Below are positions 1 through 40,878 of a stretch of DNA of 40,878 nucleotides, in pieces. The notes beneath the pieces are model-generated. The model searched no databases, was not told the DNA's origin, and worked only from the letters and a program-made list of their open reading frames with translations. Each line of letters starts with the position of its first letter. Position 1 is the first letter of the stretch. A program made the position numbers and the translations under genes. This DNA comes from Microcaldota archaeon (GTDB lineage: Archaea > Micrarchaeota > Micrarchaeia > Micrarchaeales > CABMGC01), in assembly GCA_027315135.1 (NCBI GenBank), contig DAHUYR010000003.1, forward strand, positions 1 to 40,878, in the 5' to 3' direction.

Positions 1-1
1 A

Positions 2-3000
2 ACCTATGAGCCCTAGCTGGGAAGTACACATGCCTGTTCCGTTTGCAAATATCGGTTCGCACCATTGAGAGTTGCCCCCTGAATTTATAGAGCATGAATC
101 AGATATCTTGTTCTTTCCGTCTGTGCCATATATATTGCAGTTGTATACATTAGGCTGAAGGAGACTGTTTGGAGGGGCGATGCATGATCCAGACGATCCT
201 GTAGATGCGTGGTATGTAGGCAGGTTTGCATTGGTATTTAGCGTTGTTCCTCCATATAGCCAACCAGGTATTGCAAGCTGGCAGTCGCTTGGCACATTTG
301 CTCCAAAGCCGAAGGCGCATAACTGAACGTTTGCAGGATCAGAATATGGACTGTAATCCTTGAATCCTAGGTTTGCATCGTAGTATAGATAGACTATTCC
401 ACCGCTCATTGGAACCTTCTGCGTACCGAAGACAGGAGTATAATTTAGGTTCCCGCTTATAGTAAGAGCTGTCTGGTTTGAATTGCTCCCACTGACCGAT
501 GGTGTAACAGTGACGCCGAGCTGCGTTGCGTTTGCAATGTCAGCGTCTATAGGAAGGTAGATATTGTTGTTGAACCTGTCATTGAACACGAAGACTATTC
601 TGTGGTAACCGTACGGGTCGCCAAGAAGCCCGGGTGTGCCGATACCGTTTCCTGTAAAGTTAAGGAAGGTGTCATTTGCATATATCATGTCTTGATAGAA
701 ATTGAACAGTGTTACTGCGTTGGGGAAGGTCTGCGCATGCGCATACGTAAAGGTATTTGGAACTGTCTTCCCTGAAACTGAAAGAGCAGTTGACAGTGCC
801 GAAAGCAGTGACGTCTGTGTCATGCATACTGCTCCAACACATGGAAGTAGTGAAGTGCCGCCTACGCTTACTGGACTTGTTACAGGATGTATTGACTCGT
901 AATATGGATAACCAAGAATGGAACTAGGATTGCCGACTCCTTGTCTGTTATTTTCTATAGCATATGCTATGGTACGTATGGCATTTGCGGTAAACTGCGT
1001 GTTTGTCTGGTATCCTACCGAGTAGTTTGCATATACTGTACCAAATATCCTGTTCGTGAACAGGTTAAACAGCAGATCTTTCGGTACTATGGTTGCGTTG
1101 AGCATCTGCTGATAGAACGTATCGTTGAATATGTATTTAGCATACGAAGGACCGCCTTCTATAGGCGCTGAAAGCGAAGGCGAGGTATAGGTTTTGCTGA
1201 CTCCTGTTGAGAAGAGCGTGGTGAGAGTATCCCACGTCCTGCTTATATCAAATGGCGGAGGCGTTTGCGGTTTTGTAAAGCACCAGTAGACAGTCGCAGT
1301 AGGAAGCAGCTTGAAGGTTTGTTGCTGTATCTGCTGCTCTGTCTGGAAGGTCTCTTCATAAGGCACCACAGAGTATCCTGAAAGCAAACTAGTTAGCTTT
1401 GTTTGCTCCGCGGATGCAACCTGTCCAGGAGTTACGTTGTTTTTAGTGTTGCCGACAGTCTCAGCTGAATTTATGAATGTAGAATTTCCAAACAGTGCGT
1501 TGTACGCGTTCTCTGTTGTGCTGTAGTTTGTTGTAGGCGAGTTTGTTATGCTGTTTGCTCCGGAGAATGTCGAATAGAGATATTCACTGTATGTAAGTGT
1601 CTTGAGCGAGCCTATGTTTTCGGTGTAGCTGAACGGACTTGAAAGCAGAAGTATAGGGCTTTCGAAAGAGTTTACGTTGTTGTCCTTTATGCAAAGGTTA
1701 GGATTGCTTGCTCCGGAAGGAAGCGATAGTGCGCTGTTGCCATTTGCGTCCATGTAGCATACCGATTGCGCAAGTATCGGAGGCCCTTTTAGGCTCAGGA
1801 ATTGCGTGTAATTCTCAAGGTTGAATCTGGTAAACAGCATTTCAGCATATTGGTTCGCAGTACTGCCTGAACCTGCATTTATATTTTGCGGGGACGGGAA
1901 GAGTATTCCTATAGTGTTGTTGAAGCTTACTGAAAATCCTATTCCTGACAATGGCAGGAATGCGCAACCGTATGTGCCACTTGTCAACAGTACTAATATG
2001 CTTGAACTGCAGTCAAGGCCGCTGAGCGCTGGGCCGACGGGCCAGTAGTTGCTGCTCTTTGAATATGAACTTGGAGGCGCTGTACAAGGATTGGACCATG
2101 AGTCCAGTCCGCACAGGTTTACCACTCCTGACGATGTACCGTCAGATAGGCTGCCTGATATCATCCATCCGAACGGAGGATATGCTCCTGGACTTTGGTA
2201 TCCAGTATAACGCTGATAGTTTGCATTCCCGTTAGTGGTTCCGGTCTGGAACCATATATCATTGTACTTTGTCGGATTTATCGGCACATCCTGACCAGTA
2301 GAGTTTATCACCCTTAGCATGAGCGTGTCGAAATTGGCAGTGCTTGTTGAGGTCCAGCACCATTTTTTAATCAATATGTTTATGTGGAAATTGCAGGTTG
2401 TTCCAAGCCCACCGTACCAGTTGTCAAGCACGTATAAGTAGCCGTTCACTTCCTGTATCGCCACTGGATGGTGGTATGAGGCTTCATCAAGCTGAGTTAT
2501 GCCTGCGTTCTTGAATTTGTTAATTATAGTTGCAACTCCGTTGTTGTTTGTCGCGTTAAGACCGTAGAAACCGCCATTTGCTATAAAATCAGTTATGTTT
2601 ACAGATGGAGTTGGATTTGTAGCAGTAGTTCCTGACACTGTAGATAGTTGGTTAAGCGTGCCTTGATAAGTTATTCCAAGAGGAGCAACGTCAGAGGAAT
2701 ACACCAAATTATATGTACTCAGATACTTCAGCGTCTCTCCAGAGTAGACATATATCTTGCTGCTTTGCTGGCTTGTCACAAAGATCAGTTTACCATCTGG
2801 AGATGCTGCTATTTCTGTAGGTTGTAATGGATTGCCTGAATTATCTTGTGGTGCCTGGCTGCCGCAGTTGCTGTTCGTGCCAGTATTGCAGCTGCTGCTC
2901 GGTATAGTAAGCATTTGTCCAGTAACTGTGTATTTCCCCGCAGCATCATTTATCTTTATTACCCATGGTGATATTGTTCCTGATATTGACATTGTGCCAC

Positions 3001-5680
3001 TGATAAAAATGTCACCGACTGCGTCTGCAGATATGTTCATAGGAGTGAAGGATGTTGATGATATTTGCTGTGGGTTTATGCAGAAGTTCCCATAACGCCC
3101 ATTATAATTGTTTATTGTGCATGACTGTGCCTGCACTGATCCTGAATGCAAGTATGCGTTGTACTGTGCAGATGTCTGGCATACGTAGGTCCCGATATTG
3201 TTAACATAGCATACTTTGGTGTTTGCATTACCATTTACAGATGCAGATACAAGAGACTGTGATATTGGTATCTGGTTTATCACATAGGTGTTTGCGCTCT
3301 GTATTTTTATCAGGCTAGTCCAGTAATTCGCCCAATCTGAAGTCCATACATCTTGGCATGTAACTGATCCGGCACATACGCTTGATGCTGGCTGTGTAGA
3401 AGAAAATGCTGCTGTGTCTTTTGTAGTTAATGTATTTTCTATGTTTGGTATTGCGCCTGGAGGAAGCACGGAATTGTTATAGTAGCCCTGGCTCATCACG
3501 CGCATTACATATATGCTATTTGTCGCGCCAGCATAGCTGGTTATTGGCTGTGCAGGTGTCTGTGATGTTACAGTTATTCCCTGCGCCCATGAGACAAATG
3601 CAGACGCAGCAGCCGAATCACTGCCCTTTGCAGATATTTCATCGCTTATAGTGCCTGATATTGTAGATGATGAAAGGAGAGCGCTTGATGAGATAGCCTG
3701 TATGAGGGGGAACTCAGCAAGCTCCGATGAAACCTGTGCGTTTGTAGTATAATAGCTCATCGGCTCATTGTTCATCAGCCCATACATTATTGCGTTATAC
3801 GTTGACAATGTTACGCCGTTACCAGATACTGTCTGTTTGAACGCAGCTGCAGTTGCCGTGGCACCTTGGCTAGGTGAAGAATATTCTGGAGTGCCATCTG
3901 ATGCAGTACATGGAGATGTAGGCATCTGTATATTTACATTAAGCCCTTGACTCGATCCGCTGGCCTGGATAGGAGTTATGCCAAGCGGATTATTGTAGAT
4001 AAAATCTGCACCGTTGCTATATGATTGTGCTACTGCCGCAAGGAAGGCCTCGTTATTAGTCGTGGCGGGAACACCAAGATTTGACAGTGTTGATTGTATG
4101 AAGTTATTCAGGTTGCTTGTTGAGGAAGGCTGCGTTATCGTGCATACGCCTGTAGAAGCTGCTGTTGAAGATTTGTATTGAGCAGGATTTATCGTGTTTG
4201 CAAGCACGAATACATAATCATTCGGAATTGTAGCTATTGAAAGGGGATCCTTTAGCGAGATCATCGCGTTGGCAGTACCTGAGCCTGCAGTTGCAAGCTG
4301 CTGCTGCGTTGCGCCGTAGCCATACATGTTCGGTTGCCCTATGGCAGGATAAGCTATAGGCTCGCTCTGCATAGTATTCACAATCATGTTTGGCATTGCA
4401 TATGGAATAAGAATGGTTTTACTATTTACGCTGCTGCCGAACTGCCTGTCAAAGAAACACCCTATAGAACCGAAGAGTCCCGTATTGCCTGAATTGCAGT
4501 TTTGCTGATATGTATTTGTATTGTACGAGGCAAAGAATAACTGAGGTGTGCTTATATTTATAGGAATCTCACTAGTAGTAGGGTTGTTGTAGTTGTAAGG
4601 GCTGTATGCAGCATATGACAATTGATCAAGTGTATATAAGTTGTTTCCGAGAGATGGATTCTGCACCTCAAAATTATATAGTATGTAGGGTAGGAAGTTT
4701 GTGTTGAATGTTGCATTTGTTCCAGGATTATTGCCATTTGGAGAGGAAGTTTGATAGACATAAGGAATCTCAGCGTTCTGGATGCTCTGTAGTGTTGTCG
4801 ATATAGTGTATTTGTATGTATATATGCATGCTACTGGATATATCTCAAACGGAGGCGTATACCCTATCCCAGGAGCGACATATGGCAGGTATCCTGCTGG
4901 TACGCTTAGACCGAAGAAGCTTGGTATAGGCAATCCTGCTAGGACAGAGGTTGTTTTTGTTACAGCAGGAGCGCCTGCAAAGTTGGCATATTCTGCGAAC
5001 CATGACCACAAACCGTGCTGAGACTGTGGAGACACTCCTGAGAATATGTTGGAATTTGAATTGTATGCGGTTGATATCGCCCCGGATTCAAGCTGTGGAG
5101 AATATGCAACGTCCTTGAGAACCATGTAGGCAGTATTCTCTGCAGACACATTTGAATAGCCATGTGCAAGATCAAACAGTGAAAATGAATAGTGCTGTGT
5201 GTATACAAGATCGGACAGTAGGAAAACTGATTTTACACCTGCCGAAGCTATTTGACAGCCATCTCCTGCTATGAACGGCTCTGCACCTGTTACAAAATAT
5301 ATATTATCAGTAGGATTTACTGGAGGAGATTTTGGGCATGTTTCCATATACGCTGCATTCTTCTGATTATATGAAACCACTTGCGCAGCTGGAGAGACAT
5401 ACGGATTTCCAGCATATGGCAATGGCACATGGGTGTTGGCACCTACTCCAGCAGTTATTGGGTTGTAGAGAGTGGCAAAAGGGCAAGTGTAAGTTACTGT
5501 AACCTGTGCCCCAGTACTTGTAGGAGTTATGTGCGCGTTTGGGATTCCTAATGAACTGCAAAACTGCACAGCTGCCTGACCAGTAAGACTTGAAATACTG
5601 GCAGCATATGTGGCATGCGCAATTAACGAATATGTAGAAAATAGAAGAATTACAAGGAAGAACAATTTCCCCTTAAACAT
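2..5680 (-). CDS. Giant exported/surface protein, C-terminus outside the window (at least 1893 aa); N-terminal signal peptide and a beta-propeller-like segment
   Basis: Reading the minus strand from ATG at 5680 gives MFKGKLFFLVILLFSTYSLIAHATYA..., a signal-peptide-like start. Frame sampled at about 4.8, 2.8, 0.9 and 0.03 kb is open and protein-like. The segment TEIAASPDGKLIFVTSQQSSKIYVYSGETLKYLS resembles a YncE/NHL-type beta-propeller blade. Absent from the ORF track because it runs off the edge. Confidence 0.85.
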   Translation of the reverse strand, partial: MFKGKLFFLVILLFSTYSLIAHATYAASISSLTGQAAVQFCSSLGIPNAHITPTSTGAQVTVTYTCPFATLYNPITAGVGANTHVPLPYAGNPYVSPAAQVVSYNQKNAAYMETCPKSPPVNPTDNIYFVTGAEPFIAGDGCQIASAGVKSVFLLSDLVYTQHYSFSLFDLAHGYSNVSAENTAYMVLKDVAYSPQLESGAISTAYNSNSNIFSGVSPQSQHGLWSWFAEYANFAGAPAVTKTTSVLAGLPIPSFFGLSVPAGYLPYVAPGIGYTPPFEIYPVACIYTYKYTISTTLQSIQNAEIPYVYQTSSPNGNNPGTNATFNTNFLPYILYNFEVQNPSLGNNLYTLDQLSYAAYSPYNYNNPTTSEIPINISTPQLFFASYNTNTYQQNCNSGNTGLFGSIGCFFDRQFGSSVNSKTILIPYAMPNMIVNTMQSEPIAYPAIGQPNMYGYGATQQQLATAGSGTANAMISLKDPLSIATIPNDYVFVLANTINPAQYKSSTAASTGVCTITQPSSTSNLNNFIQSTLSNLGVPATTNNEAFLAAVAQSYSNGADFIYNNPLGITPIQASGSSQGLNVNIQMPTSPCTASDGTPEYSSPSQGATATAAAFKQTVSGNGVTLSTYNAIMYGLMNNEPMSYYTTNAQVSSELAEFPLIQAISSSALLSSSTISGTISDEISAKGSDSAAASAFVSWAQGITVTSQTPAQPITSYAGATNSIYVMRVMSQGYYNNSVLPPGAIPNIENTLTTKDTAAFSSTQPASSVCAGSVTCQDVWTSDWANYWTSLIKIQSANTYVINQIPISQSLVSASVNGNANTKVCYVNNIGTYVCQTSAQYNAYLHSGSVQAQSCTINNYNGRYGNFCINPQQISSTSFTPMNISADAVGDIFISGTMSISGTISPWVIKINDAAGKYTVTGQMLTIPSSSCNTGTNSNCGSQAPQDNSGNPLQPTEIAASPDGKLIFVTSQQSSKIYVYSGETLKYLSTYNLVYSSDVAPLGITYQGTLNQLSTVSGTTATNPTPSVNITDFIANGGFYGLNATNNNGVATIINKFKNAGITQLDEASYHHPVAIQEVNGYLYVLDNWYGGLGTTCNFHINILIKKWCWTSTSTANFDTLMLRVINSTGQDVPINPTKYNDIWFQTGTTNGNANYQRYTGYQSPGAYPPFGWMISGSLSDGTSSGVVNLCGLDSWSNPCTAPPSSYSKSSNYWPVGPALSGLDCSSSILVLLTSGTYGCAFLPLSGIGFSVSFNNTIGILFPSPQNINAGSGSTANQYAEMLFTRFNLENYTQFLSLKGPPILAQSVCYMDANGNSALSLPSGASNPNLCIKDNNVNSFESPILLLSSPFSYTENIGSLKTLTYSEYLYSTFSGANSITNSPTTNYSTTENAYNALFGNSTFINSAETVGNTKNNVTPGQVASAEQTKLTSLLSGYSVVPYEETFQTEQQIQQQTFKLLPTATVYWCFTKPQTPPPFDISRTWDTLTTLFSTGVSKTYTSPSLSAPIEGGPSYAKYIFNDTFYQQMLNATIVPKDLLFNLFTNRIFGTVYANYSVGYQTNTQFTANAIRTIAYAIENNRQGVGNPSSILGYPYYESIHPVTSPVSVGGTSLLPCVGAVCMTQTSLLSALSTALSVSGKTVPNTFTYAHAQTFPNAVTLFNFYQDMIYANDTFLNFTGNGIGTPGLLGDPYGYHRIVFVFNDRFNNNIYLPIDADIANATQLGVTVTPSVSGSNSNQTALTISGNLNYTPVFGTQKVPMSGGIVYLYYDANLGFKDYSPYSDPANVQLCAFGFGANVPSDCQLAIPGWLYGGTTLNTNANLPTYHASTGSSGSCIAPPNSLLQPNVYNCNIYGTDGKNKISDSCSINSGGNSQWCEPIFANGTGMCTSQLGLIG

Positions 5681-5863
5681 TTTATCAACGCAACCTCATT
5701 ATTAGACGCTGGAGAGATTTATAATAATAGTGTTCTACTGCTGGCATGTGTACTATCTGCTGTTTCTTTCCAGCAAGCCATCTCATTGGTTGCCTAAACA
5801 GAGACCGCAGGCATACGTCCTATTTAAAAGGATGTTTTCTTTCTATTATACAATGTTGATAAA

Positions 5864-6265
5864 ATGGCAAGAAGTGCGAAAAGTGCAAGAAGTGCACCAG
5901 GCATATCTGGATCTGGAAATACAGCAGCACATGCCCTGCAATTCATAGGTAGTCTGATCTTCCTTGGGTTGATCTTTTGGGGAGGAGTAGGTACGCAGTA
6001 CAGCGTTCCATCGTGGAATGCACTTGGCGGTGGCCTTTGGCTCCCGGTATTCTTTTCTCTTGGAGTAATAGCAGCCATAGCTCTCTTCTTTGTTAGCGTA
6101 GCGAACCTAGCTGCACCTGGAGGAGCGTATAGGTATGGAGGAACTCAGCTTGCAGCTGTTGCAGGAATATGTCTTATAGCTCTGACATTCGGCTCATCAG
6201 GCTATTTCTGGGCTGCAATAGTTGGATTCGTGATAGCCATAATAGGCAGCATCTTCACGAGATAA
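5864..6265 (+). CDS. Small membrane protein, about 4 predicted TM segments, unknown function
   Basis: 133-aa ORF with four hydrophobic stretches, followed by a T-rich tract; convergent with aglB. Confidence 0.7.
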   Translation: MARSAKSARSAPGISGSGNTAAHALQFIGSLIFLGLIFWGGVGTQYSVPSWNALGGGLWLPVFFSLGVIAAIALFFVSVANLAAPGGAYRYGGTQLAAVAGICLIALTFGSSGYFWAAIVGFVIAIIGSIFTR

Positions 6266-6276
6266 AAGCAGGATTT

Positions 6277-6313
6277 GCTTTATTTTATTTTTCTTTTTCT
6301 CTTTTTCTTTTAC
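6277..6313 (+). terminator. T-rich tract, probable archaeal transcription terminator
   Basis: Long run of T stretches (tttattttatttttctttttctctttttctttt) just after the stop at 6265. Confidence 0.55.
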
Positions 6314-6325
6314 TTCGTCTTTTTG

Positions 6326-9103
6326 TTAGTGTGAAGCAGTGCTGTTTGTTGTTTTGCCTGTAGATGCATTCAGCGTGTTTGTAGTTATTATGCTGTTTGT
6401 TGTTTTGCTTGCCACGCTGTTTGTTGTTGCAACCGAAGTAGTGCTATTGACTGAATTATGAGTTATTGGTATATTGGTTGTGGTGTTGCTCGCCGAACTT
6501 GTCGTATTGTATAGTATCTTAAAGATCTTCGTATCAGGGTTTGCATATACCAATTGCAATGATGCATTCTTGCTGTCCCATGGACATGATGAACTTGAGC
6601 ATAAGAACAGGAACTTTGCAAGGTTTGTGTCTGCAAGGTAGCTGCTCAGTATGTATGCGCCAGTTATGTTTACCGGATAGCCCTGCCTTGGCACAGTCGA
6701 ATACATCATTACCAGTATGTTGCCGCTTGTCCTGTTATAGTAGGTAGGGTTTACTGCGCTGAAGTTTGCATTGTTTTGATTATAAAAGACCACTGTGGAG
6801 AATGGAGAGATAGCCTGTTGGCCTGTACTCAATGTGTTGTATAGCACATATGCCTTCAGTGCAGATAAAGAATTATTCCTTGGTATATATACGCTGACGT
6901 GTATTCCTTGCGGGTTTGTCAATTGGATAAGCTCTGTAGTGGAATTGAAATTCTCTCCGAACTGGTCAAGAAGCACAGATCCATATAATGAGGAATTAAG
7001 CGTAAGGTTTGATTCGGTGTATATCCCCTGTGTTTCTACCATCCAGGTGTATCTTGCAATAAGGTAATTAGGCTTCCCATTTATGCTGCTTGAGAGGAAC
7101 TGCGGATCTGAACTTGAATTGAAGAGCCATGCTGCAAACGGATCCGCCTTGCTTCCGTTCTGCGAACCTACGCTGTCCGTCACGCTTGTCCTGTTTGCCC
7201 AACCCTCAACTACGCTCCCATCTGGCCATAGTGTTAGGGCAACGCTGTTTGCAGGGGAGTTGTTCTTGAACCACGTCATTGCATTAAGGAACTGTGGATT
7301 TACGTTGTCTGCCTGAGAGAGGCTGTTGGCATATACGCCGTCAGCAGCCATAAGCACAGTTATGAATGCTATTATCAGTATCCCTTCCATTATTAGCGTC
7401 ATGTATAGCATGTGCTTGTCGTGCTTTTCATGCTTGTCATGCTTCGTGTGTCCTTCATGATTCGAGGTTGATGCAAAGTAGATTGCAATAGGATATGCTA
7501 TGCCAAGTATGCAGAACAGCGCCACCGTCTCGTAGTAGCCGAATGTACTGAAGAACGGATACATTGCAACAGATGAGATTATTGACAGTATAAATGCAAC
7601 TATCAGCATTATTTCTATTGTTATCGCAGTGTACTTGAGCTGTGCCTTCGATGCGCCTTTTGTGAAAGACAGGAACCAGTATATAGTATATGCGCTGAAG
7701 ATCGCAAGCGGAATTGATACCAGCGAGTTGAATCTTATTGCATGCACCTGCAGATATGCCGTAACTGCGAAATATGCCATAAGTATGATCATTCCTGGAT
7801 TTATCCCAAACACTGCCTTTGCTTTTCCTTTCATGAAGCCTCCGGAATCAAAGACCTGCATGAATAGGTAGGGCAGCATGAGCAGCATCATTGCTATCCA
7901 TATGCGCGCATCAGATGCAGCTGTCAGTCCAGCTCCGATGTACATTACAATAGACATGGGATTTAGGAATAGAGTATTACCAAAGCTTGCGTAAAGGAAT
8001 GCTTGCGTCGGCGGTTGCAGCTCTTGTATTGTTGCTGCAAAGTTGGAGGTTATTATGAAGCCGTTTCCGATGAATATTTCATATATGAACTGGTTATCAA
8101 CAAGGTATATTATTGCAAATGCGGCAACGATCACGATTAGCGTGATTGCAGCCCTGGAGATTGGGAGAGTCATTAGCGAGTGGAATTTATTTGCATTCTC
8201 TGTAAGATATTTAGCCAAAAGCCATGCTATAATCATAAGCGCTAATAAAGAGATGGTGTTTAGTCCCGTAAAGGTCTGGCGTACAAATACGCCAATAAAC
8301 ACATACAGGTTTACAATTACGTACCATAATACAAATGCAGCTACAAGATACTTGGAGTTTTCAAGTAGGTCCTTCTTCTGGAATATGAAAGCTGCAGATA
8401 TTGTAATAATGATCATTACCATGTACACTGCTGTTGCAAAAGGAGCGCCGTTCCAGACATAGTTACACAGGCTTAGAAATACTGCTGAAAGAATAGCATA
8501 TGCCACCTTCTTCTTGTCGAACTGCATGCTTGATATTTTATGCTGGTGCTTTTCCTCTGCTGGTTCCTTGAGGATCATTGCTGCGAATACAAGTGCCAGA
8601 ATCAGGAATATGGTGACAAAACCATCTCCTCTGTATATAAGTGCGCTTGTCCTTGCAGCATCTCCCATGCTAAGTGCAACGAAAAGCATTGATAGTATGC
8701 CGAATAGCTTGTCCTTTGTTATCATTCTTGAAAGCAGGTATGCTCCTAACACATCAAATATGCCAAAGAGTACAGGAACTAACCTCATCACATCATAATA
8801 ACTTATTCCGAAGAATTGCAGCAGTAGATATGGTAAAAGGGTTACCCAGTAAAGCCCTTCTGGTTCTAGTACAGTAGTTGGGGCTGGATATCCAGATATG
8901 TGTAAAATATGAGGAACTATGAAGTTATTGTTTACTGCTGCTCTTATTACAGAGAAATGATAGAAGCCGTCAGGCTCATAGAAGCCTGCATAGCTGAGCA
9001 TTGTCGTCCTGTATATTACAGTAATATATATGATTACCGCAGTTGCAACAAGGAGGAGTAGAAACTGCCCCCTCTTAGATTCTAGAAACTCTTTAACATC
9101 CAT
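6326..9103 (-). CDS. aglB: Oligosaccharyltransferase, AglB/STT3 family
   Basis: 925 aa, many TM helices; EPDGFYHF resembles the first-loop acidic motif, and LWPDGSVVEGWANRTSVTDSVG sits where WWDYG...NRT..D is expected; S/T/N-rich C-terminal tail. Confidence 0.85.
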   Translation of the reverse strand: MDVKEFLESKRGQFLLLLVATAVIIYITVIYRTTMLSYAGFYEPDGFYHFSVIRAAVNNNFIVPHILHISGYPAPTTVLEPEGLYWVTLLPYLLLQFFGISYYDVMRLVPVLFGIFDVLGAYLLSRMITKDKLFGILSMLFVALSMGDAARTSALIYRGDGFVTIFLILALVFAAMILKEPAEEKHQHKISSMQFDKKKVAYAILSAVFLSLCNYVWNGAPFATAVYMVMIIITISAAFIFQKKDLLENSKYLVAAFVLWYVIVNLYVFIGVFVRQTFTGLNTISLLALMIIAWLLAKYLTENANKFHSLMTLPISRAAITLIVIVAAFAIIYLVDNQFIYEIFIGNGFIITSNFAATIQELQPPTQAFLYASFGNTLFLNPMSIVMYIGAGLTAASDARIWIAMMLLMLPYLFMQVFDSGGFMKGKAKAVFGINPGMIILMAYFAVTAYLQVHAIRFNSLVSIPLAIFSAYTIYWFLSFTKGASKAQLKYTAITIEIMLIVAFILSIISSVAMYPFFSTFGYYETVALFCILGIAYPIAIYFASTSNHEGHTKHDKHEKHDKHMLYMTLIMEGILIIAFITVLMAADGVYANSLSQADNVNPQFLNAMTWFKNNSPANSVALTLWPDGSVVEGWANRTSVTDSVGSQNGSKADPFAAWLFNSSSDPQFLSSSINGKPNYLIARYTWMVETQGIYTESNLTLNSSLYGSVLLDQFGENFNSTTELIQLTNPQGIHVSVYIPRNNSLSALKAYVLYNTLSTGQQAISPFSTVVFYNQNNANFSAVNPTYYNRTSGNILVMMYSTVPRQGYPVNITGAYILSSYLADTNLAKFLFLCSSSSCPWDSKNASLQLVYANPDTKIFKILYNTTSSASNTTTNIPITHNSVNSTTSVATTNSVASKTTNSIITTNTLNASTGKTTNSTASH

Positions 9104-9172
9104 ATATTACTCCTTTATGCTATGTACTTTGAAAAGTAATGTAATATTACACAAAAATATGCTGTGCAAGCA

Positions 9173-9781
9173 TTAAATAAGTTTATGCGCGCTTGGTATC
9201 TGAGTTTTATTTGCTTCGGGCTTCCTTGCAAAGACAAGATAGGCAGTATGCCACAGCCCTTTTGTTGAAGGGCGCATGCCTTCCTTCCTTACAAGCATGT
9301 CCCTTACTATTACCTCTACAGTATGCACATCGGAAAATTTCAATTTGTCAAGCTTTGCAGCATATCTCTGAACCTGCTCCATATGCGGGAGATAACCCAC
9401 TACCGTTCCTCCTTCTGCAAGAGCCTTCTTTGCATTCGAGAGAGCCTTCTCTGAAGAGGGCAGGTCAAGCACGATTAAGTTAAGGTCTCGCTCATGTATC
9501 TTCTTGAAGACGTCTTCATTCCTGAACTCTATGTTTTCAAGCCCAAGCGTGCTTGCATTCCTCTCAGCTATCGCTATGAACTCCTTTCTTATATCATAGC
9601 TGTATACCTTGCTGCAGACTCTTGCAAGCGAGACTGCAAGCCAGCCGCTGCCCGTACCTGCATCCATGCATACGCTGTTCTTGCTTATCCCCGAGTATGC
9701 CATTATTATGCCGATGTCTTTAGGAAGCATCACCTGCGGTCCGCGCCTCAGTTTCCTGTATATTTTTGGATAAATGAACAT
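9173..9781 (-). CDS. trmI: tRNA (adenine-N1)-methyltransferase, TrmI family
   Basis: SAM-binding motif MDAGTGSGWLAVSLA, LIVLDLPS, and TrmI-like N-terminus RRGPQVMLPKDIGIIMAYSGI. Confidence 0.75.
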   Translation of the reverse strand: MFIYPKIYRKLRRGPQVMLPKDIGIIMAYSGISKNSVCMDAGTGSGWLAVSLARVCSKVYSYDIRKEFIAIAERNASTLGLENIEFRNEDVFKKIHERDLNLIVLDLPSSEKALSNAKKALAEGGTVVGYLPHMEQVQRYAAKLDKLKFSDVHTVEVIVRDMLVRKEGMRPSTKGLWHTAYLVFARKPEANKTQIPSAHKLI

Positions 9782-9782
9782 G

Positions 9783-11972
9783 TTACTCCTCTGGTTTTTC
9801 TACCTTCTTTGCTCTTGCCTTCCTTTTCACAGGCTGCTTTCTGACAAGCTTCTTTGCAGCTTTCGCTGCAGGCTTCTTGGAAGCACCTGGCTCCTGCTTT
9901 TCAACCGTTTTGCCTTCCTGCTTAATCTGTGCAGCTGTCTTTGGTTTGCCCCAATCCTTCTTGGATTCGCAATTCGGATCGATGCACATCTGGAAGACGC
10001 GCTTTCCTCTCCTGAATACCTTTACTATTGGCGTGCCGCAGAACTCGCAGTTCTTTCCTGTTGGCTTTACAAATGAGTATTGCGGCAGCGGATATGACAA
10101 CTGGCAGTTGTTGCACTGAACGAATGATTTACCTGCTCCTGACCTTCTTACTATGAGGCTGCCTCCGCACTTGCACTTCCCTATACTGGCTTCCATCTCG
10201 CTCTTTTCAAGCCCTTGTGAAAGCCTCTTCCCTATGTCTGACTGCTTCTCCTTGAATATGTGCGTTATCCTCGTTATTATAGCCTTGCCCTCTCTTATGA
10301 CATCATCGCTTGAGAGCGTTCCTTTCGATATGCTCTCCATGTCATCTTCCAACTTCCTTGTCAATTGCTCATCCAGTATGTCTGGACAGTATGAATGCAG
10401 AGCATCATATATGCTCATTCCGAATCCAGTAACCTCTATCTGCGAGTTCCTTATGTACTCCCTTCTGAATAACGTGTCTATTATCTCGGCTCTTGTCGCC
10501 TTTGTGCCGAGGTCCTTCTCTTCTAAAGTCGAGATCAGGCTTGCCTTGTTGTATCTTCTTGGTGGCTCTGTCTTCAATGCTCTGGATTCGATCTTCTCTA
10601 CAGGATATATATCATCTTTTGCAAATTCAGGAAGCTCCTTTGTCCTAGAAGCATAATACTTGTAGGTTTCCAGCCATCCTTTCTTTAGCAGCCTTGCGCC
10701 TGATGCCGTATACCTCTCATTCCCTATGCTTATAATGACCTCGCTGTTCTCCGTCGATGCGCTCTCTTCAAAGCATGCAAGGAACCTCCTTGTTATCAGA
10801 TCATACACTCTCTGCTCCTCAGCAGTGAGCTTCTTCGGCTCTTCTCCGGTTGGATATATTGCAGGGTGAGTTTCGTCGCTCTTCTTCCCTTCTATGGGCT
10901 TGAATCTGTTTCCCTTTATCAGTGTTAGTGCGATTTCCTTGTAAGCATCTATCTTCGAGAGCATGTTCAGTATGTTTCGGAAGTTCAATGTAAAGGGAAG
11001 CTTCTGCGAACTTGTTCTTGGATATGAGATGTACGAGCGCTCGTATAACGTCTGTGCGACAGCAAGAGTCCTTGACGGGTCCATCTTGAATACGCGGCTG
11101 GCCTCAAGCTGCAGTGATGTGAGGTCGAATGGCGGGAAGGGCCAGTGCTCCTTCACCTTCTTTTCTACAGATTCAACCTTTGCCTCCTTCCCTGCATCAT
11201 GGAGTATCGCCTTTGCTACCTTTTCATCAAATATCGAGCCCTTTGTCGATTCAAATTCAGTATTATTTGCAAAGGCAAATATCTTCCAATAATCCTTCGG
11301 CGTAAAGTTCTTTATCGCAATCTCCCTTTCTGCAAGAAGACCGAGTGCAGGTCCCTGCACCCTACCTATGCTCAGTATTTTCTTCACTCCGTGAGTTGAG
11401 ATTGCGCGCATCAGAGACCTTGAGAGGTTTATTCCCCACATCCAGTCAAGCTTGTGGCGCGTCTCTCCTGCATAAAAGTTCTCGAAATCAAAATCAGATA
11501 TCTCCTCAAATGATTTGACAAGGTCCGGCTTTGTTGTTGTGGAGAACTTCATCCTTTTTACGTTTGCTCTTGGCAGTTCTGAATTGACATTTGAATTGAC
11601 AACGTATTTTATCAGGTTGCTCCCTATTACAGTGCCTTCTATGTCATAGTCGCATGCATTTATGTAAAAGGAGCATTTCTTGCCCACAGCATATATCGTG
11701 TCTATGTATTTCTTGGTGAAGTATGCTGACTTATTTACCTTGTATGACTCTACCCATTCTACGTCAAAGACCGGGACATCTGATTCGCCGTGCTGCCGGA
11801 TAGTGAATAGGTGGCCTGCGGCAGCAACTATGTAGAGCGTGTCTCCTGCCTTCTTAATCTCATAATACCTTACGCCATTAGTTACATATGATAATGGCTT
11901 GCCGTCATCTGCCAAAGAGTAAGCTATCCTTATCGCTACACTTGGCTTTTCTGCTATTATCAGTTTGTTTAT
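9783..11972 (-). CDS. topA: Type IA DNA topoisomerase I; start inferred upstream of the ORF-track start (track end 11915)
   Basis: Toprim N-terminus NKLIIAEKPSVAIRIAYSLADDGK, active-site region RSYISYPRTSSQKLP, and C-terminal zinc-finger-like cysteine motifs (CKCGG...CNNC, CEFCG...C). The frame extends upstream of the track's TTG start and needs a non-canonical start codon. Confidence 0.9.
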   Translation of the reverse strand: MNKLIIAEKPSVAIRIAYSLADDGKPLSYVTNGVRYYEIKKAGDTLYIVAAAGHLFTIRQHGESDVPVFDVEWVESYKVNKSAYFTKKYIDTIYAVGKKCSFYINACDYDIEGTVIGSNLIKYVVNSNVNSELPRANVKRMKFSTTTKPDLVKSFEEISDFDFENFYAGETRHKLDWMWGINLSRSLMRAISTHGVKKILSIGRVQGPALGLLAEREIAIKNFTPKDYWKIFAFANNTEFESTKGSIFDEKVAKAILHDAGKEAKVESVEKKVKEHWPFPPFDLTSLQLEASRVFKMDPSRTLAVAQTLYERSYISYPRTSSQKLPFTLNFRNILNMLSKIDAYKEIALTLIKGNRFKPIEGKKSDETHPAIYPTGEEPKKLTAEEQRVYDLITRRFLACFEESASTENSEVIISIGNERYTASGARLLKKGWLETYKYYASRTKELPEFAKDDIYPVEKIESRALKTEPPRRYNKASLISTLEEKDLGTKATRAEIIDTLFRREYIRNSQIEVTGFGMSIYDALHSYCPDILDEQLTRKLEDDMESISKGTLSSDDVIREGKAIITRITHIFKEKQSDIGKRLSQGLEKSEMEASIGKCKCGGSLIVRRSGAGKSFVQCNNCQLSYPLPQYSFVKPTGKNCEFCGTPIVKVFRRGKRVFQMCIDPNCESKKDWGKPKTAAQIKQEGKTVEKQEPGASKKPAAKAAKKLVRKQPVKRKARAKKVEKPEE

Positions 11973-11989
11973 TCTACCGCCCCTATTTT

Positions 11990-12238
11990 TTATCCCTTTT
12001 TCCTGCGTCTTGGCTTCCTTTGCTTTCTGTTTTCAACTGGAGAGGCCTTATCCTGCCCTGCATATGCAAGGTTTCTTGAAAGATAAAGGCCTGCAATTAT
12101 GGTAAGTACAACGCATGCGTAGAACACAAGGATTTCGTTGAATATAAACGGGGAAGAGAGTATTGCTATTACTCCCAGAATAGTCACTATCAGCGCTACG
12201 GACATGAGCTTCTTCTCATCATTTACGTAAGCCTGCAT
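11990..12238 (-). CDS. Small membrane protein, unknown
   Basis: 82 aa with two hydrophobic segments and a basic C-terminal tail (RKQRKPRRRKKG). Confidence 0.6.
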   Translation of the reverse strand: MQAYVNDEKKLMSVALIVTILGVIAILSSPFIFNEILVFYACVVLTIIAGLYLSRNLAYAGQDKASPVENRKQRKPRRRKKG

Positions 12239-12314
12239 ATATCTATCAATCTGAAGATATTATTAAAGATTATAATAAGTTATGCTTTGAAAGAGTATTG
12301 ACGCAGGTATCAAG

Positions 12315-12668
12315 ATGGACACATTACTGCTCGTAACAATAACATTCATAGCTGCTTTCTTTGCGGCGATTGCGCAGTATTTCTTTAAGGATGCATTGCC
12401 TAAATTCGGCTTTAACATGAAAGAAATGTTTGCCTTATTCAGGAACAGAGGCATAATAACAGGGATAATAGTCTACTTCATAGGATTGGGATTTTATCTA
12501 TATGCGCTCAGGTCCGGGGAGCTCTCCTTTGTCTATCCAGTATTCTCAATAATCTTTGTCTTTGTTGCGCTGATAGGCATGGTTAAATTCAAGGAGAAGC
12601 TTGGTGTCAAGAGGATTGCAGGCTTAGCCCTGATAATAATTGGCATAATGATTATAGCACTGACATAG
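12315..12668 (+). CDS. Small EamA/DMT (SMR-like) membrane protein, possible half of a heterodimeric flippase
   Basis: 117 aa, 4 TM, SFVYPVFSIIFVFVALIGMVKFKEKLGVKRIAGLALIIIGIMII is typical of EamA/SMR proteins. Confidence 0.7.
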   Translation: MDTLLLVTITFIAAFFAAIAQYFFKDALPKFGFNMKEMFALFRNRGIITGIIVYFIGLGFYLYALRSGELSFVYPVFSIIFVFVALIGMVKFKEKLGVKRIAGLALIIIGIMIIALT

Positions 12669-12676
12669 ATGTTCTT

Positions 12677-13018
12677 ATGCAAAAGGATAGCAAGGTTTTT
12701 TACATAATTCTCCTCGTGTTCAGTACATCTCTGGGAGGAATAGGACAGTTCCTGTTCAAGGAGGGGCTGCTGCAGAGCGGACTGTATCTCGAAGTGCTTG
12801 TGATTGCAGTAGGTGTACTCGTTTATGTAGCCTCAACTGCCATATACTTCTATACGCTTGCCCGTACGCATCTAAGCTGGGCTTACGGCTTTGGAGGGAT
12901 AAGTTACATAGTTGCAGAGCTTCTTGCATACTTTGTTCTTGCGGAACCTGTAGGAATCGCAAGATGGATCGGCGTACTGGTAATAGCCATAGGGACTGCA
13001 CTTGTAGGACTGAGTTGA
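12677..13018 (+). CDS. Second small EamA/DMT (SMR-like) membrane protein
   Basis: 113 aa, same fold pattern (LSWAYGFGGISYIVAELLAYFVLAEPVGIARWIGVLVIAIGTALVGLS), 8 bp downstream of its partner. Confidence 0.7.
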   Translation: MQKDSKVFYIILLVFSTSLGGIGQFLFKEGLLQSGLYLEVLVIAVGVLVYVASTAIYFYTLARTHLSWAYGFGGISYIVAELLAYFVLAEPVGIARWIGVLVIAIGTALVGLS

Positions 13019-13049
13019 GAACTGCAAGTACTTTCAGCACAAGCAGGAG

Positions 13050-14135
13050 TCATTTGTATAATGCATAGGTTGAGCCGCGCCACGTTATGCTCTTCATCAT
13101 CCGCGCTGACATAAGATTATACGCATATATGAATGGGATCAGTATTACTATTATCGCAATTGCAGGATCAGGGCTTCTGGACCTTGCATATGCACGTTTC
13201 CAACTTAAAACAAGATGCGCAAACATAAGCAGGAATAGAGGAGAGACAGATACAGACAGATAAATGGCAGATATCAGAACAAATATCTCGGAGCAGTAGA
13301 AGAATAGCCCTCTTCTAAAGTTCTCCCTGTAACCCAATAGAGTAAGCGCAGTCTGCCTGTTTGCCCACTCCATGAACTGCGAAAGGTCATCCTTTGTCTT
13401 TACAATCGGCTGGGCTTCCTTGACGTAGGCTATGCCAAGCCCCTTCCCTTTACATATCTTTGTCAATGTTATATCATCAGAAATAGAGTATCTTGAAGTC
13501 TTGAAATAGCTCATACTCTTCCCTTGCAGCAGGCTTTTTCTGAATGCCATCGTGCCGCCCCATGCAAACCTACTTTTTTTATTCTCAAGGAGATTCTCCC
13601 CTACAAAATTCCACACCATCTTTACCTTTGGCCAGAAGCCGCCCATCGGATGGAAGCGTGGATATGTAGTAGATATCCCGATGCGCTTGTCTGCAAGAGG
13701 AGCGATTATGCTGCTGAGCCATGCATTATGCACGGAAATATCTGAATCTGCAATCACATACACGTCATAATCCCTGAACCTCTGCAACGCTGCTGCAATT
13801 GCCTTTACCTTTCCGCTCGCCCTGCCTGAAGACACATCGGATACCATGTGATTTATTCCGGCTTTCCTTATTTCCGAGAGTGCCTGATCCTCCTCTGAAT
13901 CTACAACAGCGATTACTCTGTAACTCTTGTACTTCTGCCTTTTGAGCGCAATCAGGTTTTGACGCAGGCTTATGTCCATACCCTTGCACGGGACTATGAC
14001 TAGAGTCTTTGGATGGTAATTGCCTTTCAGCAACTCTTCTCTCTTCCTGAATGGCCTTGCAGCATCTATGCTTATCAGCATGATGGCTGCGAGAGCTGCA
14101 AGCACTTCGAATAATTCCAAGAGCAGACCTGACAC
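13050..14135 (-). CDS. Membrane-associated family 2/21-like glycosyltransferase
   Basis: N-terminal TM, TLVIVPCKGMD, DVYVIADSDISV (DxD), FAWGGTMAFRKSLL, C-terminal TM segments. Confidence 0.85.
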   Translation of the reverse strand: MSGLLLELFEVLAALAAIMLISIDAARPFRKREELLKGNYHPKTLVIVPCKGMDISLRQNLIALKRQKYKSYRVIAVVDSEEDQALSEIRKAGINHMVSDVSSGRASGKVKAIAAALQRFRDYDVYVIADSDISVHNAWLSSIIAPLADKRIGISTTYPRFHPMGGFWPKVKMVWNFVGENLLENKKSRFAWGGTMAFRKSLLQGKSMSYFKTSRYSISDDITLTKICKGKGLGIAYVKEAQPIVKTKDDLSQFMEWANRQTALTLLGYRENFRRGLFFYCSEIFVLISAIYLSVSVSPLFLLMFAHLVLSWKRAYARSRSPDPAIAIIVILIPFIYAYNLMSARMMKSITWRGSTYALYK

Positions 14136-14183
14136 AGAGATACCTTAATTAAGATAATTTATTATACTATTCTAGCTGTTTGG

Positions 14184-15221
14184 ATGTATCACACTTTCCA
14201 GACGATAATCATACCTGGGATACTGGCTTTTGCTGCCGCATACATAGGCATAAGTTTCCTCATGAGCTACCTTTATGGTGCAGGGATAGTTGCAGAAGAC
14301 AGGAACAAAGCCAAGGTAGTGAAGCTGCCGAGCAGTGCAGGACTTGGCTTCGCCTTTGGGATTGTGATAGGCATATTAGCATATACTTTTGGAGGCTCTT
14401 TCATCTATACCCCTGTGATAGACGTATCCGTGCTCCTTGCAGTAGCACTCTCAATACTGTTGATAACGCTGGTAGGCTTCTTGGATGATATAAACGTGAA
14501 GCAGGAGCGGGTTAAGAGCACAGGCATGATGGACATAAGGCAGGGATTGAAGCAGTGGCAGAAACCCATACTTACAATCCTCGGAGCGCTTCCGTTGATG
14601 GCAATAAATGCAGGCGTCCATATGGTAGAGCTGCCTTTCATAGGAACAGTTAGCTTAGGACTTATTTATCCGTTGATAATACTGCCGCTTGCAGTCATAT
14701 TCGTATCAAATTCGGTGAATCTTCTTGGCGGCTTTGACGGATTGCAGCCGTTGATGGCGCTTGCAGCTGCGCTTGGACTTCTTGCATATAACATACTGTT
14801 CGGAACATATACAGGAGCATTCCTTTCTGCGCTTCTCAGTGCCGCGCTGCTTGCAATGCTTCCGTTCAATCTGTATAAGGCAAAGGTGGTTCCTGGAGAC
14901 AGCTTCACTTATGCCGTAGGCGCAACGCTGGTAGCTATAATGGTCATGGGCAATTCTGAGGCTTTTGGCATAATAATATTTATACCATGGATAGTGGAAT
15001 TCGTACTGCATGCAAGGAGAAAATTCAAAGTTACAGATCTTGGAATCAGGCAAAAGGACGGAACCTTCAAAGCGCCTTACGGTAAGAAGATATACAGTCT
15101 TACTCATGTTGTAATGAATCTCAAGAAGGCTACAGAAACGGATGTGGCTTATTACCTTACGGCTCTTGAGGTGCTATTCATAGTAATAGGCTTTGCTATG
15201 AAGGTATCAGGATTGCTCTGA
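14184..15221 (+). CDS. Polyprenyl-phosphate GlcNAc-1-phosphate transferase (MraY/WecA/ALG7 family)
   Basis: LVGFLDDINVKQERVKSTGMMDIRQGLKQWQKP and FVSNSVNLLGGFDGLQP motifs, many TM segments. Confidence 0.85.
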   Translation: MYHTFQTIIIPGILAFAAAYIGISFLMSYLYGAGIVAEDRNKAKVVKLPSSAGLGFAFGIVIGILAYTFGGSFIYTPVIDVSVLLAVALSILLITLVGFLDDINVKQERVKSTGMMDIRQGLKQWQKPILTILGALPLMAINAGVHMVELPFIGTVSLGLIYPLIILPLAVIFVSNSVNLLGGFDGLQPLMALAAALGLLAYNILFGTYTGAFLSALLSAALLAMLPFNLYKAKVVPGDSFTYAVGATLVAIMVMGNSEAFGIIIFIPWIVEFVLHARRKFKVTDLGIRQKDGTFKAPYGKKIYSLTHVVMNLKKATETDVAYYLTALEVLFIVIGFAMKVSGLL

Positions 15222-15253
15222 TTGATCGTTTTCCTTTATGCTTTCCTTTATAG

Positions 15254-15559
15254 TTACAATTGGTATGAGGCTATGTTCTCATCAAGCGAAGCTCCGTGCA
15301 GCCTGGCCATGCCATCGCTTATGCTATCATCCAATTCCTTGTCATCAAACAGCGCGAGCAGTATGTCCTCGCTTTTTATCAGCTTCCTTCCGGCATGCTC
15401 CGCGTATTTTATCGCTTCCTCTGCTATTGAATCTGCGAAACTCTCAAGCTCCATCTCAAGATTAAGAACCGCATCCTCAGAAATGCGCTCCGCGCCAGCC
15501 TCCCTTATGAACTGTTCCACATCGTATAAACTGAACTTCCTGTTTCCCGCTTTTCCCAA
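15254..15559 (-). CDS. Archaeal histone-fold protein with C-terminal extension
   Basis: REAGAERISEDAVLNLEMELESFADSIAEEAIKYAEHAGRKLIKSEDILLAL matches the archaeal histone fold; about 30 further residues follow. Confidence 0.8.
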   Translation of the reverse strand: MGKAGNRKFSLYDVEQFIREAGAERISEDAVLNLEMELESFADSIAEEAIKYAEHAGRKLIKSEDILLALFDDKELDDSISDGMARLHGASLDENIASYQL

Positions 15560-15644
15560 TCACTCACCAAAACTGAAGTGGTATATAGTTTGTAGCAAGC
15601 TTTAAAAGGCTGACAATGACCCACGAATAGTGGCATAACATCCT

Positions 15645-16838
15645 TTACTTGTATCTCAAAAGTGCCCCTATACCGCCGAATCCCATCATGAACTGCTTGC
15701 CGTAGGAACTCTCTTCGGACACGAAGACAGTATCGGTTCCAGTATGGTCAGCCATCTCTATCAGCTCCTCTATCGCATCCTCTTCCTTTGCTATTTCCAG
15801 CTTGCTTCCGCAGTTATGCTTCTGCTGGCGCTCCTTCCCAAGCTCCACAGCCTCAAACATAGTCCCGTCACTGGTGCATTTGTACGTTACTCTGGTTATC
15901 TCAAGTGACTCGCTTATTATCAGCTTTGATACCCGGTCAGCCTCAAGAGCTTCTTTTGTAGCTGCATAGCCATGCACCGCAAGGCCGTTGACAGCTGTCT
16001 CCTTTATGAAACGCTCTATAATGGTTCTTTCCTGAGCTGCCTCCTGTTCCTTCAGCAGGTCGTTTGCCTTTTCAACCAGTTCATGCAATCCGAATTCATC
16101 AGTATATCCAGTATCGTAGACCCCTAGAACCTTTATTTGATAGTTAAGCTTGTCAGCCTTTGCAAAACCCTCCTTTGTCGGACCTGGTCCGCCAATTATG
16201 ACCCCTTTAGGTTTGAATGAATTCTGTTCGCAGTAGCTGTTTATGACCTCTGCAACGCGCATATGATACTCGCCTATGCTCTCTTCTATGCCTCTTGAGT
16301 ACCTGGCTGCAGACTGGCCGCCCTTCCTTACCTTCGCATGCACCATGGAGTTAAGTTTCTTAATCACCTGTATATGATGCCCCTTCAGGCTTGCTATGGT
16401 CGCCTCCCTGCCGTCCATCACTACAAGCACATAGACATCCTTGTTTGACATCATTGCCTCCAGAGGCTCCAGAAGGAAGGTTGAATCGCATCTGTATATG
16501 TTTACTTTAAGTGGGGAAGGAGGCTCCATTGAGAAGAGTCCTATTTCAGACCTTCCAGGATTGTCAGAAACATTTCCTGCGAATATTGCTATGCCGTTTT
16601 GGGGAGTTTCCCTGAATAGTTTAAGATATTGTATTATCTTGTCAAGTGCACTCTGCACGTTTAGGCGCACTGATTTTGATTTTATATTGGATGACTGGCT
16701 GTACTCTTCACGGAGCTTCGCTGTTTCGTCAGAGAGCTGATAACCAGCAGGGATGTATACGCTTATGAGCTCCGTGCCGTAACCACGCACCCCTTTCAGC
16801 TTCCTTATCTCCTTGTTGATACTGTATTCATTCTTCAT
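15645..16838 (-). CDS. prf1: Peptide chain release factor aRF1
   Basis: SNIKSKSVR (NIKS) and VRKGGQSAARYSR (GGQ) motifs. Confidence 0.95.
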   Translation of the reverse strand: MKNEYSINKEIRKLKGVRGYGTELISVYIPAGYQLSDETAKLREEYSQSSNIKSKSVRLNVQSALDKIIQYLKLFRETPQNGIAIFAGNVSDNPGRSEIGLFSMEPPSPLKVNIYRCDSTFLLEPLEAMMSNKDVYVLVVMDGREATIASLKGHHIQVIKKLNSMVHAKVRKGGQSAARYSRGIEESIGEYHMRVAEVINSYCEQNSFKPKGVIIGGPGPTKEGFAKADKLNYQIKVLGVYDTGYTDEFGLHELVEKANDLLKEQEAAQERTIIERFIKETAVNGLAVHGYAATKEALEADRVSKLIISESLEITRVTYKCTSDGTMFEAVELGKERQQKHNCGSKLEIAKEEDAIEELIEMADHTGTDTVFVSEESSYGKQFMMGFGGIGALLRYK

Positions 16839-16858
16839 TGTAAAAACCGTAGCGGGCG

Positions 16859-18163
16859 TTATTGCTTTGCTATTCTGTCCTTGCCCATATACTTTACAAG
16901 CGCATCGGGAATCTTTATCGTGCCATCACTGTCAGCATAATTCTCAACTATGGCAACTATCGCCCTCTCCACTGCAATCGCAGTTGAATTCAAGGTATGC
17001 GCATACCTCCTTTCCCCTGATTTATCGTATCTTATGTCAAGCCTTATGGATTGCCAGTCTGTGCAGTTTGAGCACGATACCATCTCACGGTGTTTGCTCT
17101 GAATGGGCATAAATGCTTCTAGGTCATATTTCTTTGCAGCAACTGTACCTATGTCTCCAGTACATATGTTGACTATGCGGTATGGTATGCCGAGTTTTTT
17201 GAAGATCTCTTCGCTGTTTGCTATCAGCTCGTCGAACAGCTTATACGAGTTTTCCTGCTCTGCGAATATGAACTGCTCTACCTTGTAGAACTGATGGACA
17301 CGGAATATGCCCTTTGTATCCTTGCCATGGGAGCCTGCCTCTCTCCTGAAGCATGGACTTACACCTATGAATCTCATCGGAAGCTCCTTTGCAGAGAGGA
17401 TATGGTCTGCATACATTGCAGCTAGAGTATGTTCTGAGGTGCCTATCATGTACAGGTCTTCATCAGTCTTTTCATACTCCTTTTTGTTCTCAGCTTCCTT
17501 CGGATCGGTAACTTTATAGAGCAGCTCCTCGAAATCTCCTAGGGCAGTTGCTCCTTTGTAATACTCCTTCCGCATCATCAATGGAGGGGATATGAGAGTA
17601 TAGCCCTTTGCGACAAGCTCATCTATGGCAAACCTTATCAGTGCCTGTTCCAGAAGTGCGATGTCCCCTTTGAGGTAGTAGAAACGTGCGCCAGATACCT
17701 TTGCCGCAGCTTCAAGATCCAGCATGCCGAGGTTTGTAAGGAGTTCCTCATGTCCGGGAAGTGTCTTTGCAACCGCTTTCCCATATTTTCTAATCTCGAT
17801 ATTCTGAGAATCATCCATGCCGTAAGGAACGCTCTTGTCCAGTATGTTCGGCATGTTCCATAACAATTCAGTTAGTCTTTTTTCATCTTCAGGAAGCTCC
17901 TTTTCCAGCTGATCCAGTTTCTTCTTTATCTCGGAGACTTTTGCAGTTATCTCTGTGTCTACAGGATTGCCCTTTTTCTTTTTTTCAGCTACTTCAAGGC
18001 TGAACTTATTCCTGTCTGCTCGCAGCTGCTGTATCTCAGCATTTGACTTCCTCAGTTTTTCATCCAGCTTCAGCATCTCGTCTATGGGATAATTAGACTT
18101 GCGTCTAGCCATTGATTCCCGTATCGCGTTTATGTTATCCCTGAGGTATTTGCTTGTCAGCAT
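16859..18163 (-). CDS. serS: Seryl-tRNA synthetase
   Basis: N-terminal coiled coil plus class II motifs (FRREAGSHGKDTKGIFRVHQFYKVE, VSCSNCTDWQSIR). Confidence 0.95.
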   Translation of the reverse strand: MLTSKYLRDNINAIRESMARRKSNYPIDEMLKLDEKLRKSNAEIQQLRADRNKFSLEVAEKKKKGNPVDTEITAKVSEIKKKLDQLEKELPEDEKRLTELLWNMPNILDKSVPYGMDDSQNIEIRKYGKAVAKTLPGHEELLTNLGMLDLEAAAKVSGARFYYLKGDIALLEQALIRFAIDELVAKGYTLISPPLMMRKEYYKGATALGDFEELLYKVTDPKEAENKKEYEKTDEDLYMIGTSEHTLAAMYADHILSAKELPMRFIGVSPCFRREAGSHGKDTKGIFRVHQFYKVEQFIFAEQENSYKLFDELIANSEEIFKKLGIPYRIVNICTGDIGTVAAKKYDLEAFMPIQSKHREMVSCSNCTDWQSIRLDIRYDKSGERRYAHTLNSTAIAVERAIVAIVENYADSDGTIKIPDALVKYMGKDRIAKQ

Positions 18164-18243
18164 AATAGACCCTTCTCTTCTTAATTTTATAAACTAAGAA
18201 TAGGCAACTAATATATACTCGCATATTTATTTATTACATGCCT

Positions 18244-18329
18244 GCAGGGGTGGCAGAGTTTGGCCAAATGCGACGGGCTTAGGACCCGTTTCCTTTGTGG
18301 ATGCGAGAGTTCAAATCTCTCCCCCTGCA
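18244..18329 (+). tRNA. tRNA-Leu(UAG)
   Basis: Cloverleaf: GCAGGGG/CCCCUGC acceptor, A73, anticodon stem ACGGG/CCCGU with loop CUUAGGA, long variable arm, T-stem GAGAG/CUCUC. Confidence 0.95.
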
Positions 18330-18490
18330 AATAAAGGCACCTTTAGGCAATGTGACTTCAAGAGGCTGTCATTTGCGTTGCGAAATCAGAGCTGGGCGGC
18401 CCAAGGAAATAACTTATTGTTAGTTCAAATTTTAAGTAATTAGGAGTAGTTTAAAGTAAGTTAGTCAGTAAGAGCGTAATCTTTAAATAC

Positions 18491-18530
18491 TTAAAGTATT
18501 TAAGTAATTATAAGTGTTTATAAGTAATTA
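18491..18530 (+). repeat. 10-bp-phased AT-rich repeat array (iteron/operator-like)
   Basis: ttaaagtatt / taagtaatta / taagtgttta / taagtaatta in consecutive 10-bp units; a further aagtaatta at 18434-18442; palindrome aaatacttaaagtattt overlaps the start. Confidence 0.6.
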
Positions 18531-18546
18531 TAAACTAGGGGATAAT

Positions 18547-19917
18547 ATGGCAATTTCATTTTCAGATATTAAAAAGTGGGTAGCTGATTGGGAAGGGCCA
18601 ACTCTCGAATTTAAGAACAGTGTAGGTAAAAATGTTGGTAGAACCATATGCGCTTTTGCGAATACCAGTGGAGGCGTCATAGTTTTAGGAATTAATCCAG
18701 ACAAACAGTTTACAGGAGTTCAGAATCCAGATAAGGCGTCACAAGATATACATAACATTATAGAAAGTTGTAAACCTAAACCAAATATAGACCAACAATT
18801 CATAAAAGAAGACGGGAAAACATTTATTGCACTGAGTATAACCCAATTTTCTCTGTCACAAGGGGCATGTTTTTTTGAGAGACAGTGTTTTGTTAGACAA
18901 GGCACTACAAACATATGCTTGGACGGCGATGATCTTATAAACTTTCTTAAAAATAGAGCAGTATTAAATTGTGAAGAACAAAGAACAACAGCAAAATTAG
19001 AACAAATAGATACTAAAAAATTAGAAAATTTATTCAAAAGGCGTAATATACCTGAAGAGAACCTAAAAGGAGAAAAGCTAAAGCATATACTTGCCGTACT
19101 TCATATGGCAAATTATAACGGAGAATTTTATATAAAGAACACGGCGCTCATGTTTTTTGCAAATGAACCGGAACTGTTTTTCCCAAACCTTCAGGTTAGA
19201 GTTGTAAAATATTCAAATACTGAGCCGGAATTAGATAAAATAGAACTTGATAGTAGAATCCAAGGTACGATTCCGGAACTTATTGACCAGACATTCAGCC
19301 AAATAACAAAGAGTATAGGTAAACAATTTACTATATCAGGTACGAGGAGAGAAGAAAGTTTCATATACCCTCCAAATGCACTACGCGAAGTTATAACAAA
19401 CGCATTAGGGCACAGGGATTATTTCAATACACAGGGAGTCTTGGTAGAGATATTTCAAGATAAGGTACAGGTAACAAATCCGGGAGGGCTATTACAGGGT
19501 CAAACAATAAAGAACTTCGATAAAACACCACAACATAGAAACCCGATATGCTATCAACTTTTACATGATTTAGGATATGGCGAAGGACTAGGGTTGGGCG
19601 TAAGACTTATACGTAAAACAATGAGGGAATATAGATTACCTGATCCGGAATTCTACTCTCTTGGTAATACATTTAGAGTAGTTCTATACAATAACAGAAG
19701 CACAAAAAAAGTGCAGGCTGTAGAATATGAGAATCCAAGACAAAAGCAAGCACTAGAATACCTAAAAGGAAAACATATGGTTAAGAGTGAAGAATATGCA
19801 AAGATGTTTAGCGTGTCTGTGCCTACAGCTATAAATGATTTGAACGAATTGATAAAACAAGGCAAGGTAAGAAAGATAGGGAAGTTTAGAGGAGTTTATT
19901 ACGAGCTTGATAAGTAG
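18547..19917 (+). CDS. AlbA_2/Schlafen-like domain protein (RecG-related putative transcriptional regulator)
   Basis: EGPTLEFKNSVGKNVGRTICAFANTSGGVIVLGINPDK, PPNALREVITNALGHRDYF, GYGEGLGLGVRLIRKTM, C-terminal HTH. Start placed at ATG 18547 after aggggat; the ORF-track start (18514) lies in the repeat array. Confidence 0.85.
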   Translation: MAISFSDIKKWVADWEGPTLEFKNSVGKNVGRTICAFANTSGGVIVLGINPDKQFTGVQNPDKASQDIHNIIESCKPKPNIDQQFIKEDGKTFIALSITQFSLSQGACFFERQCFVRQGTTNICLDGDDLINFLKNRAVLNCEEQRTTAKLEQIDTKKLENLFKRRNIPEENLKGEKLKHILAVLHMANYNGEFYIKNTALMFFANEPELFFPNLQVRVVKYSNTEPELDKIELDSRIQGTIPELIDQTFSQITKSIGKQFTISGTRREESFIYPPNALREVITNALGHRDYFNTQGVLVEIFQDKVQVTNPGGLLQGQTIKNFDKTPQHRNPICYQLLHDLGYGEGLGLGVRLIRKTMREYRLPDPEFYSLGNTFRVVLYNNRSTKKVQAVEYENPRQKQALEYLKGKHMVKSEEYAKMFSVSVPTAINDLNELIKQGKVRKIGKFRGVYYELDK

Positions 19918-19929
19918 TTGTTGAATTGC

Positions 19930-20643
19930 ATGGATAAAAAATACATACTCGAGGAGATAAAGAGAACGGCAATAGAGAATGGTGGAAAGCCGTTAGGTCA
20001 TCGGAAGTTTGAAAAGGAAACTGGTATAAGATATCACGATTGGTTTGGAAAGTATTGGGCTCGATGGGGAGATGCACTTAAGGAAGCAGGCTTTACGCCA
20101 AACAAACTTACTGGCGCATTCACGGAAGACTTTATTTTAGAAAAACTATGTGAATTAATTCGTGAATTAGAATATTTTCCTTCTGGAGCAGATAGAAGAC
20201 TGAAGAGAAACAAAGATAAAACATTTCCAGCTGAGGGCGTTTTTGAGCGAATAGGTAATCAACGTACTCTCAAATTAAAAGTAGTTGCATATTGCAAACA
20301 GAGAGGAATTGAAGATGTAATCAAGTTATTTCAGATACCCGAAAGCAGTGAAGAAAAAGAGAAAGTTTCCAACGCACCTATTGAAACTGTTGGTATTGTA
20401 TATTTGATAAAATCTGGCAAATACTATAAGATTGGCCGTACAAATTCTGTAGGTAGACGTGAGTATGAAATTAAACTACAATTACCCGAGAAAGAAAAAC
20501 TAATACATGAAATTAAAACAGACGACCCGTCAGGTATAGAGAGCTATTGGCATAATCGATTTGATAAATATCGCGCAAATGGAGAATGGTTTGCTCTTAC
20601 ACAAACAGAAGTTTGTGTTTTTAAACGTAGAAAATTTATGTGA
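19930..20643 (+). CDS. GIY-YIG nuclease (T5orf172/MUG113-like) with N-terminal homing-endonuclease-associated-repeat-like segment
   Basis: GIVYLIKSGKYYKIGRTNSVGRREYEIKLQLP...IESYWHNRFDKYRANGEWFALT; N-terminus GHRKFEKETGIRYHDWFGKYWARWGDALKEAGFTPN. Confidence 0.8.
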   Translation: MDKKYILEEIKRTAIENGGKPLGHRKFEKETGIRYHDWFGKYWARWGDALKEAGFTPNKLTGAFTEDFILEKLCELIRELEYFPSGADRRLKRNKDKTFPAEGVFERIGNQRTLKLKVVAYCKQRGIEDVIKLFQIPESSEEKEKVSNAPIETVGIVYLIKSGKYYKIGRTNSVGRREYEIKLQLPEKEKLIHEIKTDDPSGIESYWHNRFDKYRANGEWFALTQTEVCVFKRRKFM

Positions 20644-20654
20644 ACAATTTTTAG

Positions 20655-20678
20655 GTTCGAATTTTCGTGAATTCGAAC
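20655..20678. repeat. Perfect 9-bp inverted repeat with 6-nt loop
   Basis: gttcgaatt-ttcgtg-aattcgaac, 12 bp after the GIY-YIG stop codon. Confidence 0.8.
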
Positions 20679-20798
20679 GCTAGTGGCTTAAATAGCTTCG
20701 AGACGTTATTATTTGGGTTCAGATGAATGGCTTTAGGCTTAGGGAATTTGTTTGAAAATTGGTGAAAGCTATGGCTTTAAAAAATGACGACAAAACAG

Positions 20799-20858
20799 CA
20801 GGACTTAAGATCCTGTGGTCTAGCACCTTCGTGAGTTCAAATCTCTCCCCCTGCACCA
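20799..20858 (+). pseudogene. tRNA-Leu(UAA) 3' half (anticodon arm to CCA), 5' half missing
   Basis: CAGGA-CUUAAGA-UCCUG anticodon arm, 15-nt long variable arm, T-loop UUCAAAU, CCCCUGC-A plus encoded CCA. No GCAGGGG or D-arm upstream; T-stem has a U-U mismatch. Confidence 0.65.
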
Positions 20859-20953
20859 TTCATTTGGCAGTTATTACGTTTTTCTTGTAAAAGCTTCAAA
20901 TAAACATGTTGTTCATTATTAGAATAGGGATAAGTTGGTAGAGAGGTTTGTAC

Positions 20954-21040
20954 GTGCGGTTCAAAGAAAACCCCGATAGCATGGCCATGCTGTCGAAGCT
21001 AGAAGCTCTGGAAAAGCAGCTCTTCTGTGTCCTCAGATAG
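20954..21040 (+). CDS. Candidate 28-aa microprotein
   Basis: GTG start 6 nt after gagaggt; MRFKENPDSMAMLSKLEALEKQLFCVLR, amphipathic-helix-like. Confidence 0.25.
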   Translation: MRFKENPDSMAMLSKLEALEKQLFCVLR

Positions 21041-21090
21041 TAATAAAAACATAATCTTAGAGAAGATATTGGGTTATTTAGTAATCCTTA

Positions 21091-21954
21091 GTGATAATTA
21101 TGTTCACAGTTTCTCAAGTAATTTCATCGGTGATACTAGGTATAGTACAGGCGCTGTCCGAATGGCTTCCGATAAGCAGCAAGACACAGGTGCTCATTGC
21201 TTCGCAGTACCTGCTAAACCTGAATTTCTCACAGGCATACACCTTTGGCCTGTTCATGGAGATCGGAACCGTGATTGCAGCGATAATCTATTTCAGGAAA
21301 GAGGTCTGGACGCTGATAAAGGTACTGTTCATGAAGGACAAGAGCCCTGAAGGCAGGAGCATGTTCATGTACGTGCTGGTCGCCACGATAGCGACAGGCA
21401 TAATAGGTGCGCCGATTTATCTGGTTGCAGATTCGATAACAGGAATATCGTTAGGAATACCTATGATAATCATAGGGCTTATACTGATGGGCGATGCCCT
21501 TGTTATAAGGCATTCCAGAAGCAAGCAAAGAGAGGGCGTAAACGTCAGGAAATTCAAGGATTTGGGTTTGAAAGAATATGTAGTGATAGGAATTACGCAG
21601 GGACTGGCTGCCCTTCCAGGTGTCAGCAGGTCAGGAATAACGACAAGCACATTGCTGCTGATGAAGGTTGAACCTGACGAGTCCTTCAGATTATCTTTTA
21701 TTATAGGAATCTTTGCCTCAATAGCTGCCTTTGCACTCACATTGATTGTATCTAAAGCAAATGTCATGGCTGCACTTTCTGATATAAGCTTGGCAGGAAT
21801 GCTCATTGCAATAATCGTAGCGGCAGTCATAAGCATCTTCCTCATAGACTTTTTGATAAAGATAGCGGGAAGGTCAAAGATAGTCTATCTTACAGCAGCG
21901 CTCGGCATGATAGCGATTACAGGAGGAGTCATATACATGATCTTTGGAATCTGA
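21091..21954 (+). CDS. uppP: Undecaprenyl-diphosphatase UppP/BacA family
   Basis: ILGIVQALSEWLPISSKTQVL and GITQGLAALPGVSRSGITTSTLLL motifs. Confidence 0.9.
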   Translation: MIIMFTVSQVISSVILGIVQALSEWLPISSKTQVLIASQYLLNLNFSQAYTFGLFMEIGTVIAAIIYFRKEVWTLIKVLFMKDKSPEGRSMFMYVLVATIATGIIGAPIYLVADSITGISLGIPMIIIGLILMGDALVIRHSRSKQREGVNVRKFKDLGLKEYVVIGITQGLAALPGVSRSGITTSTLLLMKVEPDESFRLSFIIGIFASIAAFALTLIVSKANVMAALSDISLAGMLIAIIVAAVISIFLIDFLIKIAGRSKIVYLTAALGMIAITGGVIYMIFGI

Positions 21955-22036
21955 ACATGGCATAGGATAAGAGGATTTCCGATAAGCATTTAATAAGATT
22001 AAAGCGTAAAGTATTGCTGTTTTAACTGCAGCATAT

Positions 22037-23026
22037 ATGCTTTCAGAGGGGAATTTTTTGGCAGAGATACTTGACAATGCATGGACGGAGAAGTATAGGC
22101 CTTCAAAGTTAGATGATGTGATAGGTCAGAAGGCGATAGTTGAAAGATTGTCAGCTTTCGTCAAGTCAAAGAACTTCCCAAACATGATATTCGCAGGTTC
22201 TCCAGGCATAGGGAAGACAACATCTGCCATAGCGATGGCAAAGGAGTTATACGGGGAGAACATAAATCAGGCGTTCCTCGAGCTTAACGCAAGCGATACC
22301 AGAGGAATAGAGATAGTAAGAGGCAGGGTAAAGGAGTTTGCAAAGACGCTTCCACTCTCAACTGATCTGGTAAAGATAATCTTCCTTGATGAGGCTGATT
22401 CCCTTACTCCTGAAGCGCAGCATGCTCTTAGAAGGACTATGGAGAAGTACTCCTCGACTACGAGGTTCATACTGGGCGCAAATTATGCGAGCAAGATAAT
22501 AGAACCTATACAGAGCAGGTGCGTGGTCCTCAGGTTCAAGCCATTGAAGGAGGAAGAGATGCTTGGTTACATAGAGCGGATAAAGAAAAATGAGAATATA
22601 GAGGTATCGGATGATGCTGAGAAAGCGCTTATCTATGTAAGTGAGGGCGATCTCAGGAAGCTTACTAACGTATTGCAGAGCACCGCAATTTCAACGAAGA
22701 AGATAACTGAAAAGGCAGTGTATGACATAGCTTCAAGGGCAAGGCCAAAAGAGATAATATCAATGCTTGATTTTGCATTCAGGGGAGATTTCATAAAGGC
22801 GAGGAATGAGCTGGACAAGCTGCTTCTCATATATGGCATGAGCGGGGAGGATGTGCTCATACAGTGTTACAGGGAGGCGCTTAACCTTGAACTTGACGAC
22901 AACGCAAAGCTGAGGCTCATAAGTGCAATAGGCGAATATAACTTCAGGATAGTAGAAGGGGCGAATGACCGTATCCAGATAGAGGCGATGCTTGCGTCGC
23001 TTGCGCTCTCAGGAAAACAGGTTTAG
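22037..23026 (+). CDS. rfcS: Replication factor C small subunit
   Basis: WTEKYRPSKLDDVIGQ, Walker A GSPGIGKTTSA, DEAD-type FLDEADSLTPEAQHALRRTME. Confidence 0.95.
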   Translation: MLSEGNFLAEILDNAWTEKYRPSKLDDVIGQKAIVERLSAFVKSKNFPNMIFAGSPGIGKTTSAIAMAKELYGENINQAFLELNASDTRGIEIVRGRVKEFAKTLPLSTDLVKIIFLDEADSLTPEAQHALRRTMEKYSSTTRFILGANYASKIIEPIQSRCVVLRFKPLKEEEMLGYIERIKKNENIEVSDDAEKALIYVSEGDLRKLTNVLQSTAISTKKITEKAVYDIASRARPKEIISMLDFAFRGDFIKARNELDKLLLIYGMSGEDVLIQCYREALNLELDDNAKLRLISAIGEYNFRIVEGANDRIQIEAMLASLALSGKQV

Positions 23027-23040
23027 TTCAGGCATATCCC

Positions 23041-23277
23041 TTATACTCTCTGTATACTATCGAGCTCTCTGTTCAAAGAATCGAATTCATCCATCAGCAT
23101 GCGCTCGTGCATGTTGGCAGGCCGGCGTCCTTTACTGGGTTTTGGAGGGAAGTGTTCAGGTTCACCTTGGCCCAGTGCCCGTTCTACCTCTTCGCGGAGA
23201 ATGTTTGATATTGCTGGTTTGGGTTCCTTTGTATTGTCCCTTACAAGCTTTAGCTTGGCTGATGACATATGTATCAC
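23041..23277 (-). CDS. Small hypothetical protein
   Basis: 78 aa, charged, soluble-looking; fits the gap between rfcS and the phosphohexomutase gene. Confidence 0.5.
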   Translation of the reverse strand: MIHMSSAKLKLVRDNTKEPKPAISNILREEVERALGQGEPEHFPPKPSKGRRPANMHERMLMDEFDSLNRELDSIQRV

Positions 23278-23349
23278 ACTATATGTTTATCCAAAAGCGC
23301 ATATTTAAAGACTGCAGGATTACTACGGCACGCGTCTATCGATATGGCA

Positions 23350-24705
23350 TCATGCTGCCTTTTTCGCCTTCTCGAATTCCGATACAGCAAGCCGGTACAT
23401 TTTCTGCAGATTACTCTTATCCTCCGATTCTGCAATTATCTTTATTTTTGGAGTAGTATTTGAAGCTCTTGCCATAAGCCATCCGCTGCCCGTTATTAGC
23501 TTTACTCCCTCTACAGTGACAAGCCTTCCGTTTGTCCTCTTCAGACTGTCCAGCATTTTCGCTATAATTCTGAATTTTTTGCTGTCCTCCACCTCGAATT
23601 CGTCAGTTATCCGCTCATATTTCGGGAGCTCTGCCATCAGCTCCGACATGCGCTTTCCGCTCTTGGATACCAACTGCGCCATTTTGATTACTGCAAACAG
23701 TGCATCGTCAAAACCATATATGTCGCTGAAGTAGAAATGGGTCGAGTGCTCTCCACCAAGTCTTGCTTTGCTCTTCCCCATCTTGTCTATCATGAATGCG
23801 CGGCCGGTCTTTGCCCTTATGCCCTTCGCGCCCTTGAGCCTTATCATGTCCTCCACTGCCTTTGTAGAACTGAACTCAAACACGACGCTCTCCCCTTTTT
23901 TTACCATGTTTTTTATCATCATGGCAAGAGTTATATCTCCGAAGAACGCGTCCCCATTATCATCGACAAACATCGCCCTGTCTCCATCTCCGTCGAAGGC
24001 GACGCCGAAATCAAGTTTTTTGCTTTTGACTAAGTCCCTTAATGCAGTTATGTTGTCAGGCTTAGGTTCGGGGGACCTTGAAGGGAAGTTGCCGTCAGGC
24101 TTGTCGTTTATTGATACCGTAAGAAGCCCTGCCTTCTTCAGGATATTTGAGGCTATTATAGAGTCTGCGCCGTTTCCTGGGTCTATCCCTATCTTGAGAG
24201 GCTTGCTTATCTTTGCCTTTTTGAATATGAAATCTTCATAGTCAGTCATCAGCTTCTTATGTATATCCTTTACGCTGCCTCCTTCTCTGTAGATAAATTT
24301 CTTGCTTCCATATATCTTTTTTATCCTCTCCTGCCCGAAGCCTGCGCCATATGTCCTTCCCATCGGACCGCAGAGCTTCAAGCCATTCCATTTTGGCGGG
24401 TTGTGGCTTGCGCTTACGGCTGCTCCTCCGTCAAGCTTGTAATGCGCAATAGCGAAATATAGTAGAGGCGTAGGCACTTTCCCTATGTAGAATACCTTTG
24501 CGCCTGTCTTCTTCAGGCCTTTGAGGAAGCTCGCCTTAAGCAAGGGGCTGCTCTTACGTATGTCCATGCTTAAAGCTAAACGTTTGTTTTTTCCGACGAA
24601 CGTGCCGAATGCCAGACCTATCTCTTCTACGACTCTTTCGTTCAGAGTATCTGGATATACTCCGCGTATATCATTCGCTCTAAAAATGTCATCTTGTTCA
24701 GGCAA
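23350..24705 (-). CDS. Phosphomannomutase/phosphoglucomutase (phosphohexomutase family)
   Basis: AAVSASHNPPKWNGLKL, GVAFDGDGDRAMFVDDNG, LGGEHSTHFYF motifs. Confidence 0.92.
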   Translation of the reverse strand: MPEQDDIFRANDIRGVYPDTLNERVVEEIGLAFGTFVGKNKRLALSMDIRKSSPLLKASFLKGLKKTGAKVFYIGKVPTPLLYFAIAHYKLDGGAAVSASHNPPKWNGLKLCGPMGRTYGAGFGQERIKKIYGSKKFIYREGGSVKDIHKKLMTDYEDFIFKKAKISKPLKIGIDPGNGADSIIASNILKKAGLLTVSINDKPDGNFPSRSPEPKPDNITALRDLVKSKKLDFGVAFDGDGDRAMFVDDNGDAFFGDITLAMMIKNMVKKGESVVFEFSSTKAVEDMIRLKGAKGIRAKTGRAFMIDKMGKSKARLGGEHSTHFYFSDIYGFDDALFAVIKMAQLVSKSGKRMSELMAELPKYERITDEFEVEDSKKFRIIAKMLDSLKRTNGRLVTVEGVKLITGSGWLMARASNTTPKIKIIAESEDKSNLQKMYRLAVSEFEKAKKAA

Positions 24706-24738
24706 CGGAACACCGATAAATATGCGTGCTGCGCCTAT

Positions 24739-25260
24739 TTATACTCTGCGTCCTCTCCTGCCTCCCGGCCTCTTGGTAGTATCCGTAGGTATCGGAGTAA
24801 CGTCCTCTATGCTGCCTATCTTGAAGCCGCTTCTTGCAAGCGCCCTTACGACGGCCTGTGCCCCAGGACCAGGTATCTTTGAATTGTGACCCCCAGGTGC
24901 TCTGATCTTTATGTTTATGTGGGTTACCCCCTTTTCTATTGCAATTGCAGCCACTTTGTATGTCGCATGCATAGCTGCATATGGAGAGCCTTCTTCATGG
25001 TCTGCATCCACCACCATTCCTCCGCTGCCTACTGCTATGGTCTCGGATCCTGAAAGGTCTGTAAGTGTGATTATTGTATTGTTCTTTGATGAGAATATGT
25101 GCGCTACGCCCCATCGAACAGCCTTTGCCTTGAACTTCTCCTGGGCTTCCTGCACTGCTGCTTCGAATGAAGGCAATTCCTTCTTGCTTGACTTTTGCTG
25201 TTGCTGCTGCTTCTGCTGCTTTGCAGTCTTTGCCTCAGCCTTCTTCTTGTTTCCTGCCAT
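24739..25260 (-). CDS. rps11: 30S ribosomal protein S11 with K/Q-rich N-terminal extension
   Basis: [22 protein letters not shown]...[43 protein letters not shown]. Confidence 0.95.
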
Positions 25261-25262
25261 GA

Positions 25263-25835
25263 TTAAGCACCATTACTATCTTTGTTTTCAGCCGTTGTGT
25301 CTGGAGCAACGTGCGCTGCTGCTGCCTTAGGAGCTATGTGTTCAGGCTCCTTGTTGAAATTCAAGTCTATAGGTTTATAGTAATTGACCTTTGACTCTTC
25401 AGCCGCAGTCACCATGTATCCCGGAGACTTCACCTGTCTGCCGTCTACTGATACAAAGCCATGTGTTATTAGCTGTCTTGACTGTTTCGCCGTCCTGCCA
25501 AGACCCTTCTTGAGTGCGATTGACTGTAACCTTCTTTCTAATATTGCCTCTGAGGTAACTCCGAGAAGGTCGTCCAGAGATGCGCCTTGTTTCACTATGC
25601 TGTATCTTGCAAGCCTCTCTGATATAGTCTTTCCCTCAGCATCTGTAGATTTTCCTGAGAGAACTTTTCTGACATTCCTTCTTATCCTGCTTACCTCTGT
25701 TGTTGCCTGCCACAGTTCCCTCAGATTCTTAAGCCCGTATTTTTCCTTCAGCGCATGCTCTGACTCTATTCTGTCCTTTGACCACATATCCTTTGGACTG
25801 TCGAATTTTTTTCTTATGCGCTTCGGATCTCCCAT
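25263..25835 (-). CDS. rps4: 30S ribosomal protein S4
   Basis: [17 protein letters not shown]..., S4 domain [23 protein letters not shown]. Confidence 0.95.
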
Positions 25836-25839
25836 CGAC

Positions 25840-26376
25840 TCACTTCTTTGCCTCTGCTGCCTTTGCAGCTACTTGCTTGGCAGCTTTCTTCATGACTCCT
25901 ATAGTCGCTCCGGTTCTTCCTGTGGACCTTGTATTCTGTCCGCGGACCTTCTGGCCTGTCTTGTGCCTTATGCCGCGCCAGGACATCAATTTGATGTCAC
26001 CTTCTATGTCCTGTTTTACCTTGACTATAAGGTCTGTACCAACAAGGTGCATGTTCTTTCCTGACTGCATCTCCATGCGCCTGTTGAATAAGTATGACGG
26101 TATCTTAGAATTTGTTGCATCCTTTACAGCCTGCTCGACCTTTGCCATGTTGGCTTCGTCAAGATGACCTATCCGCTCGTTGTAATCCATGCCGAGATCT
26201 TTTTTCATGTGTATGGCAAGGGCGTGAGCCATGGTGTGACCTATCCCTTTTATATCTCCGATTGCCTCGAAGATCCTCTTGTCTCCGTTGATGTCCCTTC
26301 CTGCAAGTCGGACTATCATTCCCTGTGCCTTGGGTTTTGCCTCCTCGTGCGTCTTTTTCTTTTCTTCCTTTGCCAT
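25840..26376 (-). CDS. rps13: 30S ribosomal protein S13
   Basis: DIKGIGHTMAHALA, MSWRGIRHKTGQKVRGQNTRSTGRTG. Confidence 0.95.
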   Translation of the reverse strand: MAKEEKKKTHEEAKPKAQGMIVRLAGRDINGDKRIFEAIGDIKGIGHTMAHALAIHMKKDLGMDYNERIGHLDEANMAKVEQAVKDATNSKIPSYLFNRRMEMQSGKNMHLVGTDLIVKVKQDIEGDIKLMSWRGIRHKTGQKVRGQNTRSTGRTGATIGVMKKAAKQVAAKAAEAKK

Positions 26377-26530
26377 CTAATGACCATAGTAAAGAATGCA
26401 TCAATTAAACGTTGTTAAATTGCAGTTGAAATAGCTGCCGTTAACTGACTGCACAGTGCATATATTACAATAGAATGATTTAAAAGCCTTTATTCTTTCA
26501 GCGGACATGCGATTTCCTGTTTTAATTATA

Positions 26531-26658
26531 CGCCAGGGTTGGGACTCTCAGAAATTTAGGTTTCCCTAAGATTCATTTGAACCCAAAAGGCCTTGCGGCC
26601 ACGCGCTAACAGGATGTTTTTTCCAGGCGCGCGCGTTACCGGATTCTGCCACCCTGGC
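26531..26658 (-). tRNA. tRNA-Ser(GGA) with two predicted introns (13 nt after position 37, about 26608-26620; about 31 nt in the T-loop, about 26544-26574)
   Basis: GCCAGGG/CCCUGGC acceptor, G73, anticodon stem CGCGC/GCGCG with 20-nt loop CUGGAAAAAACAUCCUGUUA, variable arm GGCC-GCAA-GGCC, T-stem UUGGG/CCCAA interrupted after UUCAAAU by GAAUCUUAGGGAAACCUAAAUUUCUGAGAGU. Confidence 0.85.
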
Positions 26659-26724
26659 ATGCTATACCATCAGTTTGCTATCCTTATAATTCTTTTCCCG
26701 TGGCTTTTCGTGCCTTTGCCTCTT

Positions 26725-28173
26725 CTACTTTTTCTTTCCCTCGGGCCTTACTGCAGGGAATAGCATTACCTCTTTCATTGATGGCACGTCTGTAAGCAGC
26801 ATGATTAGCCTGTCCATTCCAATTCCACATCCAGCCGTTGGAGGCATGCCATACTCTATAGCTTCTATAAAGTCCTTGTCTGATGGAGGAGCTTCATCGT
26901 CGCCCTTCTTCCTTTCGGCTTCCTGCTCCTCAAACTTGTTCCTCTGTTCAATAGGGTCTGTAAGTTCCGAGTAGCAATTTGCAACCTCCATGCCGTTTAT
27001 GTACAGTTCAAACCTTTCACTGAGTAATTTGTTTCCGCGCTTGTCCTTAGTAAGCGGACACATGTACGCCGGAAAGTCGACTATGAATGTAGGATGTATA
27101 AGTGTTGGCTTAATGTACTTGTCGAATAGCGAATCAGCAACATGGTAATTGTTCAGTATCTTTGTGTCAAGCTTCTCCGTCTTTGCAATCCTCTTTGCTT
27201 CGTCGTCGGTCATCTTTGATATGTCTATTCCGGAGAGTTTCTTCAGCTCTTCTACCCAGTATATCCTCTTGAACTTTGGTTTGAAGCTGATTTCCTTGGA
27301 CTGGTATTGCACCGTGTATGAACCATGAATATGCTGTGCCAGGCCTGAAAGCAGCTCCTCCATGAGTGCCATGAAATCCTCGTAATCCTTGTATGCTTCG
27401 TAGAATTCAAGCATGGTGAATTCCGGATTATGGGAGGAGTCTATATCCTCGTTCCTGAAGTCTTTTGCAAATTCATATACCTTCTCAAAGCCTCCTATTA
27501 TCAGCCTTTTAAGGTAGAGCTCGTTCGCAACCCTTAGATAGAAATCAGATTCAAGTGAATTGTAATAAGTGGTAAACGGCTTTGCGTTCGCACCGCCGTA
27601 AGTAGGCTGTAGTATTGGTGTCTCAAACTCAAGATATCCTCTGTTGTTAAAGAAATCCCGCACATAGTTGATGACCTTTGTCCTTGTGGTGAAGATCTTT
27701 CTTATGTCGGGGTTCATTATCAGGTCAAGATATCTTTTCCTGTACCTCAACTCAGTGTCGCTTATGCCGTGGAACTTGTCCGGCAGCGTCCTTAAGGATT
27801 TTGATAGCAGAGTTGCAGTCTTTGCCTCTATGCTTATCTCTCCCCGCGTACTCTTGATTACTTTGCCTTCCACTCCGAGAATGTCGCCTATATCTATAGA
27901 CTGCAACATGTCTGCTGATCTCTTGTCTACAATGTCTTCGCGTATTATCGTCTGCAGCTTTCCCGACTGGTCAAGCAGGTCCATGAATATGATCTTGCCC
28001 ATCTTCCTCAGGCGCATTATTCTTCCTGCTACGCTTGCCTCCTTTCCATCATATTTGTTGAAATCCGAAGTTATCTCGGATGCGTGGTGCGTTATCTTGT
28101 ATGAATAAGGGTATGGATTTGTGCCTTTTGCAATCAGTTCTTCGATTTTTTTCACTTTTGCTTCTTCTGCCAT
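26725..28173 (-). CDS. lysS: Lysyl-tRNA synthetase, class II
   Basis: FRNEDIDSSHNPEFTMLEFYEAY, GCGIGMDRLIMLLTDVPSMKEVMLFP. Confidence 0.95.
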   Translation of the reverse strand: MAEEAKVKKIEELIAKGTNPYPYSYKITHHASEITSDFNKYDGKEASVAGRIMRLRKMGKIIFMDLLDQSGKLQTIIREDIVDKRSADMLQSIDIGDILGVEGKVIKSTRGEISIEAKTATLLSKSLRTLPDKFHGISDTELRYRKRYLDLIMNPDIRKIFTTRTKVINYVRDFFNNRGYLEFETPILQPTYGGANAKPFTTYYNSLESDFYLRVANELYLKRLIIGGFEKVYEFAKDFRNEDIDSSHNPEFTMLEFYEAYKDYEDFMALMEELLSGLAQHIHGSYTVQYQSKEISFKPKFKRIYWVEELKKLSGIDISKMTDDEAKRIAKTEKLDTKILNNYHVADSLFDKYIKPTLIHPTFIVDFPAYMCPLTKDKRGNKLLSERFELYINGMEVANCYSELTDPIEQRNKFEEQEAERKKGDDEAPPSDKDFIEAIEYGMPPTAGCGIGMDRLIMLLTDVPSMKEVMLFPAVRPEGKKK

Positions 28174-28240
28174 CTAAACACTTTTACATGCGTCATATAC
28201 AGCTTATAAGTTATACAAATACAGGATTGCTTTTTATAGA

Positions 28241-28987
28241 TTATCTATCAAAGTTCCATTCATCGTTTCTGTACACAGTTTCTTCAAGCTCCAGGCTGCG
28301 CCCTTTTTCCTCATCTGTAAGCGGCTTTTCCTGCCATGCTCTCCCCATGGTGAAGCTGCTGAAGAGCGCTTCCCTCAATTCATTTATGCTAGCGTGTGAA
28401 TTTGATTGTACGTCAGTTATTCTCTCTGCTGCGCTTTTTACCATGTCTTCAGATATTTCGTTATTGCTGACTTTGATTACGGAGAGTATCTTCCTTATGT
28501 CTACCTTATAAAATATGGTGCCTTGCAGAAGAACGGCACCCTCCCTTCTTGTCTGTGTGTTTTCCGATATCACCTTTCCATCAACCAACAGGTCGTTTAT
28601 AGGAGACGGTTCTGCTCTCACTCCCAGGCTGCTCAGTGCGTCTCTTATGGCTGATGTGGAATACGCATAGCATCTCTGTATGCCTTCTGGCAGCTCCCCC
28701 TCCTTTGCAATAATGCTGTATGATATTACGCCTTCCGCATTGTGATATGCGACTCCGCCGCCAGTTATCCTTCTTGCAACGTCAACTCCAAGAAACCTGC
28801 ATCGCTCTAGGTTTATCTCCTTTTGCATTTTCTGAAATCTGCCTACGGAGACTGCGCTCGGTTTCCATGAATAGAGTCTGAGTACCATGTAGGAGTTGCC
28901 CTTTGCTACAGATTCGAGTAATGCATGGTCTGTGGCAATGTTTGCATAAGCAGAATTTACAGAGTAAGGAATGGTTCTCAGTTCCAC
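28241..28987 (-). CDS. lplA: Lipoate-protein ligase A catalytic subunit
   Basis: DVARRITGGGVAYHNAEGVISYSI and SPINDLLVDGKVISENTQTRREGAVLLQGTI. GTG start at 28987 sits 1 nt after the stop of the upstream gene. Confidence 0.88.
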   Translation of the reverse strand: MELRTIPYSVNSAYANIATDHALLESVAKGNSYMVLRLYSWKPSAVSVGRFQKMQKEINLERCRFLGVDVARRITGGGVAYHNAEGVISYSIIAKEGELPEGIQRCYAYSTSAIRDALSSLGVRAEPSPINDLLVDGKVISENTQTRREGAVLLQGTIFYKVDIRKILSVIKVSNNEISEDMVKSAAERITDVQSNSHASINELREALFSSFTMGRAWQEKPLTDEEKGRSLELEETVYRNDEWNFDR

Positions 28988-28988
28988 G

Positions 28989-29282
28989 TCAAGACACCTT
29001 TTTCGCTGTTGCTTCCCTGATTGCCGCAACTATGCTCTTTGCAGATATGCCGATGAGTTTTGCTTTGTGCGACTCGGTAACGTTGTTTATTATGTCCCTT
29101 AGCTCCATGTCATTCATCGAAAGCGGAACGCCTGCCATGGCCTTTTCCATCTCCATTATGCAGCTCTCCGGATGTATGAAGAAGTCTCCAGTTATCATCA
29201 ATCGTTCTATCCTGTCCGTGTATACTATGTCAACGCAGACAAGCCGCTCCCCAAGAATCTTCTTCTCAGCATAGCCTTCCAT
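28989..29282 (-). CDS. lplB: Lipoate-protein ligase accessory (C-terminal) subunit, LplB-like
   Basis: ITGDFFIHPESCIMEMEKAMAGVPLS resembles the separate C-terminal lipoate ligase subunit described in Thermoplasma; directly upstream of lplA. Confidence 0.8.
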   Translation of the reverse strand: MEGYAEKKILGERLVCVDIVYTDRIERLMITGDFFIHPESCIMEMEKAMAGVPLSMNDMELRDIINNVTESHKAKLIGISAKSIVAAIREATAKKVS

Positions 29283-29409
29283 ATGTAATGAAGGTCAAAG
29301 CGCAAAATATATAAATAAGTCCATACAATATGATTGCAGTAAATATACCCTTAATTTCAAGTATGTTTATTGCGCTGCCTTTGCGCATATAATATTACAG
29401 GATGTGAAA

Positions 29410-29856
29410 ATGTATTTTATAGTAAGAGTAACTGCGTCGCAGGAGAAGATAACTGCAGATATACTGCAGAACAAGTCAAAGGGAAAGGACAACGGAATAT
29501 ACTCCATAATCATACCGCAAGGTATGCGTGGCTATATAATAATAGAGGCGCAGGATGAGGTAGCCTGCAGGGATTTGATACTTAATGAACCTCATGTAAA
29601 GGGAATGCTGCCTAAACCGGTGAGTGAAGAAGAGATAGGCAAGATACTGACGAAGAAACAGCAGTCGCAGGACATATCTCCGAATGATCTGGTTGAGTTC
29701 TTTGCCGGGCCGTTCAAGGGCTACAAGGCAAAGGTAATAAATACTGACCCGTCAAAAGATGAGATTACAGTAGAGCTTATGGATGTCGCTGTGCCGATAC
29801 CTGTGACAACGAAGTCGAACATGGCCCGCGTCATAGAGAAGGCAGAAAAGGTGTAG
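29410..29856 (+). CDS. spt5: Transcription elongation factor Spt5 (NusG-like NGN + KOW)
   Basis: MYFIVRVTASQEKITADIL..., KOW DLVEFFAGPFKGYKAKVINTD. Confidence 0.92.
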   Translation: MYFIVRVTASQEKITADILQNKSKGKDNGIYSIIIPQGMRGYIIIEAQDEVACRDLILNEPHVKGMLPKPVSEEEIGKILTKKQQSQDISPNDLVEFFAGPFKGYKAKVINTDPSKDEITVELMDVAVPIPVTTKSNMARVIEKAEKV

Positions 29857-29858
29857 AT

Positions 29859-30326
29859 ATGGCAGATGCTATAATAAATGGATTAATAGAAGGAGGAAAG
29901 GCTACAAACGGTGCCCCGTTCGGCCCAGCCCTTGGCCCTCTTGGAGTGAACGTTGCAGCTATAATAGACGAGATAAACAAGAAGACAGCTGTATATGAAG
30001 GGATAAAGGTACCTGTAAAGGTGATAGTTAATCCTTCAACAAAGAAGTATACCGTTGAGGTTGGAGCTCCGCCTACAAGCGCGCTCATACTGAAGGAGAT
30101 AGGAATACAGAAAGGCGCAAAGACCAAGGATGAGATTGCAGGCAATATAACACTTGAACAGATAAAGAAGGTTGCCAAGGCAAAAGAGTCAAAGATGTAT
30201 GGCAATACTTTGAAGGATAGGATGAATCAGATCCTCGGTACGTGCAAGTCGATGAATGTCACTTGCGAAGGGATAAGCGCAAAGGAGATGATTGCAAAGA
30301 TAAAGAGCGGCGATGTCAAAGTATAA
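29859..30326 (+). CDS. rpl11: 50S ribosomal protein L11
   Basis: PFGPALGPLGVNVAAIIDEINKKT, ILGTCKSMNVTCEG. Confidence 0.95.
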   Translation: MADAIINGLIEGGKATNGAPFGPALGPLGVNVAAIIDEINKKTAVYEGIKVPVKVIVNPSTKKYTVEVGAPPTSALILKEIGIQKGAKTKDEIAGNITLEQIKKVAKAKESKMYGNTLKDRMNQILGTCKSMNVTCEGISAKEMIAKIKSGDVKV

Positions 30327-30448
30327 CTTCGCATTGTTCTCTTATCCTTTTCAGCCTTTTCAGAAATAGAATTTTAGTCTAATTCTAGTTTTAATCTTGG
30401 TTCGGGTGGAGAAAATGACAAAGCCCAAGCTAAACATCTAATTATAAT

Positions 30449-30563
30449 GCCAAACAGCAATATGCTTTCCCACTCTTCCGAGCAGTATGTCATATCGTGA
30501 ACAGGCTTAGCTTCCGAGTTCGGGATGGGTTCGGGCGTTTCCCTATTCCTATGGCCGTTTGAC
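30449..30563 (-). rRNA. 5S rRNA
   Basis: Minus strand GUCAAACGGCCAUAGGAAUAGGGAAACGCCCGAACCCAUCCCGAACUCGGAAGCUAAGCC...; termini pair GUCAAAC/GUUUGGC. Confidence 0.93.
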
Positions 30564-30698
30564 AGCAATAATAGAGATAATAAAGTATATAAAATTTACT
30601 ATTAGGTGCTTTACGTTAATCTTAGTGTGTATTCTTACTAGAAGGTTAGAGAGCTGGCAATTGCGACAACCAATAGCATGATGAGCTGAAATACTGGT

Positions 30699-31586
30699 TT
30701 AGCCGAATATGTTGACTGGCGACTTTATCGTGCCGTTGTATGGCTTGCTCCCTATCGTTAACAGCTCAGGACCTATGCCTCCACCACAAGGTCCGTCAAG
30801 GTTTATCCAGTAAGTCCCATAAGTTGCATTTGCAGCTATTTTCACGTATGTAGTTACATTTATCGTGCTGTTTGCAGCATAGAAGGTCTTCGGATTGAAG
30901 GTTATCTTTACACCCGGATATACTCCGCTTATGCTGCTGTTGTACCTTACCATATAATAATGGGACCTTGTGCTGTTATAGTTCGACGGTTCCTTAAGGA
31001 CGTTTGTTATGTTCTCGGTTAATAGGAATCTTCCTGAAGAGTTTCTACCAATAACATAATCGGTTACGTTTCGCGTTGCATTGCCAACAGTATAATTAAT
31101 AGTATATGCAGAGAATCCACTTGCATTTTCTATGCGCCCATTTATCCCGTAGCTAAGGAAGATACATGAAACAAATGTAGATAATGATCCGGGAGTGGCT
31201 ATAACATTGGATGAAGCGTTGAAATAGGCTGCAGTGGTTACCTGAGCAGTAGTCAATGTTGTTTTGTTGTATGCGCTAGGTCCATTCTGATGGGCAGTAT
31301 TTGCTGAGTAAAATATTATCGCGTATGCTATTATCCCGATGATTATTATGACACCAATTGCCCTTGAAAGCATTGCAGAGTGATTAGGAGTTGTTTTGTA
31401 ATATTTAAGCTTCTTGTAGTACTCAGAGTCTATCTTCTCAACAGCATTTATTCTGGTAAGTTCGTCTACATGCTGACTTATTGTTGCTTTTGAGAGTCTA
31501 AGTTCCTTGCTTAATTCAGTAATTGTCATCTTCCTGTTTTCGAGTAATTCAAGGATCTTCTTCTTTGTCTCAAGAGTTTTGCTCAA
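30699..31586 (-). CDS. Membrane-anchored winged-helix (ArsR/MarR-like) protein with extracytoplasmic domain
   Basis: N-terminal HTH (KKKILELLENRKMTITELSKELRLSKATISQHVDELTRINAVEKI), one TM (AIGVIIIIGIIAYAIIFYSA), then a roughly 200-aa N/T-rich domain. Confidence 0.75.
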   Translation of the reverse strand: MSKTLETKKKILELLENRKMTITELSKELRLSKATISQHVDELTRINAVEKIDSEYYKKLKYYKTTPNHSAMLSRAIGVIIIIGIIAYAIIFYSANTAHQNGPSAYNKTTLTTAQVTTAAYFNASSNVIATPGSLSTFVSCIFLSYGINGRIENASGFSAYTINYTVGNATRNVTDYVIGRNSSGRFLLTENITNVLKEPSNYNSTRSHYYMVRYNSSISGVYPGVKITFNPKTFYAANSTINVTTYVKIAANATYGTYWINLDGPCGGGIGPELLTIGSKPYNGTIKSPVNIFG

Positions 31587-31648
31587 ATAATCACAATTAA
31601 GGATTGTGAGTTATAATTTAAACCACTTTCTGAAATGTTAGGTTTTTG

Positions 31649-32257
31649 TTAGGTTCTATCTCTGAGAATTTTTCTGACAGCAGCCATGAGTTCGATAAAC
31701 TCGCCTGTCTGTGGAATTCTTGATAAGTATGGTTCTACCTTCCTTAATGCTTCTCTTGCAGCATCGATTTCGCCTATAGGAATCTGTACGGCACAGATTC
31801 CCTCTTTCTGAGGAGGTTGTACATTTTCGTCCTTTAGGTATGCGACTCTTGCAGTGCGAGACAGCCTGTATTCTGCATTCAGGTAAAGCTTAACTTTTCC
31901 TGAATCGTTTTTGTAGCAGCCGACTATCACCTGCCCGATGCCTGCATAATGGACTGCCTGCTGCTCTTCTGGAAGCAGCATAAATTCACGCGAACTTACT
32001 GGAGCAAAGGAGCCGTCTTCGCATAACCTGAATGTTCCTGTACGCGATGAACTTTTGTCCGCAGTCCATATGTCTTTTACTTTGCAAAGCTCTTCCCTGA
32101 AATCAGCATTGTGAAAATACCTAAGTGCAATATCGTTTGCAGATGCCTGCCTGCAACCTGCCGGAATCTCCCTTGGAATGTCGTCGGCAAGAACTGCCTT
32201 GGTCGAATATAATATTGGGGCTGAGTATGTCCTAACAGCCTGTATTGTTTTTTCCAT
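31649..32257 (-). CDS. Hypothetical protein, possible paralogue of the 38108-38635 product
   Basis: 202-aa ORF. Segments GCRQASANDIALRYF and IVGCYKNDSG resemble the pattern GLRPATYQEILSRAY and LFLVYTDRLA in the other protein. Confidence 0.65.
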   Translation of the reverse strand: MEKTIQAVRTYSAPILYSTKAVLADDIPREIPAGCRQASANDIALRYFHNADFREELCKVKDIWTADKSSSRTGTFRLCEDGSFAPVSSREFMLLPEEQQAVHYAGIGQVIVGCYKNDSGKVKLYLNAEYRLSRTARVAYLKDENVQPPQKEGICAVQIPIGEIDAAREALRKVEPYLSRIPQTGEFIELMAAVRKILRDRT

Positions 32258-32365
32258 AATAACAACAGCGTGTGTTCAAAATCACAAGTAAGAGATAATA
32301 TCGGACTGATTTATAAGGTTAATCTGCAGACTGCAGCGTCTCTGAAGTATCAGGAAGATATGGCA

Positions 32366-33565
32366 TCAATATCTTTTCCTGTTTTTGTCGTAACGCGGCA
32401 CTAGTACTAGGAGCTGTCTTGCGACAACCTGATCCGGTCTCCTGTATATCAACTGCCCTGGCCTTACATGAGAGAACCATACTCTTGAATATCCCAGTTC
32501 TTTTATATTGTCGACTATTGGAAGCTGTATCAAGCCTTTGCGAGTATTCCACATTGGGACAGCTATGCAGCATCGTGATTCTGGGCGCAGCTGCGGTCTC
32601 AAATTTACCAGAAAGTTCTCCACTATTCTGTCGCACTCCTTTACTATATTTTCTAATTCATGAGGTTTAGGCAGGCTGTGCAACGGAGGACCCAAATATG
32701 TCTCTGAGACAACTTTTTCAGGCATGGGTTTCCATGTGCTAGTAGTTGCGTCTGCGCACATGACGTTTGCTTGAGCTGTATCTACATTAAACTCTTTAGA
32801 TAGCCATGAGAGGTTTTCCTTAGTCATTGATACCATTTTTGGATTGATATCGCTGCCGGTTACCACTGCACCTGTAAGTGCGGCTTCCATGAGTACAACG
32901 CCTGTTCCGCAGAACGGATCTAGAACCGTGGTGTCTCTTTTTACAGAGCCAAGATTCAACATTATTTGCGCCAGCTTTGGAGGTAGCATGCCTGTAACTA
33001 TATCCCTTCCAGGCCTGTCATAGTCCCTCTTTGAATAGCTCGTTATGTTCTGCACTGATATTGTCCTTGCTATGCATGTCTCACGTTCATCTCCTGCTAT
33101 TATGAACTCGCTTCCTGAAGGACCCATAAGTTTGTTATGCTGCACCTGTGCGCTGTTCAGTACAGTTCCTTTTGGTGATATCACTCTTGTAGAGATGTGT
33201 TTCTTCTCGAGCCTGTCCTTGAACTTGAATAACAGGTCGCGGACTGCTTTCTCATCTGCACCTACATTATAGGCACTTATGCCTATGTTCAGCTTGTGGT
33301 CCGTATTGCCGGTTTTTGGTATCGCGTGCCTTTCCAGTATCTCCATCACTTCCCTTTCCATCAGATGGAGCTCTGTCTGGCGGATTATGGCGATGACCTC
33401 GCCAATCTTTATCGTTCCTCCAAGGTTTTCCTGTTTTATTGCCTTGTCATTCCCCCTCGTTATGGCAAATCCCTTGCCGAACGGGCGTACTAGATCTGGC
33501 CCTAGTATTGACTCGAGCTCTGCAATTCCCAGATAAGGCTGCCTGCCAAGGACACATAGACGCAT
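32366..33565 (-). CDS. tRNA (guanine-10-N2)-methyltransferase-like protein (THUMP + Rossmann MTase)
   Basis: DTTVLDPFCGTGVVLMEAALTGAVVTGSDINPKMV, YLGPPL. Start at ATG 33565; the ORF-track start would run into tRNA-Lys. Confidence 0.82.
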   Translation of the reverse strand: MRLCVLGRQPYLGIAELESILGPDLVRPFGKGFAITRGNDKAIKQENLGGTIKIGEVIAIIRQTELHLMEREVMEILERHAIPKTGNTDHKLNIGISAYNVGADEKAVRDLLFKFKDRLEKKHISTRVISPKGTVLNSAQVQHNKLMGPSGSEFIIAGDERETCIARTISVQNITSYSKRDYDRPGRDIVTGMLPPKLAQIMLNLGSVKRDTTVLDPFCGTGVVLMEAALTGAVVTGSDINPKMVSMTKENLSWLSKEFNVDTAQANVMCADATTSTWKPMPEKVVSETYLGPPLHSLPKPHELENIVKECDRIVENFLVNLRPQLRPESRCCIAVPMWNTRKGLIQLPIVDNIKELGYSRVWFSHVRPGQLIYRRPDQVVARQLLVLVPRYDKNRKRY

Positions 33566-33591
33566 ATTGATACTACCCTGATTAATTCCGA

Positions 33592-33666
33592 CGGGCCCGG
33601 TGGGATTTGAACCCACGACTTAAAGGTTAAAAGCCTTCCACTCTAGCCAAACTGAGTTACGGACCC
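33592..33666 (-). tRNA. tRNA-Lys(UUU)
   Basis: GGGUCCG/CGGGCCC acceptor, G73, anticodon loop CUUUUAA, T-arm GUGGG-UUCAAAU-CCCAC. Confidence 0.95.
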
Positions 33667-33729
33667 GCGTGAATAATATGAATAGAAAGTAATAAATATG
33701 TAAAATGGATTATCATGTTGGTAATAATA

Positions 33730-33861
33730 ATGGTGGACGAGCACGTAAAAATGTACGGCAAGGAATTCCATGAAGTAGAGTTTCTTGAAATAAAATGCCC
33801 TATGTGCAAAGGAAGGGTGGATGAGTTCGGCTACTGCAACTGCGGAACCGGAGATTCATAA
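33730..33861 (+). CDS. 43-aa Cys-rich (zinc-ribbon-like) miniprotein
   Basis: MVDEHVKMYGKEFHEVEFLEIKCPMCKGRVDEFGYCNCGTGDS; CxxC...CxC; fits the gap between tRNA-Lys and the oxidoreductase gene. Confidence 0.55.
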   Translation: MVDEHVKMYGKEFHEVEFLEIKCPMCKGRVDEFGYCNCGTGDS

Positions 33862-33862
33862 T

Positions 33863-36641
<2,779 letters not shown>

Positions 36642-36720
36642 TAATATACTATAGATTAGATTGTTTGGATTAAATATTTATCGCTATCTTATGCGGAAAT
36701 GAATAAAAGAATGACCTTTA

Positions 36721-37866
36721 TCATCTGTCTTTGAAATCAGGAGAATATCTGTAATCCAGCATATCGAGCAGGTGTCTTGTTGGGGTTCTTCCGAGGCCAC
36801 GGGCTGATTGATAAAGTAAGCCTTTCAGCAGATTGTCCATGTCCTCAGGAATAAAGGTTACAGCATTTTCCACATCTATTTCGTTTCTGGTTTTCCTGCC
36901 TATAATGAGCTCCCCGGAAACGTTAGTGCATATACTATAGCCGCCACCGAAGGAAGATGGAAGGAAGTGGGCAAAGCTCCCATCAGGTATCTTATTGTCC
37001 TTGATGATAGGCACAGGAGTGTCCCATGATCTGAACAATACAGGCAGTACTCCATAGTCTTTTTCTATATATGCATATTGCTTCATTCCCATGTTCCTAG
37101 CAGAGGTCGTGACGTATTGCGTAGCGCTGATTGCTCCCTTTTCAAGAATCTCTGGCTGTAGCCCCATCTGGTCTATGTACTTTAATACAGAAAGAAGAAG
37201 GTAGCCTTCTGTAGAATGATCAGCTTCCACAACTTTCTTATCTGCAATGCCCAGCCGCCTGTAGTGCACCCTTGCTCCGAAAGGATTTACAGCAGAATAC
37301 GGAGTTCTGTCCTGCTGCAATATGCGCAGTTCCCCTGCACCGTCGCTCGTCACCACGCTCGATATTGTCCGTTTATCGCTTCGTAAAGTGCTCCACGGAA
37401 GCCCATGCTTCCAGCCATTGGACTTTGAGACTACTTCTAGTGCCGCCCCTACTGTGCCGGTAAATTCGAAGAGGCTGTCAAAGTTAAATTTCTTGTAATT
37501 AAACAGGTCGGTGTCCTGCAGAACTACAAGATTCCTTATGCCACTCATGATGTAGAAATCATCAGCTGTTGCTCTTTCCTTCTGTTTTCCATCCGCGCGT
37601 GTTATTTCCCAGTAGAAGCTTTCCCCTCTCGCTGCTCTATACAGCAATTGCTTGTACTCCTCTCTTTCGCGCTTGTCAAGACTTCTCAATAAGCCGTCGC
37701 CCTCTAATTTACCTACTGCAATTCTTACGGCATCCATAGATACTGCTCCGGTACGCTGCTTTGCAATGTCCTCACCGCTAAGCGCTTCTATTCTTGCAGT
37801 TATTCCTCCTTGGTCTAACTTTCTGAGACCGGATCCGTTAGGATAAACCCAGTATGTTTCCATCAT
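36721..37866 (-). CDS. Hypothetical soluble protein
   Basis: 381-aa ORF with no recognised motif; long and uninterrupted. Confidence 0.65.
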   Translation of the reverse strand: MMETYWVYPNGSGLRKLDQGGITARIEALSGEDIAKQRTGAVSMDAVRIAVGKLEGDGLLRSLDKREREEYKQLLYRAARGESFYWEITRADGKQKERATADDFYIMSGIRNLVVLQDTDLFNYKKFNFDSLFEFTGTVGAALEVVSKSNGWKHGLPWSTLRSDKRTISSVVTSDGAGELRILQQDRTPYSAVNPFGARVHYRRLGIADKKVVEADHSTEGYLLLSVLKYIDQMGLQPEILEKGAISATQYVTTSARNMGMKQYAYIEKDYGVLPVLFRSWDTPVPIIKDNKIPDGSFAHFLPSSFGGGYSICTNVSGELIIGRKTRNEIDVENAVTFIPEDMDNLLKGLLYQSARGLGRTPTRHLLDMLDYRYSPDFKDR

Positions 37867-37981
37867 TGTTATCCCCTAGACAATGTTACTTACGTTTTAT
37901 GCAAGCATCTGTCCCCGTAAGTATATACTTGGAGAAATACTTATAAAATTTGTCTATAGGATGGACATAGGTTTATAACTA

Positions 37982-38071
37982 ATGCATGCGGCGAGCGGAT
38001 TTAGGCTCTTTGATTCTGCCTTATCTGCCGTTACCGGCGTTAAGCGTTACTGCTGGTGTTGGAGATGTTAG
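37982..38071 (+). CDS. Candidate 29-aa Cys/Trp-tailed microprotein
   Basis: ATG-initiated MHAASGFRLFDSALSAVTGVKRYCWCWRC in an otherwise unexplained 240-bp gap; AT-rich ggtttataac upstream. Confidence 0.2.
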   Translation: MHAASGFRLFDSALSAVTGVKRYCWCWRC

Positions 38072-38107
38072 AAAGGAATATTATTACATAAACATAAGAA
38101 AATACTG

Positions 38108-38635
38108 GTGAAGATGAGAACAACATACGGGAATTACAGCAATAAGGGATTTGTAGAAATAGCCCATTCCGGGATATTTAAGATGCAAGTAGATGCAAAC
38201 TGTGTAGAGTCATTGGCATTGCTTAATGAGCATGGATTAAGACCTGCAACCTATCAGGAGATATTGTCAAGAGCTTATGGAACATCTAGGAGGGCGCAGA
38301 GATTCGTTAACAATATTGAAGGGGATGGTTTTTACATAAATAACTGGGGCATGGACATGTCCAAGGAATACTGCACGTTCGACAGAAATGGGAAGCTCAC
38401 ACAGATAAAAGGAGAGATACTTCATGGAGAGTATGGCGTTGATAATACTATCCTTATCTATCCCGGATATATGCCATTGTTGTTCTTAGTATACACAGAT
38501 AGACTTGCAAACCTCAAGGGATACCGTTTTGAGATAGATGGTGAGGCAGGCCCTGCGATGAAGGAATATGCAGTAGTAGGAGTAAAGAACGATGGTAAAC
38601 TGGACGAGATGTTCAAGCTACTGTTGAGAAAATAG
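38108..38635 (+). CDS. Hypothetical protein
   Basis: 175-aa ORF; pattern similarity to the 31649-32257 product. Confidence 0.65.
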   Translation: MKMRTTYGNYSNKGFVEIAHSGIFKMQVDANCVESLALLNEHGLRPATYQEILSRAYGTSRRAQRFVNNIEGDGFYINNWGMDMSKEYCTFDRNGKLTQIKGEILHGEYGVDNTILIYPGYMPLLFLVYTDRLANLKGYRFEIDGEAGPAMKEYAVVGVKNDGKLDEMFKLLLRK

Positions 38636-38809
38636 TGTAATCTGAAGGCAGTTGTGGTAAAGAAAAGCATAATTCCGGAAGCGTATGGGTTCGAATAGAC
38701 AAGTATGAGTCAGGAGTATCTGCACGCCTGCATGGCAGGTATGGCTTGCTGGTCCTCGTTGAGAGTTGTAGAATTTATATAACTTGGTTATGTATACTGT
38801 ATTGTGAGT

Positions 38810-39469
38810 GGAATGTTAGTAGAGCATAAGATAAAGGATTTTTCTGCACTTCTGAATGAAGGCGTTGTGAAGGGACTTACTCCTAAGCAGATAAAGGCTC
38901 ATCTTGGCCTTTATGAAGGGTATGTGAAAAAACTTAATGAGATTGAACAGAGGCTTGATGATTTAAAGAAGCAGATGGATACCGATCCAGATATCCTTAG
39001 CAAGAATGCCAACTTCAGTTATGGATCCTTCAGTGAGCTTAAGAGAAGGGAGATCGTCGCATACAACGGCAGCTATCTGCACAAGGCCTATTTCGAGACT
39101 CTTGAGCCTGTGAACGAACCAGATGACCAGTTTAAGTCATTGCTGAAAGACTCTTTCGGAAGCGTTGACAAATGGAAGGCTGAGATAAAGGCTGATGCTG
39201 CTTCCACCCCAGGATGGGTGCTTATTGCACTTGACAGGAACAGGAATCAGCTGCACAACTGGGTCATAAATGAGCATAGTGTAAACGTACCTGCAATTGC
39301 ACAGGATGTCATTATAGCATTAGACTGCTGGGAGCACGCTTACGCCATAGACTATGGTACTGACAAAGGCACATACGTAAAGGTATTCTTAGAGAATATA
39401 AACTGGCAGGAAGCGAACAGACGCCTGAACGATGTTCTGAACGGGAAGAGATCATCCGCAATGGTATAA
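38810..39469 (+). CDS. sod: Superoxide dismutase, Fe/Mn family
   Basis: Ligand motifs AHLGLYEGYV, SYLHKAYFE and LDCWEHAYAIDYG. Start nominally in the MSGMLVEHKIKDFS region; the exact codon is uncertain. Confidence 0.92.
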   Translation, partial: GMLVEHKIKDFSALLNEGVVKGLTPKQIKAHLGLYEGYVKKLNEIEQRLDDLKKQMDTDPDILSKNANFSYGSFSELKRREIVAYNGSYLHKAYFETLEPVNEPDDQFKSLLKDSFGSVDKWKAEIKADAASTPGWVLIALDRNRNQLHNWVINEHSVNVPAIAQDVIIALDCWEHAYAIDYGTDKGTYVKVFLENINWQEANRRLNDVLNGKRSSAMV

Positions 39470-39529
39470 TTGACGAAATAGGGCATTAAGTATAATATAG
39501 GTCAACCTTAGCATAAGCATTCGGATATT

Positions 39530-40201
39530 ATGCCAAAAGTAATAGATGCAGTAGTAACAGATGGAGATGGCACGCTGTGGAAGGGTGCTGTGAGTGCGGC
39601 AATAGGAAAAGAGTATCTTTTAAAAGCGCTGAGAGATAGAGACATTGCAACATTTGCCAGTGGGATCTTGGGAGCAGCCCAGGTAATGCTCATGTCGGAA
39701 TTCCGAGGTCCTGCAGGTTCGGTAGACAGTCAGAAGAAGTTTTATGATACGCTTATCGCAAATAGCATCGGTATGAGGAATGAAATGCGCACTTTTGCAA
39801 GCCGGCACATACGCAAAAATACCATAGACAAGGTAGAGAATATAGTTCGTTATTATACATTATGGAATACTCCGACTTTTCTCTCTACAATGGCAGGTTC
39901 CACTGCTGCAGAGTGTGTTGTTGAGAGTCTCAGTCTTACAGAATCAGTATCTAATGTAGATATATTTGACAATATAGGCAAGCTTGTTGGCTTTTCAGTA
40001 ACAATGCGCAACGGAGAGGAGAAGCTTGCAAAGACAGAGAGCATGCTGGATAAGTACAATATAAGATTGGACAACTGCATGGTAATAGGAGATAGTGCTA
40101 ACGACATACCTTTGTTAATGTCTGCAAAGATTGCAGTTGCTTCCCCGTTTGCATCTGATAAGGTACTCGCACTCAAAAGGATTACACGGATTTCTTCGTG
40201 A
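39530..40201 (+). CDS. HAD-family hydrolase (phosphatase-like)
   Basis: Motif I DAVVTDGDGTLW and motif IV VIGDSANDIPLL. Confidence 0.8.
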   Translation: MPKVIDAVVTDGDGTLWKGAVSAAIGKEYLLKALRDRDIATFASGILGAAQVMLMSEFRGPAGSVDSQKKFYDTLIANSIGMRNEMRTFASRHIRKNTIDKVENIVRYYTLWNTPTFLSTMAGSTAAECVVESLSLTESVSNVDIFDNIGKLVGFSVTMRNGEEKLAKTESMLDKYNIRLDNCMVIGDSANDIPLLMSAKIAVASPFASDKVLALKRITRISS

Positions 40202-40520
40202 GCGGCTGGGCATTACCCTTGTCTAAACTATGGCAATCGCATTCCTTGCTATGTTCAGTATGTTCTGAGGCCTTTTCCTTTCTCCTCATCCCAATCAAAG
40301 CCATGGCAGTATTCGCCACCACTACAACAGCATTTACGGCGCATCTTGGGCAGCTTCCGCACCCGCAAGTGCTAAGTATCGTAAGATTATTCTGCATCAT
40401 TGGCCCCAAAGCAGTCGTTTTCTCCGCACCTGTTGCCATCATACGCCGGGCAGCCTTAAGCATGTGTTTTATCTTATTATCTTCAGGATTTGATTTGTTT
40501 GTAACAGAGACCTTACCCAT
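40182..40520 (-). CDS. Small Cys/His-rich protein with central hydrophobic stretch
   Basis: STCGCGSCPRCAVNAVVVVANTAMALIGMRRK...SEHTEHSKECDCHS; TATA-like aagcttaaatattacc just upstream on the minus strand. Confidence 0.6.
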   Translation of the reverse strand: MGKVSVTNKSNPEDNKIKHMLKAARRMMATGAEKTTALGPMMQNNLTILSTCGCGSCPRCAVNAVVVVANTAMALIGMRRKEKASEHTEHSKECDCHSLDKGNAQPLTKKSV

Positions 40521-40643
40521 AATCTTAATTCAGATTAGGTAATATTTAAGCTTATGCAAAGTGTCGGCTTTGTTTATAAAGTGTTGATTCTGTCCAGAAA
40601 GCCATTTTGCCATGTTATCGTCTGAGATAGATTAGAGCATAGA

Positions 40644-40678
40644 GACCCCTGGGGGCGTTAGTCGCCTTGCCAGGGGTC
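40644..40678. other. Strong two-part hairpin (9 bp + 4 bp)
   Basis: gacccctgg-g-ggcg-ttagt-cgcc-ttg-ccaggggtc; both stems perfectly paired. Confidence 0.7.
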
Positions 40679-40827
40679 AAATCGGCTTCCAAATATTATG
40701 GCGTCCCCTAACCTAATCTTATTTCCTTTTTTCACCAAATAGCCGTATCGCTATCGCTTTTTCCCACACTTAACTAAATTAATAGTTAGGGATGACAATG
40801 CGAATTGCATCCTGGATGAGTGAGGAT

Positions 40828-40878
40828 CTATGCTTTTTTAACGTTCTTTGCACGTGTTCCTCTTTCGCCAGCTTCGAC
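40828..40878 (-). CDS. C-terminal end of a gene running off the window (product not identifiable)
   Basis: Open frame to the edge: ...VEAGERGTRAKNVKKA*, Lys/Arg-rich tail. Confidence 0.5.
   Translation of the reverse strand, partial: VEAGERGTRAKNVKKA

What the first reader, a model, noticed from the sequence alone, without database searches (positions are those of the whole stretch)
18244..20858. Integrase-less two-gene cassette between an intact tRNA-Leu(UAG) and an orphan tRNA-Leu 3' half
The sequence shows an exact 23-bp direct repeat (18307-18329 and 20833-20855) covering the T-arm and acceptor of tRNA-Leu. Between the copies lies an AT-rich 2.5-kb segment with only two accessory genes, an AlbA/Schlafen-like regulator and a GIY-YIG nuclease with a homing-associated N-terminus. 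tRNA 3' ends are classic attachment sites for archaeal integrative elements. This one lacks an integrase, so it may be a minimal satellite or homing-type element mobilised by the nuclease, an element using a helper integrase, or a decayed remnant.
Basis: partly seen in the sequence, partly recalled or inferred. Interest (0 to 1): 0.75.

Follow-up and report, generated by a model that had tools for sequence, protein, structure and literature searches.

The report
Integrase-deleted tRNA-anchored element in Micrarchaeota
A two-gene stretch beside a leucine tRNA gene in a tiny archaeon is a mobile element that has lost most of its integration enzyme but keeps its attachment sites and a signature end sequence; it belongs to an apparently undescribed family of small elements whose integration gene is cut in two when they insert.

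Summary
An exact 23-bp repeat flanks a 2.5-kb, 35.5% GC cassette with an AlbA/Schlafen-ATPase-HTH gene and a GIY-YIG gene. The right-hand repeat ends a 3' half of a different isoacceptor, tRNA-Leu(UAA). The pair is absent from all five congeners, but homologues sit inside integrase-bearing tRNA elements of other genera and families (SLFN 79%, GIY 85%, against serS 62-63%). A ~150-bp 'right end' next to the repeat (palindrome, TATA-like box, short ORF running into the att core) is the hallmark of a Micrarchaeota element family found in 62 of 164 genomes of the order. In 14 of 16 such elements with an open integrase, that short ORF is the in-frame start of the integrase: the gene is split on integration (SSV-type, 'suicidal'). 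Yet the enzyme has a PF00589/XerA-like catalytic domain, not PF16795 of the known suicidal integrases. The window cassette keeps the promoter, int(N) and att site but has lost int(C). Seven of 30 elements with both ends resolved have no integrase, so this is a recurrent class; some sit in tandem arrays. The nuclease is cargo, not the mover. Satellite versus decayed remnant is unresolved for this copy.

The parts
18244..18329 (+). intact tRNA-Leu(UAG), left attachment site (attL)
   Evidence: sequence up to its 3' end conserved in five congeners, homology stops there
18307..18329 (+). att core, left copy (T-arm + acceptor)
   Evidence: exact 23-bp repeat
18330..18546 (.). non-coding stretch where int(C) sits in sister elements; 18393-18530 is homologous to the int-SLFN intergenic region of the G021 element
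   Evidence: local alignment score 168 against maximum 39 in shuffles; no left-end/int(C) match; blastn E=8e-32
18547..19917 (+). cargo gene 1: SLFN_AlbA_2 + HATPase_c_4 + HTH_DeoR protein (ORF can be extended to GTG 18514)
   Evidence: Pfam; relatives in 9 of 164 genomes counting own
19930..20643 (+). cargo gene 2: GIY-YIG (MUG113/T5orf172) protein
   Evidence: Pfam; 85% identical to the copy in the G038 int element, pN 0.076 / pS 0.633
20654..20802 (+). conserved element right end
   Evidence: profile built only from 11 int-bearing elements of other genomes hits 20654-20799 at E=1.6e-11
20654..20678 (.). palindrome G-GTTCGAATT-TTCGTG-AATTCGAAC inside the right end
   Evidence: conserved as a palindrome, with different letters, in sister elements
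20685..20695 (+). TATA-box-like GGCTTAAATAG (putative integrase promoter)
   Evidence: sister elements have TGCTTATATA here; function inferred
20771..20855 (+). int(N) remnant: ATG ORF MALKNDDKTAGLKILWSSTFVSSNLSP running into the att core
   Evidence: in sister elements the equivalent ORF is in frame with int(C)
20798..20858 (+). tRNA-Leu(UAA)-like 3' half ending in CCA, right attachment site (attR)
   Evidence: 56 of 59 identical to own tRNA-Leu(UAA) over 20798-20856
20833..20855 (+). att core, right copy

Best explanation
The cassette is an integrase-deleted, non-autonomous member of a family of small (1.4-8 kb) tRNA-integrating elements of Micrarchaeota. Full members carry a tyrosine integrase gene that contains the attachment site near its 5' end. 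In the circular form the promoter and first ~20 codons (int(N), at the right end) read through the tRNA-derived att core into the catalytic part (int(C), at the left end). Integration into a tRNA 3' end regenerates the tRNA, leaves int(N) plus a tRNA fragment at attR, and cuts the gene in two. In the window the right end, int(N) and att site remain; int(C) between the tRNA and the SLFN gene is gone. The right end is of tRNA-Leu(UAA) type but sits at tRNA-Leu(UAG), so the entry probably used the shared 23-bp T-arm/acceptor core of the two isoacceptors. SLFN and GIY-YIG are cargo. Excision or further movement would need a related integrase supplied in trans by an incoming element. Shown here: borders, right-end homology, gene split in sister elements, absence in congeners, exchange of cargo between genera. 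Inferred: actual recombination, trans-mobilisation, cross-isoacceptor integration.
For: Both genes are absent from five congeners and scattered in the order. SLFN is 79% identical to G021, where it lies behind a tRNA-Glu(UUC)-int pair. GIY is 85% identical to G038 and 63% to G052, both with an integrase at a tRNA and a matching tRNA 3' fragment beyond, against serS at 62-63% for G021 and G038. The right-end profile without own-genome sequences hits the window at E=1.6e-11; model R1 hits 62 of 164 genomes. In 30 loci with both ends resolved the right end sits directly before a tRNA 3' fragment matching an intact tRNA upstream. Frame test: in 14 of 16 elements with an uninterrupted int(C), an ATG upstream of the core in the right end is in frame with it, and none of the 28 control frames of those 14 has an ATG-open frame. 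Seven of the 30 have no integrase. GIY is under strong purifying selection.
Against: No integrase activity or excised circle was observed. The left end of the window element shows no int(C) remnant, unlike own contig C6, so it might no longer be a substrate. No clean empty site exists in congeners. The loci in the frame test are related, so they are not independent trials. MAG contigs limit inference about helper integrases.
Confidence: 0.87

Rival explanations
1. Satellite (a refinement of the best explanation): the cassette entered this site already without an integrase, using a helper integrase in trans, and remains mobilisable.
For: Integrase-less, att-flanked elements that keep the right end recur in 7 of 30 resolved loci with unrelated cargo (AbiE-type, HEPN-MNT and VapBC-type toxin-antitoxin genes, ADP-ribosylglycohydrolase). 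Own genome has further such structures (C6/C9, C43). A congener carries an intact integrase at tRNA-Glu. SSV2 and TKV4 excision in trans is documented (PMC8371274).
Against: The window copy lacks the left-end sequence that own C6 and G114 keep. No intact integrase was found in its own MAG.
Confidence: 0.4
2. Decayed remnant (the other refinement): an integrase-bearing element integrated here, then lost int(C) by deletion while the cargo was kept by selection.
For: Homology to the region between int and SLFN of G021 starts within about 65 bp of the tRNA, as if int(C) had been cut out. Self-splitting integrases are out of use after insertion, so loss of int(C) should cost little. Decayed int fragments are common, e.g. 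C22, L239, L242.
Against: The right end and int(N) frame remain intact, and many integrase-less relatives exist.
Confidence: 0.5
3. Homing-type element moved by the GIY-YIG nuclease.
For: Intact GIY-YIG domain and a weak HNH_repeat N-terminus.
Against: Most family members have no GIY; full-length GIY homologues co-occur with an integrase at a tRNA; borders are tRNA att repeats with a conserved right end.
Confidence: 0.03
4. Two tandem tRNA-Leu genes, one of which decayed, with unrelated genes between; or one half of a split tRNA.
For: The fragment includes the whole anticodon arm of tRNA-Leu(UAA).
Against: The complete tRNA-Leu(UAA) is on C19. The sequence before the fragment is the element right end shared with other genomes.
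Confidence: 0.02

Closest known systems
SSV-type ('suicidal') integrase elements of Sulfolobales and Thermococcales (SSV1/2, pXQ1, pTN3, pT26-2, TKV)
   Same: att site inside the integrase gene, gene split into int(N) and int(C) on integration, often in a tRNA gene; related elements can be excised by an integrase in trans (PMC8371274)
   Different: Catalytic domain is PF00589 with XerA as nearest solved relative, not PF16795; hosts are Micrarchaeota; most elements read here are only 1.4-8 kb; many lack int(C) altogether
pNOB8-type integrases
   Same: tRNA-targeting tyrosine recombinases of the PF00589 kind
   Different: Their integrase gene stays whole after integration; here it is interrupted
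Cis-mobilisable elements (CIME) and integrase-less genomic islands of bacteria; pSSVi/pSSVx satellites (own knowledge; pSSVi also in PMC8371274)
   Same: attL and attR flank cargo without a working integrase; movement presumed in trans
   Different: Here a conserved right end with the putative integrase promoter and first codons is kept
Integron cassette arrays
   Same: Works-like only: cargo accumulates in tandem at one docking site (L239 has the tRNA plus three further att copies)
   Different: No attC/IntI; site is a tRNA gene; integrase gene is in the element itself
1.8-kb tRNA-Thr element of Caldiarchaeum (PMC3293823)
   Same: Small recombinase-encoding unit between a tRNA and a tRNA fragment
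   Different: Fragment there is a 5' piece of the tRNA, linked to intron gain

Membership tests
SSV-type (suicidal) integrase elements | att site lies in the integrase gene, which is split into int(N) and int(C) by integration | tested here: met
   Met in sister elements: 14 of 16 with an in-frame ATG ORF across the core, 0 of 28 control frames. In the window only int(N) remains
SSV-type (suicidal) integrase elements | Integration at the 3' half of a tRNA gene with regenerated tRNA and a 3' fragment | tested here: met
SSV-type (suicidal) integrase elements | Phage_integr_3 domain PF16795 | tested here: not met
   Only PF00589 in all five members tested; nearest PDB entries are XerA 4a8e/5hxy. 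So filed as working like SSV-type, not as a member of that clade
SSV-type (suicidal) integrase elements | Complete integrase in the free form | tested here: not met
   Window: int(C) absent
pNOB8-type integrative elements | Integrase gene left intact by integration | tested here: not met
   int(N) and its putative promoter are at the far border
Homing endonuclease element | Nuclease is the mobility determinant and its target is the insertion site | tested here: not met
   Nuclease absent from most family members; integrase and att sites explain the borders. Cleavage itself not testable
Integrase-less, trans-mobilised island (CIME/satellite) | attL/attR flanking cargo, no own integrase | tested here: met
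Integrase-less, trans-mobilised island (CIME/satellite) | Excision or integration by an integrase supplied in trans | not testable with these tools
   no reads, no experiment
Integron cassette system | attC recombination sites and IntI integrase | tested here: not met
   att is the tRNA 3' end; integrases are of another PF00589 group

The most novel reading that the evidence does not exclude
In Micrarchaeota, tRNA genes act as docking sites for a cassette economy. Self-splitting integrases of XerA-like ancestry, an origin of 'suicidal' integration separate from the SSV/pTN3 clade, insert both themselves and integrase-less cargo cassettes. These cassettes carry a conserved ~150-bp right end as their mobility tag and accumulate in tandem, shuffling toxin-antitoxin, defence and nuclease genes between species. 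The window cassette is one such tagged satellite.
Probability: 0.35. Interest if true: 0.8.

Novelty: new variant of a known kind. Interest (0 to 1): 0.66.

Why it matters
The suicidal integrases reviewed in 2021 were placed in one clade with one origin (PMC8371274), known from Sulfolobales, Thermococcales and a few other archaea. A PF00589/XerA-like set in Micrarchaeota that also splits its own gene would mean the design either arose twice or is wider than thought. It also gives a route by which ultrasmall archaea with ~0.8-Mb genomes exchange toxin-antitoxin and defence genes, and a searchable DNA signature for integrase-less elements that integrase-based searches would miss.

Tried and rejected
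Split tRNA or trans-spliced tRNA-Leu(UAA): rejected, full gene on C19. Homing by the GIY nuclease: rejected as mover. An intact integrase elsewhere in the own MAG: only a decayed fragment on C22. int(C) or left-end remnant at 18330-18546: none found. Left-end remnant after the window attR (20856 on): none found. Integrase in PLSDB, INPHARED or IMG/VR: none. Three IMG/VR hits to a 17-bp right-end pattern gave no match with the right-end profile. A clean empty site in congeners: none. PADLOC: the SLFN protein matches part of a pAgo-system profile; not taken as a defence assignment.

Full report
What is there. The window is the whole of contig C24 of a 0.81-Mb MAG, 88% complete. Integrases related to the element were found almost only in records titled Candidatus Micrarchaeota, which places the host there by inference. 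tRNA-Leu(UAG) lies at 18244-18329 beside serS. An exact 23-bp copy of its T-arm and acceptor is at 20833-20855, but the fragment extends left to 20798 as the 3' half of tRNA-Leu(UAA), 56 of 59 bases identical to the complete Leu(UAA) gene on C19. Between them lie two intact genes: SLFN_AlbA_2/HATPase_c_4/HTH and GIY-YIG. GC is 35.5% against 44.1%.

Is it an insertion? In five congeners the serS-tRNA-Leu(UAG) junction is conserved (91-97% in the stretch before the tRNA) and the tRNA is identical in four and one base different in the fifth, but what follows differs: a methyltransferase-like gene in G001/G002, directly the RFC gene in G004, a GNAT-like gene in G005 (the methyltransferase and GNAT names are my reading of the translations). 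The G003 contig ends just after the tRNA. Neither cassette gene occurs in any congener. In the order of 164 genomes SLFN relatives occur in 9 and GIY relatives in 4, counting the own genome. The nearest copies are in other genera or families and closer than host genes: SLFN 79% in G021, GIY 85% in G038, while serS is 62-63%. This is horizontal exchange. Homology on the right resumes only at about 21035, near uppP, so the ancestral empty site cannot be read precisely.

What the relatives show. In G021 the SLFN gene follows tRNA-Glu(UUC) and a tyrosine integrase, and about 138 bp in front of it are homologous to window 18393-18530. In G038 the order is tRNA-Glu, integrase, ParA-like ATPase, transposase, GIY, tRNA-Glu 3' fragment. 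In G052 it is tRNA-Leu(UAA), integrase, HNH protein, GIY, tRNA-Leu 3' fragment. In front of the right-hand fragment both, a third element (G038 C16), the window and own contig C9 share a ~150-bp sequence: a palindrome, a TATA-like box, a second GTTCAGATGAA-like motif, and an ATG. A profile made only from 11 integrase-bearing elements of other genomes finds it in the window at E=1.6e-11 and in C9 at 6e-43, with no hit in shuffled windows. A model that includes the own copies finds it in 62 of 164 genomes.

How the elements work. I fetched 60 right-end contexts. In 30 loci (these, the G038 element and the window) both ends could be resolved: the right end precedes a fragment matching the 3' end of an intact tRNA upstream, in Leu(UAG), Leu(CAG), Glu, Val, Gln, Lys, Arg and Tyr genes as named by ARAGORN. 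Joining the right end to the left end through the core, as recombination would, puts an ATG ORF of the right end in frame with the integrase in 14 of 16 elements with an uninterrupted int(C), e.g. MARNIGVKQLG..LKPLAGSRVQIS|LPANPFYDVKAGF. In those 14, none of the 28 other frames has an ATG-open run into the core. G052, read by hand, follows the same rule in the frame used by Leu(UAA)-type ends. The loci are related, so these are not independent trials, but the rule holds across Leu, Glu, Val and Gln targets. This is the SSV-type design: integration separates the putative promoter and int(N) from int(C). The catalytic residues are invariant in the alignment (R155, H273-S-L-R276, H300, Y309). The domain is PF00589 in all five members tested, with archaeal XerA as nearest solved structure and no PF16795. 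The 2021 review places suicidal integrases in one PF16795 clade with one origin (PMC8371274). No tree was built here, so a separate origin is an inference.

The window element. It keeps palindrome, TATA-like box, int(N) ORF (20771 on) and att site. On the left no int(C) or left-end sequence is detectable, whereas the Leu(CAG) site on own contig C6 and the G114 element (L245) keep left-end remnants. The right end is of Leu(UAA) type, like G052, but sits at Leu(UAG): the two isoacceptor 3' ends share the core, so cross-isoacceptor integration is the simplest reading (inference). The cargo is kept: GIY against G038 has pN 0.076 and pS 0.633.

Integrase-less elements are a class. Seven of the 30 resolved loci have no integrase: window, L235, L241, L245, L265, L269, L271. 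A sensitive profile search found only a short remnant in L245. Cargo includes AbiE-type, HEPN-MNT and PIN-type toxin-antitoxin genes and an ADP-ribosylglycohydrolase. L239 and L242 have integrase fragments only. L239 has the tRNA plus three further att copies, and L245 two, so tandem arrays exist. Own contig C43 has tRNA-Glu(UUC), a VapBC pair and a tRNA-Glu 3' half, then a start of an integrase frame; the congener G003 has an intact integrase at its tRNA-Glu(UUC).

Satellite or remnant? After self-splitting insertion the integrase is out of use, so deletion of int(C) should cost little, and related integrases can act in trans: SSV2 and TKV4 excision in trans is documented (PMC8371274). The data do not separate an integrase-less arrival from later deletion. 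The lost left end in the window leans slightly to remnant; the recurrence of integrase-less elements with intact right ends leans to satellites as a class.

Novelty. Searches of the paper library for Micrarchaeota with integrase or mobile elements, and for suicidal integrases in DPANN, found no description of these elements; the library holds open-licence papers only. The mode of integration is known; the integrase group, host lineage, conserved right end and integrase-less derivatives appear new.

Noticed in passing
L085 (own C43): 2301 to 1534, minus strand: Intact tRNA-Glu(UUC), VapB/VapC pair, then an orphan tRNA-Glu 3' half followed by a frame resembling the start of a tRNA-Glu integrase: another integrase-less tRNA cassette in the same genome.
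   Followed up: partly
L086 (own C6):3146-3996 and L084 (own C9):1-1832: tRNA-Leu(CAG) followed by a left-end remnant, and on another contig a Leu(CAG) 3' fragment with the element right end; the contig ends carry near-identical ORFs, so they probably belong to one integrase-less element or two copies.
   Followed up: partly
L027/L100 (own C22:20208-20423): Decayed integrase fragment beside tRNA-Glu(CUC); the only integrase relic of this family found by search in the own genome.
   Followed up: partly
L037, L040, L042, L043 (own genome): tRNA genes that appear to have non-canonical introns in the T-loop (Leu-CAA, an Arg, Ala-GGC) and in the D-loop (Leu-UAA), missed or miscalled by ARAGORN.
   Followed up: no
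L024 (own C25:13564-13655): ARAGORN calls a tRNA with anticodon UUA (stop); probably an intron-containing tRNA misread.
   Followed up: no
L090:1575-3179: G022 has two tRNA-Leu(UAG)-like copies about 1.5 kb apart flanking one gene, at the serS locus.
   Followed up: no
L239:832-8844: Array in G017: tRNA-Leu(UAG) followed by three more att copies with AbiE-like and other toxin-antitoxin-like cargo between them.
   Followed up: partly
window:18514-19917: The SLFN/AlbA protein matches residues 51-450 of a PADLOC pAgo-system profile (91 bits).
   Followed up: no
window:20856-21034: Unexplained 180 bp between the att copy and the uppP-flanking homology; no match to congeners or to element left ends.
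   Followed up: partly
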